From the NCBI GenBank assembly GCA_026129465.1, contig JAHCIA010000001.1:2117964-2181963 (forward strand): a stretch of 64,000 bases of DNA, in the 5' to 3' direction. The notes below the pieces were generated by a model. The model did no database searches, was not told the DNA's origin, and was given only the letters and a program-made list of their open reading frames with translations. The DNA is from Flavobacteriales bacterium. Lineage in GTDB: Bacteria; Bacteroidota; Bacteroidia; Flavobacteriales_F; PHOS-HE28. Shown one piece after another: positions 1-64,000 of this stretch (positions are counted from its first letter, which is position 1; every line of letters begins with the position of its first letter). A program made the translations under genes and the position numbers.

Positions 1-341
1 AGGAAGCGGTCGATGAAGCCATACGAGGTGCGCGGCCTGGCCACGGTCACCATCAGCAGGGCCTGGTCCAGATTGGCGGCGATCACGTGCTTGTGGTGGC
101 TCAGGTTCACACTGCGACGCACCAGGTAGTTGCGGCGGTCGTGCAGGTCGGTGATGGCCCCGGGCTGCTCCGCGTCCACCTGATGCTCGAAGTCCACCCG
201 GTCGCCCACGGCCAGCGGGTTGGTGCTTTTCCAGCCCTTGATCCGCAAGGCCCCTTTGGCCACACAATCGTGCAGCGATCCGTCGTCGCCGCGCACGAGA
301 TAGCGGCTGCCGGTGCTGCGCATCACTAGGCCGGTGGGCAT
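1..341 (-). CDS. rsgA: Ribosome small subunit-dependent GTPase A, N-terminal part (cut by window edge)
   Basis: RsgA (YjeQ) is a circularly permuted GTPase that helps late maturation of the 30S subunit. Only the first ~113 residues lie in the window. Reading from the ATG at 341 the protein begins MPTGLVMRSTGSRYLV, the start of the N-terminal OB-fold; further on DRVDFE and the segment VIAANLDQALLMVTV match the family's approach to the GTPase domain. The G motifs lie beyond position 1. It is divergent from gldA. A TAnnTTTG-like promoter (TTACTTTG) ends only 5 nt before the ATG, so the transcript may be leaderless. Identity rests on the N-domain only, but the pattern is characteristic. Confidence 0.85.
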   Translation of the reverse strand, partial: MPTGLVMRSTGSRYLVRGDDGSLHDCVAKGALRIKGWKSTNPLAVGDRVDFEHQVDAEQPGAITDLHDRRNYLVRRSVNLSHHKHVIAANLDQALLMVTVARPRTSYGFIDRF

Positions 342-346
342 GGAGG

Positions 347-354
347 CAAAGTAA
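347..354 (-). promoter_or_regulatory. Putative -7 promoter element of rsgA
   Basis: On the minus strand TTACTTTG is one mismatch from the Bacteroidota -7 consensus TAnnTTTG and is followed by CCTCC and the rsgA ATG. The transcription start would fall at or next to the start codon. I see no clear -33 TTG. Confidence 0.45.
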
Positions 355-370
355 GGGGTGGCAGGGTGGT

Positions 371-428
371 CGGATGTTGAAGAAGTTGAGGGGTTGAAGG
401 TCGAGTGACGTGGACCAACCTTCAACCG
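371..428. repeat. Heptad-based inverted repeat between rsgA and gldA
   Basis: A perfect 10-bp inverted repeat, GGTTGAAGGT at 392-401 and ACCTTCAACC at 418-427, has a 16-nt loop. The left arm continues leftwards in further GTTGA units (375-390). Units of about 7 nt (GGTTGAA, GGTCGAG, GGTTGGT) resemble those of the element inside mfd. It lies in a divergent promoter region, so it could also affect rsgA and gldA expression. Confidence 0.6.
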
Positions 429-460
429 GCATAGGACCGTGCGGTGGCCCGACCTCCAAC

Positions 461-468
461 TACCTTCG
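461..468 (+). promoter_or_regulatory. Putative -7 promoter element of gldA
   Basis: TACCTTCG fits TAnnTTTG with one change and ends 5 nt before the gldA ATG, which predicts a leaderless or nearly leaderless mRNA. Confidence 0.45.
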
Positions 469-473
469 CCACC

Positions 474-1391
474 ATGTCCATCAGTGTCAGCCACATCACC
501 AAGCGTTACGGCGCCCAAAAAGCGCTGGACGACGTCTCCTTCGAGATCGGCGCCGGCGAAGTGGTCGGCTTCCTCGGGCCCAATGGCGCGGGGAAGAGCA
601 CGATGATGAAGATCCTCACCTGCTTCCTGCCACCTACCAACGGTGTGGCCACGGTCTGCGGTCACGACATCCGCACGCACAGCATGGAGGTGCGGCGCCA
701 GGTGGGCTACCTGCCGGAACACAACCCGCTCTACCTGGACCTGTATGTGCACGAGTACCTGCGCTTCGTGGCGGGCATCCACGGCCTGCGCGACCGGGCC
801 GAACGTGTGAAGCGCATGGTTGACATGGTGGGGCTCGGGCGCGAGCAGCACAAGCGCATCGGTCAACTGAGCAAGGGCTACCGCCAGCGCGTGGGCCTGG
901 CGCAGGCCATGATCCATGACCCGCAGGTGCTCATACTCGACGAGCCCACCAGCGGCCTTGACCCCAACCAACTCGCGGAGGTCCGCACCTTGATCCGTGA
1001 CATCGGCCGCGAGCGCACCGTGATGCTCAGCACGCACATCATGCAGGAAGTGGAGGCCATCTGCGGCCGGGTCATCATCATCGACCGCGGGCGCGTGGTG
1101 GCGGATGAACAGGCCAGCACCCTGCGCGGCGGTCATGTGCAGCGGGCCGCGCTGGAAGTGGAATTCGATGGCGAGGTGCACGCCAACGACCTGCGTTCCA
1201 TCGCCGGCGTGCTTCAGGCGCAGCGTGGAGAAGGCGCCGCCTGGCTCCTGGCCCACGACGCCGCGCAGGACATCCGCCCGGCGGTGTTCCAATTCGCGGT
1301 GGACCGCGGCCGCAAGGTGCTGGGCATGCGCAAGGCCGAACGCGGCCTCGAAGAGGTCTTCAAGGAGCTCACCGCCAGGGGCCGCTCCTGA
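474..1391 (+). CDS. gldA: ABC transporter ATP-binding protein, GldA type
   Basis: Cytoplasmic ATPase subunit of an ABC transporter. In Bacteroidota this subfamily includes GldA, which with GldF and GldG is needed for gliding in Flavobacterium johnsoniae. The 305-aa product shows Walker A GPNGAGKST near residue 36, the signature LSKGYRQRV near 135, Walker B LILDEPTSGLDPNQ near 152 and the H-loop STHIMQEVEAI. The C-terminal ~90 residues form the usual accessory region. I chose the ATG at 474 (MSISVSHITKRYG) over the ATG at 444 because it matches the family start and directly follows the promoter motif. The permease partners GldF/GldG are not adjacent. Specificity beyond the ABC family is inferred. 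Confidence 0.85.
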   Translation: MSISVSHITKRYGAQKALDDVSFEIGAGEVVGFLGPNGAGKSTMMKILTCFLPPTNGVATVCGHDIRTHSMEVRRQVGYLPEHNPLYLDLYVHEYLRFVAGIHGLRDRAERVKRMVDMVGLGREQHKRIGQLSKGYRQRVGLAQAMIHDPQVLILDEPTSGLDPNQLAEVRTLIRDIGRERTVMLSTHIMQEVEAICGRVIIIDRGRVVADEQASTLRGGHVQRAALEVEFDGEVHANDLRSIAGVLQAQRGEGAAWLLAHDAAQDIRPAVFQFAVDRGRKVLGMRKAERGLEEVFKELTARGRS

Positions 1392-1401
1392 CCGGCCAGC
1401 C

Positions 1402-1974
1402 TTAGAATTTGTAGGACAGGCCCAGGTTGGCCGTGGCGATGCCGTAGCCGAGTTCCATATGCGCGCCAAGGCTTTCCGTGAAGTAGTAGCGCGCGCCGAT
1501 GAAACCCGTGAGCGCCATGCCACTGCCTGCGCTGGAGCGCACCACCGGGAAGCCTGATGGGTAGGTGGTGTTGTCCTTCCACTTCACACTGTTGTAGCTC
1601 AGCAGCAGACCGCCGTACAGGTCCAGCTGGTCCACATCGTGCCAGGTGTTGTAGTGCCAGGCGCCGCGCACACCCAGGATCAGGTAGGTCCAGCTCCAAT
1701 CGTACTCGAAACCCGGCCCCGAATAGCGGTTCGCCAGGGTCTTGTAGCCCAGGTAGCCACCCAGTCCCAATTCACCCGGCCCCAATCTGGTGATGCCCTT
1801 CTCGTAACTCAGTCCCAGGGCGGGTGTCTGCGAGGTGTAGGCGGAGGATGCGCCATAGTATCCCCCGATGCCCACGCTCGCACTGAGCACGTTCGTGCCC
1901 ACATCGAAACTCTGGGCCTGGGTCATGGCGGAGGCGAGGAACAGGGTCGCGCCAAGGATGCGGAGGGATCTCAT
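1402..1974 (-). CDS. Small outer-membrane beta-barrel protein
   Basis: A 190-aa protein starting at the ATG at 1974 with a signal peptide ([20 protein letters not shown]). The mature part alternates short glycine- and aromatic-rich strands ([28 protein letters not shown]) and ends in SYKF, a terminal aromatic typical of outer-membrane barrels. I infer a small porin-like or OmpW/OmpA-barrel type protein; the substrate or role is unknown. It converges on gldA with a 10-nt gap and diverges from metK. A TAAACTTG sequence on the minus strand (2020 to 2013) may be its promoter. Confidence 0.7.
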
Positions 1975-2086
1975 CGGTGTCGGTGGTTGGTGGTCGGGGA
2001 TCTTCGTGACGGCAAGTTTAGGGTGCTGCCGCGAAAGCCGCATCCGCGCCAAACCTGTTCCTTTGCGGCCCGAAAGGAACCGATCG

Positions 2087-3379
2087 ATGCCCTACCTCTT
2101 CACCTCCGAATCCGTCAGCGAAGGTCACCCGGACAAGGTCGCCGACCAGATCAGTGACGCCCTCATCGACCACTTCCTCGCCTTCGACCCGCAGAGCAAG
2201 GTGGCCTGCGAAACACTCGTCACCACCGGGCAGGTGGTGCTGGCCGGCGAGGTGAAGAGCAAAGCTTACCTGGACGTGCAGGAGATCGCCCGCGAGGTGA
2301 TCGAACGCATAGGCTACACCCGCAGCGAGTACATGTTCGAGGCCCGTTCCTGCGGGGTGCTCAGCGCCATCCATGAGCAAAGCCCCGATATCAACCAGGG
2401 CGTGGAGCGGCGGAAGCCCGAGGAGCAAGGCGCCGGCGACCAGGGCATGATGTTCGGCTACGCCTGCCGCGAAACGGACAACTACATGCCGCTGGCCCTG
2501 GAGATGAGCCATCTGCTGCTGAGCGAACTGGCCGCCATCCGCCGCGAAAGCAAGGTGATGACCTACCTGCGGCCCGACTCCAAGAGCCAGGTGACCATCG
2601 AGTACACCGACGACCACCGACCCCGGCGCATCGACGCCATCGTGGTGAGCACCCAGCACGACGAGTTCATCAAGCCCAAAGGCTCCGGCAAGAGTGCGGC
2701 CGCTGCCGCCGAAAAAGCCATGGGCGAGCGGATCAGGCAGGATGTCATCGGCATCCTCATTCCCCGCGTGAAGAAGAAACTGCCCAAGCGTGTGCAGGCC
2801 CTCTTCAACGACCGCATCACCTACCACATCAACCCCACGGGCAAGTTCGTCATCGGCGGGCCGCATGGCGACACGGGCCTCACCGGGCGCAAGATCATCG
2901 TGGACACTTACGGCGGCAAGGGCGCGCACGGTGGCGGCGCCTTCAGCGGCAAGGACCCCAGCAAGGTGGACCGCAGCGCCGCCTACGCCACGCGCCACAT
3001 CGCCAAAAACCTGGTGGCCGGCGGCGTGTGCGACGAAGTGCTGGTGCAGGTGGCCTACGCCATCGGTGTGGCCAGGCCCGTGGGCCTCTTCGTGAACACC
3101 TACGGCACCGCCAAGGTGAAGATGACCGACGGGCAGATCGCCGATGTCATCGGCCGGATGAAGGAGTTCGACATGCGGCCGTACTTCATCGAGCAGCGCT
3201 TCAAGCTTCGCACGCCCATCTACAGCGAAACGGCCGCTTACGGGCACATGGGCCGCAAGCCCGTCACGGTCACCAAGAAATTCGAGAACGCCGGGCAGAA
3301 GACCGAGGTGAAAGTGACACTTTTTCCCTGGGAAGACACCACCGCCGTGGGTGCGGTGAAGAAGGCTTTCGGGCTTTGA
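2087..3379 (+). CDS. metK: S-adenosylmethionine synthetase
   Basis: Makes S-adenosylmethionine from methionine and ATP in the cytoplasm. The 430-aa protein begins [17 protein letters not shown], contains the signature [12 protein letters not shown] near residue 115 and the glycine-rich phosphate-binding loop [15 protein letters not shown] near 276. It is somewhat longer than the ~384-aa E. coli enzyme, as is usual in Bacteroidota. The ATG at 2087 is preceded by a purine-rich GAAAGGAA ribosome-binding site, and a TTCCTTTG motif (2058-2065) is a candidate -7 element. Monocistronic as far as can be seen; no SAM riboswitch is apparent upstream. Confidence 0.97.
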
Positions 3380-3459
3380 GGGGGAGCATGGTGTGGAGCA
3401 TCCGCACCAGGCCCCACCCGATCTCCAACCCCTCAAGTTCCCACCTGCGACCTCCCCCC
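3380..3459. repeat. Degenerate heptad repeat element between metK and rplU
   Basis: On the minus strand 3416-3455 reads as consecutive ~7-nt units (AGGTCGC, AGGTGGG, AACTTGA, GGGGTTG, GAGATCG). The region is closed by short complementary ends (GGGGGAG at 3380-3386, CTCCCCC near 3452-3458). It resembles the elements at 371-428, 8446-8540 and inside mfd but is more decayed. Confidence 0.4.
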
Positions 3460-3461
3460 TT

Positions 3462-3491
3462 TTGCCCGATCCGCGCCGAACCCTACATTTG
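3462..3491 (+). promoter_or_regulatory. Bacteroidota-type promoter of rplU-rpmA
   Basis: TTG at 3462-3464 and TACATTTG at 3484-3491, separated by 19 nt, are a textbook match to the Bacteroidota -33/-7 consensus. The start codon is 24 nt downstream. Confidence 0.8.
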
Positions 3492-3515
3492 CAGCCCATT
3501 TTCCCGAAAGGACCC

Positions 3516-4037
3516 ATGTACGCCATTGTCGACATCGCCGGCCAGCAGTTCAAAGTGACGCAGGCCCAGAAACTGAAGGTGCACCGCCTCGAAGCCGAGG
3601 AAGGCAAGCACATCGAACTGGACCAGGTGCTGCTGGTGAGCGACGGCAAGACCGTGACCGTGGGCACCCCCATGGTGGACGGCGCCCGCATCGCCGCCAA
3701 GGTGCTCTCCCACGGCAAGGGCGACAAAGTGCTGGTGTTCAAGAAGAAGCGCCGCAAGGGATACCAAAAGCTGAATGGCCACCGCCAGGCCCTCACCGAG
3801 ATCTGGATCGAGGCCATTTTGGGCAAGGGCGAGAAGTTCGACGCCAGCAAGAGCAGCGCCCCCAAGGCGGCCGTGAAGGCTGAACCCGCCAAGAAGGCCG
3901 TGAAGAAGGCGGCTCCGAAGGCCGAGGTGGAAGCCCCTGCCAAGAAGGCCCCGGCGAAGAAGACGGCCGCCAAGAAGGCAGCGCCCAAGAAAGCGGCCGC
4001 CAAGAAGGCCGCTCCGAAGAAGGACAACAAGAAGTAA
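3516..4037 (+). CDS. rplU: 50S ribosomal protein L21 with a long Lys/Ala-rich C-terminal tail
   Basis: L21 binds 23S rRNA domains in the large subunit. Residues 1-~103 are the canonical protein (MYAIVDIAGQQFKV at the start, FKKKRRKGYQKLNGH near 75-89, conserved QALTEIWIEAI). From about residue 108 there is a ~65-residue tail made of AKKA/APKKA units, giving 173 aa against ~103 in E. coli. The tail resembles histone H1-like sequence. The ATG at 3516 has an upstream AAAGGA ribosome-binding site and a strong promoter. Cotranscribed with rpmA (54-nt gap). Confidence 0.95.
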   Translation: MYAIVDIAGQQFKVTQAQKLKVHRLEAEEGKHIELDQVLLVSDGKTVTVGTPMVDGARIAAKVLSHGKGDKVLVFKKKRRKGYQKLNGHRQALTEIWIEAILGKGEKFDASKSSAPKAAVKAEPAKKAVKKAAPKAEVEAPAKKAPAKKTAAKKAAPKKAAAKKAAPKKDNKK

Positions 4038-4091
4038 CCAGCAAGATCTCCGCTACCCCGGGCCCGGCCCGGCATGACAACCCTTGAAGCC

Positions 4092-4355
4092 ATGGCACAC
4101 AAGAAAGGTGAAGGCAGTACCCGCAACGGGCGCGAATCGCATTCGAAGCGCCTGGGTGTGAAGATCTACGGTGGCCAGAAGGCCGTGGCCGGCAACATCA
4201 TCGTGCGCCAGCGTGGCACCAAGCACCACCCCGGCAAGAACGTGGACATCGGCGTGGACCACACCCTGTTCGCCACGGCCGACGGCATCGTCACCTTCCG
4301 CCTCACCCGCGGCCAGCGCAGTGTGGTGAGCGTGGAGCCCGCCGAAAACAACTGA
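4092..4355 (+). CDS. rpmA: 50S ribosomal protein L27
   Basis: L27 sits near the peptidyl-transferase centre. The 87-aa protein starts [16 protein letters not shown] at the ATG at 4092; the alternative upstream start (4074) would add six residues not found in the family. There is no cleavable N-terminal extension of the Firmicutes type. It ends just before a strong intrinsic terminator, and with rplU forms the usual two-gene operon. Confidence 0.97.
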
Positions 4356-4372
4356 TCCCCACCCTCTGCTGG

Positions 4373-4405
4373 AAGCCCCGTACCCCAAGTGGGACGGGGC
4401 TTTCG
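4373..4405 (+). terminator. Intrinsic terminator after rpmA
   Basis: A 9-bp perfect stem (AAGCCCCGT at 4373-4381 with ACGGGGCTT at 4394-4402) encloses a 12-nt loop that can itself pair CCC/GGG, followed by TTTCGCTTT. The trailing T-rich part overlaps the -33 region of the serS promoter. Confidence 0.85.
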
Positions 4406-4406
4406 C

Positions 4407-4436
4407 TTTGGTGCCCACACCGCCCGGCTACCTTTG
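4407..4436 (+). promoter_or_regulatory. Bacteroidota-type promoter of serS operon
   Basis: TTTG at 4407-4410 and TACCTTTG at 4429-4436 with an 18-nt spacer match the -33/-7 consensus. The serS ATG follows 25 nt later. Confidence 0.75.
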
Positions 4437-4461
4437 CCGCCAACGACCACCGACGCCCGCC

Positions 4462-5736
4462 ATGCTGGAGACCAACTTCCTCAGGACCCGCCGCACGGAA
4501 GCCATTGAACGCCTTGCCAAGCGCCACATCGATGCGGAAGCCCTGGTGGACCGCGCCTTGGCCCTGGACGATGCCCGGCGCGGCGCCCAGACCGGGATGG
4601 ACGCCCTCCTCCAGGAATTGAACGGCCTGAGCCGCTCCATCGGCGAACTGATGAAGGCCGGCAAGAAGGAGGAGGCTGAAACCGCCAAGGCACGAAGCAC
4701 CGACCTGAAAGCGCGCTCCCAGGCACTGAAAGAGCAGATGGACGACGCGGAGCAGGCCCTCCACGACCACCTCTGCACCATTCCCAATGCCCCTAACGAC
4801 AAGGTGCCCGCTGGCCGCACGCCCGAGGAGAATGTGGTGGTGGTCCAGGAGGGCGCCCTGCCGGAATTGCCTGCGCAGGCCAAGCCACACTGGGAATTGG
4901 GCGAAGAGTACGGCATTCTGCGCATGGACCTCGGTGTGAAGGTCACCGGCGCGGGCTTCCCGGTGTACCTGGGCCAGGGTGCCAGGCTCCAGCGCGCGCT
5001 CATCGCCTTCTTCCTGGACCGCGCCACGGAAACCGGCTACCAGGAGGTGATCCCGCCACATATGGTGAATGCCGACAGCGCTTTCGCCACCGGACAGCTG
5101 CCCGACAAGGAGGGCCAGATGTACCATGCCACCGCCGACGATCTCTATCTGATCCCCACGGCCGAAGTTCCCATCACCAACCTGTACCGCGACGTGATCC
5201 TGGATCCGGCCGCCCTGCCAGTGAAGCTCGTGGGCTATACGCCATGCTTCCGCCGCGAGGCCGGCAGCTATGGTGCCCATGTGCGCGGCCTCAACCGTGT
5301 GCACCAGTTCGACAAGGTGGAGATCGTGCGCATCGAACGGCCCGAGGACAGCTATGCCGCGCTGGAGGGGATGGTGGAGCACGTGAAAGGCCTGCTGCGC
5401 GCCTTGGAACTCCCCTACCGCCAGCTGCTGCTCTGCGGTGGCGACATGGGCTTCGCCAGCGCGATGACCTACGACATGGAGGTGTGGAGCGCGGCCCAGC
5501 AGCGCTGGTTGGAAGTGAGCAGCATCAGCAACTTCGAGACCTTCCAAAGCAACCGGCTGAAGCTGCGCTACCGGGGCGAGGACCGCAAGCCCCGCCTGGC
5601 CCACACCCTCAATGGCAGTGCGCTGGCCCTGGCCAGGATCGTGGCGGCATTGCTGGAGAACAACCAGGGGCCCGAGGGCATCCGCATCCCGGAAGCGCTG
5701 CGCCCATACACGGGCTTCGACCGCATCACCAAATGA
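4462..5736 (+). CDS. serS: Seryl-tRNA synthetase
   Basis: Class II aminoacyl-tRNA synthetase charging tRNA-Ser in the cytoplasm. The 424-aa protein has an N-terminal helical coiled-coil arm (about residues 25-105, rich in E/K/A), then the catalytic core with motif 2 around CFRREAGSYGAHVRGL and motif 3 around NGSALALARIVAALLENNQ near the end. The ATG at 4462 (MLETNFLRTRRTEAI) is chosen over an upstream GTG at 4408 because it gives the family N-terminus and lies downstream of the promoter. It heads a run of genes with 4-nt ATGA overlaps. Confidence 0.97.
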   Translation: MLETNFLRTRRTEAIERLAKRHIDAEALVDRALALDDARRGAQTGMDALLQELNGLSRSIGELMKAGKKEEAETAKARSTDLKARSQALKEQMDDAEQALHDHLCTIPNAPNDKVPAGRTPEENVVVVQEGALPELPAQAKPHWELGEEYGILRMDLGVKVTGAGFPVYLGQGARLQRALIAFFLDRATETGYQEVIPPHMVNADSAFATGQLPDKEGQMYHATADDLYLIPTAEVPITNLYRDVILDPAALPVKLVGYTPCFRREAGSYGAHVRGLNRVHQFDKVEIVRIERPEDSYAALEGMVEHVKGLLRALELPYRQLLLCGGDMGFASAMTYDMEVWSAAQQRWLEVSSISNFETFQSNRLKLRYRGEDRKPRLAHTLNGSALALARIVAALLENNQGPEGIRIPEALRPYTGFDRITK

Positions 5737-6296
5737 CCTTTCGCGCACGGTCCATGGTCCTGGCCGCGTTGGTGGGGTGCGTGGCACCCACCGCCTGCCG
5801 GCAGGCCGCCGATGCGGAGCAACTGAAGGCCGTGGATGCGATGACCACCCAGGCGGAAGCCGCCGTGCTCACCTTGAACGAACTGGACCGCAGGCGTTAC
5901 GACCGGGCCGATTCACTGTTCCGCGCCACAACGGACCTGTTCGAGAACCGGTTCAACGATACGCTGGGTCGCCAGAGCGCCGAGCAGCTCGGCAACCACT
6001 ACCTGGTGCTGCGCAGCGCCAGGGCCATGGGTTTGGACCACGACCGCGTTTCCACCGAACTCGCCGAAGCCGGCCGCCGGTTGCGGGCCCTGCGCGCCGA
6101 TCTGGCCAAGGGGTTGATGGACCCGGCCAGGGGCGCCACAGCCATCGCCACCGAAAGGTTGCTCCTGAAGGACCTCGACGACAACACCCACCGCTTGATC
6201 GACAACTACCGCGCCCTGCAGCGCGTTTGGGAAGGGCGTCAGGCGCTGGACAGCCTGCTGGCCGATGCCGATCCGGTAACTTCGTACGGACCATGA
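5733..6296 (+). CDS. Hypothetical helical protein, probable lipoprotein
   Basis: 187 aa. The start overlaps the serS stop (ATGA), implying translational coupling. The N-terminus is hydrophobic with a possible lipobox ending in Cys (APTAC near residue 21; an earlier LVGC near 15 is also possible), so it is probably exported and lipid-anchored. The mature part is helical and rich in charged residues, with Leu/Arg heptads (RRLRALRADLAKGL) suggesting a coiled coil. I recognise no family. It precedes an exported TPR protein, so both may act in the envelope. Confidence 0.6.
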   Translation: MTFRARSMVLAALVGCVAPTACRQAADAEQLKAVDAMTTQAEAAVLTLNELDRRRYDRADSLFRATTDLFENRFNDTLGRQSAEQLGNHYLVLRSARAMGLDHDRVSTELAEAGRRLRALRADLAKGLMDPARGATAIATERLLLKDLDDNTHRLIDNYRALQRVWEGRQALDSLLADADPVTSYGP

Positions 6297-8155
6297 TGCG
6301 CCTCGCCTTCCTTCTCGCCCTGGCCTTGGCAGCGACCAGCGCATCGCCAGTGGCCGCGCAACCCGGCACCGATGAACAGCTCGCCGCGCAGTACTACCAG
6401 CAGGGCGACTATGAAAAGGCCGTGCTCTACTTCGAGCGCCTCTACGACCGACAGCCCAGCGACCACTACTACGAGCAGTTGCTGAAGAGCCTGATGGGCC
6501 TGAAGGACTTCGCCGCTGCGGAGAAACTCGTGCGCACCCACCAGAAGAAGCGCGGTGACGATCCCCGATTCCCTGTTGACCTGGGCCAGATACACCGCTT
6601 GAATGGCCAGGAGGACAAGGCCGCCAAGGAATTCGACAAGGCGCTGCGGGCCATGCGCCCCGAACACGGCCACGTGCGCCAGACCGCCAACGCCTTCATG
6701 CGCATCAATGAGTACGACCTGGCGCTGCAGGCCTACGAGCGCGGCCAGCGCATGCTGAAGGACGGCCCGGGCTTCCAGTACGAGATCGCCAACCTCTACG
6801 CCATCAAGGGCGATGTGCAGCGCATGGTCTCGGCCTACCTGGACCTGCTCACCGTGAACGAGGCCTACCTGCAGACCGTGCAGAACGCCCTCACCCGGCA
6901 CATGGAGTTCGAGGTGGCCGACGACCGTTCCGAGCTGCTGCGCACCGAACTCCTGCGCCGCATCCAACGCGATCCACAGCGCACCATATTCCAGGAGCTC
7001 CTCGTGTGGCTCTACATCCAACGCAAGGACCTGGACGCCGCCTTCGTGCAGAGCCTCGCGCTGGACAAGCGCTTCGAGGAAGGAGGCGCCCGCATGATGG
7101 AACTCGCACGCATCGCCCTGGCCAACGACGACCATGGTGTGGCCTTCAAATGCTACGAATACGTGTTGAACCTCGGCCGCAACGACGCCAACTACGTGCA
7201 GGCCCGCATCGGCGCGGTGAAGACACGCCATGCTCAGCTCGCCGCCATGTCCGAGCCGCCGCTGGCCGATCTGCGCGACCTGGACCAGCGCGCCGCGCAG
7301 ACCATCACCGAACTGGGCCTGAACAAGACCACCGTGGAACTGCTGCGCGACCGGGCACAACTGAAAGCCTATCGGCTCGGTGAACATGAGGAGGCCATCG
7401 CCCTGCTGGAGGAAGGCATCGCATTGCCCGCGGTGGACAAGAAGACCCAGGCGCAACTCAAGCTCGACCTGGGTGATATCCACCTGCTGATCGGCGACAT
7501 CTGGGAAGCCTCACTCCTCTATTCACAGGTGGACCTCGACCACAAGTACGATGTGTTGGGCCACGAAGCGCGGCTGCGCAACGCCAAGGTCTCCTTTTAT
7601 GCCGGGGATTTCAATTGGGCACAGGCGCAACTGGGCGTGCTCAAGGCCAGCACCAGCAAGCTCATCGCCAACGACGCACTGGAACTCTCCCTGCGCATCA
7701 CCGACAATGTGGGCCTGGACAGCAACACCACGCCGCTCACCCTCTTCGCACAGGCCGAACTCCTGCGCGTGCAGCACCGCTACGATGAAGCCCTCGCCAT
7801 GCTGGACAGCCTCTCGCGTTCCTTCCCCATCCACGGCATCGGTGACGATGTGCTCTACGAGCGCTACCATATCGACCATGCGCGGCACCGCTATGCCGAT
7901 GCGGCGAAGCATCTGGAAAAGATCCTCGAATTGTACCCGCTGGACATCCTGGTGGACAATGCCCTGCTCGACCTCGGCGTGCTCTACGAAGAACGACTCG
8001 GCGACCGGGAGAAGGCCATGGGCCATTACGAGCGCCTGTTGTTCGAACAGACCGGCAGCATCTTCGTGCCGGAAGCACGTGAGCGTTTCCGGCGGCTCCG
8101 CGGCGACCACCCGCCCGGCGTGCCCACCGGCGGCCACGACCACGGTCACCCATGA
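6293..8155 (+). CDS. Exported tetratricopeptide-repeat protein
   Basis: 620 aa beginning MMRLAFLLALALAATSASP, a signal peptide cut near VAAQ. The mature protein is built of TPR-like helical pairs from end to end (for example QYYQQGDYEKAVLYFERLY, ALQAYERG, DEALAMLDSLSR). It ends in a short His-rich tail (GGHDHGHP) that could bind metal. TPR scaffolds mediate protein-protein contacts; no enzymatic motif is visible. The start overlaps the preceding stop by ATGA and its stop overlaps the next start the same way, so it is part of a coupled operon. Confidence 0.8.
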   Translation: MMRLAFLLALALAATSASPVAAQPGTDEQLAAQYYQQGDYEKAVLYFERLYDRQPSDHYYEQLLKSLMGLKDFAAAEKLVRTHQKKRGDDPRFPVDLGQIHRLNGQEDKAAKEFDKALRAMRPEHGHVRQTANAFMRINEYDLALQAYERGQRMLKDGPGFQYEIANLYAIKGDVQRMVSAYLDLLTVNEAYLQTVQNALTRHMEFEVADDRSELLRTELLRRIQRDPQRTIFQELLVWLYIQRKDLDAAFVQSLALDKRFEEGGARMMELARIALANDDHGVAFKCYEYVLNLGRNDANYVQARIGAVKTRHAQLAAMSEPPLADLRDLDQRAAQTITELGLNKTTVELLRDRAQLKAYRLGEHEEAIALLEEGIALPAVDKKTQAQLKLDLGDIHLLIGDIWEASLLYSQVDLDHKYDVLGHEARLRNAKVSFYAGDFNWAQAQLGVLKASTSKLIANDALELSLRITDNVGLDSNTTPLTLFAQAELLRVQHRYDEALAMLDSLSRSFPIHGIGDDVLYERYHIDHARHRYADAAKHLEKILELYPLDILVDNALLDLGVLYEERLGDREKAMGHYERLLFEQTGSIFVPEARERFRRLRGDHPPGVPTGGHDHGHP

Positions 8156-8454
8156 TCGTCTACAACGTCACCGTCAACATCGACCACGAGGTGCATGACG
8201 CCTGGCTCCGGTGGATGAAGGACACCCACATCCCCGAGGTGATGGCCACCGGCCTTTTCGTGGAAAGCCGCATGCACCGCGTGCTGGCCGATGATGAGGG
8301 CGGCATCACCTACGCCATCCAGTACACCGCGCCGGACATGGCCCACTACGAGCGCTACCGCGATGAGCATGCGGCCCGCTTGCAGGCGGATGCGCAACAG
8401 CGCTATGGCGGGAGGTTCGTGGCGTTCAGGACCTTGCTGGAGGTCGTAGGTTGA
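8152..8454 (+). CDS. DUF4286 family protein
   Basis: A 100-aa protein starting MIVYNVTVNIDHEVHDAWLRWM, the typical opening of DUF4286, a small Bacteroidota family of unknown function with a ferredoxin-like/ABM-type fold. The HIPEVMATGLF segment near residues 26-36 is also conserved. The start overlaps the stop of the TPR gene (ATGA). Its last codons (LEVVG) run into a heptad repeat element, so the C-terminus may have been reshaped by it. Confidence 0.8.
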   Translation: MIVYNVTVNIDHEVHDAWLRWMKDTHIPEVMATGLFVESRMHRVLADDEGGITYAIQYTAPDMAHYERYRDEHAARLQADAQQRYGGRFVAFRTLLEVVG

Positions 8455-8540
8455 GAGGTTGGAGGCTGGATGTTGGTGATCAGGAACACGGATGGCCACC
8501 AGCGCGGCCCAAGCCCTCAACGCCACAAGCTCCGCTGAAG
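8446..8540. repeat. Heptad-based inverted repeat between DUF4286 gene and rsmA
   Basis: GGTTG-like units start at 8449, 8457, 8464 and 8471 (periods 8, 7, 7). The opposite strand of 8498-8537 carries a related series (GGAGCTTG, GCGTTGAG, GGCTTGG), giving an imperfect inverted repeat. It overlaps the end of the DUF4286 gene and fills the gap before rsmA. Confidence 0.5.
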
Positions 8541-8544
8541 AACC

Positions 8545-9312
8545 ATGGTCACCCCCAAGAAGCGCTTCGGCCAACACTTCCTCAAGGAGGACGCCATCGC
8601 CCAGCGCATCGCGGATGCGCTCACGCATCATGGTGGCTACCGCACGGTGATCGAGATCGGCCCCGGCACCGGCGCCTTGACGAAGCACCTGGTCGCGCGC
8701 ACGGACATCGACCTGTGGTGCGTGGAAGTGGACCACGAGGCGGCGGCGCACATCCAGGAACACTTTCCGGAACTCGCGGGTCGCCTCCTCATGGGCGACG
8801 TGCTGCGGCTGGACCTGCGCACGCACTTTCCGGGGCCCTTCGCCATCATCGGCAACTTTCCCTACAACATCAGCACGCAGATCGTCTTCCAGGTGCTGGC
8901 CTGTCGCGACCGCTGCACCGAGGTGGTGGGCATGTTCCAGAAGGAAGTGGCCGACCGCATCCGCGCGGCACCGGGCAGCAAGGTGTACGGCATTACCAGC
9001 GTGCTGGCCCAGGCCTTCTACGAGGTGGACCAGGTGATGACCGTGGAGCCGGGATCCTTCAACCCGCCGCCCAAAGTGCGCAGTGCGGTCATCCGCATGC
9101 GGCGCAACAAAGTGGACCGCCTGCCCTGCGATGAAGCGCGATTCTTCCAAGTGGTGAAGACCGCCTTCAACCAGCGGCGCAAGACCCTGGCCAACGCCTT
9201 GAAGCCCCTCCTCAGCGGCGACCGCAAGGTGCCCGCCCATTTCGCGGGCCGGCGTGCCGAGACCCTCGCCGTTCCGGAATGGATCGAGCTGACACAGGCC
9301 TTGGGCACTTAG
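8545..9312 (+). CDS. rsmA: 16S rRNA (adenine1518/1519-N6)-dimethyltransferase
   Basis: KsgA/RsmA dimethylates two adenosines in helix 45 of 16S rRNA during 30S assembly. The 255-aa product opens KKRFGQHFLKE, has the SAM-binding EIGPGTG near residue 36 and the catalytic motif NFPYNIS near 107 (a variant of NLPYNIS). The C-terminal helical domain follows, with FNPPPKVRSAVIRM. The ATG at 8545 is the only start compatible with the family. An 80-nt gap of the same strand precedes mgtE. Confidence 0.96.
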   Translation: MVTPKKRFGQHFLKEDAIAQRIADALTHHGGYRTVIEIGPGTGALTKHLVARTDIDLWCVEVDHEAAAHIQEHFPELAGRLLMGDVLRLDLRTHFPGPFAIIGNFPYNISTQIVFQVLACRDRCTEVVGMFQKEVADRIRAAPGSKVYGITSVLAQAFYEVDQVMTVEPGSFNPPPKVRSAVIRMRRNKVDRLPCDEARFFQVVKTAFNQRRKTLANALKPLLSGDRKVPAHFAGRRAETLAVPEWIELTQALGT

Positions 9313-9392
9313 GCGCTTCGTAGCTTCGCCGCCGCACCGGGCCACGCATCGCACAGGCGCCGGTGGTCAGCGCACGCCATGGGTCCCGACCG

Positions 9393-10760
9393 ATGTCCTT
9401 CGAGCTCACAAAGCCCCTGCTGGACCGCATCCGCGAGGACGTGGCGGAAGGCCGCGACTCGGCCGTGCATGGGCTGCTGAGCGAGCTCCACCCCGCCGAC
9501 ATCGCCTCCATCATCGACCGCCTCGCCGAAGAGGAGGCGGCCTATGTGTTCCGCCTGCTCGACCCCGAGGAGTCGGCGGAAGTGCTGCTGAACCTGGAGG
9601 ACGACACGCGCAAGGACCTGCTGGCCTCGCTCACCAGCCGAGAGATCGCCGAGGAGGTGATCGAGCACATCGACTCGGACGACGCGGCCGACGTGATGGC
9701 TGAGCTCCCCGAGGAGAAGCAGCGCGAGGTGATCGCCCTGCTCGATGACCAGGAGCAACGCGAGGACATCGAGGAACTGCTGCGCTATGACGAGGGCACC
9801 GCCGGCGCGCTGATGCAGAAGGAACTGGTGATGGTGCGCACCGGATGGAGCGTGGGACGCGCCATCGTGGACATGCGCCAGCAGGCCCAGCATGTGGAGC
9901 ATGTCTACACCATCTACGTGGTGGATGATGAGGACAGGCTCTATGGCGTGCTGCCGTTGAAGAAGCTCCTCTTCGCAGCGGAAAGCACGCGCACGCCGAT
10001 CAAGGAATTGTGCGACACCGAGATCACGAGCGTGACGACCGACACGGACGTGGAGGAGGTGGTGCAGATGATGAAGAAATACGATGTGGTGGTGCTGCCC
10101 GTGGTGGACGGGGAAGGCCGGCTGATCGGCCGCATCACCTTCGACGACGTGATGGACGTGATGGCCGATGAGGCCACCGAGGACTACCAGCTGGCAAGCG
10201 GCATCAGCGAGGACGTGGATGCCACGGACACCCCCGTGGTGCAGATGCGCGCCCGCCTACCCTGGCTGCTTATCGGTCTCGCCGGTGGCATCCTGTCCTC
10301 GCAGATCATCGCGCAGTACGAGGAGGAATTGCGCATCGATCCGAAGATGGCCTTCTTCATGCCCTTGATCGCCGCCACGGCGGGCAACGTGGGCGTGCAA
10401 TCCAGTGCCATTGTGGTGCAGGGCCTCGCCAGTGGCATGCTGGATGGTGTGAACCTGATGTCCCGCCTGTGGAAGGAATTGCGCGTGGCCGTCCTCACCG
10501 CCTTGGTATGCGGTACGCTCATCTTCCTGGTGAACCTCGCCCTGCAGCAGAGCCAGGCCCTGAGCTACACGGTGAGCATCGCCCTGTTCACCGTGATCCT
10601 CACAGCCGCCATGTTCGGCACCATGATCCCCTTGTTGCTGGAGCGATTGAAGGTCGATCCCGCCATGGCCACCGGACCCTTCGTCACCACGCTCAACGAC
10701 ATCACCGGCCTGCTCACCTACTTCACCGTGGGCCACCTGATGTACGGACTCTTCTCCTGA
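9393..10760 (+). CDS. mgtE: Magnesium transporter MgtE
   Basis: Inner-membrane Mg2+ channel. The 455-aa protein has the acidic MgtE N-domain (about residues 1-130, including LLSELHPADIASIIDRL), a pair of CBS domains (about 130-260), and five predicted membrane segments from about residue 285. The selectivity-region sequence AATAGNVGVQSSAI and the terminal TLNDITGLLTYF are characteristic. I start at the ATG at 9393 (MSFELTKPL). A possible -7 motif TAGCTTCG lies at 9321-9328. A GTG-started gene follows after 2 nt. Confidence 0.94.
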   Translation: MSFELTKPLLDRIREDVAEGRDSAVHGLLSELHPADIASIIDRLAEEEAAYVFRLLDPEESAEVLLNLEDDTRKDLLASLTSREIAEEVIEHIDSDDAADVMAELPEEKQREVIALLDDQEQREDIEELLRYDEGTAGALMQKELVMVRTGWSVGRAIVDMRQQAQHVEHVYTIYVVDDEDRLYGVLPLKKLLFAAESTRTPIKELCDTEITSVTTDTDVEEVVQMMKKYDVVVLPVVDGEGRLIGRITFDDVMDVMADEATEDYQLASGISEDVDATDTPVVQMRARLPWLLIGLAGGILSSQIIAQYEEELRIDPKMAFFMPLIAATAGNVGVQSSAIVVQGLASGMLDGVNLMSRLWKELRVAVLTALVCGTLIFLVNLALQQSQALSYTVSIALFTVILTAAMFGTMIPLLLERLKVDPAMATGPFVTTLNDITGLLTYFTVGHLMYGLFS

Positions 10761-10762
10761 CC

Positions 10763-11710
10763 GTGCGCATCCTGCTGGCCGATAGCGTCCATCCCCTCCT
10801 GGCCGAACGCCTGGCGGCCGCCGGTCACGCATGCGAGGCGGTGCATACCCTCGATGATGCCGCACTCGCGCAGGCGGTGGCCGACGCCGAAGGACTGGTG
10901 GTGAGGAGCCGGCAAGTGGGAGCGGCCCTGCTGGCACGGGCGAAGCGGTTGCGCTTCGTCGGCCGCGTGGGTTCCGGCCTGGAGAACATCGACACGGGCT
11001 GGTGCCTGAAGCATGGTGTGCGCGTGTTCAATTCGCCCGAAGGGAACCGCGACGGTGTGGGGGAGACCTGCGTGATGCTGCTGCTGGCGCTGATGAAGGC
11101 GCTGACACGCGCCAACGCCCAGGTGCACGGCGGCCTGTGGCTGCGCGAAGAGAACCGGGGCACCGACCTGCGCGGCAAGACCGTGGGCATCATCGGCCAC
11201 GGCCACATGGGAAGCGCCTTCGCCGAAAAGCTGCGTGGCTTCGGGGTGCGCATCCTGGCGCACGACAAGTACAAGGACGGTTTCGCGCGCGCCGGCATCG
11301 AGGAGGTGCGCCTCGACGTGCTGCTGCGCGAGAGCGACGTCATCAGCCTCCACCTGCCGCTCACCACCGAAACGCATCATTACGCCGACCGTGACTTCTT
11401 CCTGCGCCTGGGCCGCCCGATCTGGTTCCTCAATACCTCACGCGGGCCTGTGGTGCACACCGCGGCCCTGCTCGACGCGATCGACCAGGGGCGCGTGATC
11501 GCCGCAGGACTGGACGTGCTCGAATTCGAGCGCCATGACCTGAGCGGGCTTGACCCGTCGATCGATCCGGCCACCCAACAGCGGCTCTTCGGCCACGGGC
11601 GCGTGCTGCTGACGCCACACATCGCCGGCGTTACCTTCGAGGGACGCGTGAAAATGGCCGAGACCCTCGCACACAAGATCCTCCAAGCCTTTCCCCATGG
11701 CCCGTCGTAG
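10763..11710 (+). CDS. D-isomer 2-hydroxyacid dehydrogenase, SerA-like
   Basis: NAD-dependent dehydrogenase related to D-3-phosphoglycerate dehydrogenase. The start is a GTG at 10763, 2 nt after the mgtE stop, giving 315 aa (VRILLADSVHPLLAERL). The NAD-binding fold shows VGIIGHGHMGSAF around residue 140, the catalytic Arg in NTSRGPVV and the catalytic His in TPHIAG. It lacks the C-terminal ACT domain of E. coli SerA, so it is either a short PGDH or another hydroxyacid dehydrogenase. The end overlaps the next start by 14 nt. Confidence 0.85.
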   Translation: MRILLADSVHPLLAERLAAAGHACEAVHTLDDAALAQAVADAEGLVVRSRQVGAALLARAKRLRFVGRVGSGLENIDTGWCLKHGVRVFNSPEGNRDGVGETCVMLLLALMKALTRANAQVHGGLWLREENRGTDLRGKTVGIIGHGHMGSAFAEKLRGFGVRILAHDKYKDGFARAGIEEVRLDVLLRESDVISLHLPLTTETHHYADRDFFLRLGRPIWFLNTSRGPVVHTAALLDAIDQGRVIAAGLDVLEFERHDLSGLDPSIDPATQQRLFGHGRVLLTPHIAGVTFEGRVKMAETLAHKILQAFPHGPS

Positions 11711-12599
11711 CCCCTCGTTGGCGGCCGCCGCCCTGGTGATCCTCAACGCCTGCCAACCCATGGAGAACCTCCATCCCGACGTCCACGGCCATCGCGGCAG
11801 CAGGGGCCTCATGCCGGAGAACACCATCCCCGCCTTTCTCAAGGCCATCGACCTGGGCTGCGACTTCCTGGAGCTGGACGTGGTGCTCAGCGGTGATGAT
11901 GAGGTCATCGTATCCCATGAGCCGTGGATGAGCGGGCGCATCTGTGTCACACCAGATGAAGAGCGCATCACGCCCGACCGCGAGCGCTCGATCAATCTGC
12001 ACCGCATGACGGTGACCGAGATCCAGGAATACGATTGCGGCGGACTCGCGCATCCGCTCTTCCCCGACCAGAAGCGCGTGTTCGCCTACAAGCCCACCTT
12101 GCGGCAGGTGGTGGAGACCTGCGACGAGCATGCGCTGCTCAGCGGCATGGTCAGCCCCTCCTACAACGTGGAGATCAAGAGCGACCCCGAATGGTACGGC
12201 ACCTACCAGCCCCCGCCCGCGGACTACGCGCAGCGCGTCATCCGCGAGATCGACGACCTTGGCATCGCCAATCGCTGCATCGTGCAAAGCTTCGATCCCG
12301 CCATCCTGGAAGCGATCCATGCCGAACGGTCCGACATCCCGCTGGCCTTCCTGGTGGAGAACACGGACGGGCTGAAGAAGAACCTGAAGCGGCTCACCTT
12401 CAAACCGCACATCTACAGCCCGCACTACGGCCTCGTGGACAAGAAGCTGTTGGAGGCCTTGCGCGAAGAGGACATCGAACTGGTGGTATGGACCGTGAAC
12501 GAGAAGAAGGACATCCGCCGCATGCTCGACCTCGGCGTGGACGGCATCATCAGCGACTACCCGGACCGCGTGGTGATGGAGATGGAGGGCCGCGAGTGA
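11697..12599 (+). CDS. Glycerophosphodiester phosphodiesterase, lipoprotein
   Basis: Hydrolyses glycerophosphodiesters to sn-glycerol-3-phosphate and an alcohol. The 300-aa protein has a signal peptide with lipobox LNAC (Cys near 19), so it is probably anchored in the envelope. The GDPD fold shows HGHRGSRGLMPENT near residue 31, the metal ligands in FLELDV and VEIKS, and a C-terminal DGIISDYPD. It overlaps the SerA-like gene by 14 nt and abuts lysC, which runs the other way, with no gap. Confidence 0.9.
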   Translation: MARRSPSLAAAALVILNACQPMENLHPDVHGHRGSRGLMPENTIPAFLKAIDLGCDFLELDVVLSGDDEVIVSHEPWMSGRICVTPDEERITPDRERSINLHRMTVTEIQEYDCGGLAHPLFPDQKRVFAYKPTLRQVVETCDEHALLSGMVSPSYNVEIKSDPEWYGTYQPPPADYAQRVIREIDDLGIANRCIVQSFDPAILEAIHAERSDIPLAFLVENTDGLKKNLKRLTFKPHIYSPHYGLVDKKLLEALREEDIELVVWTVNEKKDIRRMLDLGVDGIISDYPDRVVMEMEGRE

Positions 12600-13862
12600 T
12601 CAGCGCACCACCAGGCGGGCCGTCACCCGGTTGCGTTGTTCCACCAGCAGTTCGCGCCCGCCGAGGAGCTTCTCCAGTGTGGCCTCGTCGAAGTGCCGCA
12701 CGGTGACCAGTTCGCAGCCGTCATTGAACTTCACCTCATAGCTGCCACGCAGCTCATCCATCAATTGGTGCGCACGGGGCGTGTCGTCCACCACCACGTG
12801 GAAGGCCACGGCGCTGTTCTGCATCAGGTCGATCCGCACGTTGGCCCGCGCGAAGAGGCCGAAGATGTGGTGCAGGTTCTCCTCCACCATGAAGCTCAGG
12901 TCGCGCGGCGTGATGCTGATGAGCAGCTGCTTCGGCTTGATGATGAAGGAGGGGACCAGCGAGTCGCTCTCGCTCACATCGTTGATGGTGCTGCCCGGCG
13001 CGTCCAGGTCCATGAAGGAGCGCACATAGAGCGGGATGTGCTTCTGCTGCAAAGGCTGCAGGGTGCGCGGGTGGATGACGCTGGCGCCGAAGTAGCTCAG
13101 TTCGATCGCCTCACGGTAGCTGATGTGCGACAACAGCTTCGTGTCCGGGAAGCGGTTCGGGTCGGCGTTGAACATGCCGGGCACGTCCTTCCAGATGGTG
13201 ACGCTCTCGGCGTCCAGCAGGTAGGCGAAGATCGCCGCACTGAAGTCCGATCCCTCGCGGCCCAGCGTGGTGGTGAGGCCTTCTTCGGTGGCACCTGTGA
13301 ATCCCTGCGTGACCACCGGGAAGCGGACCGGCTCCTGCCCTTCACCACTGGCGAACTGCTCCTTCACCAATGCCGCGCTCGCTTCCCAATCCACGCGGGC
13401 CGCACGATGCAGCGCATCGGTGCGCACAAGGTCACGCGCGTCCATCCAGGAGCAGACCTCCATGGCTTCGCTGAGATAGGCGCTCACGATCTGCGTGCTC
13501 CACAACTCGCCGTAGCCCACGACCTGGTCGTAGTCCTGGTCGGCGTTGGTGGTGGGCGTACCGGTAAGCAACTCATCCAATTCATCGAAATACTCCAACA
13601 ACCAGATTTCCGCCTCCTCGAAACCGGGGGCCACTTCGCGCAACACGCCCAGATGCCGCTGCCGCAAGGCCTCCATCTGATCGCGCACGTCCTTGCCATC
13701 GCGCCAGTCCCACACCACACGTTCCAGCGCGTTGGTGGTCTTGCCCATGGCACTCACCACAATGAGGATGTCCTCGCCGTCAAAGTGCTTCAGCACACGC
13801 GCGACATTGCGCACACCTGCCGCGTCCTTCACGCTGGCCCCTCCGAATTTGAAGACCTTCAT
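12600..13862 (-). CDS. lysC: Aspartate kinase
   Basis: Phosphorylates aspartate, the first step to lysine, threonine and methionine. The 420-aa protein starts [14 protein letters not shown] at the ATG at 13862 and has the kinase core ([36 protein letters not shown]) and C-terminal ACT-type regulatory domains (from about residue 310). It is monofunctional: no homoserine dehydrogenase domain follows. Its start overlaps the stop of the GNAT gene by ATGA. Linkage to GNAT and fbp is, from memory, common in Flavobacteriia. Confidence 0.95.
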
Positions 13863-14347
13863 GGCTTCATGAGTCTGGACATCACTTCGCGCGTCATTCT
13901 GCCATTCTCCCACTGGGTATCGAACTCAGCGCCCAACCGCGCATAGAAGCGCATGGCGCCCTTGTTCCAGTCGAGCACCTGCCAGGTGAGATGGTGGTAG
14001 CCGCGGTCCAAGGCATCCTGCACACAGGCGCGGAAGAGCCGCTCCCCGACCCGCTGGCCACGTGCACTTTCGGTAACGACGATGTCCTCCAGGTAACCCA
14101 CCCGGCCACGCCAGGTGGAGTAGCGCTCATAGCATACCGCTATCCCGACCAGCCTGGCGGTTCCATCACCCGATCGCTCCGCCACCCACCCCCACCAGAC
14201 CGGCTTCTCACCAAAGCCCGCATCCAGCATCTCCGCTTCGGTCACCGTAACCGCCTCCGGCTCCTTCTCGAAGGTGGCCAGCTCACGCACCAGTTCCAGC
14301 ATCGCTGGCACATCGCGGGCTTCGGCACGGCGGATGATCGCGTCCAT
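13859..14347 (-). CDS. GNAT family N-acetyltransferase
   Basis: 162-aa acetyl-CoA-dependent acetyltransferase. It opens [20 protein letters not shown], has the GNAT motif A ([15 protein letters not shown], containing RGQRVG) around residues 95-107, and the terminal YARLGAEF motif. The architecture is of the diamine/spermidine acetyltransferase-like (SSAT) subgroup; the true substrate is unknown. A CATCTTTG motif (14361 to 14354) ends 6 nt before the ATG. It is the first gene of a pair with lysC, divergent from fbp. Confidence 0.85.
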
Positions 14348-14410
14348 CGCCGGCAAAGATGGACACTGCGCATCTTTGCGGCGCTTGGCCGTGTGGCGCA
14401 AGAGCATTGG

Positions 14411-14440
14411 GTCGACCCGGTGGGTCGACGGTACAGTACC
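14411..14440. promoter_or_regulatory. Two adjacent perfect palindromes upstream of fbp
   Basis: GTCGACCC (14411-14418) and GGGTCGAC (14422-14429) form an 8-bp inverted repeat around GGT. Immediately after it GGTAC-A-GTACC (14430-14440) is a second palindrome. They lie 19-48 nt before the fbp ATG. They could be an operator for a dimeric regulator or a 5' UTR hairpin; no T-run follows, so a terminator is unlikely. Confidence 0.5.
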
Positions 14441-14458
14441 AAAGCAACAAGTCCCGAG

Positions 14459-15433
14459 ATGTCCCGCATCACCACCCTCGCCGAATTCATCGTGGAACGC
14501 CAGGCGGAGTTCAAGTACTCCACCGGCGAGCTCAGCCGCCTGCTCACCGCCATCCGCCTCGCGGCCAAGATCGTGAACCGCGAGGTGAACAAGGCCGGGT
14601 TGGTGGAGGACATCATCGGCGCCGCCGGCAACGAGAACGTGCAGGGCGAGGAGCAGCAGAAGCTCGACGTGGTGGCCAACAACCTCTTCATCAACGCGCT
14701 GCGCAACCAGGGCGAGTGCTGCGCCGTGGGCAGCGAGGAGAACGACGACATCATCATCTACGAGAACGAGCGCTCCAGCAAGGGCAAGTACATCGTGCTG
14801 ATGGACCCGCTGGACGGCAGCAGCAACATCGATGTGAACGTCTCCATCGGCACCATCTTCAGCATCTACCGCCGCCTGGACGACAACAAGCCCGTGACGC
14901 ACGCCGACTTCCTGCAGCCCGGCAGCGCACAGGTGGCCGCCGGCTACGTGATCTATGGCAGCAGCACCATGCTGGTGTACACCACCGGGCATGGCGTCAA
15001 CGGCTTCACGCTGGATCCCAGCATCGGCACCTTCTGCCTGAGCCACCCCGATATGAAGGCGCCACAGCAGGGCAAGATCTACAGCGTGAACGAGGGCAAC
15101 TACAACGACTTCGCGCCCGATGTGCAGGTCTACATCAACAGGTGCCGCGAGCAGCGCATGAGCGCCCGCTACATCGGCAGCCTGGTGGCCGACTTCCACC
15201 GCAACCTGCTGAAGGGCGGCATCTACCTCTACCCCGCCACGGCCAAGGCGCCCCAGGGCAAACTGCGGCTGCTCTACGAGGCCAATCCCCTGGCCCTGAT
15301 CGCCGAACAGGCCGGTGGTATGGCCACCGATGGCACCCGGCGCATCCTGGACATCGTGCCCACCGAACTGCACCAGCGCTGCCCATTGTACATCGGCAGC
15401 AAGGCGATGGTGGAAGAGGCGATGAAAGGGTGA
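14459..15433 (+). CDS. fbp: Class 1 fructose-1,6-bisphosphatase
   Basis: Gluconeogenic phosphatase converting fructose-1,6-bisphosphate to fructose-6-phosphate. The 324-aa protein carries the metal-binding signature [18 protein letters not shown] near residue 115, GSEEND just before it, and the substrate-binding region [19 protein letters not shown]. The ATG at 14459 gives the family start [11 protein letters not shown]. The gene is flanked on both sides by short palindromes and is divergent from GNAT-lysC. Confidence 0.96.
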
Positions 15434-15438
15434 GGCCC

Positions 15439-15464
15439 GCCCCGGTGGGGCATGGCATGCCATG
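15439..15464. terminator. Palindrome pair between convergent fbp and 15490 gene
   Basis: GCCCC-GGT-GGGGC (15439-15451) is followed without a gap by CATGGCATGCCATG (15451-15464), a perfect 14-bp palindrome. They sit between two convergent genes, so a bidirectional terminator is the likeliest role, although neither side has a clear T-run. Confidence 0.4.
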
Positions 15465-15489
15465 TGGCGTTCCCTTCAGCGACGACGCA

Positions 15490-17244
15490 TCACCGTTGCA
15501 GCACGATGCGCGCGGACCTGAGTGGCGCTCCTTCCGACCGCAGCGTCAGGAGGTAGAGCCCATCCGTCCAATCCGCAGGCAGCTCCAAAGACCACATCGG
15601 CACCAGATCGCCGACCCGATCCATGTGCATGCGCGCGCCAGCGGCATTGAAGACCTCGACCACACCACGCCTGCCGATCATGTCCGGATCTAGTTGAACG
15701 ATGATGCGTTCACTGGCCGGGTTCGGATGGACACGCAGACCGCTTGGGGGGGCCATCACGCCGATGTTGGTCCCGTCGAACTCGATCACTTTCATAAGGA
15801 ATACATCCGGTCCCCCGTTCGACGTGTGGTTCTGCGTGCCCGGGCCGGGATCGAGATCGGCCGTGGAAGCGAACCAGCCGGTCACATACAGGTCGCCCGC
15901 ATCATCCAATACCAGTGCATTGGCCTGGTCAGCGCCTGTGCCACCCATGATGCCGGCCCGGATGAACGCACCGCCATCATCGAGGCTCAGCACGAACATC
16001 TCGTCGTTGCCGGCCGCCACCACCTGATGGACCTCCGGGCCGGGATCAAGGTCCGCGGTCCCTTGGAAGATGCCCACCACATGGACCACACCGTCCGCAT
16101 CAGCCGCGATCCCAAAACCTTCGTCATACCCGGTGCCGCCCATCGACCGGGCCCATACCAGGTCGCCGTCCGTGGTGAATTTCAGCACATGGATGTCATG
16201 GTCGCCCACAGCGGTCATCGATGCCGTTCCCGGTCCCGGGTCGAAGTCGATGGTGCCGCTGAAGCGGCCGGTGGCGTACAAGTGCCCCTGGTGGTCGAGG
16301 GTGATCTTGCGGCCATAGCCACGCGGCTCGGTGTGGTAGGTGGTGGTGGTGATGGGGATGGACCGCACCCACACGAAGTTGCCGTTCGGGTCGAGCTTGT
16401 GGTAGAACACGTTCCAGGTGCCCACCGAGGTGAGGTTCGCGGTGCCGGGCCCGGGATCGAAATCCACCGTGCCCCGGAAGTAGCCGGAGGTGTAGATGTT
16501 GCCTTCGTCGTCCAGCACCAAGGAATGCGCCCGGCTCTCGTGGGGTGCGGTGCCGAAGTTCACGGCCCAGATGAAGTCCCCGTCGTTGGTGAGCTTCAAC
16601 ACGAAGATGTCCTCGTGACCAGCGGTGAGGAGGTGGACACCGGGTCCTGGGTCGAAATCGCGCGGACCACCCTGATAGTAGAACCGCCCGGCCACCACCA
16701 CGTTGCCTTCATGGTCGATGGCCATGCTGTAGCCCTGGTCCCACCAGGTGCCCCCGACGATGCCCTTGGCCCACACGAAATTGCCGTCGGGATCGAATTT
16801 CGATATGTAGATATCGGCCTGGCCGGTGGTGGCGGCGGTCATGGTGAAGGTGCCGGGTCCGGGGTCGAAATCCGCCGTGCCTGAAAACCCACCCGTGGTG
16901 TACACGTTGCCTTGGTCGTCCACGGCGATGGAAAGCGGCGCATCGTAGTGGGGGCCACCCATTCTTCGCGCCCAGACCAGATCGCCTTCCATGGTGAACT
17001 TGGTCACGTAGATGTCATTGCCTCCGGCCGAGGTCAGATCCACCACGCGGGGTCCGGGATCGAAGTCCACCGTACCATTGAAAAGTCCGGTCAGATAGAC
17101 ATGTGTGCCATCCAGGGTGAGCGCAACGCCCCTGTCAGTCCCGTTCGAGCCCATGGTGGCCACCCAGGAGGGTGCCAGTACTTGGGCATTGAGCCCGGAG
17201 GTGATCAACAGGAATGCAGCGAGATGGAGGAATTCGTGGCGCAT
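15490..17244 (-). CDS. Secreted SBBP/beta-propeller-like repeat protein with T9SS sorting domain
   Basis: About 584 aa from the ATG at 17244 (an ATG at 17256 is also possible). A signal peptide (MRHEFLHLAAFLLITSG) is followed by about nine repeats of ~55-60 residues. Each has a DxxGN(V/I)Y strand and a (V/I)DFDPGPG turn, with partners such as GDLVWARRMGG. This is the SBBP-like propeller pattern common in Bacteroidota exoproteins. The C-terminal ~80 residues (LRVHPNPASERIIVQL to the end) are a T9SS type A sorting domain, so the protein should cross the outer membrane and be released or anchored on the surface. Function unknown. Confidence 0.85.
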   Translation of the reverse strand: MRHEFLHLAAFLLITSGLNAQVLAPSWVATMGSNGTDRGVALTLDGTHVYLTGLFNGTVDFDPGPRVVDLTSAGGNDIYVTKFTMEGDLVWARRMGGPHYDAPLSIAVDDQGNVYTTGGFSGTADFDPGPGTFTMTAATTGQADIYISKFDPDGNFVWAKGIVGGTWWDQGYSMAIDHEGNVVVAGRFYYQGGPRDFDPGPGVHLLTAGHEDIFVLKLTNDGDFIWAVNFGTAPHESRAHSLVLDDEGNIYTSGYFRGTVDFDPGPGTANLTSVGTWNVFYHKLDPNGNFVWVRSIPITTTTYHTEPRGYGRKITLDHQGHLYATGRFSGTIDFDPGPGTASMTAVGDHDIHVLKFTTDGDLVWARSMGGTGYDEGFGIAADADGVVHVVGIFQGTADLDPGPEVHQVVAAGNDEMFVLSLDDGGAFIRAGIMGGTGADQANALVLDDAGDLYVTGWFASTADLDPGPGTQNHTSNGGPDVFLMKVIEFDGTNIGVMAPPSGLRVHPNPASERIIVQLDPDMIGRRGVVEVFNAAGARMHMDRVGDLVPMWSLELPADWTDGLYLLTLRSEGAPLRSARIVLQR

Positions 17245-17373
17245 GGCGTTGGGCATTGGTGGCCCGAATAGAAGTTGTCCAACACCCCGGACCTTCAAGC
17301 ATCGAGTGAGCGGCCACTTTCCCGATCGAATGGCGAAGGGTGCCCACCGTCCGCGCGCTCGGTGGCCCTCCCC

Positions 17374-17381
17374 TAGCTTTG
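17374..17381 (+). promoter_or_regulatory. -7 promoter element of mfd
   Basis: TAGCTTTG is a perfect TAnnTTTG. It lies 58 nt before the preferred mfd start (17440) and 13 nt before the alternative ATG at 17395. Confidence 0.55.
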
Positions 17382-17439
17382 CCATCCCGACCCGATGCCC
17401 TACTTCCGTGGGTACCGGGCTTCGGGCTTTTGTGCATCC

Positions 17440-20400
17440 ATGGAATTGACCCGCCTCACCATCCTCAAGCTGGAGGATATCCTCTCCCTTTACACCTCCG
17501 ACCCCCGCTGCGCCCAGGCCGCCCATGCCCTGGCCACCGAACGCGCGCGAGTGCAGCTCACCGGCCTCGTGGGCAGCGGGCGGGCCTTCACCGCCTCGGC
17601 CATCAGCCGGCAGGTGGGCGGCACCCATGTGTTCGTGCTCACGGACAAGGAAGAGGCCGCGTATTTCATGAACGATCTGGAGGCGCTTCGGAACGTGCAA
17701 GGGGAAGAAGGTGCGAGGGTGCGAGAGAAAAAGAGCGAGGACCTGTTCTTCTTTCCCGCACCATCCCGTTCGCCCTATGACCCAGAAGGCCACCACGATG
17801 GCGAACGGGTGAGCAGGACCGAGGTGCTGGAGGTCTTGATGAAGAAGCCGAAGCACCTGGTCCTTGTCACGTATCCGGAAGCGTTGGTGCCATTGGTCGT
17901 GGGCCGCGAAACGATGCAGCGGAACACCCTCGCCATCAAGCGCAACGAGGAACTGCCGATCGAAACGCTCGAGGAATGGCTGCAGGCGACCGGCTTCACG
18001 CACGCGGACTTCGTTTACGAGCCAGGCCAGTACAGCGTGCGTGGCGGCATCGTGGACGTGTTCAGCTACGGCAGCGACAGGCCTTACCGCATAGAGCTCT
18101 ATGGCGACACCGTGGAGAGCGTACGCCGCTTCGACCCGCAGGACCAGCTGAGCGTGGAGCGCCTCGCCGAAGCGGTGATCGTGCCCGATCTGCAGGATGA
18201 GGATGCCGCACGGCAACAACTCTTCTTCCAGCAGCTACCCGCCGATGCCATCATCTGGTACAGCGACCCCAAGGCCCTGAGCGATGCGGCCGCCAAGCAA
18301 CTGAAGCGCCTGCGCGAAGCCTACGAGCGCCTGCCGGACAAGGACGCGCACCCGAAGCCGGATGATCTGCTGGCGAAGGACGGGGAGTTGGTGGAGGCGG
18401 TGTTCGGGTTCAGGAATGTGCGGTGGGGAGGGCAGTTGCCGGTTGTTGGTTCTCAGTTGTCAGGTGGGGCCGCACTTATGCACCGTGACCCATCGCCAGA
18501 AGAGATCTCGGTCACGATACGGCCGGACAACCAACAACCGCCAACCGACAACCGCTTTCTCATCCATATCGAATTCTCCCAGAAACCCCAACCCGCCTTC
18601 GCCAAGGACTTCCAGCAGCTCTCCGCCGACCTCCACAACCGCGTCACCGCCGGCTTCACCAACCTCATCGCCTGCAGCAACGCCCGCCAGAGCGAACGCC
18701 TCTACACCATCTTCCAGGACATGGAGCACGAGGTCTGCTTCACGCCGCTGGTGCTGGACCTCCACGAAGGCTTCATCGACCCCACGCTGAAACTGGTGCT
18801 CTACACCGACCACCAGATCTTCGAGCGCTACCACCGCTTCCGGCTGAAGGAGGGCTTCCGCAAGAACACGCAGGCGCTCACGCTGAAGGAGCTCACCCAG
18901 CTCAAGCCCGGCGACCTGGTGGTGCACATCGACCACGGCATCGGGGTGTTCAGCGGGCTGGAGACGCTGGACGTGAACGGCAAACCCCAGGAGGCCATCC
19001 GCCTGATCTACCGCGACAACGATGTACTGTACGTGGGCATCCACAGCCTGCACCGCGTGAGCAAGTACAGCGGCGAGGAGGGTGGCAAGTCGCCCCAAGT
19101 GAGCAAACTGGGCACCGCCGCGTGGAAGAACCTGAAGGAGCGCACCAAGGCCAAGGTGAAGGCGCTGGCCTTCGACCTGATCAAGCTTTACGCCCGGCGC
19201 AAGGCCAAGCCCGGCCACGCCTTCCCGCCGGACAACTACCTGCAGCACGAACTCGAAGCGAGCTTCATCTACGAGGACACGCCCGACCAATTGAAGGCCA
19301 CGCAGGACGTGAAGGCCGACATGGAGAAGCCCACGCCCATGGACCGCCTGGTGTGCGGCGATGTGGGCTTCGGCAAGACCGAGGTGGCCATCCGCGCCGC
19401 CTTCAAGGCCGTGTGCGATGGCAAACAGGTGGCCGTGCTCGTGCCTACCACCATACTCGCGCTGCAGCACTACAAGACCTTCCGCGACCGCATGAAGGGC
19501 CTGCCCGTGACGGTGGACTACGTGAACCGCTTCCGCAGCGCCAAGGACCAGGCGCGCATCCTGAAGGAACTGAAGGAGGGGAAGATCGACATCCTGGTGG
19601 GCACGCACCGGCTGGTGAGCAAGGATGTCGTCTACAAGGACCTCGGCCTGATGATCATCGACGAGGAGCAGAAGTTCGGCGTGAACACCAAGGACAAGCT
19701 GAAGACCCTGCGCGAAACGGTGGACACGCTCACCATGAGCGCCACGCCCATCCCGCGCACACTGCAGTTCAGCCTCATGGGCGCGCGAGACCTCAGCATC
19801 ATCGCCACGCCGCCGCCCAACCGCCAGCCGGTGCAGACCATGGTGCAGCCTTTCAACGAGCACATCATCAAGGAGGCCATCGAGTACGAACTCTCACGCG
19901 GCGGGCAGGTCTACCTCGTGCATGACAAGGTGAAGAACATCGAACACATCGCGGACATGGTGCGCAAGCTGGTGCCGGGCGTGCGGATCAGTGTGGGCCA
20001 TGGGCAGCTCGAAGGGCACAAGCTGGAGGAGGTGATGATGGATTTCATCGAGGGCAACACCGATGTGCTGGTGGCCACCACCATCGTGGAGAACGGCCTG
20101 GACATCCCCAACGCCAACACCATCATCATCAACGAGGCGCAGAACTTCGGCCTCAGCGACCTGCACCAGTTGCGCGGCCGCGTGGGGCGCAGCAACCGCA
20201 AGGCCTTCTGCCACCTGCTCGCCCCCGGTCCGCACCTGCTGCCCGACGTCTCGCGCAAGCGCCTGCAGGCCATCGAGCAGTTCAGCGACCTGGGCAGCGG
20301 CATCCACATCGCCATGAAGGACCTCGACATCCGCGGCGCGGGCGACCTGCTGGGTGCCGAGCAGAGTGGCTTCATCAACTCCATCGGCTTCGAGACCTAC

Positions 20401-20961
20401 CACAAGATCCTGGAGGAAGCCGTGCGCGAACTGAAGCACGAGCACTTCGCCGAGCTCTTCGAGGACCGCCAACTGGCGCGCGGCGGCACACGCGACCAGA
20501 GCGACGATTGCATCATCGAGACCGATCTCACGATGCTGATCCCCAATAGCTACGTGAGCGAGACCGCCGAACGCCTCGCGCTCTACCGCAAGCTGGACGA
20601 CATCAAGGACGAAGCGGAGCTGCGGAAGTTCACGACGGAGGTCACCGACCGCTTTGGACCGATCCCCGACCAGGTGCACGAACTCATGGAAGGCATCCGC
20701 CTGCGCTGGCTGGGCCAACGCATGGGCCTGGAGAAGATGGTGCTGAAGAAGGGCACGCTGATCGGCACCTTCATCGCCGACCAGAAACACCCCTTCTTCG
20801 AGGGCGATGGCTTCAACGCGGTGCTGCGGGCGGTGCAAGCGCAACCACGGCGGTTCAAGGTGTATGAGAAAGCGGGGACCTTGCGGATCAGCGTGCAGGA
20901 TGTGAAGAACGTGCACGCGGCGAAGGAGGCATTGGAGGGGGTGGTGGGGTTGACGGCGTGA
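17440..20961 (+). CDS. mfd: Transcription-repair coupling factor Mfd, with an inserted repeat-encoded segment
   Basis: Mfd removes stalled RNA polymerase at lesions and recruits UvrA. The 1,173-aa product has an N-terminal UvrB-like region, an RNAP-interacting domain (KPGDLVVHIDHGIGVF near residue 490), the SF2 helicase with Walker A CGDVGFGKTE near 640, DEEQKFGV near 741, SATPIPRTLQF, and a C-terminal TRCF domain. Residues ~331-372 have no counterpart that I recognise in the family and are encoded by a palindromic heptad element. A shorter possible insertion lies near residues 87-99. I prefer the ATG at 17440 over 17395. The reading frame is intact throughout. Confidence 0.95.
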   Translation: MELTRLTILKLEDILSLYTSDPRCAQAAHALATERARVQLTGLVGSGRAFTASAISRQVGGTHVFVLTDKEEAAYFMNDLEALRNVQGEEGARVREKKSEDLFFFPAPSRSPYDPEGHHDGERVSRTEVLEVLMKKPKHLVLVTYPEALVPLVVGRETMQRNTLAIKRNEELPIETLEEWLQATGFTHADFVYEPGQYSVRGGIVDVFSYGSDRPYRIELYGDTVESVRRFDPQDQLSVERLAEAVIVPDLQDEDAARQQLFFQQLPADAIIWYSDPKALSDAAAKQLKRLREAYERLPDKDAHPKPDDLLAKDGELVEAVFGFRNVRWGGQLPVVGSQLSGGAALMHRDPSPEEISVTIRPDNQQPPTDNRFLIHIEFSQKPQPAFAKDFQQLSADLHNRVTAGFTNLIACSNARQSERLYTIFQDMEHEVCFTPLVLDLHEGFIDPTLKLVLYTDHQIFERYHRFRLKEGFRKNTQALTLKELTQLKPGDLVVHIDHGIGVFSGLETLDVNGKPQEAIRLIYRDNDVLYVGIHSLHRVSKYSGEEGGKSPQVSKLGTAAWKNLKERTKAKVKALAFDLIKLYARRKAKPGHAFPPDNYLQHELEASFIYEDTPDQLKATQDVKADMEKPTPMDRLVCGDVGFGKTEVAIRAAFKAVCDGKQVAVLVPTTILALQHYKTFRDRMKGLPVTVDYVNRFRSAKDQARILKELKEGKIDILVGTHRLVSKDVVYKDLGLMIIDEEQKFGVNTKDKLKTLRETVDTLTMSATPIPRTLQFSLMGARDLSIIATPPPNRQPVQTMVQPFNEHIIKEAIEYELSRGGQVYLVHDKVKNIEHIADMVRKLVPGVRISVGHGQLEGHKLEEVMMDFIEGNTDVLVATTIVENGLDIPNANTIIINEAQNFGLSDLHQLRGRVGRSNRKAFCHLLAPGPHLLPDVSRKRLQAIEQFSDLGSGIHIAMKDLDIRGAGDLLGAEQSGFINSIGFETYHKILEEAVRELKHEHFAELFEDRQLARGGTRDQSDDCIIETDLTMLIPNSYVSETAERLALYRKLDDIKDEAELRKFTTEVTDRFGPIPDQVHELMEGIRLRWLGQRMGLEKMVLKKGTLIGTFIADQKHPFFEGDGFNAVLRAVQAQPRRFKVYEKAGTLRISVQDVKNVHAAKEALEGVVGLTA
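18434..18553. repeat. Palindromic heptad element inserted in frame in mfd
   Basis: The left arm is four 7-nt units at 18434-18461: AGTTGCC, GGTTGTT, GGTTCTC, AGTTGTC. The right arm on the opposite strand (18553 to 18526) is GGTTGTC, GGTTGGC, GGTTGTT, GGTTGTC. Arms match at 21 of 28 positions and enclose 64 nt. The element adds about 40 codons without breaking the frame. Its composition and 7-nt period are unlike the surrounding codon-structured sequence. Confidence 0.75.
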
Positions 20962-21008
20962 TGCGGATGCCCGCTGTAACAAAGCACCTGCTGCTGCGTC
21001 CCATTCCC

Positions 21009-21830
21009 ATGAGACCCACCACGTGGTTCGGCAGCATGTTGTTGTCGACCATCTTGATGGCCCAGGACCAGAGGCCTCAGGTGCTCACCCTCGGCGTGTT
21101 CCATTTCAACTTTCCGAACCTCGACGCGCGGCAGGTCGCGGAGGATGACCGGATCGACGTGCTGGCACCGCAATATCAAGCGGAGATCACGGACATCGTT
21201 GATCGCCTCGCACGGTTCGCACCCACCGTGATCGTCATTGAACGAACACCGGCCGAACAGAGCAGGTTCGACTCGCTTTACCACGCCTACCTCGCCGGCC
21301 GGCACGCCTTGTCACGTTCCGAGGAAGAGCAGATCGGGTTCCGCCTGGCGAAGCGTTTCGGCCTGCAAACGCTCCACTGCACAGATGAATGGGGCCGATT
21401 CACCCCCAATGTGGGCTCGCTCATCAGTGGCGCCGATAGCGCAGGCTATCGCCGGTTCGAGGACTACTTCAATGCCGACCCGGACGGCGCATTGCGTTCC
21501 AAGTCCACGCGAACGCTCCAGGAAAAAGGCATCCTGGCCGCGCTACGCGAACTCAACGACCCCGCGAACATCGAACGCAGCCTCGGGGACTACCTCATCG
21601 GCCTCTTCAAATACGAGGAGCATCAAGGCGACTTCACGGGCGTGGATTTCGAGACCGGCCGCTGGTTCAACAGGAACCTGAGGATCTTCCGAAACATCCT
21701 GCGCATTCCCGTCTCCCCCCAGGACAGGATCCTGGTGATCTATGGTGCCGGGCATATGAACCTGTTGAACACCTTCTTCCGCAGCTCGCCGGAATTCAAG
21801 CTGGTGAGTACGATCGAACAACTGCGGTAA
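21009..21830 (+). CDS. DUF5694 family protein, exported
   Basis: 273 aa from the ATG at 21009, with a signal peptide (MRPTTWFGSMLLSTILMAQ). The mature start PQVLTLGVFHFNFPNLD and the late IYGAGHMNLL match DUF5694, a Bacteroidota/Proteobacteria family of unknown function. The His-containing GxFHF and GAGHM motifs recall TraB/GumN-like putative hydrolases, so a metal-dependent activity is possible but unproven. Upstream in-frame GTG at 20958 would overlap mfd and add non-signal sequence, so I reject it. It follows mfd by 47 nt. Confidence 0.75.
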   Translation: MRPTTWFGSMLLSTILMAQDQRPQVLTLGVFHFNFPNLDARQVAEDDRIDVLAPQYQAEITDIVDRLARFAPTVIVIERTPAEQSRFDSLYHAYLAGRHALSRSEEEQIGFRLAKRFGLQTLHCTDEWGRFTPNVGSLISGADSAGYRRFEDYFNADPDGALRSKSTRTLQEKGILAALRELNDPANIERSLGDYLIGLFKYEEHQGDFTGVDFETGRWFNRNLRIFRNILRIPVSPQDRILVIYGAGHMNLLNTFFRSSPEFKLVSTIEQLR

Positions 21831-21998
21831 AGCCCAAAGCGCATCTTCAAAATGCCCCTCGGGCTCCGCTCGGGTCCCTCGTGGCCATGCGTCGTTGTCG
21901 GAGATCTCACAGGGGTGACCAACCATTCTCGGCTCCGACGCATTTGCTGTACGCGGAACACCTCTCGCTCGCTGCCCAAAGCGATCCTGAGATGTGCG

Positions 21999-23388
21999 CT
22001 AGTGCGCCGTGCTATCGCCTCCAGCGCCTTCCAATTCCGCGATCGTCCGCCGCGCCGCTTCCAAGCGTATACGGTTGTTCTTCGATACGAGCATGTTGGT
22101 GATGAACTTCTCCATGCGGTGGTGCAGCGGGATGAGCAGGCCAGCGATGACCACCATGGCCAAGAGGATCAGCAGCGGTGACTGGTCGAACACCTCGCCG
22201 AGCACTGGACTAAGCAGCAGGTTGATGAACTCGAAGAGCAGGAGCAGCGCCATCAGCGAGAGGTTCTTGATGGTCTTGGCACCCACCACCGATGTGCGGC
22301 TGATGGCCAGCAGGAAGACCAACAGCGTGATGACGATGAGCGCGATGATGCCGAACTGGATGTTGCGGGAGCGCTCCTCCTTGGCCTCCTCCCTGGCCTT
22401 CGCCTCCTCGCGATCCTTCAGTTCCTGCGTGAACAATTGGTTCTGCAGCTGGCTCCTGTTCTGCAAAGCCGTGAGCGAGTCACGCCACGCATGGGCGAGC
22501 TTCGAGTACACCAACGCGCTATCGGTCATGCCATTCGCCTCGAACGCATCGGACAAGGCTTTGGTGGACCGGATCATGAGGGATGGCGCCGCACTTCGTC
22601 GGTGGCCGCGAATCCCTTGCGCGCCCAAGCAAGCGCCTCCGAAGCACGCCCCTGGCCGATGAGCAGCTTCGCATACCCGGCCGAAGCACCGATCAGCGCA
22701 TCCAGCGTTCCGGCTGAATCCGCTACTGCCAAGCACCGCTTGAAGTAGGGCTCTGCCACGTCGTTCTCGCCACGCGCAGCATGCACAGCAGCCATGATGA
22801 GCTTGTAGGCGGCGTAGCCGTAAGGATCCTTGCCCGGCACCTTCATGACATCGAGCGACCGTAGAACCCTTGACCCAAGCCATAGGCCTGTGCCTTCCGC
22901 ATGTAGCGCAAGGTGCCATCGATATCCCCGACCTGCTGGTACACGATCGCGGTCTCCTTGCAGGTCAGGCTCATGCGCATGCTGTCCCCGATCTGCTGGT
23001 AGCCCTCGAAGGCGATGTTGAAGTGCTTCAGCGCCCCATTCACATCGCTGAGCTTGGTGAAGGCCACGCCGATACCGAAGTTGGCCATGGCGAGCAGCGT
23101 GTCGTTCTTGATCGCTTCCGCCAACTCAAGTCCCCGTATCGCCGCCTTCATGCAGTCGTCCGTGCGACCGACAAAAGCGTACTGGCCGGTGAGCCTGTTG
23201 ATGGCGATCATCTTGGCCCGAGGGTCGGTCGCCGCCCGCTCGCGTGCTTCCAGTGAATCGATCGGAAGGCCGCGCAGCCTGGCGACCAGCGTATCAAGCG
23301 GCTGGGCGTGAAGCGAGACCACCGTGCCGAGCAGAAGCAGGCCCGCCGTGAATACACGGATGTCACACAACGGCCGGAACCGGAACAT
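21999..23388 (-). pseudogene. TPR/coiled-coil/membrane protein gene broken by two frameshifts
   Basis: Three overlapping reading frames together make one plausible protein. Part 1 (23388 to 22843) has a signal peptide and TPRs (AMANFGIGVAFTKL, DVNGALKHFNIAFEGY). Part 2 (22846 to 22574) continues the TPRs (NDVAEPYFKRCLAV, ALAWARKGFAATDE). Part 3 (from about 22590 to the TAG at 21999) has a last TPR (TDSALVYSKLAHAWRDS), a charged coiled coil (KDREEAKAREEAKEERS), three membrane helices and a C-terminal helix. The frame changes near 22846 and near 22580. This architecture is typical of Bacteroidota TPR sensor-like proteins. Either a decaying gene or assembly error. Confidence 0.7.
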
Positions 23389-23489
23389 GGGTGAGATGAA
23401 AGCATAAAGATGCGGGTTCGCGGATGAACGCGCTGATGCCTCCACCAACGGTAATGAGAGCCATGTGCAGTACCCGGACCTTTACGACC

Positions 23490-24449
23490 ATGAAAGCCGC
23501 CATCGCCACCGCCTACGGAAGCCCCGACGTCATCCACATCGCGGATGTCCTCACGCCTTCGCCGAAGATGAACGAAGTGCTCATCCGCATCCACGCCTCG
23601 GCGGTGAACGCGGCCGACTGGCGGCTGCGCAGTGCCAACCCGTGGTTCGTGCGGCTGGTCTTCGGGCCGTTCAAGCCGCGCCGGCCAATTCTGGGCGTGG
23701 TCTTCGCCGGTGAAGTGGTGGAGACCGGGACGGACGCGAACAGGTACAAGAAGGGCGACCGCCTCTTCGGCTGGACGAGCATCATGGGGCTGGGCGGCCA
23801 CGCCGAGTACATCGCGCTATCGGAGAACGGTGCCTTCGCTCCGATGCCTTCCGGGATGAGCTACACCGATGCAGCGGCGATCCCCTTCGGCTTCGGCACC
23901 GCAAGGCACTTCCTCAGCAAAGCGAAGGTGGGCAAGGACCAGCGCGTGCTCATCTACGGCGCATCGGGCGCGGTGGGCAGTGCGGCCGTGCAGCTGGCGC
24001 GCAGCCTGGGCGCGGAAGTGACCGGCGTATGCAGCACCCGCAACGTGGAGCTGGTACGCTCGCTGGGTGCCCGTGAAGTGATCGACTACACGAAGGATGA
24101 TCTCCTCGCCCATCGCGATCGCTTCGACGTGGTCTTCGAGACCGTGGGCAAGTTGCCGTTCAAGGAAAGCATCGCTTTAGTGAAACCGAAGGGGACGATC
24201 ATCACAGGCTCGGAGATGCCCGCACAGATGCTGGCGCGTGTTTTCGCCAGCAAGGGCGGTAAGAAGGTGACCGTGATCGGTGGCACAGCGGGGGAAAGCG
24301 CGGATGACATGCGCCACCTGGCCGAACTCTGGCGGCGCGGGGAGATCCGCGCGGTGATCGACAGCACCTACCCGCTGGCGCGGATCCAGGAGGCGCACAG
24401 TGTAGCGGAGAGCGGAAGGAAAGTAGGGAACGTGGTGATCACCTGCTGA
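23490..24449 (+). CDS. NAD(P)-dependent medium-chain dehydrogenase, quinone-oxidoreductase type
   Basis: 319-aa zinc-independent member of the MDR superfamily. It starts MKAAIATAYGSPDVIHIADV at the ATG at 23490. The GroES-like domain includes ILGVVFAGEVVETG, and the Rossmann fold shows LIYGASGAVGSAAVQLARSLGA near residue 155-175. The catalytic-zinc Cys/His set of alcohol dehydrogenases is absent, pointing to a quinone/enone reductase. Substrate unknown. The gene stands alone, divergent from the frameshifted TPR gene and converging on nifU. Confidence 0.88.
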   Translation: MKAAIATAYGSPDVIHIADVLTPSPKMNEVLIRIHASAVNAADWRLRSANPWFVRLVFGPFKPRRPILGVVFAGEVVETGTDANRYKKGDRLFGWTSIMGLGGHAEYIALSENGAFAPMPSGMSYTDAAAIPFGFGTARHFLSKAKVGKDQRVLIYGASGAVGSAAVQLARSLGAEVTGVCSTRNVELVRSLGAREVIDYTKDDLLAHRDRFDVVFETVGKLPFKESIALVKPKGTIITGSEMPAQMLARVFASKGGKKVTVIGGTAGESADDMRHLAELWRRGEIRAVIDSTYPLARIQEAHSVAESGRKVGNVVITC

Positions 24450-24479
24450 TCAAGCGCGCTCAGCAGGGAACACGGCCGC

Positions 24480-24740
24480 TCACACCTCCTTCAGATCCAC
24501 CGCCTCCACCGCCTTGATGTGCGGTGCCACACGCTTGATGGCCTCCTCCACCCCGGCCTTCATGGTCATGGGGCTCATGGCGCAGTTGGTGCATGCCCCA
24601 TGCAGCCGCACGCGGGCGATGCCGTCGGCGGTCACCTCCTCCAGCGTGATATCACCACCGTCAGCTTCCAGGAAGGGACGCAGATCGGCCAGCGCGGATT
24701 CGATGCGCTCGGTAGTGTGCAGGAGTTCGCGGCGGTCCAT
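24480..24740 (-). CDS. NifU-like C-terminal domain Fe-S scaffold protein
   Basis: 86-aa protein consisting only of the NifU C-terminal (Nfu) domain, a carrier for Fe-S clusters. It has LRPFLEADGGDITLEEV and the cluster-binding CTNC in RLHGACTNCAMSPMTMK. The ATG at 24740 gives MDRRELLHTTERIESAL. It lies 2 nt downstream of the mrp stop, so the two are cotranscribed and very likely act together in Fe-S assembly or transfer. Confidence 0.92.
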   Translation of the reverse strand: MDRRELLHTTERIESALADLRPFLEADGGDITLEEVTADGIARVRLHGACTNCAMSPMTMKAGVEEAIKRVAPHIKAVEAVDLKEV

Positions 24741-24742
24741 GG

Positions 24743-25825
24743 TCAGGCGGTCACACGTCGACCTTCGGCCTCCAGCGTGGCAAGGCACTGTTGGAAGGCC
24801 GCACAAAGGTCGGCAAAAGCACGGGCGGCGGGCGTCTCGCCTTGCAGCACGGCAGGTCGGCCCACATCACCGGCTTCGCGAATGCTCTGTACCAGTGGCA
24901 CCTCGGCCAGAAAAGGCACTTCCAGTTCCTCCGCGAGCGCGCGGGCGCCACCCTTGCCAAAGATGTGATAGCGGTTCTCCGGCAGTTCGGCCGGGGTGAA
25001 CCAGGCCATGTTCTCCACGATGCCCAGCACCGGCACGTTCACACTGGGCAGGCGGAAGAGACCCACGCCCTTGCGCGCATCGATCAAGGCCACGGGCTGA
25101 GGGGTACTGACGATGATGGCCCCGCTGAGCGGCACGGCCTGCACCAGCGAGAGGTGGATGTCGCCCGTGCCCGGCGGCAGGTCCACCAGCATCACATCCA
25201 GATCGCCCCAGTCGGCATCCTTGATCAGTTGCTCCAAGGCCTTGGTGGCCATGGGCCCGCGCCATGCGATGGCCTGGTCGGTCTGTGCGAAGAAGCCGAT
25301 GCTGAGCAACTTCACACCGTAGCTCTCCACCGGTACGATCCATTGCCGGCCGTCCTTCTCACGGGTGTCGGGTTTCTCGTGTGGCACATCGAACATCATG
25401 GGCATGCTGGGGCCATATATGTCGGCATCCACCAGGCCCACCTTCAAGCCACGCGCCGCCAGCCCTGCCGCCAGGTTGGCGGTGATGGTGCTCTTGCCCA
25501 CCCCGCCCTTGCCGCTGGCGATCGCCACGATATGCTTCACGCCTGGCAGCACTTTCCGGAGGTTGCCGCGCTCACCGCTCAACGGCGTCACTGTGGCCAT
25601 CACCGTCACATCCTGCCCCAGCACCTGCTTCAGGTTGAAGGTGACGGCTTCCTCCATGCGTTTGCGGCTGTGCATGGCGGGATTGCTCACCTCCACATGC
25701 ACGCTCACGGAGTTGCCGGCGATGCGGATGTCGCGCACCAGGTCGAGCGCCACGATGTCCTTCTTCAGGTCGGGTTCGATGATGCGGGAAAGGGCGGAAA
25801 GGACGGCCTCCTTGGTGAAGCTCAT
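24743..25825 (-). CDS. mrp: Mrp/NBP35-family ATP-binding Fe-S carrier
   Basis: 360-aa cytoplasmic P-loop ATPase (ApbC/Mrp) for Fe-S cluster delivery. An N-terminal MIP18/DUF59 domain (about residues 1-85) precedes IASGKGGVGKSTITANLA near 105, LVDADIYGPSMPMM, and VDLPPGTGDIHLS. The CxxC cluster ligands found in E. coli Mrp near ENM are replaced here by ENMAWFTPAELPENRY, which I believe is usual in Bacteroidota. It precedes a NifU-domain gene by 2 nt. Confidence 0.93.
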   Translation of the reverse strand: MSFTKEAVLSALSRIIEPDLKKDIVALDLVRDIRIAGNSVSVHVEVSNPAMHSRKRMEEAVTFNLKQVLGQDVTVMATVTPLSGERGNLRKVLPGVKHIVAIASGKGGVGKSTITANLAAGLAARGLKVGLVDADIYGPSMPMMFDVPHEKPDTREKDGRQWIVPVESYGVKLLSIGFFAQTDQAIAWRGPMATKALEQLIKDADWGDLDVMLVDLPPGTGDIHLSLVQAVPLSGAIIVSTPQPVALIDARKGVGLFRLPSVNVPVLGIVENMAWFTPAELPENRYHIFGKGGARALAEELEVPFLAEVPLVQSIREAGDVGRPAVLQGETPAARAFADLCAAFQQCLATLEAEGRRVTA

Positions 25826-25862
25826 GGCGGGTGCGAAGCTAACGCCTTGGCGAACCGCGTGT

Positions 25863-26315
25863 TCAGGGCCGCTCGCTGGCTGGCGGTGTATCCACGCGTG
25901 TCCTGGAGCGGGCGGGATCCATCAACCACAACTGGGCTATGGACGGGTCCTCGAAGAAGCCGATGTCGTAAGGCGCTCCTGGGGGCGTGGCGTTCACCAT
26001 GCGATCCACGGCCAGCAGGTTCAATCCATCCTCGCTGTTCACGATCGCGATGCGTTCCAAGCCGGCCGCCATCACCTGCGGGGTGAACTCCTTCATGGAC
26101 CACACCTGATCGTCGTAAAGAATGGGACCCGCCTTTCGCCCATCGCTCATCCAGAGTTTCGCGCCGGTGGCGCGCACCACCTCCAAAAGGCGCAGCAGCA
26201 AAGACCTATAGGCTTCGCCCGCCACGGGCCTCTTCCAGACCAGCTTCACCAACCGCTGCTCCGGGTGGACCTCGATGCTGCCATCAGCGTCGTCGTGCAG
26301 GATATCGACCTTCAT
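25863..26315 (-). CDS. Small STAS/SpoIIAA-like hypothetical protein
   Basis: 150-aa soluble protein with no signal peptide. The pattern of an N-terminal strand pair (RLVKLVWKRPVAGEAYRSLL), a central KLWMSDGRK(A)GPIL and a later RIAIVNSEDGLNLLAV resembles the STAS/SEC14-like proteins often seen in Bacteroidota, where the DNR/DGR turn is conserved. No enzymatic motif is visible. It lies in a minus-strand run between the alkyltransferase-like gene (38-nt gap) and mrp (37-nt gap). Confidence 0.6.
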   Translation of the reverse strand: MKVDILHDDADGSIEVHPEQRLVKLVWKRPVAGEAYRSLLLRLLEVVRATGAKLWMSDGRKAGPILYDDQVWSMKEFTPQVMAAGLERIAIVNSEDGLNLLAVDRMVNATPPGAPYDIGFFEDPSIAQLWLMDPARSRTRVDTPPASERP

Positions 26316-26353
26316 GGGCCTCTATAGGATACCGAAAGGTACTCCGGGGGCGA

Positions 26354-26719
26354 TCACAATCCGAGTTCCACCGCCGGATCCCAATAGCGCCTGGCGAAGT
26401 CCACCACCTGGTCGTCCGCCACTTTCACGCCCTCCTTCTCCAGCAGTTCCTGCATGCGCGTGGGTGTGCCGAAATGGTGCTTGCCACTGAGCATGCCGAT
26501 CCGGTTCACCACGCGATGGGCAGGCACGACAGGGCGCACGCGGTGGCTGTTGTTCATGCAATAGCCCACCATGCGGCTGCTGCGCGCGGCGCCGAGGTAC
26601 TTCGCGATGGCGCCATAACTCGTCACGCGCCCCTTGGGGATCCGGCGCACCACGGCCATCACATCGGCGAAGAAGTCGCGCTCCTGCACCGCCCCGTCGA
26701 TCACCTGGCGCTTGGACAT
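26354..26719 (-). CDS. Alkyltransferase-like protein (MGMT family, no acceptor Cys)
   Basis: 121-aa protein starting MSKRQVIDGAVQERDFFADV at the ATG at 26719. It has the DNA-binding part of O6-alkylguanine-DNA alkyltransferases: IPKGRVTSYGAIAKYLG, the arginine-finger segment RSSRMVGYCMNN, and VPAHRVVNR in place of PCHRV. The methyl-accepting Cys is therefore Ala. By analogy with ATL proteins it should bind alkylated DNA and flag it for nucleotide excision repair rather than repair it directly. It is 31 nt downstream of trmB. Confidence 0.88.
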   Translation of the reverse strand: MSKRQVIDGAVQERDFFADVMAVVRRIPKGRVTSYGAIAKYLGAARSSRMVGYCMNNSHRVRPVVPAHRVVNRIGMLSGKHHFGTPTRMQELLEKEGVKVADDQVVDFARRYWDPAVELGL

Positions 26720-26750
26720 GGAGCGAATGTATGCGGGTGCGCGGACGCGC

Positions 26751-27428
26751 TCATGACCCGAAGCGCACGTAGCGGATCGTCCTCCCCTCGGCCAGCCAAA
26801 TGCTTTCATAATAGGTGCGGATGTTGAGCACGGCCTGTTCTTCCGGGGAGACGCGATGCACCAGGTCGGTGTGGATGTTGGCACTCTTCTCGTGCAGCGG
26901 CAGCTTGTGCTCCGCGATCATCTCCAGGGTGTACTCGTACAGCACGGGGCTGTCGGTCTTCAAGTGGATGATCCCGCCAGGTTTGAGGATCTCCCGGTAG
27001 CGCGTGAGGAACAAGGGACTGGTGAGGCGTTTGCGCGGCTTGCCCAGTTGGGGGTCGCTGAAGGTGAGCCAGATCTCGTCCACTTCCTGCGGCCCGAAGC
27101 AGCGTGTGATGTGGTCCACGTGCGTGCGCAGGAACCCCACGTTGGCGAGGCCCTCCTCCTTCGCCATGCGCGCACCGCGCCACAAGCGGGCCCCCTTGAT
27201 GTCGACCCCGAGATAGTTCCTTTCCGGATGAAGACGCGCCAGGCCAACGGTGTACTCGCCGCGTCCACAACCCAGCTCCAGCACCAGGGGTGCTTCACGC
27301 TTGAAGAAGTCCGCGTTCCATTGCCCGCGCAGCGGAAGCCCTTCCTTCGTCAGCGCCTCGAAGGTGGGCTGCACCACATGGGTGAAGGTGGCGTTCTCGG
27401 CGAAGCGGAAGAGTTTGTTCTTGCCCAT
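26751..27428 (-). CDS. trmB: tRNA (guanine46-N7)-methyltransferase
   Basis: 225-aa SAM-dependent enzyme forming m7G46 in tRNA variable loops. It begins MGKNKLFRFAENATF, has the SAM-binding LELGCGRGEYTVGLA around residue 45, GVDIKGARLWRGA, and the catalytic-region FSDPQLGKPRKRLTSP (Bacteroidota form of the DPWPKKRHxKRR motif). The ATG at 27428 is preceded 14 nt upstream by TATTTTCG (minus, 27450-27443), a good -7 element. It is the first gene of the run trmB, ATL, STAS-like, mrp, nifU. Confidence 0.92.
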   Translation of the reverse strand: MGKNKLFRFAENATFTHVVQPTFEALTKEGLPLRGQWNADFFKREAPLVLELGCGRGEYTVGLARLHPERNYLGVDIKGARLWRGARMAKEEGLANVGFLRTHVDHITRCFGPQEVDEIWLTFSDPQLGKPRKRLTSPLFLTRYREILKPGGIIHLKTDSPVLYEYTLEMIAEHKLPLHEKSANIHTDLVHRVSPEEQAVLNIRTYYESIWLAEGRTIRYVRFGS

Positions 27429-27442
27429 GGCGGAAGGGGCGG

Positions 27443-27450
27443 CGAAAATA
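27443..27450 (-). promoter_or_regulatory. -7 element of the trmB-nifU run
   Basis: TATTTTCG on the minus strand fits TAnnTTTG with one change, 14 nt before the trmB ATG. Confidence 0.45.
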
Positions 27451-27537
27451 CCGTGAAGCGCCGGTGAAGGATGGCGTGTGATCTTGCGTTGCCTGAACAC
27501 GGAGTTGACATGGCCCGCCGCACCTTTGGCTCCCGGG

Positions 27538-28626
27538 ATGTTCCATGGCGCGCGCATACTGGTGGCCCCGCTCGATTGGGGCCTGGGGCACAGCACCCGC
27601 TGTGTGCCCATCATCAGGCGTCTGCTCGAATTGGGCGCCGAACCGGTGATCGGTGCCGATGGCGGCCCGCTCGCCCTGTTGCGCGGCGAGTTCCCGGCGA
27701 TACCCTGGGTGCGCATTCCGGGTGTTCGTATCCGCTATGGCAGTGGCCGTAGCCAGTTGTGGAGCATGGCCCGGCAATTCCCGGCCATGGTGCGCAGCGT
27801 GCAGGCGGAGCGCGCGTTGTTCGACCGCATACGGCACGCAATGCGCCTCGATGCGGTGATCAGCGACCAACGCTTCGGCATCCGCGCGACGGATCTGCCC
27901 AGCGTGATCGTCACGCACCAGGTCTTCCCATTCACACCCATCGCCCAAAGCGCCTTGCGCCAGTTGAACCTGAGGCACATCGCACGCTTCCACCGTTGCT
28001 GGGTGATGGACGAACCCGAAGCGCCCGGACTCGCCGGTGAGTTGAGCCATGGCGAGCGCATGCCGGCCAACGCACGCTACATCGGCACCCTGAGCAGGCT
28101 GAGGTCCGACGGCCCCGAAGCCCGCGACCCCTACCGCATCGTGGCCGTCTTCAGCGGACCCGAGCCGCAACGTGGCATCCTGGAGCGGATGCTGTTGGAA
28201 CGCCTGCCCCACATTCCCGGCGAACATCTCATGGTCCGCGGCCTTCCCGGTGATACGCCGGTGCGGCGGCATTGCAACATCACGGTCGTGCCGCACCTGG
28301 CCGCCGATGACCTGGCCATGCATCTCCGCGCGGCCGAAATGATCGTGTCGCGCAGTGGATACACCACCCTGATGGACCTGGTGGCCATGGGGCGCACCGC
28401 GCTGGTGGTGCCCACACCGGGCCAGGCCGAACAGGAATACCTGGGCGCGCTGCACCGGCGTACCGGTCGTTTCGTGGTGCAGCGCCAGGACGATATCGAC
28501 CTGAAGCGCGCGCTGGACCGCATCGACAGCGGGCTGGTATCACGGCCGCGCTTCGGGCAACCCCTGCTGGAGGAAGCGCTGAAGGAACTGGCCGGGTTGA
28601 TCCCGCGACCCGTGGCGGCGGCCTAA
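27538..28626 (+). CDS. Glycosyltransferase, MurG/GT28-like
   Basis: 362-aa GT-B-fold transferase. The N-terminus ARILVAPLDWGLGHSTRCVPIIRRLLELG is the pattern of a widespread Bacteroidota family related to UDP-glycosyltransferases. The C-terminal half has MIVSRSGYTTLMDLVAMGRTALVVP and TPGQAEQEYLG, the nucleotide-sugar site typical of GT28. Substrate unknown; a cell-surface glycan or lipid is likely. A CACCTTTG motif (27521-27528) lies 9 nt before the ATG at 27538. Divergent from trmB. Confidence 0.82.
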   Translation: MFHGARILVAPLDWGLGHSTRCVPIIRRLLELGAEPVIGADGGPLALLRGEFPAIPWVRIPGVRIRYGSGRSQLWSMARQFPAMVRSVQAERALFDRIRHAMRLDAVISDQRFGIRATDLPSVIVTHQVFPFTPIAQSALRQLNLRHIARFHRCWVMDEPEAPGLAGELSHGERMPANARYIGTLSRLRSDGPEARDPYRIVAVFSGPEPQRGILERMLLERLPHIPGEHLMVRGLPGDTPVRRHCNITVVPHLAADDLAMHLRAAEMIVSRSGYTTLMDLVAMGRTALVVPTPGQAEQEYLGALHRRTGRFVVQRQDDIDLKRALDRIDSGLVSRPRFGQPLLEEALKELAGLIPRPVAAA

Positions 28627-28631
28627 CTTCG
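28624..28631 (+). promoter_or_regulatory. Putative -7 element of the 28639 nuclease
   Basis: TAACTTCG, one change from TAnnTTTG, overlaps the end of the glycosyltransferase gene and ends 7 nt before the nuclease ATG. Confidence 0.4.
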
Positions 28632-28638
28632 GCGGTCC

Positions 28639-29883
28639 ATGCACCGTCACGCCCTGCTTCTGTCGGCCGCGCTGTTCGCGGCGCATTTCGTTCCAGGCCA
28701 ACCCGATCTCGATGCCCGGCTCCATCGCCTGGAGCAGGACCTTGAGCGGATCGAGTCGCAGCGTGCCGCGCACGTGGCGCGGATGGACTCCTTCAAGCTG
28801 GCCATCGTGCGCCGCGACCTGCGCGCCAAGGGTCTGCCCAAGGTGCATGAGAGCGAAAAGGTGGTGGAACACCCCGGCCACATGCTCGTGTACGACCAGC
28901 GCCACAAGCAATCGAAATGGGTGGCGCACATCGCCACACCCGACCTGGTCACCGGCAACCTGGCGCGCATCGATTCCTTCCTGCCCGACCCGCTGGTGGA
29001 GGCCGGTACGGCGGCGACCGTGGACTACTGGTTCAGCGGATACGACCGCGGCCACCTCGTGCCCAGCGCCGACATGCGGTGGAACTACGACGCCCTGCAG
29101 GCCACCTATCTCTACAGCAACGTCAGTCCGCAGAAGCCCGAGTTGAACCGTGGGTCGTGGGCGGAGCTGGAGGACTGGGTGCGGCGCTATGTGAACTTCA
29201 GCCGGCGGCGCGTATTCGTGGTTACCGGACCGGTGCTGCGCGAAGGGCTGCCCGTGATGCAGAAGCCCAACCGCGAGAATGACGTGAGCATCCCGGAACT
29301 CTTCTACAAGGTGGTCGCCGATCTGGACGGTGATGCGCCCAAGGGGATCGCCTTCCTCCAGGCCAACGGCGTGAACGACCACCCCACGATCAGCTACGCG
29401 GTCACCATCGACAGCGTGGAGGCGCTCACCGGCATCGACTTCTTCGCCGCCCTGCCACCGGATGTGCAACAGCACATCGAAGGTTCCTTCAACACGAAGG
29501 ACTGGTACGCCGAGGGCGACCCGAACTACGGCGAGGTGGCACCCCTGAAGGCCCCGCTGCCCAAGGGCATGTTCAACACCGTGCAGGCGCGCTACCATGT
29601 GGGCAAGACCGCCACCATCTGTGGCACGGTGGTCAGTTCGCGCAAGACCGCCAAGGCACAGGCCATCTACCTGAATCTGGACCGCCTGCACCCCAACCAG
29701 GATTTCTACGCCACCATCTGGTCGTACAATGGGCCCAATTTCAGCTACGACCCGGAGACCTACCTGCTGAACAAGGCCATCTGCGTCACGGGCAAGATCA
29801 CGCTGTTCGACGACATCCCGCGCATCAGCATCAACAACGAGAAGGAGATCGTCTTCTGGGACGAGATCTCCCCGAAACCGTGA
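28639..29883 (+). CDS. Secreted DNA/RNA non-specific endonuclease (NUC1/EndoG family)
   Basis: 414 aa with a signal peptide (MHRHALLLSAALFAAHFVPG). A short coiled coil (about 25-50) precedes the beta-beta-alpha-metal nuclease domain with the catalytic DRGHL near residue 135 and metal-ligand Asn in YLYSNVSPQ. A C-terminal OB-fold-like domain (about 310-410; TICGTVVSSRKT, AICVTGKITLFDDIPRI) may bind nucleic acid. It should act outside the cytoplasm on DNA or RNA. No T9SS tail, so a periplasmic or Sec-exported location is likely. Confidence 0.9.
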   Translation: MHRHALLLSAALFAAHFVPGQPDLDARLHRLEQDLERIESQRAAHVARMDSFKLAIVRRDLRAKGLPKVHESEKVVEHPGHMLVYDQRHKQSKWVAHIATPDLVTGNLARIDSFLPDPLVEAGTAATVDYWFSGYDRGHLVPSADMRWNYDALQATYLYSNVSPQKPELNRGSWAELEDWVRRYVNFSRRRVFVVTGPVLREGLPVMQKPNRENDVSIPELFYKVVADLDGDAPKGIAFLQANGVNDHPTISYAVTIDSVEALTGIDFFAALPPDVQQHIEGSFNTKDWYAEGDPNYGEVAPLKAPLPKGMFNTVQARYHVGKTATICGTVVSSRKTAKAQAIYLNLDRLHPNQDFYATIWSYNGPNFSYDPETYLLNKAICVTGKITLFDDIPRISINNEKEIVFWDEISPKP

Positions 29884-29892
29884 TCGGGGCGA

Positions 29893-30930
29893 TCACGGCG
29901 CCTTCCGCAGCGTGAAGCTGAAGGTGGTGCCCTCCCCTTCGGTGCTCTTCACGGTGATCGTCTGGCCGTGCGCATCGATGATGTGCTTGACGATGGCGAG
30001 GCCAAGACCTGAACCGCCCTCGTTGCGCGAGCGGCTTTTCCCCACGCGGTAGAAGCGTTCGAACAAACGTGGCAGGTGTTCCTCGCTGATGCCGATGCCA
30101 TCATCACTCACCTCCACCAGGATCTGGTCGCCCAAGGGGTAGCTCTTCACGTGGCAGTTCCCGCCTGGCCGTCCATAGTTGATCGCGTTGCTGAAAAGGT
30201 TGGTGAAGACCTGCGCCAGCCGGTCGCGGTCCGCGATCACCGGTGTGGGCGAGGTGAGTTCATTGCGCATTGTCATGCCCTTCTCGCTCGCCTGCAGGTC
30301 GAAACCCTCCATGGTCTCCTTCACCAGCGTGTGCAGGTCCATACGCGCGGTGCGCAGTTCCATCACGCCGCTCTCCAGCTTGGTGATCAGGTCCAGGTCC
30401 TCCACGATCTTCATCAGTCGGTCCACCCCGTTGCTGGCGCGGTTCAGGAAGTCGCGGTTCACCTTTTCATCCTCCAGTCCGCCTTCGAGCAGGGTGAGGA
30501 TGTATCCCTGGATGTTGAAGATGGGCGTCTTCAACTCGTGGGCGAGGTTGCCGATGAACTCGCGGCGGAACTTCTCGCGCTCCTGCAGCTCGCGTATCTC
30601 GGCGCGGCGTGCGGTGGCCCACTCGCTCACCTCGGTGTTCACCTTGCCCAGCACGTCGCCCTCCATGTCCAAGCGCTCGGGCTCCTTGCGCGCGCGCCGC
30701 AGCTCGTGCACGGTGCGGTAGAGCACCTTGATGCGGCTGTGGATGAAGCGCTCGATGGCGAAGCCGAAGACCCCGTAGGCCACCCCGAAGAGCAGAACGG
30801 CGGCGATCAGGGCGCGCCAGACGCCACCTTCGCCCAGGGCGAGCAGGATCACCAGCACCACCGTACCACCCGAGAGCGCCACCAGCAAAGCGGCGAGCAG
30901 GGCGACCTGGCGGGGAGAAAGCTGGCCCAA
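29893..30930 (-). CDS. Sensor histidine kinase, PhoR-like
   Basis: 345-aa inner-membrane kinase from a TTG start at 30930. Two N-terminal membrane helices (about 8-30 and 38-60) lead through a short linker to the HisKA domain with phospho-acceptor NLAHELKTPIF near residue 130. The HATPase follows, with N-box LFSNAINYG, DDGIGI and GGSGLGLAIVKHI. There is no PAS or large periplasmic sensor, as in PhoR-type kinases. No response regulator is adjacent. It is divergent from a Na/Pi cotransporter, which fits a role in phosphate sensing, but that is inference. Confidence 0.87.
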   Translation of the reverse strand: MGQLSPRQVALLAALLVALSGGTVVLVILLALGEGGVWRALIAAVLLFGVAYGVFGFAIERFIHSRIKVLYRTVHELRRARKEPERLDMEGDVLGKVNTEVSEWATARRAEIRELQEREKFRREFIGNLAHELKTPIFNIQGYILTLLEGGLEDEKVNRDFLNRASNGVDRLMKIVEDLDLITKLESGVMELRTARMDLHTLVKETMEGFDLQASEKGMTMRNELTSPTPVIADRDRLAQVFTNLFSNAINYGRPGGNCHVKSYPLGDQILVEVSDDGIGISEEHLPRLFERFYRVGKSRSRNEGGSGLGLAIVKHIIDAHGQTITVKSTEGEGTTFSFTLRKAP

Positions 30931-30974
30931 TGTGTGGCGGCTTGATGGTGCCGGCCGATGCTTCGGCAGGCGGC

Positions 30975-30982
30975 CAAAGATA
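30975..30982 (-). promoter_or_regulatory. -7 promoter element of the histidine kinase
   Basis: TATCTTTG on the minus strand is a perfect TAnnTTTG, 44 nt before the TTG start. Confidence 0.6.
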
Positions 30983-31030
30983 GCCGCGCCCCCGGGGAAG
31001 GCCCGTCCGGCAAGGCTTTGCGGCCATCAT

Positions 31031-31047
31031 TTAAGACAGGCTTAACA
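31031..31047. promoter_or_regulatory. Candidate Pho-box-like direct repeat
   Basis: TTAAGA (31031-31036) and TTAACA (31042-31047) repeat with an 11-bp period in an otherwise GC-rich region between a PhoR-like kinase and a Na/phosphate cotransporter. The spacing fits tandem sites for an OmpR/PhoB-family regulator. Suggestive only. Confidence 0.35.
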
Positions 31048-31101
31048 TGGGCTCTGGGACTGGCCGAAGGGGCCGCATGCGGAAAACCCGACCTTCGCGC
31101 C

Positions 31102-32787
31102 ATGCGCTTCGGCATCCTGGAGTTCCTCACCCTGGCGGGCTCGCTCGGCCTGTTCACCTATGGCATGAAGGTGATGAGCGAAGGCCTGCAGAAGGTGGCC
31201 GGCGGCCGCATGCGCGGGGTGTTGAAGGCGATGACCGCCAACCGGGCCGCAGGCGTGCTCACCGGCCTGGTGAGCACCGCGGTGATCCAAAGCAGCAGCG
31301 CCGCCACGGTGATGGTGGTGAGCTTCGTGAACGCCGGACTGATGCAGGTGCGGCAGGCCATCAGCGTGATCATGGGCGCCAACATCGGCACCACCATGAA
31401 GGCGCTCGTCTTCAGCTGGGCGGTGTTCTCCTCCACCAGCATCACCCAGTTCGCCATTCCCATCATCGGCCTGGCCTTCCCGCTGCTCTTCATGCGCACC
31501 CCGCGCGCCAAGGCCGGTGCGGAGTTCCTCATCGGTGCGGCATTGCTCTTCCTCGGCCTGGAGTTCATGCAGGTCCACGCGCCCACACCATCGGCGGACA
31601 TGTTGATGATGCTGGAACGATACGCCGGCATGGGCCTGTGGAGTGTGTTGCTCTTCGTGCTGGTGGGCACCGCGCTCGCCGCGCTGCTCCAATCCTCCAG
31701 CGCCTCCATCGCACTAACCCTGGTGCTTTGTGAGAATGGCACCGTGGGCTATCCCATGGCCGCCGCCCTCGTGCTGGGCATGAACATCGGAACCACCGTC
31801 ACGGCCAACCTGGCATCACTGGTCACCAACGCCTTCGCCAAGCGCACCGCACGCTTCCATCTGCTCTTCAATCTGATCGGCGTGGCCTGGGCGGTGGCGC
31901 TCTTCAGCCCCTACCTGGACCTGATCGACGCGCAGGTGACCCGCTTCTTCGGTGCTTCACCCTACACCGACGCCTCCTCCGTCAAATGGGCGCTCACCTT
32001 CCTTCACATCTCCTTCAACATGGTGAACACCCTGCTGCTCGTGGGGCTTGTGCCCGTATTGGACCGGATGATGACCCGGCTGGTGCCCGCACGCAGTGAG
32101 GTCGACGAGGAGTTCAGGCTGGAATACCTCGACGCTGACATCCCCCTCACGCCCGAAGTGTCCCTGATCGAGGCGCGCAAGGAGATCGGCCGCTTCGGAC
32201 AGGTGGCCCACGAGATGCTCCGCATCATGCGTGAATTGCTGATCGTGAAGGACGCCCAACAGAGCCGCCGCCTGCTGGACCGCATGGCCAAGTACGAGCA
32301 GATCACCGACCGCGTGGAGGTGGAGGTGGGCAAGTACCTCACGCGTGTGAGCACCGAGGCGCGCAACGAGGAGGTCTCGCTGCGCATACAGGGCTACCTG
32401 GCCATCATTGGCGATCTGGAACGTATCGGCGACATCTTCTTCCAGATGAGCAAATCCGTGGAACGGAAAATGGATGAGCGGCTGTGGTTCACGCCCGAAC
32501 AGCGCGAGAACCTCATGGCCATGCTCGATGCGGTGGAGCAGGCCTTCGAGGTGATGCACCGCAACCTGGGTCCGGACCAGGAAAGCGTGGCGTTGGACGA
32601 GGCGGAGGAGGCCGAGCAGCGCATCAACCACCTGCGCGACCAGCTGCGGCGCGGCCACCTGAAGAGCATCGAGGCGGGCGACTACAACGTGAAGAGCGGC
32701 CTCATCTACAACGACCTGTTCTCCAGTTGCGAGAAGGTCGGCGACCACCTGATCAACGTGTCCGAGGCACTGGCCGGGGAGATGTGA
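31102..32787 (+). CDS. Na/phosphate cotransporter with PhoU-like C-terminal domain
   Basis: 561-aa inner-membrane protein of the NptA/YjbB (PF02690) family. Two inverted transport repeats carry the QSSSA motif, at about residues 62 (VIQSSSAATVMVV) and 195 (LLQSSSASIALTL). Both are followed by GxNIGTT (GANIGTTMKAL, GMNIGTTVTANL). From about residue 370 there is a helical PhoU-like cytoplasmic domain (KYEQITDRVEVEVGKYL, GDLERIGDIFFQ). Transports phosphate with sodium, in or out. The ATG at 31102 follows GACCTTCG by 4 nt. Confidence 0.92.
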   Translation: MRFGILEFLTLAGSLGLFTYGMKVMSEGLQKVAGGRMRGVLKAMTANRAAGVLTGLVSTAVIQSSSAATVMVVSFVNAGLMQVRQAISVIMGANIGTTMKALVFSWAVFSSTSITQFAIPIIGLAFPLLFMRTPRAKAGAEFLIGAALLFLGLEFMQVHAPTPSADMLMMLERYAGMGLWSVLLFVLVGTALAALLQSSSASIALTLVLCENGTVGYPMAAALVLGMNIGTTVTANLASLVTNAFAKRTARFHLLFNLIGVAWAVALFSPYLDLIDAQVTRFFGASPYTDASSVKWALTFLHISFNMVNTLLLVGLVPVLDRMMTRLVPARSEVDEEFRLEYLDADIPLTPEVSLIEARKEIGRFGQVAHEMLRIMRELLIVKDAQQSRRLLDRMAKYEQITDRVEVEVGKYLTRVSTEARNEEVSLRIQGYLAIIGDLERIGDIFFQMSKSVERKMDERLWFTPEQRENLMAMLDAVEQAFEVMHRNLGPDQESVALDEAEEAEQRINHLRDQLRRGHLKSIEAGDYNVKSGLIYNDLFSSCEKVGDHLINVSEALAGEM

Positions 32788-32811
32788 CGTGCGGACGCAT
32801 GCCGCCCACCA

Positions 32812-33306
32812 CTACGGCACGACCTTGATCGCGTCGGTGACGATCGTGTTGCTCACGTTCAGCGCGCGGTCGGCCATGCGCACCTGGAAGCGCACCGTGT
32901 CGTACTGGCCGCCGGGGAAAACCGGCCATTGAAGGCCCACGGCGATGTCGCCCCGCAGTGAACGGTTGCGTCCGGTGGGCACCAGGCGTGGAATACGGTA
33001 GTAGAGGGGCAAGAGCAGCGAAGGACGCACCCAGTCGCCGTTCTGCAGTTCCTCGTACTCCACGAAGAGGTTGTGGTACCACTCGGAATCGGCGTCGAAG
33101 GGCGGTTGGATGTCACTGGGGTCGAGACCCACGTCGCCATCGCCATCGGTGAAGAAGACGACCAGCGAAGCGGAATCGCCGAACTGCTTGAAGTCCCAAT
33201 CCGTGATGCGCGGCTCGTCGGGGTAGTCCTCCGTCTTCAGGCAGCCCGCCAACAGCAGGGCTGGCAGGGCCATGTACAGGGATACTTTTGCCGCCGCGCG
33301 CATCAT
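32812..33306 (-). CDS. Hypothetical lipoprotein
   Basis: 164 aa starting MMRAAAKVSLYMALPALLLAGC; LLAGC is a clear lipobox, so the protein is lipid-anchored in the envelope. The mature part includes FFTDGDGDVGLDPSD, an Asp-rich loop that could bind calcium, and then FRVRM-like strands near the C-terminus. This matches a common Bacteroidota lipoprotein type of unknown function. A perfect TAACTTTG promoter element ends 5 nt before the ATG, so the mRNA may be leaderless. It converges on the Na/Pi gene and diverges from the LuxE-like gene. Confidence 0.75.
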   Translation of the reverse strand: MMRAAAKVSLYMALPALLLAGCLKTEDYPDEPRITDWDFKQFGDSASLVVFFTDGDGDVGLDPSDIQPPFDADSEWYHNLFVEYEELQNGDWVRPSLLLPLYYRIPRLVPTGRNRSLRGDIAVGLQWPVFPGGQYDTVRFQVRMADRALNVSNTIVTDAIKVVP

Positions 33307-33311
33307 CGCTC

Positions 33312-33319
33312 CAAAGTTA
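33312..33319 (-). promoter_or_regulatory. -7 promoter element of the 32812 lipoprotein gene
   Basis: TAACTTTG on the minus strand is a perfect TAnnTTTG, separated from the ATG at 33306 by only GAGCG. Confidence 0.6.
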
Positions 33320-33333
33320 GCCTGCGCACCACC

Positions 33334-34344
33334 ATGCCGCCAGCCGTTCCCCGGTCCATCGCCAGCCTCCTGGATCGGCCATTCGCGGTGGATGGTGCCG
33401 AGGCCTTCAACGCGCTGGCCCTCGAACTATTTCATCTGCATGCCGAACGGAACCCGCTCTACCGCGGATTCCTGGAGGGTCTGGGCCGCCCACCCGGCGA
33501 GGTGACCCGGACAGCGGACATCCCCTGCCTGCCCATCACCCTCTTCCGTGGACACCGGGTGCTGCTCGAAGGTCTTGGCGCCGAACTGCGCTTCACCAGC
33601 AGCGGCACCACCGGCACCACCACCAGCACGCATCATGTGCCCTTTCCGCAGCTGTACGAACGCTCCTTCATGGGGTCTTTCCGCAGGGTGTATGGCGATC
33701 CGGCCGAATGGCGCATCCTGGCCCTGCTGCCCGCATACCTGGAAAGGACCGGCAGCTCGCTGGTGTACATGGCCGAAAAGCTCATCGCGGCCACGGGCGA
33801 TCGCTTGAGTGGCACTTACCTGTACCGCTACGATGAACTGGCGGAGGTGATCCGGCGGTCGGAGGACGAAAGCAGGAAGACGCTCCTGCTGGGCGTCACC
33901 TTCGCGCTGCTGGACCTGGCGGAAAAGCATCCCATGCGACTGCGCCACACCACCATCATGGAGACCGGCGGCATGAAGGGACGAAGACCGGAGCTGGTGC
34001 GCGAGGAGCTGCACCGCATCCTGAAGGAGGCTTTCCATGTGCCGGCCATCCACAGCGAGTATGGCATGACCGAGCTGCTCTCCCAAGCGTGGAGCACGGG
34101 CGATGGCATCTACCGGTGCCCGCCGTGGATGCGGGTGCGCATCCGCGAGGTGAATGACCCTTTCGCTCTCGTCCCGCCCGGCCGCACCGGTGGCATTGAT
34201 GTGATCGATCTGGCCAACATCGCCAGTTGCCCCTTCATCAGCACGCAGGATCTGGGGAGGATGCGCCCTGACGGCTCCTTCGAAGTGCTGGGACGCTTCG
34301 ATCACAGTGAAGTGAGGGGCTGCAATCTGATGGTGGAAGGTTAG
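33334..34344 (+). CDS. LuxE-like acyl-protein synthetase / adenylate-forming enzyme
   Basis: 336 aa with the adenylate-forming signature FTSSGTTGTTTS near residue 86 and the acceptor-region HSEYGMTELLSQAW near 230, resembling the LuxE (acyl-protein synthetase) family of AMP-dependent ligases. Such enzymes activate a carboxylic acid as acyl-AMP and transfer it to a thiol. There is no lux operon here; Bacteroidota encode stand-alone LuxE-like proteins of unknown substrate. The ATG at 33334 is chosen; no good promoter is visible on this side of the divergent region. Confidence 0.75.
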   Translation: MPPAVPRSIASLLDRPFAVDGAEAFNALALELFHLHAERNPLYRGFLEGLGRPPGEVTRTADIPCLPITLFRGHRVLLEGLGAELRFTSSGTTGTTTSTHHVPFPQLYERSFMGSFRRVYGDPAEWRILALLPAYLERTGSSLVYMAEKLIAATGDRLSGTYLYRYDELAEVIRRSEDESRKTLLLGVTFALLDLAEKHPMRLRHTTIMETGGMKGRRPELVREELHRILKEAFHVPAIHSEYGMTELLSQAWSTGDGIYRCPPWMRVRIREVNDPFALVPPGRTGGIDVIDLANIASCPFISTQDLGRMRPDGSFEVLGRFDHSEVRGCNLMVEG

Positions 34345-34384
34345 TGCACATGCGCATGCGGCCATGTGCACATGTGCACATGTG
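34344..34384. repeat. 41-nt alternating purine-pyrimidine palindromic block
   Basis: Between convergent genes, almost every step in this block alternates purine and pyrimidine (units of GTGCACATG). It contains a perfect 20-bp palindrome at 34363-34382, and GTGCACATG at 34344-34352 pairs with CATGTGCAC at 34363-34371. It may act as a bidirectional terminator or adopt cruciform/Z-DNA. There is no T-run. Confidence 0.6.
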
Positions 34385-34388
34385 ACCA

Positions 34389-35669
34389 TCAAGCCACCTT
34401 CACCAAGAAGTAGTTCTTCTTCCCCCGTTGCAGCAGGATGAACCTGCCACCCATCAGGTCATCGGCATCCACCACACGCTCCTCGTCCACTTTCTCCTTG
34501 TTCACGGCGATGCTGTTCTCCTTCAGCGCGCGGCGTGCTTCGCCCTTGCTGGGCAGGAAGCCGCCCACCTCAGAGAGCAGGTCCACAATGGTGATCCCCT
34601 TTGCCAGCATGTCGCGTGTCACCTCGGCCTGGGGCACACCCTCGAACACCTCCAGCCACTGCTTTTCGGCCAGCGCGGCCAGCGCTTCGGCGGTGGCATT
34701 GCCAAAGAGGATCTCCGAGGCTTGACGTGCGGCTTGCAGCTCCTCCACGCCATGCACGCGTTGGGTGATCTCCGCGGCGAGCTCCTTCTGCAGGGTGCGC
34801 TTGTGCGGCGCAGCGGCGTGGTCCGCGCTCAGGGCTTCCAACTCCTGCTGGCCGCGTGTGCTGAAGATGCGGATGAAGCGTGGCGCGTCGGCATCGCTGC
34901 TGTTGAGCCAGAACTGGTAGAACCTGTAAGGCGAGGTGCGCGCGGCATCCAGCCAGATGTTGCCGCCTTCGCTCTTCCCGAACTTGCTGCCATCGGCCTT
35001 GGTGAGCAGCGGGGTGGTCACCGCGTAGGCCTCGCCACCGCCCATGCGGCGGATCAACTCCGTGCCGGTGGTGATGTTGCCCCACTGGTCGCTGCCGCCC
35101 ATTTGCAGCGTGCATCCCAGGACCTTGTTCAGATGAACGTAGTCGTAGCCCTGCACCAGCTGATAACTGAATTCCGTGAAGCTGATGCCGGTCTCCAGGC
35201 GCGTCTTCACGCTGTCCTTGGCCATCATGTAGTTCACCGTGATGTGCTTGCCCACCTCGCGGATGAAGTGGAGGAAGCCCATGTCCTTGAACCAATCGTA
35301 ATTGTTGACCAGTTGGGCCGGGTTGGTCGGATGCTCGAAATCGAGGAAGCGTTGCAACTGGGCCTTGATGCAGGCTTCGTTGTGGCGCAGGGCCTCCTCG
35401 TCCAGCAGGTCGCGCTCGCTCTTCTTGCCGCTGGGATCGCCCACCATGCCGGTGGCGCCGCCCACCAGCGCCACGGCGCGATGGCCTGAAAGCTGGAAGT
35501 GCGTGAGGAACATGATCTGGACCAGGTTGCCCACATGCAGGGAATCGGCCGTAGGGTCGAAGCCGATGTAGCCGCGCTGCGGTCCTTTGGCCAGATGCTC
35601 CTCCACGCCGGGGGTGCTGTCGTGCAGCATGCCGCGCCAGCGCAGCTCGTCGATGAATCCGTTCGCCAT
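34389..35669 (-). CDS. tyrS: Tyrosyl-tRNA synthetase
   Basis: 426-aa class I aminoacyl-tRNA synthetase. The ATG at 35669 gives [17 protein letters not shown]. It has the HIGH-type motif SLHVGNLV near residue 43, the tyrosine-binding [13 protein letters not shown], and KMSKS-type [10 protein letters not shown]-terminal S4 domain begins near 355 ([18 protein letters not shown]). Convergent with the LuxE-like gene across a palindromic block. A TATCTTTG promoter lies 48 nt upstream. Confidence 0.97.
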
Positions 35670-35717
35670 GCCTGTGTGCCACGCCGGCCCAACGTTCCAG
35701 GGCAGCTCAGCGGCGGC

Positions 35718-35725
35718 CAAAGATA
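35718..35725 (-). promoter_or_regulatory. -7 promoter element of tyrS
   Basis: TATCTTTG on the minus strand is a perfect TAnnTTTG, 48 nt before the tyrS ATG. Confidence 0.55.
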
Positions 35726-35806
35726 CCCGCCGCGCCTGCCTGGCAGGCAGGATGCCACGGCAGGGCCGGACCTGGCGCGCCTAACTTGCGGCCCACCGAA
35801 GCGGCT

Positions 35807-36817
35807 ATGGACCTGATCACCGGGGCGACAGGCATCGTAGGGGCACATCTGCTGTTGCGCCGACTGGAACAAGGCGCTGCCGTGCGGGCCCTTCGCCGGC
35901 CTGATTCCGACCTGCGTGTGGTGGAGCGGATATTCCGCCACTACCGACCAGATGCCGCCGAACTGTTCTCGCGCATCGCATGGGTGGAGGGCGATGTGCT
36001 GGACATCACCACCTTGAAGGAGGCCATGCTGGGCGTGCGCCATGTGTACCACTCGGCCGCGCTGGTGTCCTTCGATCCGCGTGACGACCGGCGGCTGATG
36101 CGCGTGAACCGCACCGGCACGGCCAACGTGGTGAACGCGGCCCTGCTCACGGGCGTGGAACGCCTTTGCCATGTGAGCAGCACGGCGGCCATCGGGCGTG
36201 GGACCGACGGCGAGATCCGCCACGAGGAACTTCCCTGGGACGCCGACCTGCGACATTCTCCCTATGCGCTGAGCAAATACGCCGCCGAGTTGGAGGTGCA
36301 CCGTGGGATGGCGGAAGGCCTGGACGCGGTGTTGGTGAACCCCTGTATCGTGATCGGGCCGGGCGCGCCGGGCAGGAGTTCCATGACGTTGGTGGAACGT
36401 TTGGCGCGCGGCATGTCCCATTACCCGCCAGGCAGCAATGCGGTGGTGGACGCGCGTGACGTGGCCGAAGCGATGGAACGTCTCATGGCAGGACCCGGCG
36501 GCGGTGAACGCTTTCTGCTGGTGGGCGCCAATATCAGTTACAAGGAACTCTTCGCATCGATCACGCGGGCTTTCGGACATCGAGCGCCGGAGAAGCGGCT
36601 CCGGCCCTGGATGCTCCATCTCGCCTGGCGCATGGAACGGCTGCGAGCGCTGTTCGGTGGAAAACCCCTGGTGACACGGCACACGGCCGCCAGCGCCCTG
36701 GAACAGCGCGCCTACACCGCGACCAAGGCGGAACGTGTGCTGGGATACCGCTTCCGCGGACTGGAGGAAATGGTGGACAATGTGGCGCGCTACGTGAAAG
36801 GCGCACACGCTCACTGA
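35807..36817 (+). CDS. NAD-dependent epimerase/dehydratase (extended SDR)
   Basis: 336-aa extended short-chain dehydrogenase. MDLITGATGIVGAHLLLRRL at the N-terminus contains the cofactor-binding GxxGxxG; the catalytic SPYALSKYAAE (YxxxK) is near residue 150, with the Ser in VSSTAAIG before it. It resembles the sugar-nucleotide/sterol-dehydrogenase-like SDRs frequent in Bacteroidota; substrate unknown. The ATG at 35807 is chosen over a start at 35786 that lies in the promoter-like TAACTTG region. Its last 7 nt overlap the convergent DUF4296 gene. Confidence 0.87.
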   Translation: MDLITGATGIVGAHLLLRRLEQGAAVRALRRPDSDLRVVERIFRHYRPDAAELFSRIAWVEGDVLDITTLKEAMLGVRHVYHSAALVSFDPRDDRRLMRVNRTGTANVVNAALLTGVERLCHVSSTAAIGRGTDGEIRHEELPWDADLRHSPYALSKYAAELEVHRGMAEGLDAVLVNPCIVIGPGAPGRSSMTLVERLARGMSHYPPGSNAVVDARDVAEAMERLMAGPGGGERFLLVGANISYKELFASITRAFGHRAPEKRLRPWMLHLAWRMERLRALFGGKPLVTRHTAASALEQRAYTATKAERVLGYRFRGLEEMVDNVARYVKGAHAH

Positions 36818-37152
36818 CGGATCCCGTCCTTGCGCTGGCCCAGTTCGGTGAGGATCTCCTCGTAGACGGGTCGCAACAACTCAGGCCGCTCACTGTAGTA
36901 CTTGAAAGTGGCCTTGAAGGCTTCCTCGGTGATGCCCTGCGCCTCAAAAAGCTCCTCGTAATAGCTCTTCGCCGGGGCGGTCTGGTGGATGCCCAGGCTC
37001 AATTCATGGTTCACACGCGCTTCGATCAATTGTGCTTCCAGCAACACTTCCTTGAACTTGTCGCGCGGCAGCACGCCTTCGGGTACCGGTTCCCCGCCAC
37101 CGCCGCAGGCGGCGAGGAGACAAGCGAAGCCGATCCATGCGGCGGCTCTCAT
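36811..37152 (-). CDS. DUF4296 lipoprotein
   Basis: 113 aa with lipobox LLAAC near residue 16 (MRAAAWIGFACLLAACGGGG). The mature part (FKEVLLEAQLIEARVNHE; ITEEAFKATFKYYSERPELL; YEEILTEL) matches the Bacteroidota DUF4296 family of small helical lipoproteins of unknown function. The start overlaps the dihydroorotase stop (ATGA). In my experience this family often sits next to pyrC in Flavobacteria, as here. The end overlaps the convergent epimerase by 7 nt. Confidence 0.85.
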   Translation of the reverse strand: MRAAAWIGFACLLAACGGGGEPVPEGVLPRDKFKEVLLEAQLIEARVNHELSLGIHQTAPAKSYYEELFEAQGITEEAFKATFKYYSERPELLRPVYEEILTELGQRKDGIRQ

Positions 37153-38486
37153 CGATCGAAGAGCAATCGTTCACCACGGACCTTGCGGTCCACCTTGCCG
37201 GCATCGAAGGCCACCCGGCCATTCACCCAGGTGGTGCGCACGCGCGATCGGAAGCGTTGGCCGGTGAATGGCGACCAGCCGCATTTGTACAGCAGATTCT
37301 CCGGACCCACGGTCCAGGGATCGTCCAGGTCCACCAGCACCAGATCCGCGTGCTGCCCTTCGCGCACAAAGCCGCGATCGCGGACCTGGAAAAGACGCGC
37401 GGGCGCATGGCACATCCTGTCCACCACTTCCTCCAAGGTGAAGACGCCTTGATGCATCATCTCCAGCATGGCCACGACAGCATGCTGGATGAGCGGGCCG
37501 CCGCTGGGGCACCGCGTGTAGGGCATGGCCTTCTCCGCCAACGTGTGCGGCGCATGGTCGGTGGCCACCACATCGATGCGGCCTTCACGCACCGCACGGC
37601 GGATGGCATCGCGGTCCGCGGCGGTCTTCACCGCCGGGTTCCATTTGATAAGCGCCCCCTTGGAGGCGTGGTCGGCATCGGTGAACCAGAGGTGGTGGAC
37701 GCAGGCTTCGGCGGTGATGCGCTTCCCTTCCAGCGGACCGGGATCGAAGAGCTCCGTTTCGCGGGCGGTGCTGATGTGCAGCACATGCAGACGTGTGCCG
37801 TGCTCCTTCGCGAGCGCCACGGCATCGCTGCTGCTCTTGAAACAGGCTTCAGCGCTGCGGATGCGCGGATGTTCCTCCATGGGGATGTCGTCGCCCCAGC
37901 GCTCCAGAGCGGCCCGTGTGTTGGCCCGTATGGTGGCCTCGTCCTCGGCATGGATCGCCAGGATCATATGTGCGCGACGGAAGAGCGTGTCCAGCGTCAC
38001 AGGGTCGTCCACGAGCATGTTGCCCGTGCTGCTGCCGAGGAAGGCCTTCAGTCCACAAACTGTGCGCGGATCGGTGCGCAAAACCTCGTCGAGGTTGTCA
38101 TTCGCCACGCCCATGTAGAAGGACCAATTCACCACCGAGTTGGCCGATGCTATCGCGTACTTCTCCTCCAGCAGTGCCTGTGTGAGCGTGTTGGGCACCG
38201 TGTTGGGCATTTCCATGTAGCTGGTGACCCCCCCGGCCGCAGCGGCCGCGCTGGCATGGGCGATGTCCTCCTTGTGCGTGAGGCCCGGCTCGCGGAAGTG
38301 GACCTGGTCGTCGATCGCGCCGGGCAGCAGATGCAGTCCTTCGGCATCGATCTCGTTGGCGCCCTGCACCGATCCGATGCCCTCCGGCGCCACGCGTTCG
38401 ATGCGGCCATGGCGCAGCGACACGTCCGCTTGGAACACCAGGCCCTCGTTCACCACGGTGGCGGCACGGATCACGGTGGTGCTCAT
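37149..38486 (-). CDS. pyrC: Dihydroorotase
   Basis: 445-aa amidohydrolase of pyrimidine synthesis, converting carbamoyl-aspartate to dihydroorotate. It has LLPGAIDDQVHFREPGLTHKED near residue 55 (the metal motif reads DQVH where most enzymes have DxHxH), YMEMPNTVPNT, HILHIST-like HVLHISTARE, and VATDHAPHT. The motif change removes one canonical metal ligand. I believe this Gln recurs in Flavobacteriia, but it should be checked. Middle gene of three overlapping by ATGA. The symbol pyrC is by family; an allantoinase-like role is the alternative. Confidence 0.85.
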   Translation of the reverse strand: MSTTVIRAATVVNEGLVFQADVSLRHGRIERVAPEGIGSVQGANEIDAEGLHLLPGAIDDQVHFREPGLTHKEDIAHASAAAAAGGVTSYMEMPNTVPNTLTQALLEEKYAIASANSVVNWSFYMGVANDNLDEVLRTDPRTVCGLKAFLGSSTGNMLVDDPVTLDTLFRRAHMILAIHAEDEATIRANTRAALERWGDDIPMEEHPRIRSAEACFKSSSDAVALAKEHGTRLHVLHISTARETELFDPGPLEGKRITAEACVHHLWFTDADHASKGALIKWNPAVKTAADRDAIRRAVREGRIDVVATDHAPHTLAEKAMPYTRCPSGGPLIQHAVVAMLEMMHQGVFTLEEVVDRMCHAPARLFQVRDRGFVREGQHADLVLVDLDDPWTVGPENLLYKCGWSPFTGQRFRSRVRTTWVNGRVAFDAGKVDRKVRGERLLFDR

Positions 38487-39199
38487 TTCCGGCGCAGGGT
38501 GGAACGCATCCTCAGAACGCCGAGGAAAGCTTCGTGGAAAATGGACATGCTCATCTTGCTGCGACCCTTCACGCGGTCCACGAAGGTGATAGGCACCTCG
38601 GCGATGCGGAAGCCCTGCAGCTTGGCGCGGTATTTCATCTCGATCTGGAACGCGTAACCGATGAAGCGGATCTCATCGAGGGGCAGGGCCGCCAACACTT
38701 CCCGGCGGTAGCAAACGAAACCGGCTGTGGTGTCGCGCACGCCCAGGCCAAGCACGATGCGGACGTAGAGCGATGCGCACCAACTGATGGCGATGCGGTG
38801 CCAGGCCCAATCCTTGACACGACCACCCTTGACATATCGTGATCCCACGCTCACGTCCGCACCATCCATGCAGGCGGCATCCAGGCGCAGGAGGTCAGCG
38901 GGCGCATGGCTGAAGTCGGCGTCCATCTCGAAGATGCGTTGATAGTTCCTTGCCAAGGCCCATTTGAAGCCTGCGATGTACGCCGTGCCCAGACCGAGCT
39001 TGCCTTCGCGGCGCAACAAATGGAGTCTTTCCGGATACGTGGCGCGCAAGCCCTCCACGATCTCGCCCGTGCCGTCCGGCGAGCCATCGTCCACCACCAG
39101 CACATCGAACTTCGGCTCCAACCGGAACACATGCGCGAGTATGTCGCGGATGTTCTCCTGCTCGTCGTACGTGGGGATGATGACCAGGCGCTCGGACAA
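38483..39199 (-). CDS. Polyprenol monophosphomannose synthase-like glycosyltransferase (GT2)
   Basis: 238-aa DPM1-like enzyme that transfers a sugar from a nucleotide sugar to a polyprenyl phosphate on the inner face of the membrane. It starts at a TTG (39199), giving SERLVIIPTYDEQENI. GT2 motifs are VVDDGSPDGTGE near 35, MDADFSH near 92, and GSRYVKGG. There is no C-terminal membrane domain, unlike some bacterial fusions. No in-frame ATG would preserve the conserved start. First gene of a three-gene coupled operon. Confidence 0.88.
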   Translation of the reverse strand: MSERLVIIPTYDEQENIRDILAHVFRLEPKFDVLVVDDGSPDGTGEIVEGLRATYPERLHLLRREGKLGLGTAYIAGFKWALARNYQRIFEMDADFSHAPADLLRLDAACMDGADVSVGSRYVKGGRVKDWAWHRIAISWCASLYVRIVLGLGVRDTTAGFVCYRREVLAALPLDEIRFIGYAFQIEMKYRAKLQGFRIAEVPITFVDRVKGRSKMSMSIFHEAFLGVLRMRSTLRRK

Positions 39200-39219
39200 T
39201 GGCTGATCCGCTAGGAGGC

Positions 39220-39227
39220 CAAAGATA
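39220..39227 (-). promoter_or_regulatory. -7 promoter element of the DPM-pyrC-DUF4296 operon
   Basis: TATCTTTG on the minus strand, a perfect TAnnTTTG, lies 20 nt before the TTG start and 10 nt beyond the end of the giant surface-protein gene, whose last codons overlap its upstream region. Confidence 0.6.
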
Positions 39228-39237
39228 ACCGGGCCTC

Positions 39238-42200
39238 TCAGCGCAGCAGGGTCACATGTCCGGTGCGCGTCACGCTTCGTCCCGTGAAGAGATCACGCGC
39301 GGCGAGTCGCCACACATAGGTGCCGATCGGTGTTTCGGTACCGTCACTCCAGCGGCCATCCCAACGGCCCTGTGGATCGCGTGTCTCGTACATGAGACGA
39401 CCCCAGCGGTCGAAGATCTCGAAGTGGAAGTGCGCGGGATCGGCACCAGGCACCACCGCACCGAATAGGTCGTTGAAGCCATCACTGTCGGGGGTGAAGG
39501 CATTGGGCACGAACACGCCCAGACCGTCCTCCACGGAGATCACCTTGCACAAGGTGTCCGCACAGGCGGCCGAAGCGAAGGCCACCAGGCAAACGGTGTA
39601 GTCGCCGCCCAGGTGATCGGGGAAGGTGAAGCTGGGCTCGGGGAGGTTCGAGCCGCCCAAGGCCCCGAAACTCCATTGGTACCAGCTTGCTCCGGTGCTT
39701 TGGTTCTGGAACCAAGCCTCCGAGGCGCTTGTGCTGAGGACCTCGGGCAGCATGCTGAAGGAGGCCACGGGCTGGTCGGCCACTTGCACCAGGCCGGGAA
39801 TGGTGATCGCATCCGCTCCGCATCCATTGTCGGCGGTGATGGACAGGGTGATGTCGTAACTGCCAGGGGTGTCATAGACCACGGTGATGGGGCCACAATC
39901 CTGCACCACCTGGCCATTGCCCAGCCACCAGGTACAGGTGCCCGGTCCGTTGTACCCCTGGGTGAAGGTCACGGTGGCCGGGACACAGGTGCCATCGCCG
40001 CTCATCATCACCTCGGCCACGGGCGCTTGGATCACTGCCACGGTCACCACCGCCGTGACGGCCGGACATGGAGCGGGCGCTTGCACGGTGTATACATAGT
40101 TGCCCTGGGCGTTGATGGCCGGGTCGAAGATGCCCGAGAAGGGTTGTCCGGCCGGGCCGGTCCAGGCACCGCCCGCATCAGGTCCGCCGCCGAGCTGCGC
40201 GAAGAGGTCCAATGGGCCGTCGTTGGTGCAGAGTTGCGCGGTGGTGCCGGTTCCGGCGTTCGCGGCTTGCGTCACCTGGACGGTGATGGTCGCCTGATCG
40301 GAGCCGCAGCCGGGTTCGGACTGCACCGTGTAGGTGTACAGGCCTTGCGCTCCACTTCCCGGATCGAACACGCCGCTCGCCGCGACCCCGCCCGGACCGG
40401 CCCACACACCACCCTGCTGCGCATTGCCACCCAAGAGGGATCCGAGGTCCACCACGGCATCGGTGGTACACAGTAGGATCGCGGCATCCTCACCGGCATA
40501 GGGCGCGGGTACCACGGACACCTGCACAACGGCACTGGCCGGTGGGCATGCTGGCGAAGTGCTCACCGTGTAGGTGTACACGCCCGGTGGATCAAGCAGG
40601 GGATCGAAGACGGTATTGTGCGGCAGCCCATCCGGACCGGTCCATGTGCCGCCAGCATCGAGTGTGCCGCCGAGGCCTTCGAACAGCGAGATCGTCGATG
40701 CGTCCGAGCAGACCTGCAGCGCGCCGTCGGTCCCGGCCAAAGGTGCCTGTGCCACGCCCACCAGCACCGTGGCCTGGGCATCCGGACAAACACCTCCTCC
40801 ACTCACCGTGTAGGTGTAGATACCTGCCGGGCTGCTGCCTGGCGTGAACGATGGCGTCGCGTTGTTGCCATTGGGGTCCGTCCAGGAACCGTTCGCATCC
40901 GGTGTTCCGCCAAGCAGACCGAACAGCGTGATCACGCCATCACTGCTGCAGAACGTGACCACCGTGTCTCCACCGGCATCCGGCGCATCATCCACGTCAA
41001 TGAGCAATTCCGCCTGCGCGGATGCGCACACGATGCCAGCCACGATGTAGGTGTATGTGCCAGGTGCGCTGGAGCCCGGAATGAAGTCGCCCAGGAAAGG
41101 CGAACCATCAGGAGCGATCCATGATCCCCCGGGTTGTGGTGCTCCGCCCAACGCATTGAACGGTGCGAAGGAAGCCGAGGTCTCGCAGAGGTGGACCGAT
41201 GCGGACAAACCCGCTGTTGGTGGTGTCTCCACGGCCATGGTCACCGTGGCGCTCGCGCCGGGGCAGGGCGCCGGCGCAGCCACCGTGTAGGTGTATGAGC
41301 CCGGTAAGGAAGTCGCCGGATCGAAGCTGCCATTCATCGCACCGCCCGGGCCGCTCCAGCTGCCGTTCGCATCGGGCGTGCCGCCCAGCAGCGTGAAGAG
41401 GTCCACCGCAGCATCGTTGCCGCAGAGCGTGCCGCTGCCATCGAGGCCCGCGTCGGCCGCCGTGCTCAGCGCTATCGTCAGTGTGGCGCTCGCATCAGCG
41501 CAGGGTGCCACACCGCTCACCGTGTACACGTAGTCGCCAGCGGGATCGGCAGCGGGATCGAACACGCCGCCCATCGCGCCGTCAGGACCGTTCCAGCTGC
41601 CGCCCGCATCCGGCGTACCGCCCAGTTGCGTGAAGAGATCCACCGCAGCGCCGAGCTCGCACAGCGTGGCGCTCGCGGCGTTGCCGGCCACAGGTGGCGT
41701 TTGCACGGACATGGTCACCGTGGCGCTCGCGCCGGGGCAGGGCGCCGGCGCAGCCACCGTGTAGGTGTATGTGCCCGGCAAGGAGGTCGCCGGATCGAAG
41801 CTGCCGTTCATCGCACCGCCCGGGCCGCTCCAGCTGCCGTTCGCATCGGGCGTGCCGCCCAGCAGCATGAAGAGGTCCACCGCAGCATCGTTGCCGCAGA
41901 GCGTGCCGCTGCCATCGAGGCCCGCGTCGGCCGCCGTGCTCAGCGCTATCGTCAGTGTGGCGCTCGCATCAGCGCAGGGTGCCACACCGTTCACCGTGTA
42001 CACGTAGTCGCCAGCGGGATCGGCAGCGGGATCGAACACGCCGCCCATCGCACCGTTGGGGCCGCTCCAGCTGCCGCCCGCATCGGGTGCTCCGCCCAGT
42101 TGCGGGAAGAGATCCACTGCCGCGCCAAGTTCGCACAGCGTGGCGCTCGCGGCGTTGCCGGCAACAGGTGGAGCCTCCACGGCCATGGTCACCGTGGCGC

Positions 42201-45200
42201 TCGCGCCGGGGCAGGGCGCCGGCGCAGCCACCGTGTAGGTGTATGAGCCCGGTAAGGAAGTCGCCGGATCGAAGCTGCCATTCATCGCACCGCCCGGGCC
42301 GCTCCAGCTGCCGTTCGCATCGGGCGTGCCGCCCAGCAGCGTGAAGAGGTCCACCGCAGCATCGTTGCCGCAGAGCGTGCCGCTGCCATCGAGGCCCGCG
42401 TCGGCCGCCGTGCTCAGCGCTATCGTCAGTGTGGCGCTCGCATCAGCGCAGGGTGCCACACCGCTCACCGTGTACACGTAGTCGCCAGCGGGATCGGCAG
42501 CGGGATCGAACACGCCGCCCATCGCGCCGTCAGGACCGTTCCAGCTGCCGCCCGCATCCGGCGTACCGCCCAGTTGCGTGAAGAGATCCACCGCAGCGCC
42601 GAGCTCGCACAGCGTGGCGCTCGCGGCGTTGCCGGCCACAGGTGGCGTTTGCACGGACATGGTCACCGTGGCGCTCGCGCCGGGGCAGGGCGCCGGCGCA
42701 GCCACCGTGTAGGTGTATGTGCCCGGCAAGGAGGTCGCCGGATCGAAGCTGCCGTTCATCGCACCGCCCGGGCCGCTCCAGCTGCCGTTCGCATCGGGCG
42801 TGCCGCCCAGCAGCATGAAGAGGTCCACCGCAGCATCGTTGCCGCAGAGCGTGCCGCTGCCATCGAGGCCCGCGTCGGCCGCCGTGCTCAGCGCTATCGT
42901 CAGTGTGGCGCTCGCATCAGCGCAGGGTGCCACACCGCTCACCGTGTACACGTAGTCGCCAGCGGGATCGGCAGCGGGATCGAACACGCCGCCCATCGCG
43001 CCGTTGGGACCGTTCCAGCTGCCGCCCGCATCCGGCGTACCGCCCAGTTGCGTGAAGAGATCCACCGCAGCGCCGAGCTCGCACAGCGTGGCGCTCGCGG
43101 CGTTGCCGGCCACAGGTGGCGTTTGCACGGACATGGTCACCGTGGCGCTCGCGCCGGGGCAGGGCGCCGGCGCAGCCACCGTGTAGGTGTATGTGCCCGG
43201 CAAGGAGGTCGCCGGATCGAAGCTGCCATTCATCGCACCGCCCGGGCCGCTCCAGCTGCCGTTCGCATCGGGCGTGCCGCCCAGCAGCGTGAAGAGGTCC
43301 ACCGCAGCATCGTTGCCGCAGAGCGTGCCGCTGCCATCGAGGCCCGCGTCGGCCGCCGTGCTCAGCGCTATCGTCAGCGTGGCGCTCGCATCAGCGCAGG
43401 GTGCCACACCGCTCACCGTGTACACGTAGTCGCCAGCGGGATCGGCAGCGGGATCGAACACGCCGCCCATCGCGCCGTTGGGACCGTTCCAGCTGCCGCC
43501 AGCATCCGGTGCACCGCCCAGTTGCGTGAAGAGATCCACAGCCGCACCGAGTTCGCACAGCGTCACATTGGTGCTTTGACCGGCATCCACTATGAAGGAA
43601 ATGGTGACCGTGGCGCTTGCGCTGGAAGCCGGACAGGGCGGCAACGCATCCACCGAGTAGGTGTAATCACCCGGAGGGTCGACCGCAGGATCGAACACAC
43701 CCGCGAAGGGACCCGAAGGCCCCGACCATGATCCGCCAGCCATGGGTGTTCCTCCCAGCACACCGAACAGATCGACCACAGGGTCGCTGGAACAGATCGA
43801 CAACGTGACATCGGATCCGGCGTCCGCCGCTGTATTCACCTCCACGGTGACGGCCGCGCTCGCGTCCAAGCAGGGGGAATTTCCCACGACCGTGTATACA
43901 TACAAGCCGGGCATCTCCGCAGCCGGGTCGAAAAGCGACGATACCGGCCCGGCCGGCCCCGTCCAGCTTCCACCAGCGTCCGGCGATCCACCGAGCGAGT
44001 TGAAAAGCTCGACCGCGATATCGCTTTCACACAGGGTGATCGCGCCATCACTGCCCGCGTCCGCTGCTCCGTTCACGATCACGGTGACAACGGCGCTCGC
44101 ATCCGCACAGGGTGCGGTTCCACTCATGGTGTAGGTGTAGGTGCCTGGTGTCGCATTTGTGGGATCGAATACGCCGTTGCTCGCGCCCGACGGTCCCACC
44201 CATGCTCCACCCGCGTCCGGCGATCCGCCGAGTTGTGCGAAGAGGTCCACGGCGGCGCCATCATCGCAGAGGGTGATCGCGCCATCTGATCCAGCATCCA
44301 CAGCGGTGTTCACGCTCACCGTCACCGCAGCGCTGGCGTTCGCGCAGGGCGCCGTGCCGCTCACGGTATAGGTGTAGATGCCCGGTGTCGCCAAGGCGGG
44401 ATCGAACACGCCGTTGCTCGCGCCCGACGGTCCCACCCATGCTCCACCCGCGTCCGGCGATCCGCCGAGTTGTGCGAAGAGGTCCACGGCGGCGCCATCA
44501 TCGCAGAGGGTGATCGCGCCATCTGATCCAGCATCCACAGCGGTGTTCACGCTCACCGTCACCGCAGCGCTGGCGTTCGCGCAGGGCGCCGTGCCGCTCA
44601 CGGTATAGGTGTAGATGCCCGGTGTCGCCAAGGCGGGATCGAACACGCCGTTGCTCGCGCCCGACGGTCCCACCCATGCTCCACCCGCGTCCGGCGATCC
44701 GCCGAGTTGTGCGAAGAGGTCCACGGCGGCGCCATCATCGCAGAGGGTGATCGCGCCATCTGATCCAGCATCCACAGCGGTGTTCACGCTCACCGTCACC
44801 GCAGCGCTGGCGTTCGCGCAGGGCGCCGTGCCGCTCACGGTATAGGTGTAGATGCCCGGTGTCGCCAAGGCGGGATCGAACACGCCGTTGCTCGCGCCCG
44901 ACGGTCCCACCCATGCTCCACCCGCGTCCGGCGATCCGCCGAGTTGTGCGAAGAGGTCCACGGCGGCGCCATCATCGCAGAGGGTGATCGCGCCATCTGA
45001 TCCAGCATCCACAGCGGTGTTCACGCTCACCGTCACCGCAGCGCTGGCGCTCGCGCAGGGCGCCGTGCCGCTCACCGTGTAAGTGTAGATGCCCGGTGTC
45101 GCCAAGGCGGGATCGAACACGCCGTTGCTCGCGCCCGACGGTCCCACCCATGCTCCACCCACGTCCGGCGATCCGCCGAGTTGTGCGAAGAGGTCCACGG

Positions 45201-47853
45201 CGGCGCCATCATCGCAGAGGGTGATCGCGCCATCTGATCCAGCATCCACAGCGGTGTTCACGCTCACCGTCACCGCAGCGCTGGCGCTCGCGCAGGGCGC
45301 CGTGCCGCTCACCGTGTAAGTGTAGATGCCCGGTGTCGCCAAGGCGGGATCGAACACGCCGTTGCTCGCGCCCGACGGTCCCACCCATGCTCCACCCACG
45401 TCCGGCGATCCGCCGAGTTGTGCGAAGAGGTCCACGGCGGCGCCATCATCGCAGAGGGTGATCGCGCCATCTGATCCAGCATCCACAGCGGTGTTCACGC
45501 TCACCGTCACCGCAGCGCTGGCGCTCGCGCAGGGCGCCGTGCCGCTCACCGTGTAAGTGTAGATGCCCGGTGTCGCCAAGGCGGGATCGAACACGCCGTT
45601 GCTCGCGCCCGACGGTCCCACCCATGCTCCACCCACGTCCGGCGATCCGCCGAGTTGTGCGAAGAGGTCCACGGCGGCGCCATCATCGCAGAGGGTGATC
45701 GCGCCATCTGATCCAGCATCCACAGCGGTGTTCACGCTCACCGTCACCGCAGCGCTGGCGCTCGCGCAGGGCGCCGTGCCGCTCACCGTGTAAGTGTAGA
45801 TGCCCGGTGTCGCCAAGGCGGGATCGAACACGCCGTTGCTCGCGCCCGACGGTCCCACCCATGCTCCACCCACGTCCGGCGATCCGCCGAGTTGTGCGAA
45901 GAGGTCCACGGCGGCGCCATCATCGCAGAGGGTGATACTCGCATTGAGGCCCGCATCCACAGGCTGGTTCACCGTGATGGTAACGGTAGCGCTGGCATTG
46001 GCACATGGCGCAGTTCCGTTCACGGTGTAGGTGTACACGCCGGGCAAATGCGCAGTTGGGTCGAAGATGCCGGAGGCGGCACCGGAAGGTCCGGTCCAAG
46101 CGCCACCAGCATCGGCTCCACCGAGGAGCGCGAAGAGGTCCACGGGCGCGGCGTCACCGCATAGTGTGAGGCTCGCCGGTTGACCCGCATCGGGCGCGGC
46201 CACCAGGGCGATGACCAACGCCGAGGAGGCATCCGGGCAAGGCGTGGCGCCGGTGACCAAATAGGTGTAAAGGCCAGCGGGATCGGTTGACGGGTCGAAA
46301 GTGCCACCCATCAAACCCATGGGGCCGGACCACTGGCCACCGGCTTCCGGCGTACCTCCCAGTTGCCCAAGAAGATCGATTGGCGCCGCATCATCGCATA
46401 CGGTCACGGCCCCATCAACCCCGGGGTCGGGGAGGGTATTGAGCACCACGGAGATGGTCGCGGTGTTCGTGACGCACGCATTGCCCACGGCATAGATGTA
46501 GTCGCCGGGGAGATCCGAATCCGGGTCGAAGAGGGGCGCATGGGGCTGGCCATCCGGGCCTGTCCAGTTGCCTCCTGCGTCGGGCGTGCCGCCCAGTTGC
46601 GCGAAGAGGTCGATCACCGCCGTACCGGTGCAACTGGGCACCACGGCACCAAGGCCCGGGTTCGGTGGCACGGGTGGCACCTGTGCCGCGGTGATGAGCA
46701 CGGCCGTGGAAGCCTGGTTCGCGATCGGGCAGTCGTTGTCGGTGCCCTCCAGAAAGACGTTCACCGGCAGGATCGTCGCATCAGGCAGCCAGCAGATCGT
46801 GGCCACGGCCGGGTTCGATCCGTTCACCGTGAAGGTGGCCCCGGGCAACTGCGCGACCGCGTTGGACACCACTTGCAACACACCGCCGGCGTCGGGATCG
46901 ATGAAAGTGTAGTCCACACAAAAGGCCTGACCATCGCAGACCTCGAATTGGTTCGGCGCCAGGATCACACCGCCCGTGTTGTTCGACAGGCCCTGCGGTA
47001 CGGGTACCAGGCCGGGGCAAGGCACCACGGCGAACATCATGTCACGCTTGATGTAGCCGATGAGTGTGCCGTTGGCCGTGTACGTGTTCACCTGCACCAC
47101 CACCACGTAATAGCCGATCACGGTGGGTGTGAACTCGATCTGCCCCGTGGCGGGATCGATGGTGATGCCCGGGATGGGTTCGGCGCCGGTGAAGCCTGGA
47201 TTGTACCACACCACGGTGGGGTTCGGCGCGGCATAGAGCGCATCCACCAGGGAGAAGACCATGGTGTGCCCATTCGGATCGCTGGCACCCAGGTTATAGG
47301 AGGCGGGCTGCCCCACGCAGAAGTAAGGGATGCCATCGTCCTGGGTCAGCTGCGGAGAGGTGTCGCACAGCCCGCCGGTGTTGTTCAGCGTGGCATTGAC
47401 GTACATGCCCGTGACGAAGGTGAGGTTGTTGGAAGCGTTGCGGCAGCACAGGCTCCAGGAGATGTTCCAAGCGTTGCATGGCGAGAGGAACAACTCCACT
47501 TCGTAACGGTAATAGCGGAAGCCCGGCAAGGTTCCACCATTGCAGGTGGTGTTGGGCAGTTGTGCGTCACAGACCGGGGAGACCTCCTCGTTGAAGACGT
47601 TCACCTGGTTGGTCAGCGTGAAGTTCACCCCACAGTTGTTGGAGAAGTTGATGGTCTGCGGGATCACCGCGGCACCATCGCAGTTCACGTAGGTGTGCAG
47701 GCTGATGCGGTAGAAATTGCCACCCAGGCACTCGTAGGTGATGCTGCCCCCGCTGTAGTGGTCGGCACGTGCCGCCGGGGACGAGCACAAGGCCGCCAGC
47801 AGGGTGAAGCAGAGCCACCAGGTACGTGATCGGATGCCGTCTTTGCGGTACAT
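39238..47853 (-). CDS. Giant repeat surface protein with T9SS type B (gliding-motility-associated) C-terminus
   Basis: 2,871 aa from the ATG at 47853. A signal peptide (TWWLCFTLLAALCSSPAARA) leads to ~430 residues with Ig-like segments. About 28 tandem repeats of ~79 residues follow. Each reads roughly LCxxxAxVDLFxxLGGxPDAGGxWxGPxG, then FDPxxxxPGxYxYTVxGxxPC and a strand ending AG. Each has two Cys that could form a disulfide. Then come PKD-like domains (GSYDITLSITADNGC) and the C-terminal block VFVPNAFTPDSDGFNDLF to HVTLLR, the T9SS type B/CHU_C domain. Predicted to be anchored on the cell surface, probably as an adhesin. A TAAGTTTG promoter lies upstream. Confidence 0.93.
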   Translation of the reverse strand: MYRKDGIRSRTWWLCFTLLAALCSSPAARADHYSGGSITYECLGGNFYRISLHTYVNCDGAAVIPQTINFSNNCGVNFTLTNQVNVFNEEVSPVCDAQLPNTTCNGGTLPGFRYYRYEVELFLSPCNAWNISWSLCCRNASNNLTFVTGMYVNATLNNTGGLCDTSPQLTQDDGIPYFCVGQPASYNLGASDPNGHTMVFSLVDALYAAPNPTVVWYNPGFTGAEPIPGITIDPATGQIEFTPTVIGYYVVVVQVNTYTANGTLIGYIKRDMMFAVVPCPGLVPVPQGLSNNTGGVILAPNQFEVCDGQAFCVDYTFIDPDAGGVLQVVSNAVAQLPGATFTVNGSNPAVATICWLPDATILPVNVFLEGTDNDCPIANQASTAVLITAAQVPPVPPNPGLGAVVPSCTGTAVIDLFAQLGGTPDAGGNWTGPDGQPHAPLFDPDSDLPGDYIYAVGNACVTNTATISVVLNTLPDPGVDGAVTVCDDAAPIDLLGQLGGTPEAGGQWSGPMGLMGGTFDPSTDPAGLYTYLVTGATPCPDASSALVIALVAAPDAGQPASLTLCGDAAPVDLFALLGGADAGGAWTGPSGAASGIFDPTAHLPGVYTYTVNGTAPCANASATVTITVNQPVDAGLNASITLCDDGAAVDLFAQLGGSPDVGGAWVGPSGASNGVFDPALATPGIYTYTVSGTAPCASASAAVTVSVNTAVDAGSDGAITLCDDGAAVDLFAQLGGSPDVGGAWVGPSGASNGVFDPALATPGIYTYTVSGTAPCASASAAVTVSVNTAVDAGSDGAITLCDDGAAVDLFAQLGGSPDVGGAWVGPSGASNGVFDPALATPGIYTYTVSGTAPCASASAAVTVSVNTAVDAGSDGAITLCDDGAAVDLFAQLGGSPDVGGAWVGPSGASNGVFDPALATPGIYTYTVSGTAPCASASAAVTVSVNTAVDAGSDGAITLCDDGAAVDLFAQLGGSPDAGGAWVGPSGASNGVFDPALATPGIYTYTVSGTAPCANASAAVTVSVNTAVDAGSDGAITLCDDGAAVDLFAQLGGSPDAGGAWVGPSGASNGVFDPALATPGIYTYTVSGTAPCANASAAVTVSVNTAVDAGSDGAITLCDDGAAVDLFAQLGGSPDAGGAWVGPSGASNGVFDPALATPGIYTYTVSGTAPCANASAAVTVSVNTAVDAGSDGAITLCDDGAAVDLFAQLGGSPDAGGAWVGPSGASNGVFDPTNATPGTYTYTMSGTAPCADASAVVTVIVNGAADAGSDGAITLCESDIAVELFNSLGGSPDAGGSWTGPAGPVSSLFDPAAEMPGLYVYTVVGNSPCLDASAAVTVEVNTAADAGSDVTLSICSSDPVVDLFGVLGGTPMAGGSWSGPSGPFAGVFDPAVDPPGDYTYSVDALPPCPASSASATVTISFIVDAGQSTNVTLCELGAAVDLFTQLGGAPDAGGSWNGPNGAMGGVFDPAADPAGDYVYTVSGVAPCADASATLTIALSTAADAGLDGSGTLCGNDAAVDLFTLLGGTPDANGSWSGPGGAMNGSFDPATSLPGTYTYTVAAPAPCPGASATVTMSVQTPPVAGNAASATLCELGAAVDLFTQLGGTPDAGGSWNGPNGAMGGVFDPAADPAGDYVYTVSGVAPCADASATLTIALSTAADAGLDGSGTLCGNDAAVDLFMLLGGTPDANGSWSGPGGAMNGSFDPATSLPGTYTYTVAAPAPCPGASATVTMSVQTPPVAGNAASATLCELGAAVDLFTQLGGTPDAGGSWNGPDGAMGGVFDPAADPAGDYVYTVSGVAPCADASATLTIALSTAADAGLDGSGTLCGNDAAVDLFTLLGGTPDANGSWSGPGGAMNGSFDPATSLPGSYTYTVAAPAPCPGASATVTMAVEAPPVAGNAASATLCELGAAVDLFPQLGGAPDAGGSWSGPNGAMGGVFDPAADPAGDYVYTVNGVAPCADASATLTIALSTAADAGLDGSGTLCGNDAAVDLFMLLGGTPDANGSWSGPGGAMNGSFDPATSLPGTYTYTVAAPAPCPGASATVTMSVQTPPVAGNAASATLCELGAAVDLFTQLGGTPDAGGSWNGPDGAMGGVFDPAADPAGDYVYTVSGVAPCADASATLTIALSTAADAGLDGSGTLCGNDAAVDLFTLLGGTPDANGSWSGPGGAMNGSFDPATSLPGSYTYTVAAPAPCPGASATVTMAVETPPTAGLSASVHLCETSASFAPFNALGGAPQPGGSWIAPDGSPFLGDFIPGSSAPGTYTYIVAGIVCASAQAELLIDVDDAPDAGGDTVVTFCSSDGVITLFGLLGGTPDANGSWTDPNGNNATPSFTPGSSPAGIYTYTVSGGGVCPDAQATVLVGVAQAPLAGTDGALQVCSDASTISLFEGLGGTLDAGGTWTGPDGLPHNTVFDPLLDPPGVYTYTVSTSPACPPASAVVQVSVVPAPYAGEDAAILLCTTDAVVDLGSLLGGNAQQGGVWAGPGGVAASGVFDPGSGAQGLYTYTVQSEPGCGSDQATITVQVTQAANAGTGTTAQLCTNDGPLDLFAQLGGGPDAGGAWTGPAGQPFSGIFDPAINAQGNYVYTVQAPAPCPAVTAVVTVAVIQAPVAEVMMSGDGTCVPATVTFTQGYNGPGTCTWWLGNGQVVQDCGPITVVYDTPGSYDITLSITADNGCGADAITIPGLVQVADQPVASFSMLPEVLSTSASEAWFQNQSTGASWYQWSFGALGGSNLPEPSFTFPDHLGGDYTVCLVAFASAACADTLCKVISVEDGLGVFVPNAFTPDSDGFNDLFGAVVPGADPAHFHFEIFDRWGRLMYETRDPQGRWDGRWSDGTETPIGTYVWRLAARDLFTGRSVTRTGHVTLLR
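41215..43590 (-). repeat. Five tandem copies of a 474-bp dimeric repeat inside the giant gene
   Basis: Ten 237-bp units alternate between two types (protein starts NAASATLCELG and LDGSGTLCGND), so the DNA repeats with a 474-bp period; equivalent positions are 41291, 41765, 42239, 42713 and 43187. Copies differ at only a few positions. This indicates recent duplication or gene conversion of the dimer. Confidence 0.9.
44130..46030 (-). repeat. Eight tandem copies of a 237-bp repeat inside the giant gene
   Basis: Equivalent positions recur at 44141, 44378, 44615, 44852, 45089, 45326, 45563 and 45800. Most copies are identical or nearly so. Four copies encode PDVGG and four PDAGG, each group contiguous, which shows stepwise expansion. 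Confidence 0.92.
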
Positions 47854-47903
47854 GCGAATGCCCTTGGGCGGACGAGGGACCACCCAGCGGCGGGAATGAC
47901 CCT

Positions 47904-47911
47904 CAAACTTA
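47904..47911 (-). promoter_or_regulatory. -7 promoter element of the giant surface-protein gene
   Basis: TAAGTTTG on the minus strand is a perfect TAnnTTTG, 50 nt before the ATG at 47853. Confidence 0.6.
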
Positions 47912-47973
47912 GCTGAACGTTGTCTACACCTGACCTTCGGCCCGGCCGGATATCCCACCGCCGTTCGTGGGAT

Positions 47974-47994
47974 CCCGCCCGGGCGGGGCTTTTA
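47974..47994. promoter_or_regulatory. GC-rich palindrome with T-run in a divergent promoter region
   Basis: CCCGCCC at 47974-47980 joins GGGCGGG at 47981-47987, then GCTTTT. It looks like an intrinsic terminator for the plus strand but lies between two divergent genes, upstream of the TonB receptor promoter. It might insulate or regulate transcription. Confidence 0.35.
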
Positions 47995-48047
47995 CCCCGG
48001 AGATGGAATTAAGGTTGGGGGAACATCCCGTGACCAAAGCCCGACCT

Positions 48048-48055
48048 TACTTTTG
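48048..48055 (+). promoter_or_regulatory. -7 promoter element of the TonB receptor gene
   Basis: TACTTTTG is a perfect TAnnTTTG; the preferred TTG start is 30 nt downstream. Confidence 0.55.
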
Positions 48056-48085
48056 ACGCCCTTCCATCCTACCCCCCGTTCCCCC

Positions 48086-50668
48086 TTGCCTTCCGCCTGC
48101 CCAAGCCGCACCCGACATGCCGGGGCATCACGTCGGAGGTCGTCGGCCGTGGCCGTGGTCCTTCTGGCCCTGGTGCCATGGGCCACCGCCCAGAACGACA
48201 CCTCGCTGGTAGCCCCGCCACCGGACACCACCGCCTTGGGCACGCAGCCCCAACTGCCGGTGTTCACCATCACCGCCGATGACCTGGACGCCGAACTGGG
48301 CTCGCAGGACATTTCGGGGGTGTTGCAGGGCTCCCGCGATGTGTTCACCGCCACGGCCGGCTTCAATTTCGGTTCGGCCCGATTCCGTATCCGCGGCTAC
48401 GACTCCCGGCACATGCTGGTGAGCATCAACGGCATTCTGGTGAACGACATGGAGACCGGCTGGGCGGGCTGGTCGCAATGGGGCGGCTTGAACGACGTGA
48501 CCCGCTGGATGCAGGTGCGTACCGGCATCGCCCCCTCCCGGTTGAATTTCGGTGGTCTCGGTGGGTACACCGACATCCATGTGCGGGCCAGTGAACTGCG
48601 GCCCGGGCTGCGGGTGAGCTACGCCAGCGCCAATCGCGCCTACCGCAACCGCCTGATGTTCACGTATTCCACCGGCATGAATGCCAAGGGATGGGCCTTC
48701 AGTGTGGCGGGTTCACGCCGATGGGCCGAAGAGGGCTACGTGCCGGGCACCTCTTTCGACGCCTATGCCTACCTGCTCAGTGCCGAGAAGAAGATCACTG
48801 ATCGGCACAGCCTGGTCTTTTCCGGCTTCGGCGCGCCCATTCAACAAGGGCGGCAGGGGTTGGCCGTGCAGGAGGCCTACGACCTGGCGGGCACCAATTA
48901 CTACAACCCCAACTGGGGCCTCCAGAACGGCGAGGTGCGCAACGCCCGCATGAGCTTCACCCACCGGCCCATGCTCATGGCCGCGCACTACTACACGCCC
49001 AACGAGAACACCACCTGGAACACCACCCTGTTCTACACCTTCGGGCGTGACGGCCGCACCGGGCTGCAGTGGTTCGATGCGCGCGATCCCCGGCCGGACT
49101 ATTACCGATACCTGCCCAGCTTCTACCAGATCACCAACCCGGGCCTGGGCGACGAACTGGCCGACGCCTGGCGCAACGATGTGAACACCCGGCAGATCGA
49201 CTGGGACCAGCTGCACTTCGCCAACGCCAAGAACCTCTTCACGGTGCAGAACGCCGATGGCATCGCAGGCAACTCGGTGACCGGCGCCCGCAGCAAGTAC
49301 ATCGTGGAGGAGCAAAGGGCCGACCCGTCGCGCATCGGCATCAACACGGTACGCACCAAGACCTTGGGCGAAGGCCGGACCCTCACCCTGGGCGGCAGCA
49401 TCCATCACCAGCGAACACACTACTTCAAGACCATCGACGACCTGTTGAGCGGCGACTATTGGCTGGACGTGGACCAGTTCGCCACACGCGACTTCAACGA
49501 CACGCTGATCTCCCAGAACGACCTGGACCGCCCCAACCGCGTGGTGCGCCAGGGCGACAAATTCGGTTACGACTACGACATCCACACGCGCTACTACAAC
49601 GCCTTCACCCAGTTCGAGCGGGTCTGGGGCCGCCTGGAGTTCTATGCCGGCGCGGAGATCGGCCATACCACCTTCTGGCGCGACAGCCGCCTGCGCAACG
49701 GCCGCTTTCCCGAGGAGAGCTTCGGCGAGTCGGACCGCCAGGCCTTCTTCCACTACGGTCTGAAGACCGGCGCCATCTTCAAGCTCAGTGGCCGCCAGTT
49801 CCTCAGCGCCAACGCGGCGTACATGACCAACCCGCCCGTGGCGCGCACCGCCTTCATCTCGCCCCGCACACGCGGCGCCGTGGTACCGGGCCTTACGAAC
49901 GAAAGCATCTACACGGGCGACATCAACTACATCCTGCGCTTCCCGCGCCTGAAGGGACGTGCCACCCTCTACTACACGCGCATCATGGACCAGATCTGGT
50001 CGCGCAGCTTCTACCACGACCAGTTCCGCACGCTGGTGAATTACAGCATGACCGGCGTGGACCAGTTGCATACCGGCGCCGAAGTGGGCATTGAGGCCAA
50101 CCTCAGCAGCACCTGGACCCTGACGGCCGTCTATGCTGGCGGGCAATACCTCTATGACTCCCGGCCCACGGCCACCATCACCCGCGACAACAGCCCGGAG
50201 ATCTTCGCCCAGGACCGCACCGTGTACTGGCGCAATTTCCGTGTGGGCGGCATGCCGCAGACCGCTGCCAGCCTGGGTCTGCGCTACAACTCGCCCAAGT
50301 TCTGGTTCGCCGGTTTCAGCGCCAACTACTTCGACGACCTCTACCTGGACCCCAACCCCGACCGCCGCACCAGCGCCGCCATCGGCAACTTCTTCGAGAG
50401 CGACCCCCAGGTGGACGCCCTGCTGGAGCAGACCAAGCTCGACGCCAACTACACGGTGGACGTGTTCCTGGGCAAGAGCTGGATGTACAAGCGGAAGTAC
50501 CGGATCGCGGTGAACGCCACGGTGAGCAATCTGTTGGACAACCAGGATTTCCGCATCGGCGGATTCGAGCAGCTCCGCTACGACCGTACCGACATCGACC
50601 GCTTCCCCCCCCGGTTCAGCTACCTCTTCGGGCGCAACTATTTCGCCATGCTGACCTTCAGCTTCTGA
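48086..50668 (+). CDS. TonB-dependent outer-membrane receptor
   Basis: About 860 aa. There is no good ATG; I prefer the TTG at 48086, which gives a basic N-region and hydrophobic signal (VAVVLLALVPWATAQ). The TTG at 48053 overlaps the promoter and is less likely. The plug domain is visible (FRIRGYDSRHMLVSINGILVNDME; GGLGGYTDIHVRA), then a long barrel with alternating aromatic strands, ending FAMLTFSF with a terminal Phe. The N-terminal carboxypeptidase-regulatory-like domain of many SusC proteins is absent. It is the first gene of an operon with a DUF5689 lipoprotein (4-nt gap). Substrate unknown. Confidence 0.88.
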   Translation: MPSACPSRTRHAGASRRRSSAVAVVLLALVPWATAQNDTSLVAPPPDTTALGTQPQLPVFTITADDLDAELGSQDISGVLQGSRDVFTATAGFNFGSARFRIRGYDSRHMLVSINGILVNDMETGWAGWSQWGGLNDVTRWMQVRTGIAPSRLNFGGLGGYTDIHVRASELRPGLRVSYASANRAYRNRLMFTYSTGMNAKGWAFSVAGSRRWAEEGYVPGTSFDAYAYLLSAEKKITDRHSLVFSGFGAPIQQGRQGLAVQEAYDLAGTNYYNPNWGLQNGEVRNARMSFTHRPMLMAAHYYTPNENTTWNTTLFYTFGRDGRTGLQWFDARDPRPDYYRYLPSFYQITNPGLGDELADAWRNDVNTRQIDWDQLHFANAKNLFTVQNADGIAGNSVTGARSKYIVEEQRADPSRIGINTVRTKTLGEGRTLTLGGSIHHQRTHYFKTIDDLLSGDYWLDVDQFATRDFNDTLISQNDLDRPNRVVRQGDKFGYDYDIHTRYYNAFTQFERVWGRLEFYAGAEIGHTTFWRDSRLRNGRFPEESFGESDRQAFFHYGLKTGAIFKLSGRQFLSANAAYMTNPPVARTAFISPRTRGAVVPGLTNESIYTGDINYILRFPRLKGRATLYYTRIMDQIWSRSFYHDQFRTLVNYSMTGVDQLHTGAEVGIEANLSSTWTLTAVYAGGQYLYDSRPTATITRDNSPEIFAQDRTVYWRNFRVGGMPQTAASLGLRYNSPKFWFAGFSANYFDDLYLDPNPDRRTSAAIGNFFESDPQVDALLEQTKLDANYTVDVFLGKSWMYKRKYRIAVNATVSNLLDNQDFRIGGFEQLRYDRTDIDRFPPRFSYLFGRNYFAMLTFSF

Positions 50669-50672
50669 CCCC

Positions 50673-51983
50673 ATGAGCACACGCTTTCCAACACAGGCAC
50701 TTTCGCTCCTCGCCCTCACCGTCCTGCTGACGACGGGCTGCAAGAAGGAGTTCGATGAACCGCCCATCCGGCAATTGCCCGTGGGCCAGGTCCTCACCGT
50801 GGCCGAACTGCGCGGCCTCTTCCAGGGCACGCCCGTGCGCTTCGGTGGTGACAGCTCGGTGTATGCGGTGGTGACAGCCGATGAGCAGAATGGCAACCTC
50901 TACCGCAACATCTTCGTGCAGGACCACACGGGCGCCATCCAACTGCGCCTGCAGAACCCCGGCGGCCTGTACCAGGGCGATTCCATCCGCATCTACCTGC
51001 CCGGCACCGTGCTCAGCACCTTCAGCGGCATGCTCCAACTGGATTCGGTGGACGTGGACAACAACGTGGTGAAGCAGGCCACGCAGGTGTACAAGGCGCC
51101 CACGCTCCTGACGATTCCGCAGGTGACACCCGCCATGCAGGGCATGCTCATCCGGCTGGAGAACGTGGAGTTCGCCACCAGCCAGCTGGGCCTGACCTAC
51201 GCCAACGCGGTGGACCAACAGACGCAGAACCGCACGCTCACCGACTGCGACGGCAACACCATCATCGTGCGCACCTCCGGCTACGCCAATTTCGCCGCGC
51301 AGCAGCTGCCCACCGGCAATGGCGGCTTCGTGGCCGTGGTGGGCCAGTTCAACACCGACATGCAGTTGTTCATCCGTGACATCAACGAGGTGCAATTGAC
51401 GGGCACCCGCTGCGATGGTGGCGGCCCAGGCCCCTGCGACTACGATGTGCAACCCGTGCAGGGCTTCACACAGACCTTCGCCGACGTGCCCGCGGACAAT
51501 GTGGACTACGCCAACCCGGATTGGCTGAACATCGCCCATGTGGGATCGCGCCTGTGGCGTGGACGCGTTTTCCAGAGCGATCGGTACGTACGTGCCACTT
51601 CCTTCGGATCGAACCAGACCAACGAGGCCTGGCTCATCACACCGCCGGTGGCCATGGGCGGTGGGCAGGTGGGGCTGAGCTTCCGCTCGGCCACGGCCTT
51701 CTGGAACGAGGCCTCCTGGCCACATCCCCTCACCGTGAAGGTGAGCAACGACTTCGACGGCTGTGACATCGCCGCCGCCACCTGGTATACGGTGACGGGC
51801 TACGCGGCCTCCACACAGGCCACCCCCAACTATACCTTCGTGAACAGCGGTCTGGTGGAACTCACCTCCTTCCTGCCCCAAGGCGCGAGCGGCGAACTGC
51901 ACGTGGCCTTCCTCTACAACGGGCAGCACCCCGGCGGCGTCACCACCACGCTGGACCTCGATGACATCAGCATCTCACAATGA
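50673..51983 (+). CDS. DUF5689 lipoprotein
   Basis: 436 aa with lipobox LTTGC (Cys near 23, followed by KKEFDEPP). Residues ~35-245 match DUF5689, an OB-fold-like domain in Bacteroidota lipoproteins (YRNIFVQDHTGAIQLRLQN). A C-terminal jelly-roll/choice-of-anchor-type domain follows from about 265 (GFTQTFADV; LDLDDISISQ at the end). It should sit on the cell surface as partner of the adjacent TonB receptor, much as SusD does for SusC. Its stop overlaps an ATG of the next gene. Confidence 0.8.
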   Translation: MSTRFPTQALSLLALTVLLTTGCKKEFDEPPIRQLPVGQVLTVAELRGLFQGTPVRFGGDSSVYAVVTADEQNGNLYRNIFVQDHTGAIQLRLQNPGGLYQGDSIRIYLPGTVLSTFSGMLQLDSVDVDNNVVKQATQVYKAPTLLTIPQVTPAMQGMLIRLENVEFATSQLGLTYANAVDQQTQNRTLTDCDGNTIIVRTSGYANFAAQQLPTGNGGFVAVVGQFNTDMQLFIRDINEVQLTGTRCDGGGPGPCDYDVQPVQGFTQTFADVPADNVDYANPDWLNIAHVGSRLWRGRVFQSDRYVRATSFGSNQTNEAWLITPPVAMGGGQVGLSFRSATAFWNEASWPHPLTVKVSNDFDGCDIAAATWYTVTGYAASTQATPNYTFVNSGLVELTSFLPQGASGELHVAFLYNGQHPGGVTTTLDLDDISISQ

Positions 51984-52018
51984 CCAACACGCCTTCGTGG
52001 CGACCAAAACCGATCCCC

Positions 52019-53365
52019 ATGAGACACATTACCCTGATCGCCTGTGCCGCATTGCTCGCCCTGCCGATGAGCGGGCAGGTCATCTTCCAGAGCGGCTTCG
52101 AGGACTGGACCGGCAACCTGCCCGATGATTGGTACGGGGTCCGCAGCAACCTGCCCCAAAGCGGCGTGGAGCAGGTGAGCACCAATGTGCACAGCGGCGA
52201 CTTCGCCGTGCGCCTGATCAAGGCGTCCACCGGCCACCAGCGTTTCACCACACAGGACCTTACCGTGGTGAACGGCGAGACCTATGAGGTGAAGTTCTGG
52301 GTGCGTGGTGAAGGGCAGATCCGCATCGGCCTGTACGACGGGCGTCCCACCGGATCGGGTTACGCGCCCTATGTGCCGCAGGCCTTCGTCACCATCACGG
52401 GCAACACCTGGCAGGAAGTGAGCCTGAACATCACCGCCGCCATGGACGCCACCGACGCGCAGTTCATCCTTAGCCTGCAGAACACCGTGGCGCCCGAGCA
52501 CCTCGTGGTGGACGATGTGACCATCACCGCACAGACCGTGGAACCGCCTCCCACGCTCACCATCCAGCAGATCCAAGAGACCACCGACCCGGGCGGCGCA
52601 TCGCCGCATGTGGGCGTGACCGTGGCCACCGGTGGCGTGGTCACCGCCGTGCTCAGCAACGGCTTCTTCCTGCAGAACGGCGGCGGACCCTGGAGCGGCA
52701 TCTTCGCCTTCAGCACCATCAACACGCCAGCCATCGGCGATGCGGTCACCTTCACCGCCAGTGTGGAGGAATACTTCGGCATGACCCAGCTCACGCAGTT
52801 GAACAACTTCGTGGTGAGCAGCAGCGGCAACGCCCTGGTGGTGACCGATGTGGGCACGACCCAGGTGAACACGGAGACCTATGAGGCCGTGCTGGTGAAG
52901 GTGTCCAACGCCACCTGCACCAACGCGAACGCCGGCTTCGGCCAGTTCATCGTGGATGACGGCAGCGGCGGATGCCTGGTGGACGACGTGATCTACTCGT
53001 ACACGGCGACACAGGGTACGATTTACAACGTGACCGGCCCGGTGCAGTACGCCTTCAACGAGTTCAAGATCCTGCCGCGCGATGCCGGTGACGTCAGTGT
53101 CGTCACCAGCGTGGGCGAAATGCTTTTCGCCGACGCGCGCATCTACCCGAACCCGTCCAGCGGATCGCTGTGGCTGGAATTGCCCGCGATCGACGGCCGC
53201 ATCGAAATGACCCTGACCGACGCCATGGGCCGCATCGTGCATGAGGCGGTGCTGGTCCAGGAGCGCAGCGTGGTGGATGTGAGCGGCCTGGCCTCCGGCA
53301 GCTACCTGCTGACCTTGCGCAGCACCACGGGCCTGTGGAGCACCCGCGTGGCGGTGGCCCGCTGA
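52019..53365 (+). CDS. Secreted OB-fold/carbohydrate-binding-like protein with T9SS type A sorting domain
   Basis: 448 aa from the ATG at 52019 (signal MRHITLIACAALLALPMSG); the overlapping ATG at 51980 would place the signal 13 residues in. Residues ~20-170 form a jelly-roll binding module (VIFQSGFEDW, FAVRLIKAS, LVVDDVTIT). Residues ~178-365 resemble the OB-fold region of extracellular nucleases such as ExeM (GGVVTAVLSNGFFLQNGG; FKILPRDAGDV). The tail IYPNPSSGSLWLEL to the end is a T9SS type A domain. No catalytic nuclease motif is present. Third gene of the receptor operon; a strong terminator follows. Confidence 0.8.
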   Translation: MRHITLIACAALLALPMSGQVIFQSGFEDWTGNLPDDWYGVRSNLPQSGVEQVSTNVHSGDFAVRLIKASTGHQRFTTQDLTVVNGETYEVKFWVRGEGQIRIGLYDGRPTGSGYAPYVPQAFVTITGNTWQEVSLNITAAMDATDAQFILSLQNTVAPEHLVVDDVTITAQTVEPPPTLTIQQIQETTDPGGASPHVGVTVATGGVVTAVLSNGFFLQNGGGPWSGIFAFSTINTPAIGDAVTFTASVEEYFGMTQLTQLNNFVVSSSGNALVVTDVGTTQVNTETYEAVLVKVSNATCTNANAGFGQFIVDDGSGGCLVDDVIYSYTATQGTIYNVTGPVQYAFNEFKILPRDAGDVSVVTSVGEMLFADARIYPNPSSGSLWLELPAIDGRIEMTLTDAMGRIVHEAVLVQERSVVDVSGLASGSYLLTLRSTTGLWSTRVAVAR

Positions 53366-53386
53366 TGGGACGAAGCGAACAAGGCG

Positions 53387-53424
53387 AAGGCCCGCTGCGG
53401 ACGTCCGCAGCGGGCCTTTCTGCT
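53387..53424. terminator. Strong bidirectional intrinsic terminator
   Basis: A 15-bp perfect stem (53387-53401 with 53404-53418, built on GGCCCGCTGCGGA) is followed by TTCTGCTTCT on the plus strand and preceded by A-rich sequence for the other direction. It lies between convergent genes. Confidence 0.88.
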
Positions 53425-53441
53425 TCTGGGACGGAGCGGGA

Positions 53442-54491
53442 TCAGTTGCCGGCGTCCTTCACCAGGATGAGGAACACCGGGAAGTGGTCGCTGAACCCGT
53501 CCTGGTAGGTGTCGCCCACGTAGGTGCGCCAAGGGTAGCCAGCGAAGTTGCCGTCCTTCTGCCGCAGGTAGGGTTCGTTGAAGATGCGCACACCGTAGTA
53601 GCGATAGCGGCCTCCCTCGCCGGTGACGAGCGCCGGGGAGATGATGATCTGGTCGAACAAGTTCCAGGCATCGCGCCAGGCCAATGAGCCTATACCTTTC
53701 TGATAGGATGCCCACATGGGATTGAAGAGCAGTCCGTCCTGCGCCTTGGCCTTCTCGCCCGTGCTCCGCAGGAAACGCAGCACGCTGGGGTTCACGGGAT
53801 CGTCGTTCAGGTCGCCCATGTACATGATGCGCGCATTGGGCGTTACGGCGAGCAGGGAATCGATGATGCTGCGACCCAGTTCAGCGGCCGCCTTGCGCAG
53901 TGGAGCGGAGCGCTTCTCGCCGCCGCGTCGCGAGGGCCAGTGCGCCACGATCACGTGCGTGGTGTCACCATCGAGCACGCCGCTCACCAGCAACTGGTCG
54001 CGGGTACGGAAATCGGGGTTGTCCGGCAGCGTGAGCGTGTAGCTCTTGTGGTAAAAGGGCTTGAAGAGCTTCGGGTTGTACATCAGCGCCACGTCCACAC
54101 CACGGCGATCGGGGCCGGGCACATGCACCACCTGGTAGCCGCGGTCCTTGATGGGGGGCGTGGCGGCGAGATCCTCCACCACCTGCTTGTTCTCCACCTC
54201 GCACAGACCCACGATGGCCAGCCCGCGCGGATCAAGGTCCTTGCCCATGTCGCCGATCACCTGCGCCAGCCGGTCCAACTTGCGGTGGTAGCGCTGGGTG
54301 TTCCACTGCTTGGGCGCACCCGGCGTGTACTCCTCATCGTTCAGACCTGGAGTGTCCAGCGTGTCGAAGAGGTTCTCCACGTTGTAGAAGCCCACCAGCA
54401 GGGGCGCGTATTCCTGTTTGGTGTTCTGCGCGGCGATCGGTCCATGCCAGAGCAGCGTGAGGAGAAGAGGGGTCAGCGCAAGGTGTCGCAT
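53442..54491 (-). CDS. Secreted endonuclease/exonuclease/phosphatase family protein
   Basis: 349 aa from the ATG at 54491 with a signal peptide (MRHLALTPLLLTLLWHGPIA). The EEP fold shows FYNVENLFD near residue 35, LCEVENKQV near 97, VIVAHWPSRRGG, MGDLNDDP near 222, and the terminal catalytic GFSDHFPVFL. Family members cleave phosphodiester bonds in DNA, RNA or inositol phosphates; the length and export fit an extracellular or periplasmic nuclease. It shares the locus with a TonB receptor, an OB-fold T9SS protein and a PLD-like protein. Confidence 0.88.
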   Translation of the reverse strand: MRHLALTPLLLTLLWHGPIAAQNTKQEYAPLLVGFYNVENLFDTLDTPGLNDEEYTPGAPKQWNTQRYHRKLDRLAQVIGDMGKDLDPRGLAIVGLCEVENKQVVEDLAATPPIKDRGYQVVHVPGPDRRGVDVALMYNPKLFKPFYHKSYTLTLPDNPDFRTRDQLLVSGVLDGDTTHVIVAHWPSRRGGEKRSAPLRKAAAELGRSIIDSLLAVTPNARIMYMGDLNDDPVNPSVLRFLRSTGEKAKAQDGLLFNPMWASYQKGIGSLAWRDAWNLFDQIIISPALVTGEGGRYRYYGVRIFNEPYLRQKDGNFAGYPWRTYVGDTYQDGFSDHFPVFLILVKDAGN

Positions 54492-54659
54492 GGGGTGTCC
54501 GGAGCGGGCGGCCAAATTAGACCAGCGCGGGCGGCCCGGCGCATGTTGGATGTGAAGCTGGTGTGAAGGTGAGGTCGATCCGGCGTGCGCTTCCTCCAAT
54601 GGCATGCCACGTGGGCCTCATGACCATGCCGAAGCGCCTTTCTTTGTGGCCTCCGGTAC

Positions 54660-56846
54660 ATGATGCGATCCATCCTTCTCCTACCCTTCCTCGCTTCGCT
54701 GGGCCATGTGCTGGCGCAGATCCCGATCGCCCAGGCGCGCGACCTGCCCGTCGGATCGGTGGTGACCGTGCGCGGCATCGTGCTCAACGGCGCGGAACTG
54801 GGATCCATCCGCTACGTGCAGGACCCCACGGCCGGCATCGCGGTCTTTCCGGGCGCGGGATCCATCGGGGGTTTCAACCCGCCGCGCGGCGCGGACATGA
54901 CAGTGACCGGCCCGCTGAAACTCTTCAACGGCCTGCTGGAGATCGATCCGGTGCAGAGCTTCACCGTGCACAGCACGGGCAATGCCCTGCCCACCGCGCA
55001 GGTGGTGACGCCCAATGGGATGGGCGAGAGCAACGAGAGCGAACTCCTGCGGATCAACGCCTGTCAGTTCAGCGGCGGCGGCAACTTCAGCAGCGGCACA
55101 CGCGGCTTCACCAGCAACGGCCAGCAGGGTGTGATCTTCCTGCGCAGTGGGCACCCGCTCGTGGGCACGCCGGTCCCCGCCGGCATCGTGGACCTGGTGG
55201 GCATCTGCTCGCAATTCGCCACGGGGAACCCGCCCGTGGGCGGCTACCAGTTGCTGCCGCGTGACGCGAGCGACTTCCCTGCCTCAGGCACCATCACGGT
55301 GACGAGCGATGTGACGCAGAAGGACATCACCTCCTCGGGCTTCAAATTGGAGTGGAACACCAATGTGGCGGGAAGCTCGCGTGTGCGCTTCGGCCTCACA
55401 CCCAGCTACGGGTCGGTGGCCTCGGCCACGGGCACGCACACCGCGCACAGCGTGCAGCTCGGCGGCCTGACGCCCGCGACCTTCTACTACGCGCAGGCCT
55501 TTTCCGTACTGGGCACGGACACCGCCTTCGCGCCACCGGGCATCTACTCCACGGCCTCGGCCTTCGCGGGCGACATCAAGGTCTACTTCAACCGGCCGGT
55601 GGACAACAGCGTGTCGCAGGGCAGCCCGGCCATCCACATCGGCAGCGCCATGCTGGACACCATCATCGCCTACATCGATCGCGCGGAGAGCACGCTGGAC
55701 ATCGCCGTGTACAACACCAACAGCAATGCCATCGTCAGTGCCGTGAACGAGGCCCGACAGCGCGGCGTGCAGATCCGCTGGATCGCTGAGGGCTCCACGG
55801 GCAACACCGCGCTCTCCAGCCTGCATCCCGCGATACCGGTGCTGTACCGGCAGAACAGCCAGGGCAGCGGCATGCACAACAAATTCATCGTGGCCGATGC
55901 CGATGGTGGTCCCACCGCGCATGTGCTCACCGGATCGGCCAACTTCACCAATCAGAGTTTCACCAGCGACGCCAACAACCTGGTGATCGTGCGCGACATG
56001 GCTCTGGCGCGGTGCTACCGCAGGGAGTTCAACGAGATGTGGGGCTCGAACGGCGCCATGCCCAACGCCGCCAACAGCAGGTTCGGCTCGGCCAAGAACG
56101 ACGACACACCGCACCTGTTCAATGTGGGCGGCACCCTGGTGCAGAGTTGGTTCTCACCCAGTGATGGAACCACGGCGCGGATCGCACAGTCGCTCGCCAC
56201 CTCGGACCAGCGGATCGAGTTCGCGCTCTTCGCCTTCACCACCAGCACGCTTTCCAACGTGCTGCTGGAGCGACAGGCGCAACCATCCGTGACGGTGCGC
56301 GGCATCATCGAGGAGGACGATATGGTGATGTGGCTCTATGAGGCATTGCTGGCCGGCGGGGTGGACGTGCGGCCCGATGGCGCACCGAATTTCCTGCACC
56401 ACAAGTACGCCATCGTGGACCGCCACATGCCCGGTAGCGATCCGCAGGTGATCACCGGCTCGCACAACTGGAGCTTCAACGCCGAGAACCACAACGACGA
56501 GAACACGCTGATCATCCACAGCGCCGAGGTGGCCGACCAGTTCTACCAGGAGTGGCATGCGCGCTGGATCACCGCCGTGGCCATCGACGAAGAGCATATG
56601 ATCGCGAACGGACTGCTGCTTTGGCCCAACCCCACGGACAACCTGCTGTTCATCGGGCTGGGGGCGCACATCACACCCACGGCGGAGGTGCGCATCACGG
56701 ACATGGCCGGGCGTGTGGTCCATGCCGAACGTCTGGCGCAATTGCCGGCGGCACTGGACGTGTCATCCCTGGCACCGGGCAGCTACGTGCTGGACCTGAT
56801 CGCCAACGATCTCCGTGCGCAGCGCCGTTTCGTGCGCTACCGCTGA
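54660..56846 (+). CDS. Secreted phospholipase-D-like phosphodiesterase with OB-fold and T9SS type A domains
   Basis: 728 aa (MMRSILLLPFLASLGHVLAQ signal). An OB-fold-like domain (~25-210), an Fn3-like domain (~220-305; FKLEWNTNVAGSSRVRFGL) and a PLD domain follow. It has two HKD motifs: MHNKFIVADAD...TGSANFTNQ near residue 405 and LHHKYAIVDRH...TGSHNWSFN near 578. The tail LLWPNPTDNLLFIGL to the end is a T9SS type A domain. The PLD fold includes nucleases (Nuc) and phospholipases; the OB-fold favours nucleic acid. TTTCTTTG (54639-54646) is a possible -7 element. Overlaps the next convergent gene by 10 nt. Confidence 0.88.
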   Translation: MMRSILLLPFLASLGHVLAQIPIAQARDLPVGSVVTVRGIVLNGAELGSIRYVQDPTAGIAVFPGAGSIGGFNPPRGADMTVTGPLKLFNGLLEIDPVQSFTVHSTGNALPTAQVVTPNGMGESNESELLRINACQFSGGGNFSSGTRGFTSNGQQGVIFLRSGHPLVGTPVPAGIVDLVGICSQFATGNPPVGGYQLLPRDASDFPASGTITVTSDVTQKDITSSGFKLEWNTNVAGSSRVRFGLTPSYGSVASATGTHTAHSVQLGGLTPATFYYAQAFSVLGTDTAFAPPGIYSTASAFAGDIKVYFNRPVDNSVSQGSPAIHIGSAMLDTIIAYIDRAESTLDIAVYNTNSNAIVSAVNEARQRGVQIRWIAEGSTGNTALSSLHPAIPVLYRQNSQGSGMHNKFIVADADGGPTAHVLTGSANFTNQSFTSDANNLVIVRDMALARCYRREFNEMWGSNGAMPNAANSRFGSAKNDDTPHLFNVGGTLVQSWFSPSDGTTARIAQSLATSDQRIEFALFAFTTSTLSNVLLERQAQPSVTVRGIIEEDDMVMWLYEALLAGGVDVRPDGAPNFLHHKYAIVDRHMPGSDPQVITGSHNWSFNAENHNDENTLIIHSAEVADQFYQEWHARWITAVAIDEEHMIANGLLLWPNPTDNLLFIGLGAHITPTAEVRITDMAGRVVHAERLAQLPAALDVSSLAPGSYVLDLIANDLRAQRRFVRYR

Positions 56847-57487
56847 TCGGCCAGCTTCGGGAAGAACAGCGGGTTGCGCTGGTTGTACAGCCGCAGGAAG
56901 CGGAAGAGCGCCTCGGTGCTGTTCCGCTGCTTCTTGGACAAGGCGCGGAACTCCTCCTGCAACACGGGGTCGTGGCGCAATGCGGCGTCCATGCCCGAGG
57001 CGTTGAAGGGCAGGAACTCGCCGCTGCGCATATCGATGATCTGCTGCACCAGCACCGTGCGCGTGACCCCGCCGTAGGGATACATGTAGGGATCCCAGTC
57101 CCGGTAGCTCATCTCGTAGGTCATGTGGCTGAGCATGCCCATGAGCCCGATGCGGTAGAAGCCGTTGCCCGCCGCGATGTACACCGCGTTGTTCTGGCAG
57201 AAGCCCCACAGCCGGTCCTTGCGGATCACCTGGCGCTCGCCGCCCCCGGGCTGCCAGTAGAGTTTGCTCACCGAACGGCGGATGTCCTTTACGGGCAGGC
57301 CCTGATCATCGCGCAGCAAGGCGATCGGCACGGTGGGCTTGTTGAAGCGAAAGGCCTCGAAGTCGGCATAGACACCATCGCTCAACTCGAAGCCGCCGTA
57401 GTACTCCACCCAAACCGTGTCCTGCTGGGCATGGAGCGCCGCGCCCCAGCAGAAGATCATCGCGCTATGGAGCAAAGCACGCATCAT
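56837..57487 (-). CDS. Hypothetical exported protein
   Basis: 216 aa with a signal peptide ([20 protein letters not shown]). The mature part is rich in aromatic and basic residues (GNGFYRIGLMGMLSHMTYEM, DPYMYPYGG) with a helical charged C-terminus (EEFRALSKKQRNSTEAL). I recognise no named family, though similar proteins occur in Bacteroidota. Its ATG overlaps the stop of the upstream alpha/beta hydrolase, so it is the third gene of the pdxJ operon. It overlaps the convergent PLD gene by 10 nt. Confidence 0.7.
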   Translation of the reverse strand: MMRALLHSAMIFCWGAALHAQQDTVWVEYYGGFELSDGVYADFEAFRFNKPTVPIALLRDDQGLPVKDIRRSVSKLYWQPGGGERQVIRKDRLWGFCQNNAVYIAAGNGFYRIGLMGMLSHMTYEMSYRDWDPYMYPYGGVTRTVLVQQIIDMRSGEFLPFNASGMDAALRHDPVLQEEFRALSKKQRNSTEALFRFLRLYNQRNPLFFPKLADQR

Positions 57488-58275
57488 GCGGAAGCGGCTT
57501 GCCGGATATGGGCGATCACCTCATCGGGGGCTTGCGCATGCACCCAATGGCCGGCGAAGGAAACCGTCTCCACCCGGGATGCGGGGAACTGCTCCCGGAT
57601 CGCGGGCAGGTCCTCGCGCAGGATGTAGCCGCTCTGCCCGCCACGGATGAAGGTTGTGGGCACCGTCACGGTCTCCGGGCCGATGGATGCCAGGATGCCC
57701 GGTAGGTTCTTCTCCAACCCGGCCACATTGGGGCGCCAGGCCAATTGGCCCTCGCTTGCCCAGTAGAGGTTCTTCAGCAGGAATTGCACCACGCCCGGCT
57801 CCTTCACGTGGCGTGCCACATGTTCCTCCACCTCGCGCCGCGTGCGGCCGGGAGCCAGATCCGCCGTGGCGAGCGCGTGGATGATGTGGTCGTGGTTGTT
57901 GGCATGCTCACGCGGGCTGATGTCCACCACGATCAAGTGCTTCAGCAGTTCCGGCCAGCGCTGCGCGAAGGCCATGGCCGCCTTGCCACCCATGCTGTGC
58001 CCCACCAGCACGATGTCGCGCAGGCCCAGCCTGTCCACCAGCGCATGCATGTCGGCCGCCATCAGCGGGTAGTTGGTCTCCGTGGTGTGCGGCGATCGGC
58101 CGTGGTCGCGCAGGTCGGCCACCACCACGTGCAGCGGTGGCGATCCATCCGTGGGTTCCGAGAGTTCACGCGCAATGCTGCCCCAATTGTCACCGCTGCC
58201 CAGCAGGCCATGCAGGATCACCACGGCGGGCGCATCCGCAGGGCCCAGGCGGCGGTGGAAGAGATCGACGGTCAT
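57484..58275 (-). CDS. Alpha/beta-fold hydrolase (YbfF/ABHD11-like)
   Basis: 263-aa cytoplasmic hydrolase. [18 protein letters not shown] forms the oxyanion region, [11 protein letters not shown] follows, the nucleophile is in [15 protein letters not shown] near residue 93, and the catalytic His is in [12 protein letters not shown] near the end. Closest in pattern to esterase YbfF; substrate unknown. Start and stop both overlap neighbours by ATGA, so it is tightly coupled to pdxJ. Confidence 0.88.
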
Positions 58276-58985
58276 CGCAATTCGCGCAGGTAAAGGGCCA
58301 CGGAATTCTCCAGGCCGTAGGTGAGCGCGTCGCAGATCAGGGCATGGCCGATGGATACTTCCAGCAGGCCGGGCACGTTCCGCTGGAAGAAGCCCAGGTT
58401 GTGCAGGTCCAGGTCATGTCCGGCGTTGAGCCCCAGGCCCAGTCCGGCGGCCCGTTCCGCGGCAAGCACGAAAGGCGCAACGGCCGCTTCGCGATCGGCG
58501 TGGAAACCCCGCGCATAGGGCTCGGTGTAGAGTTCGATGCGGTCGGTGCTCGTGTCGGCGGCATGGCCGATCTGTTCGGTATCGGTCTCCATGAAGATCG
58601 AGCTGCGGATCCCGGCCGCCCGGAAACGCGCGATCACCTCACGCAGCGCCGCCTTGTGCGCCCTGGCGTCCCAACCCGCGTTGCTGGTGAGCACCCCGGG
58701 GGGGTCGGGCACGAGGGTCACTTGCGCGGGCCGCACCTGAAGTACGAGGGCGATGAACTCCTCCGAGGGGTAGCCCTCGATGTTGAACTCGGTGGTGAGC
58801 AGCGGGGCCAGGGCCAGCACATCGGCGCGGCGGATGTGCCGCTCATCGGGCCTCGGATGCACGGTGATCCCCTGCGCTCCGAAGCGCTCGATGTCCAGCG
58901 CCATGCGCACCACATCGGGGTTGTTGCCGCCCCGCGCGTTGCGCAGCGTGGCCAGCTTGTTGATATTCACGCTCAGCCGCGTCAC
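58272..58985 (-). CDS. pdxJ: Pyridoxine 5'-phosphate synthase
   Basis: 237 aa, the usual length. PdxJ condenses 3-amino-1-hydroxyacetone phosphate with deoxyxylulose phosphate in the DXP-dependent route to vitamin B6. A GTG start at 58985 gives [20 protein letters not shown]. Conserved [32 protein letters not shown] and [15 protein letters not shown] are all present. First gene of the operon pdxJ, hydrolase, 56837 gene. A TACTTTTG promoter lies 39 nt upstream. Confidence 0.95.
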
Positions 58986-59024
58986 CCTTGCGATCTCTAC
59001 CTTGGTCCGCCGCGCGGCGGTGGC

Positions 59025-59032
59025 CAAAAGTA
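59025..59032 (-). promoter_or_regulatory. -7 promoter element of pdxJ operon
   Basis: TACTTTTG on the minus strand, a perfect TAnnTTTG, in the divergent region between pdxJ and the CBS gene. Confidence 0.6.
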
Positions 59033-59062
59033 GGCAGGCCCCACAGCGCACGCGCCCAGCAC

Positions 59063-59725
59063 ATGCACGCCATCGACCTCATCACGCCCGACATACCACC
59101 CCTGAAGCCGCAGGACGACATCGGCCGCGCGCTCGACTGGATGGAGGAATTCAAGGTGGCCCACCTGCCCGTGGTGAAGGACCGCCTGTTGGTGGGCCTG
59201 GTGAGCGACGCCTCGCTGGTGGACCACAACGACCCGCACGCCGCCGTGACCAGTGTGATGGAGCAGGTGGAGGTGCCCTTCGTGAAAGGCGGCCAGCACA
59301 TCTACGAGGTGATGAAGCTCTTCAGCGAGCGCGGCCTCACCGTGGTGCCGGTGCTGGACGAACTGGGGCGCTATGCCGGTTGCATCAATGAACACGAGGC
59401 CCTGCGCCGCCTGGCCGAGGTGACCAACATCCAGGAGCCGGGCAGCGTGGTGGTGCTGGAGATGAACCAGGTGGACTACAGCCTGCACCAGCTGGCGCGC
59501 ATCGTGGAGGAGAACGACGCGAAGATCCTCAGCGCCTTCAGCCGCAGCATGCCGGACAGCACGCGCCTGGAGGTGACCCTGAAGATCAACCGTGAAGAGA
59601 TCAGCCCGGTGCTGCGCGGATTCGAGCGCCACGACATCTTCGTGAAGAGCACCTACCAGGGCTCCAAACTGCACGAGGACCTGCGCGACCGCTACGAGGG
59701 GCTGATGCGCTACATCAACCTGTGA
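59063..59725 (+). CDS. CBS domain protein
   Basis: 220 aa with two CBS motifs ([19 protein letters not shown] near 30-55; [17 protein letters not shown] near 91-108) and a C-terminal ACT-like region ([44 protein letters not shown]). CBS pairs bind adenine nucleotides and regulate partners. In Flavobacteria a protein of this type usually lies between pdxJ and nadK, as here. The ATG at 59063 gives the family start [14 protein letters not shown]. Confidence 0.85.
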
Positions 59726-59739
59726 CGCCCCGGCCTGCC

Positions 59740-61155
59740 ATGCGACCGGCAAGCTTGTTCCCCTTCTTGCTGCTCTTCCTGTCGCCCGGCGCCCTGCATG
59801 CTTCCGGTCACGCCATGCCCGCCGCCGCGGACACCACCGTGCTGCGCATCGTGGAGATCGTCATCGTCGGCAACAAGGTCACCCGCGAACGCATCATCCT
59901 GCGCGAACTGCTTTTCGCCCCCGGCGACACCCTCACCGGTGCGCGCTTCTACGAAAAGCTCGAACGTGGCCGGCAGAACCTGATGAACACCGGCCTCTTC
60001 AACACCGTGGTCCTGCTGCCGGTCTACCTGGACCCACGAACGGTAGTGGTGGAAGTGCGGGTGAACGAGCGCTGGTACCTCTGGCCTGCCCTGATCTTCG
60101 AGCTGGCCGACCCCAACTTCAACACCTGGTGGCTCACACGCGACCTGGACCGCGTGAACTACGGCCTCTACCTCTACCGCTACAACTTCCGCGGCCAGAA
60201 CGAGACGGTCTACGTGAAGGCGCAGTTCGGCTACACGCGCCAGTTCGCCCTGCGCTACAAGGTGCCTTACGTGGATCGCCGGCAACGCTGGGGCCTCAGC
60301 ATCGGCGGCAGCCACTTCCAACAGGCGGAGGTCACCGCCGGCACGGTGGACAATGTGCGCATCCTGCTGGCCAACCCGGAAGGACCCAACCGCACCGAAC
60401 GCAAGGTGGACGCCGAACTCACGCTGCGGCGCGCGCACGATGTGCGGCACTACTGGCGCATCGGCTGGACACAGGCCGAAGTGACCGACACGGTGACGGC
60501 CACCGCCCTGGACTACTTCAAGGGCGACGCCACCACCACCGAATTCCTGAGCCTGGGCTACAGCCTGGTGTGGGACCGGCGTGACATTCGCATCTTCCCG
60601 CGTGCCGGCCACTATGCGGAACTGAGCGTGGCCCGGCTGGGGCTCGGCATCGCCGATCGGAACGCGCCGGACATCACCACCACCTACCTCGCTTGGAAAC
60701 ATTGGTGGCGCACCGGCGACCGGGTGACCCTGGCGCTGGCCCTGCGCGGCAAGGCCACCTGGGGCACGCCGCCCTATTACGTGCAGGAGGGCCTCGGCTA
60801 TCGGCATTACGTGCGTGGCTACGAGTACTACGTCATCGACGGCGAGCACTTCGCCCTGGGCCGCGCCAACTTCGTGTACCAACTGGTGGCCCCGCGCGAC
60901 TACCGGGTGGAGCGCATGCCCATGGAGGCCTTCCGCACGCTGCACTTCGCCCTCTACGCCAATGCCTTCGTGGATGCCGGCCGCGTGTGGGACAGCCGCT
61001 ACGCGCAGCAGAACTTCCTCGCGGAACGCTGGCTCTCCGGTTACGGTGTGGGCCTCGATCTGGTGAGCAGTTACGACCAGGTGATCCGCGGCGAATACAC
61101 CCTGAACGCCTTGGGCGAGCACGGCTTCTTCCTACATTTCAGTCAACCATTCTGA
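59740..61155 (+). CDS. POTRA/Omp85-family outer-membrane protein (BamA/TamA-like)
   Basis: 471 aa from the ATG at 59740 (a GTG at 59722 overlapping the CBS gene is possible). After the signal peptide, one POTRA domain (VLRIVEIVIVGNKVTRERIILREL; QNLMNTGLFNTVVL) is followed by a D15-type barrel. This has RGYEYYVIDGEHFALGRANF, the VRGY/F loop motif of Omp85 proteins, and a C-terminal FFLHFSQPF. BamA itself has five POTRAs, so this is a short paralogue of unknown role. Only 5 nt separate it from nadK. Confidence 0.85.
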   Translation: MRPASLFPFLLLFLSPGALHASGHAMPAAADTTVLRIVEIVIVGNKVTRERIILRELLFAPGDTLTGARFYEKLERGRQNLMNTGLFNTVVLLPVYLDPRTVVVEVRVNERWYLWPALIFELADPNFNTWWLTRDLDRVNYGLYLYRYNFRGQNETVYVKAQFGYTRQFALRYKVPYVDRRQRWGLSIGGSHFQQAEVTAGTVDNVRILLANPEGPNRTERKVDAELTLRRAHDVRHYWRIGWTQAEVTDTVTATALDYFKGDATTTEFLSLGYSLVWDRRDIRIFPRAGHYAELSVARLGLGIADRNAPDITTTYLAWKHWWRTGDRVTLALALRGKATWGTPPYYVQEGLGYRHYVRGYEYYVIDGEHFALGRANFVYQLVAPRDYRVERMPMEAFRTLHFALYANAFVDAGRVWDSRYAQQNFLAERWLSGYGVGLDLVSSYDQVIRGEYTLNALGEHGFFLHFSQPF

Positions 61156-61160
61156 ACCAC

Positions 61161-62048
61161 ATGCGCACGGCGGTGAACGGACGGACCATGGACGCGGACA
61201 GCGCGCCGCTGGTGCTTGAGGTGTTGTCCCGTATGGCCGCCCACGGGCTGGAACCCCTGATCACGCCCGCCTTCGCCGCGTGGCTGCAGGACAGCGGCGG
61301 CAGCCATGCCTGGCCCGTGCTGCCCGAGGGCGATCCCGCCCAACAGGACATCGACCTGTTCATTGGCCTGGGGGGCGACGGCACCCTGCTGGACACCGTG
61401 ACCCTCGCCGGCCGCAGCGGCATACCCGTGCTGGGCATCAATCTGGGCCGGCTGGGCTTCCTCTCCAGCGTGCGCATCGAGGAAGTGGACGAGGCGCTGA
61501 AGGCCCTGCGGCAGGGACGCTACGCCCTGCAGGACCGCAGCCTGCTGGAAGTGACCGGCCACGACGAACTGCTGGGCGCCCGGAATTTCGCCCTCAACGA
61601 GGTGAGCATCCACAAGCGCGACAGCGCCAGCATGATCGCCGTGCACGTGCATCTGGGTGAGGACTACCTCAACACCTATTGGGCGGACGGCCTCATCATC
61701 GCCACGCCCACCGGCAGCACCGCCTACTCGCTCAGTTGCGGCGGCCCCATCCTCTACCCCACCGGCGAGGCCCTGGTCATCAACCCCATCTCCCCGCACA
61801 ACCTCAACGTGCGCCCCTTCGTGGTGCCCGACCACTACACCATCCGCCTGCGCCTGGAAGCCCGGCAGGACCGCTGCCTGCTGAACCTCGATGCCCGCTC
61901 GGTGACGATCGACGGACAGAGCACCGTCACCATCCGGCGTGCACCCTTCACCGTGAAGCTGGTGCAACTCGATGGCCAGGATTTCCTCCACACCCTGCGC
62001 ACCAAGCTCAACTGGGGGCTGGATCTGCGGAGCGGCCGCATCGGGTGA
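61161..62048 (+). CDS. nadK: NAD kinase
   Basis: 295 aa. Phosphorylates NAD to NADP. It opens MRTAVNGRTMDADSAPL, has the signature FIGLGGDGTLLDTV near residue 68, LGINLGRLGFLSS, the NAD-binding ALNEVSIHKRDSASMI and the conserved TPTGSTAYSLSCGGPIL. In Flavobacteria nadK is usually followed by further conserved genes (often uppS and bamA); here it is followed by accessory surface-protein genes instead. Confidence 0.95.
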   Translation: MRTAVNGRTMDADSAPLVLEVLSRMAAHGLEPLITPAFAAWLQDSGGSHAWPVLPEGDPAQQDIDLFIGLGGDGTLLDTVTLAGRSGIPVLGINLGRLGFLSSVRIEEVDEALKALRQGRYALQDRSLLEVTGHDELLGARNFALNEVSIHKRDSASMIAVHVHLGEDYLNTYWADGLIIATPTGSTAYSLSCGGPILYPTGEALVINPISPHNLNVRPFVVPDHYTIRLRLEARQDRCLLNLDARSVTIDGQSTVTIRRAPFTVKLVQLDGQDFLHTLRTKLNWGLDLRSGRIG

Positions 62049-62271
62049 AGGAGAAGCACCCCGGCGATCCCTGGGCGAATGATCCCCTCTGGGCTGGCTC
62101 GAAGCGCCAACATGCAAGTGATGGATCCCTAGCCAAGAATGGTTCCAGACCCGAACCGCGCAATGGGCTCACAGGTATCACACCGGCCAGGTGACGCTTC
62201 GGTGTTGCTCTTGGAGCATATCTTCTTCCGCCAGACTTGTATAGAAATGAAGCATTTCGTCATTGCATCGC

Positions 62272-62302
62272 TTGGAAATCTGATGTTGGCATGCTACGTT
62301 CG
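62272..62302 (+). promoter_or_regulatory. Promoter of the poly-C surface-protein gene
   Basis: TTG at 62272-62274 and TACGTTCG at 62295-62302 with a 20-nt spacer fit the Bacteroidota -33/-7 pattern. The ATG at 62324 follows 21 nt later. The 275-nt region upstream (62049-62323) is more AT-rich than the rest and contains no gene I can recognise. Confidence 0.6.
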
Positions 62303-62323
62303 TTCCACCCTATTCCATCGATC

Positions 62324-63627
62324 ATGCGCTTTTATCCCCCCCCCCCCGCAAGATCCCTTTCCTGCTTATCGCCTGCGCGGCCGCAGGTCTTTTTGCTGAA
62401 AGCGCCTTCGCCCAACCGCTCAACATCACGCTCGTCCGCAGCAACTACAACGGCTATGGCGTCAGTTGCTTCGGGGGCACAAATGGTAGCATAGAGGCCA
62501 TCGTCACCGGGGGAACAGCACCCTACACCTATTTGTGGTCCAACCAGGACACCACAGCCGCCATCAGCGGCCTGGCAGCGGGTTACTACCGCGTAACGGT
62601 GTCGGATGCGGACAGCACATCGCGCTATGCGGAGATCACCCTCTCGCAGCCCATGGCCCTCATTGTGGGCTTGACGCCCTACACCTGGCCCAACGGCTAC
62701 AACGTCAGCTGCCACCAGTGCTACAAAGGCAGCATCCAGACCAGCGTGCAGTATGGCGTGCCACCCTACACCTACCTGTGGCAGGATGCCATCACCACGC
62801 AGCACCGCACGGCCATCGGTGCAGGCAACTACCAATTGGTGGTCACAGACCACAATGGCTGCCAGAACCAACCCGGGGCGCTGTTCCTTTCGGAACCCGC
62901 CGACAACAACTGGGACAAGGGTGGCAATGCGGGCACGGACCCGGAGGTGGATTACCTGGGCACGTCGGATCCCACGGACTTTGTGCTGAAGAGCAACGGA
63001 ACGGAGCTCGTCCGCCTGCTTGCAGGAGGGGGTATCAAGCTGGGCCTGCCGTCCGGGATCCTCGGTCTGGACGATGACGGCGAGCTGCGCGCTTTCCTCA
63101 CCAAGCCTTGGTGCTGGCCGGCCGGGGACACGACGGTGGCCCCTTGGTACACCTGCGGGAATGTCATCGACAACCCGAATGGCATCTACTTCATCGGCAC
63201 GGTGAACAATGCTCCACTGCCCTTGCGCACCAACAACCAGCAACGCATGGTCATCACCAGCGAGGGGCGCGTGGGGATCGGCACCAACCCACCGGCTGGC
63301 GCGGTGGATGGCTACCGGCTCTTTGTGGAGGATGGTATCGCCACGCGCGATGTGCTGGTGAAACTGGGTGAATGGCCGGACCATGTGTTCGGGGAGTACT
63401 ACCACTTGATGCCGATAAAGGATCTCAGGGCGTTCTTGAAGCGGCACCGGCATTTGCCGGGCATACCGTCGGCTGTCGAAGTGGAGGCCAAGGGAGGCGT
63501 GGAGGTTGGCGACTTGCAGCGCCGCATGCTGGAGGTCATCGAGCAGCAGGCGCTGTACATCCTGCAATTGGAAGAGAAGTACCAAGGATTGGAGCAGCGG
63601 ATCATCACCCTTGAAGCGTCCAAATGA
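62324..63627 (+). pseudogene. SprB-repeat surface protein, out of frame at a poly-C tract (candidate phase-variable gene)
   Basis: The ATG at 62324 reads MRFY, then runs into 12 consecutive C (62336-62347) and continues in a wrong frame. The frame entered at CGC AAG ATC (62347) encodes RKIPFLLIACAAAGLFAES, the rest of a signal peptide, then two SprB-like repeats (GGTAPYTYLWSNQDTTAAI; GVPPYTYLWQDAIT). The tail is common in Bacteroidota surface proteins (VFGEYYHLMPIKDLRAFLK, HRHLPGIPSAVEVEAKGG) and ends in a coiled coil. With 10 or 13 C the ATG would read through, giving about 434 aa. Either phase-OFF, broken, or a homopolymer error. Confidence 0.75.
62336..62347. repeat. Poly-C tract (12 nt)
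   Basis: Twelve consecutive C start four codons after the ATG at 62324. The next longest homopolymers I noticed in the window are about 7 nt. A good substrate for slipped-strand mispairing. Confidence 0.9.
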
Positions 63628-64000
63628 TGCGCTGGGCATCCATCACCTGTGCGGTCATGTTCGCCAAGCTGTCATTCACAGCCATGCTTCGCGCGCAAAC
63701 ACCCTACCCGGACCACTCCATCCAGGATGTGTCTTGGAGCAGCGGCACGCACCATTTCGCCGTGGTCACCCAGCACATCATAGCACCGGGCACCCCCACC
63801 TTGCCTGTCCTGATCACAGGTACGGCCGATGCCGAGTTCGTTTCCGGTTCCCAGGTCCGCTTGGCACCAGGTTTCCATGCGGGTGGCTTCAATACCGAAG
63901 GCCGTTTCAGGGCCTATATCGACGAAAGCCTTGGTCAGCCTGCGGACCTGATCATTATCGCCCCGGACCCGCAAGGGGCCTTGGTGGACAACATCGTGCA
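63624..64000 (+). CDS. Exported Bacteroidota surface-protein fragment (cut by window edge)
   Basis: Starts at the ATG at 63624, overlapping the preceding stop (ATGA), and stays open to the window end (~125 residues visible). N-terminal signal peptide (MMRWASITCAVMFAKLSFTA, cut near MLRAQ). Around residues 71-83 FVSGSQVRLAPGFHAGG is the 3-coathanger-stack-like motif seen in many T9SS-exported proteins of Bacteroidota. Function unknown. Its coupling to the upstream gene means that a frameshift there could also lower its expression. Confidence 0.75.
   Translation, partial: MMRWASITCAVMFAKLSFTAMLRAQTPYPDHSIQDVSWSSGTHHFAVVTQHIIAPGTPTLPVLITGTADAEFVSGSQVRLAPGFHAGGFNTEGRFRAYIDESLGQPADLIIIAPDPQGALVDNIV

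Follow-up and report, generated by a model that had tools for sequence, protein, structure and literature searches.

A poly-C tract in the first codons of a SprB-repeat gene as the putative switch of a multicopy, genus-wide family in uncultured Flavobacteriales

A gene for a predicted surface protein in a Flavobacteriales genome is put out of frame by a run of 12 C placed directly after its first four codons, which raises the question whether this run is an error, a mark of decay or a genetic switch. Repeat-number phase variation has been described mostly in host-adapted pathogens, and the Bacteroidota are known for DNA inversions. According to PMC11868660, surface genes that act as SSR contingency loci in Neisseria, Campylobacter, Helicobacter and Haemophilus carry poly-C/G or multi-base repeats in their 5′ coding region, and phase variation in Bacteroides is associated with DNA inversions. 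An earlier note on the window (the whole stretch of 64,000 nucleotides that was analysed) had proposed a homopolymer switch, and we have examined this proposal at the locus itself, in the genome and across the genus. The relevant features of the window are as follows.

62324..63627, + strand: gene 1, putatively phase-variable, out of frame in the assembly; encodes a signal peptide, SprB-type domains and a C-terminal helix
62324..62335, + strand: start codon ATG (62324-62326) and first codons, ATG CGC TTT TAT, read directly; kept in copies A, B and D (see below)
62336..62347, + strand: poly-C tract of 12 C, the putative switch element; this length is OFF, 10 or 13 would be ON
62347..62412, + strand: signal-peptide region in the ON frame (RKIPFLLIACAAAGLFAESAFA), called by eye on the translation
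62461..62553, + strand: SprB repeat (PF13573) in the ON frame, 61.8 bits against a cut-off of 28
63624..64000, + strand, continuing past the window end: gene 2, whose start overlaps the gene 1 stop (ATGA, 63624-63627)

Direct reading of the sequence confirmed the 12 C immediately after ATG CGC TTT TAT, the longest homopolymer of the window, where the next C runs (8 and 7) occur once each. In-silico translation gave 56 aa with 12 C, 433 aa with 10 C and 434 aa with 13 C, in agreement with the OFF and ON lengths that had been proposed, and the long frame of ~434 aa does hold the signal peptide and the SprB repeat ascribed to it. At 12 C no ATG, GTG or TTG located 5′ of the tract opens the long frame. 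The overlap with the next gene, also claimed before, is real.

The genome comprises 3.88 Mb in 7 contigs and contains ~18 C/G runs of at least 9 nucleotides, with one low-complexity contig end left out. Five of these runs occupy the identical position in five paralogous genes, which argues that the tract in the window did not arise by chance. Another run of 12 C lies at C1:119588. A DNA search of the genome with the 5′ region returned exactly five places, all with the tract after ATGCG[C/T]T.

Copy A, window locus, C1:2180299: 12 C, out of frame from the tract-adjacent ATG, intact frame of ~400 codons
Copy B, C1:2630094: 9 C, out of frame from the tract-adjacent ATG, intact frame of ~400 codons
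Copy C, C1:1966304: 16 C, out of frame from the tract-adjacent ATG, intact frame of ~400 codons
Copy D, C1:3014620: 10 C, out of frame from the tract-adjacent ATG, intact frame of ~400 codons
Copy E, C1:3154125: 12 C, out of frame from the tract-adjacent ATG, truncated

The idea of a tract switch at one gene was therefore upheld as regards the tract and had to be widened as regards the gene, which is one of five paralogues. Proteins B, C and D share 86-97% identity with A, and dN/dS among copies A-D ranges from 0.09 to 0.28, so that the OFF copies do not appear to be drifting and purifying selection is indicated. MutS is present in the genome, hence no mutator state is suggested. Copy E (L087) is accompanied, 7-18 kb 3′ of its ATG, by direct-repeat arrays with units of several hundred bases that are 72-96% alike; they lie within a large open frame, that of a giant repeat protein beside the truncated copy.

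The reading frame of each copy depends on which ATG is used, and in this respect two putative promoter elements are informative.

62272..62275, + strand: putative −33 element TTGG, 19 nt 5′ of the −7 element; TTTG/TTGG at the equivalent place in copies A-E
62295..62302, + strand: putative −7 element TACGTTCG; Bacteroidota consensus TAnnTTTG

As stated in the promoter passages of PMC6847099 and PMC7366714, the Bacteroidota −33/−7 consensus is TTTG/TAnnTTTG, transcription begins 4-5 nt past the −7 element and an A at −3 favours initiation. Of 38 homologues, 26 have the motif TAnnTT[TC][GA] at a distance of 18-60 nt from the ATG on its 5′ side, mostly at −25 to −30, compared with a mean of 1.5 and a maximum of 6 in 500 shuffles, and in copies A-E it is preceded by TTTG or TTGG at a distance of 19-20 nt. 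The conserved match would leave a leader of ~17 nt and makes the tract-adjacent ATG the probable start codon. Copies B and C have a further ATG, 5′ of this one, that reads ON through the tract; it was rejected as an alternative start because it sits inside the conserved −7 element and would not be transcribed. All five copies are thus OFF in the assembly consensus. The chance of this is ~0.13 if each copy is ON one time in three, and the simultaneous OFF state is a mildly unexpected result that counts against random switching.

The SprB repeat of gene 1 scored above the Pfam gathering score (PF13573, E 4.7e-17), and two homologues, L120 and L136, matched the same family at 74.9 and 63.3 bits. 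In the structure model of the ON protein (mean pLDDT 70, pTM 0.41), an Ig-like N-terminal part of ~160 residues is predicted with high confidence and the middle only poorly, and a long helix lies at the C-terminus. Among its best structural matches are the Aureispira grappling-hook protein GhpA, SiiE and intimin, at low TM-scores of 0.20-0.28. Such a model suits a surface or adhesin-like protein but is proof of neither.

Copies A-D each head a cassette made of the switch gene, gene 2 and gene 3, and genes 1 and 2 overlap by ATGA in copies A-C. Gene 2 of copy B is intact (1032 aa), and in this copy genes 2 and 3 each have a T9SS type A sorting domain at the end. No T9SS sorting domain, type A or B, was detected in gene 1 with Pfam or NCBIfam; the earlier description of its product as a T9SS-era surface protein has to be amended in this respect, the sorting domain belonging to genes 2 and 3 of the cassette. 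Gene 2, which might switch together with gene 1 as the note had suggested, is broken in copy A by an IS5-family insertion at C1:2182976, just beyond the window. Three identical 898-bp IS5-family elements (282-aa transposase) are located at C1:2182976-2183873, 2184994-2185891 and 1961628-1962525, the last belonging to copy C and the other two lying just past the window end; in copies A and C gene 2 is ended by such an element before the sorting domain. A perfect 898-bp inverted repeat 3′ of copy A was considered as an invertible segment and rejected, as it consists of two of the IS5-family copies, and no inverted repeat as used in invertase phase variation was found near the locus besides this pair, 2.7-5.6 kb 3′ of the ATG. 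Behind the copy A cassette, a gene-3 homologue (L039) carries 10 G at C1:2188404-2188413, ~30 codons in and past the signal peptide. It is out of frame at 10 G, would encode only ~160 aa with 9 or 12 G, and may be degenerate.

The genus was sampled with 45 species genomes, and the wider family search covered the same 45. Homologues were found in 27 of them by DNA search and in 30 by profile, and the named relatives are Flavobacteriales/Bacteroidota MAGs. When 56 homologous 5′ ends were read, a repeat with a non-triplet unit (1, 2 or 7) was present near the start codon in 41, a count of related and hence not independent sequences. In 37 of the 41 the repeat is preceded by an ATG and followed by the mature domain; one further repeat is a run of 19 G at a contig edge (L119). 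In L128, L130 (G034) and L144 (G030) the repeat (13 C, 10 C and 9 G, respectively) is placed 5′ of the start codon and may vary transcription instead of the reading frame; L128 was accordingly counted on the promoter side and not as a coding OFF allele. The 15 ends devoid of a tract include 12 with an ON-frame start. Relatives with an intact frame and no tract had been named beforehand as evidence against a switch; these 12 of the 56 are of that kind, and the family mostly presents the opposite, a frame-shifting repeat.

The comparison of tracts among relatives, as the note had advised, revealed several unrelated repeat types with ON and OFF alleles mixed. They comprise poly-C (7-16), poly-G (8-15), (AC)10 in L157, the heptamer GCACGCC in L146, L155 and L253 and four copies of CACACGG in L266, and frame-breaking is the sole property common to units of 1, 2 and 7. 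An unbiased scan of 34 genes for homopolymers of at least 8, dinucleotides in at least 5 copies and 4-8-mers in at least 3 copies placed all of its 26 repeats in the 5.7 kb of 5′ sequence, and the 42.6 kb of gene body yielded 0; a 12-nt tetramer run in L145, counted among the 26, probably arose by chance. In the named contigs, taken with 2.5-kb flanks, the repeat was found ~70-200 bp 5′ of the match, with few others. A pattern search over the genus (ATGC-N0-24-C9) proved noisy, as the reversed control matched about as often in most genomes, although 0 times in the own genome, and therefore the homologue-by-homologue comparison was used instead. Three cases of poly-C near an ATG in other genomes (L268-L270) lie outside the family and did not make convincing switches. 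Two species genomes share identical homologue sequences (L257 of G020 and L258 of G042), either through a recent transfer or because MAG contigs were cross-binned.

Scored from the nearest ATG, 10 of the 37 coding alleles are ON (p = 0.49 against one third), or 8 of 37 if L139 and L263 are scored OFF from better-supported starts, and this share is consistent with the one in three that a random frame would give. Tract length differs among close relatives, at the level of paralogues (12/9/16/10/12 in the five copies) and of species. Within one genome L136 has 12 G and is OFF, whereas L137 has 13 G and is ON; the near-identical genes L127 and L134 of two species have 10 G (OFF) and 9 G (ON). Similar pairs are L146 with five heptamers (OFF) and L155 with three (ON), and L124 with 15 G (OFF) and L154 with 10 G (ON). 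A protein tree from which the repeat region was left out requires at least 19 changes of repeat class. It is a quick tree with weak forks, on which gain and loss look alike; the starred branches alone force 5 changes for poly-C and 5 for poly-G. The repeated replacement of the repeat type, as suggested by these alleles, does not depend on the weak forks. Different kinds of repeat at one spot in relatives point to selection for the switch itself.

On these grounds the tract of copy A is very probably the hypermutable element of a contingency locus in a multicopy, genus-wide family of surface-protein genes, and the phase-variation reading of the earlier note gains its support from the 41 of 56 ends with frame-shifting repeats and from the mixed ON and OFF alleles. 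Transcription would start from the conserved promoter ~17 nt 5′ of the ATG, and slipped-strand mispairing at replication would alter the number of repeat units just 5′ of the signal peptide. One length class in three would keep the frame open through the signal peptide and SprB-type domains and yield the full surface protein, the other lengths a short dead peptide. Each copy would thereby switch stochastically and heritably between the two products, and with several copies per genome a clone could become a mosaic of surface types. We infer a high slippage rate in living cells and an expression that tracks the reading frame; the product would be an adhesin-like surface protein, with selection related to phage or attachment. 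A broader proposal, which we rather favour, is that this genus of uncultured environmental Flavobacteriales maintains a repeat-driven repertoire under strong selection for switchability, with the repeat lost from the one site and re-created there time and again from unrelated units (C, G, AC and two heptamers), and with most copies kept OFF at any moment as a bet-hedging reserve, e.g. against phage.

The same tract could be read in other ways. Long G/C homopolymers are error-prone in the consensus calls of metagenome assemblies, and some tract lengths in the MAG consensus may be off by one. If the true tract were in frame, the gene would simply be ON with a poly-proline stretch, and one more C would indeed turn copies A, B and C ON; D and E, however, would have to change the opposite way, the repeat recurs in 41 of the 56 homologues, drawn from many assemblies, OFF alleles made of heptamers or AC cannot be homopolymer miscalls, and a hypermutable tract would stay even with one wrong length, all of which makes this explanation highly improbable. 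Slightly more credit, although still very little, may be given to programmed transcriptional slippage or ribosomal frameshifting, by which every cell would mix frames and the gene would always be partly ON, with no genetic switch. Long homopolymers can make RNA polymerase slip (PMC3711429), and all five copies are OFF yet under purifying selection. Against it, known transcriptional slippage motifs are mostly A/T runs (PMC3711429), the heptamer and dinucleotide repeats at the same site (L146, L155, L253, L266 and L157) are not slippery in that way for RNA polymerase, and lengths vary freely (7-19) with about one third of the alleles ON.

Least probable of all is pseudogene decay, by which the frame would be broken because the duplicates are being lost. 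In its favour are the truncation of copy E, the IS5-family insertions that cut gene 2 in A and C and a further in-frame stop in L139-L141, but four copies keep ~400 intact codons at the low dN/dS given above, the promoter and the start codon are conserved, and genus-wide the frame breaks at one site, inside non-triplet repeats. Programmed slippage, assembly error and decay each explain part of the data on a single gene; none of them explains heptamer and dinucleotide alleles at the same position or the restriction to the first codons.

A switch driven by repeat number thus remains the preferred reading, and the family can be placed among known systems. Its non-triplet repeat lies in the 5′ coding region or promoter and is longer than expected by chance, with lengths that keep the frame and lengths that break it in genes otherwise intact; by these sequence features it classes as an SSR phase-variable contingency locus. 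As far as the loci of Neisseria, Campylobacter, Helicobacter and Haemophilus are outlined in PMC11868660, the likeness extends to a non-triplet repeat among the first codons of surface-protein genes, ahead of or within the signal peptide, to mixed frames and to several loci per genome. The differences are the environmental Flavobacteriales as carriers and the single paralogous family in which the repeat type was replaced many times at one site; moreover, the reversible switching that defines the class is here a prediction from sequence. With invertase phase variation in Bacteroides the family shares the phylum and the proposed stochastic switching of surface proteins, but there is no invertible segment at the locus and the switch would be repeat number. 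With the SprB-type adhesins of Flavobacterium johnsoniae (T9SS) it shares the SprB repeat domain (PF13573) and the Ig-like fold, in contrast to which the product is no giant adhesin, being ~430 aa long and composed of SprB-type modules plus a long helix at the C-terminus, and the sorting domain is confined to cassette genes 2 and 3.

No described case of SSR phase variation in Bacteroidota was found in the open literature searched, most subscription journals lying outside its scope, and this negative result is not proof of absence. The SSR mechanism is already known; here it would operate in a new lineage, which offers an unusually clear record of repeat-type turnover. If the reading is true, a genus-wide multicopy contingency family would represent the same evolutionary solution in another phylum and setting, and the natural series of repeat-type changes at one site would offer a direct test of selection on switchability versus selection on the peptide. 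In MAG annotations, genes of this kind will probably appear as pseudogenes or fragments.

Two further C/G-rich places were noted in the genome. The end of the large contig (G000:C1:3862162-3862203), the one left out of the tract counts, is a low-complexity G-rich sequence with runs of 10, 9 and 14 and is probably an assembly or read-end artefact. A different secreted protein (L033) has 10 G at codon 87 (C1:437341-437350); it is 115 aa long as assembled and would reach 487/488 aa with 9 or 12 G, being possibly a second switch gene or a miscall.
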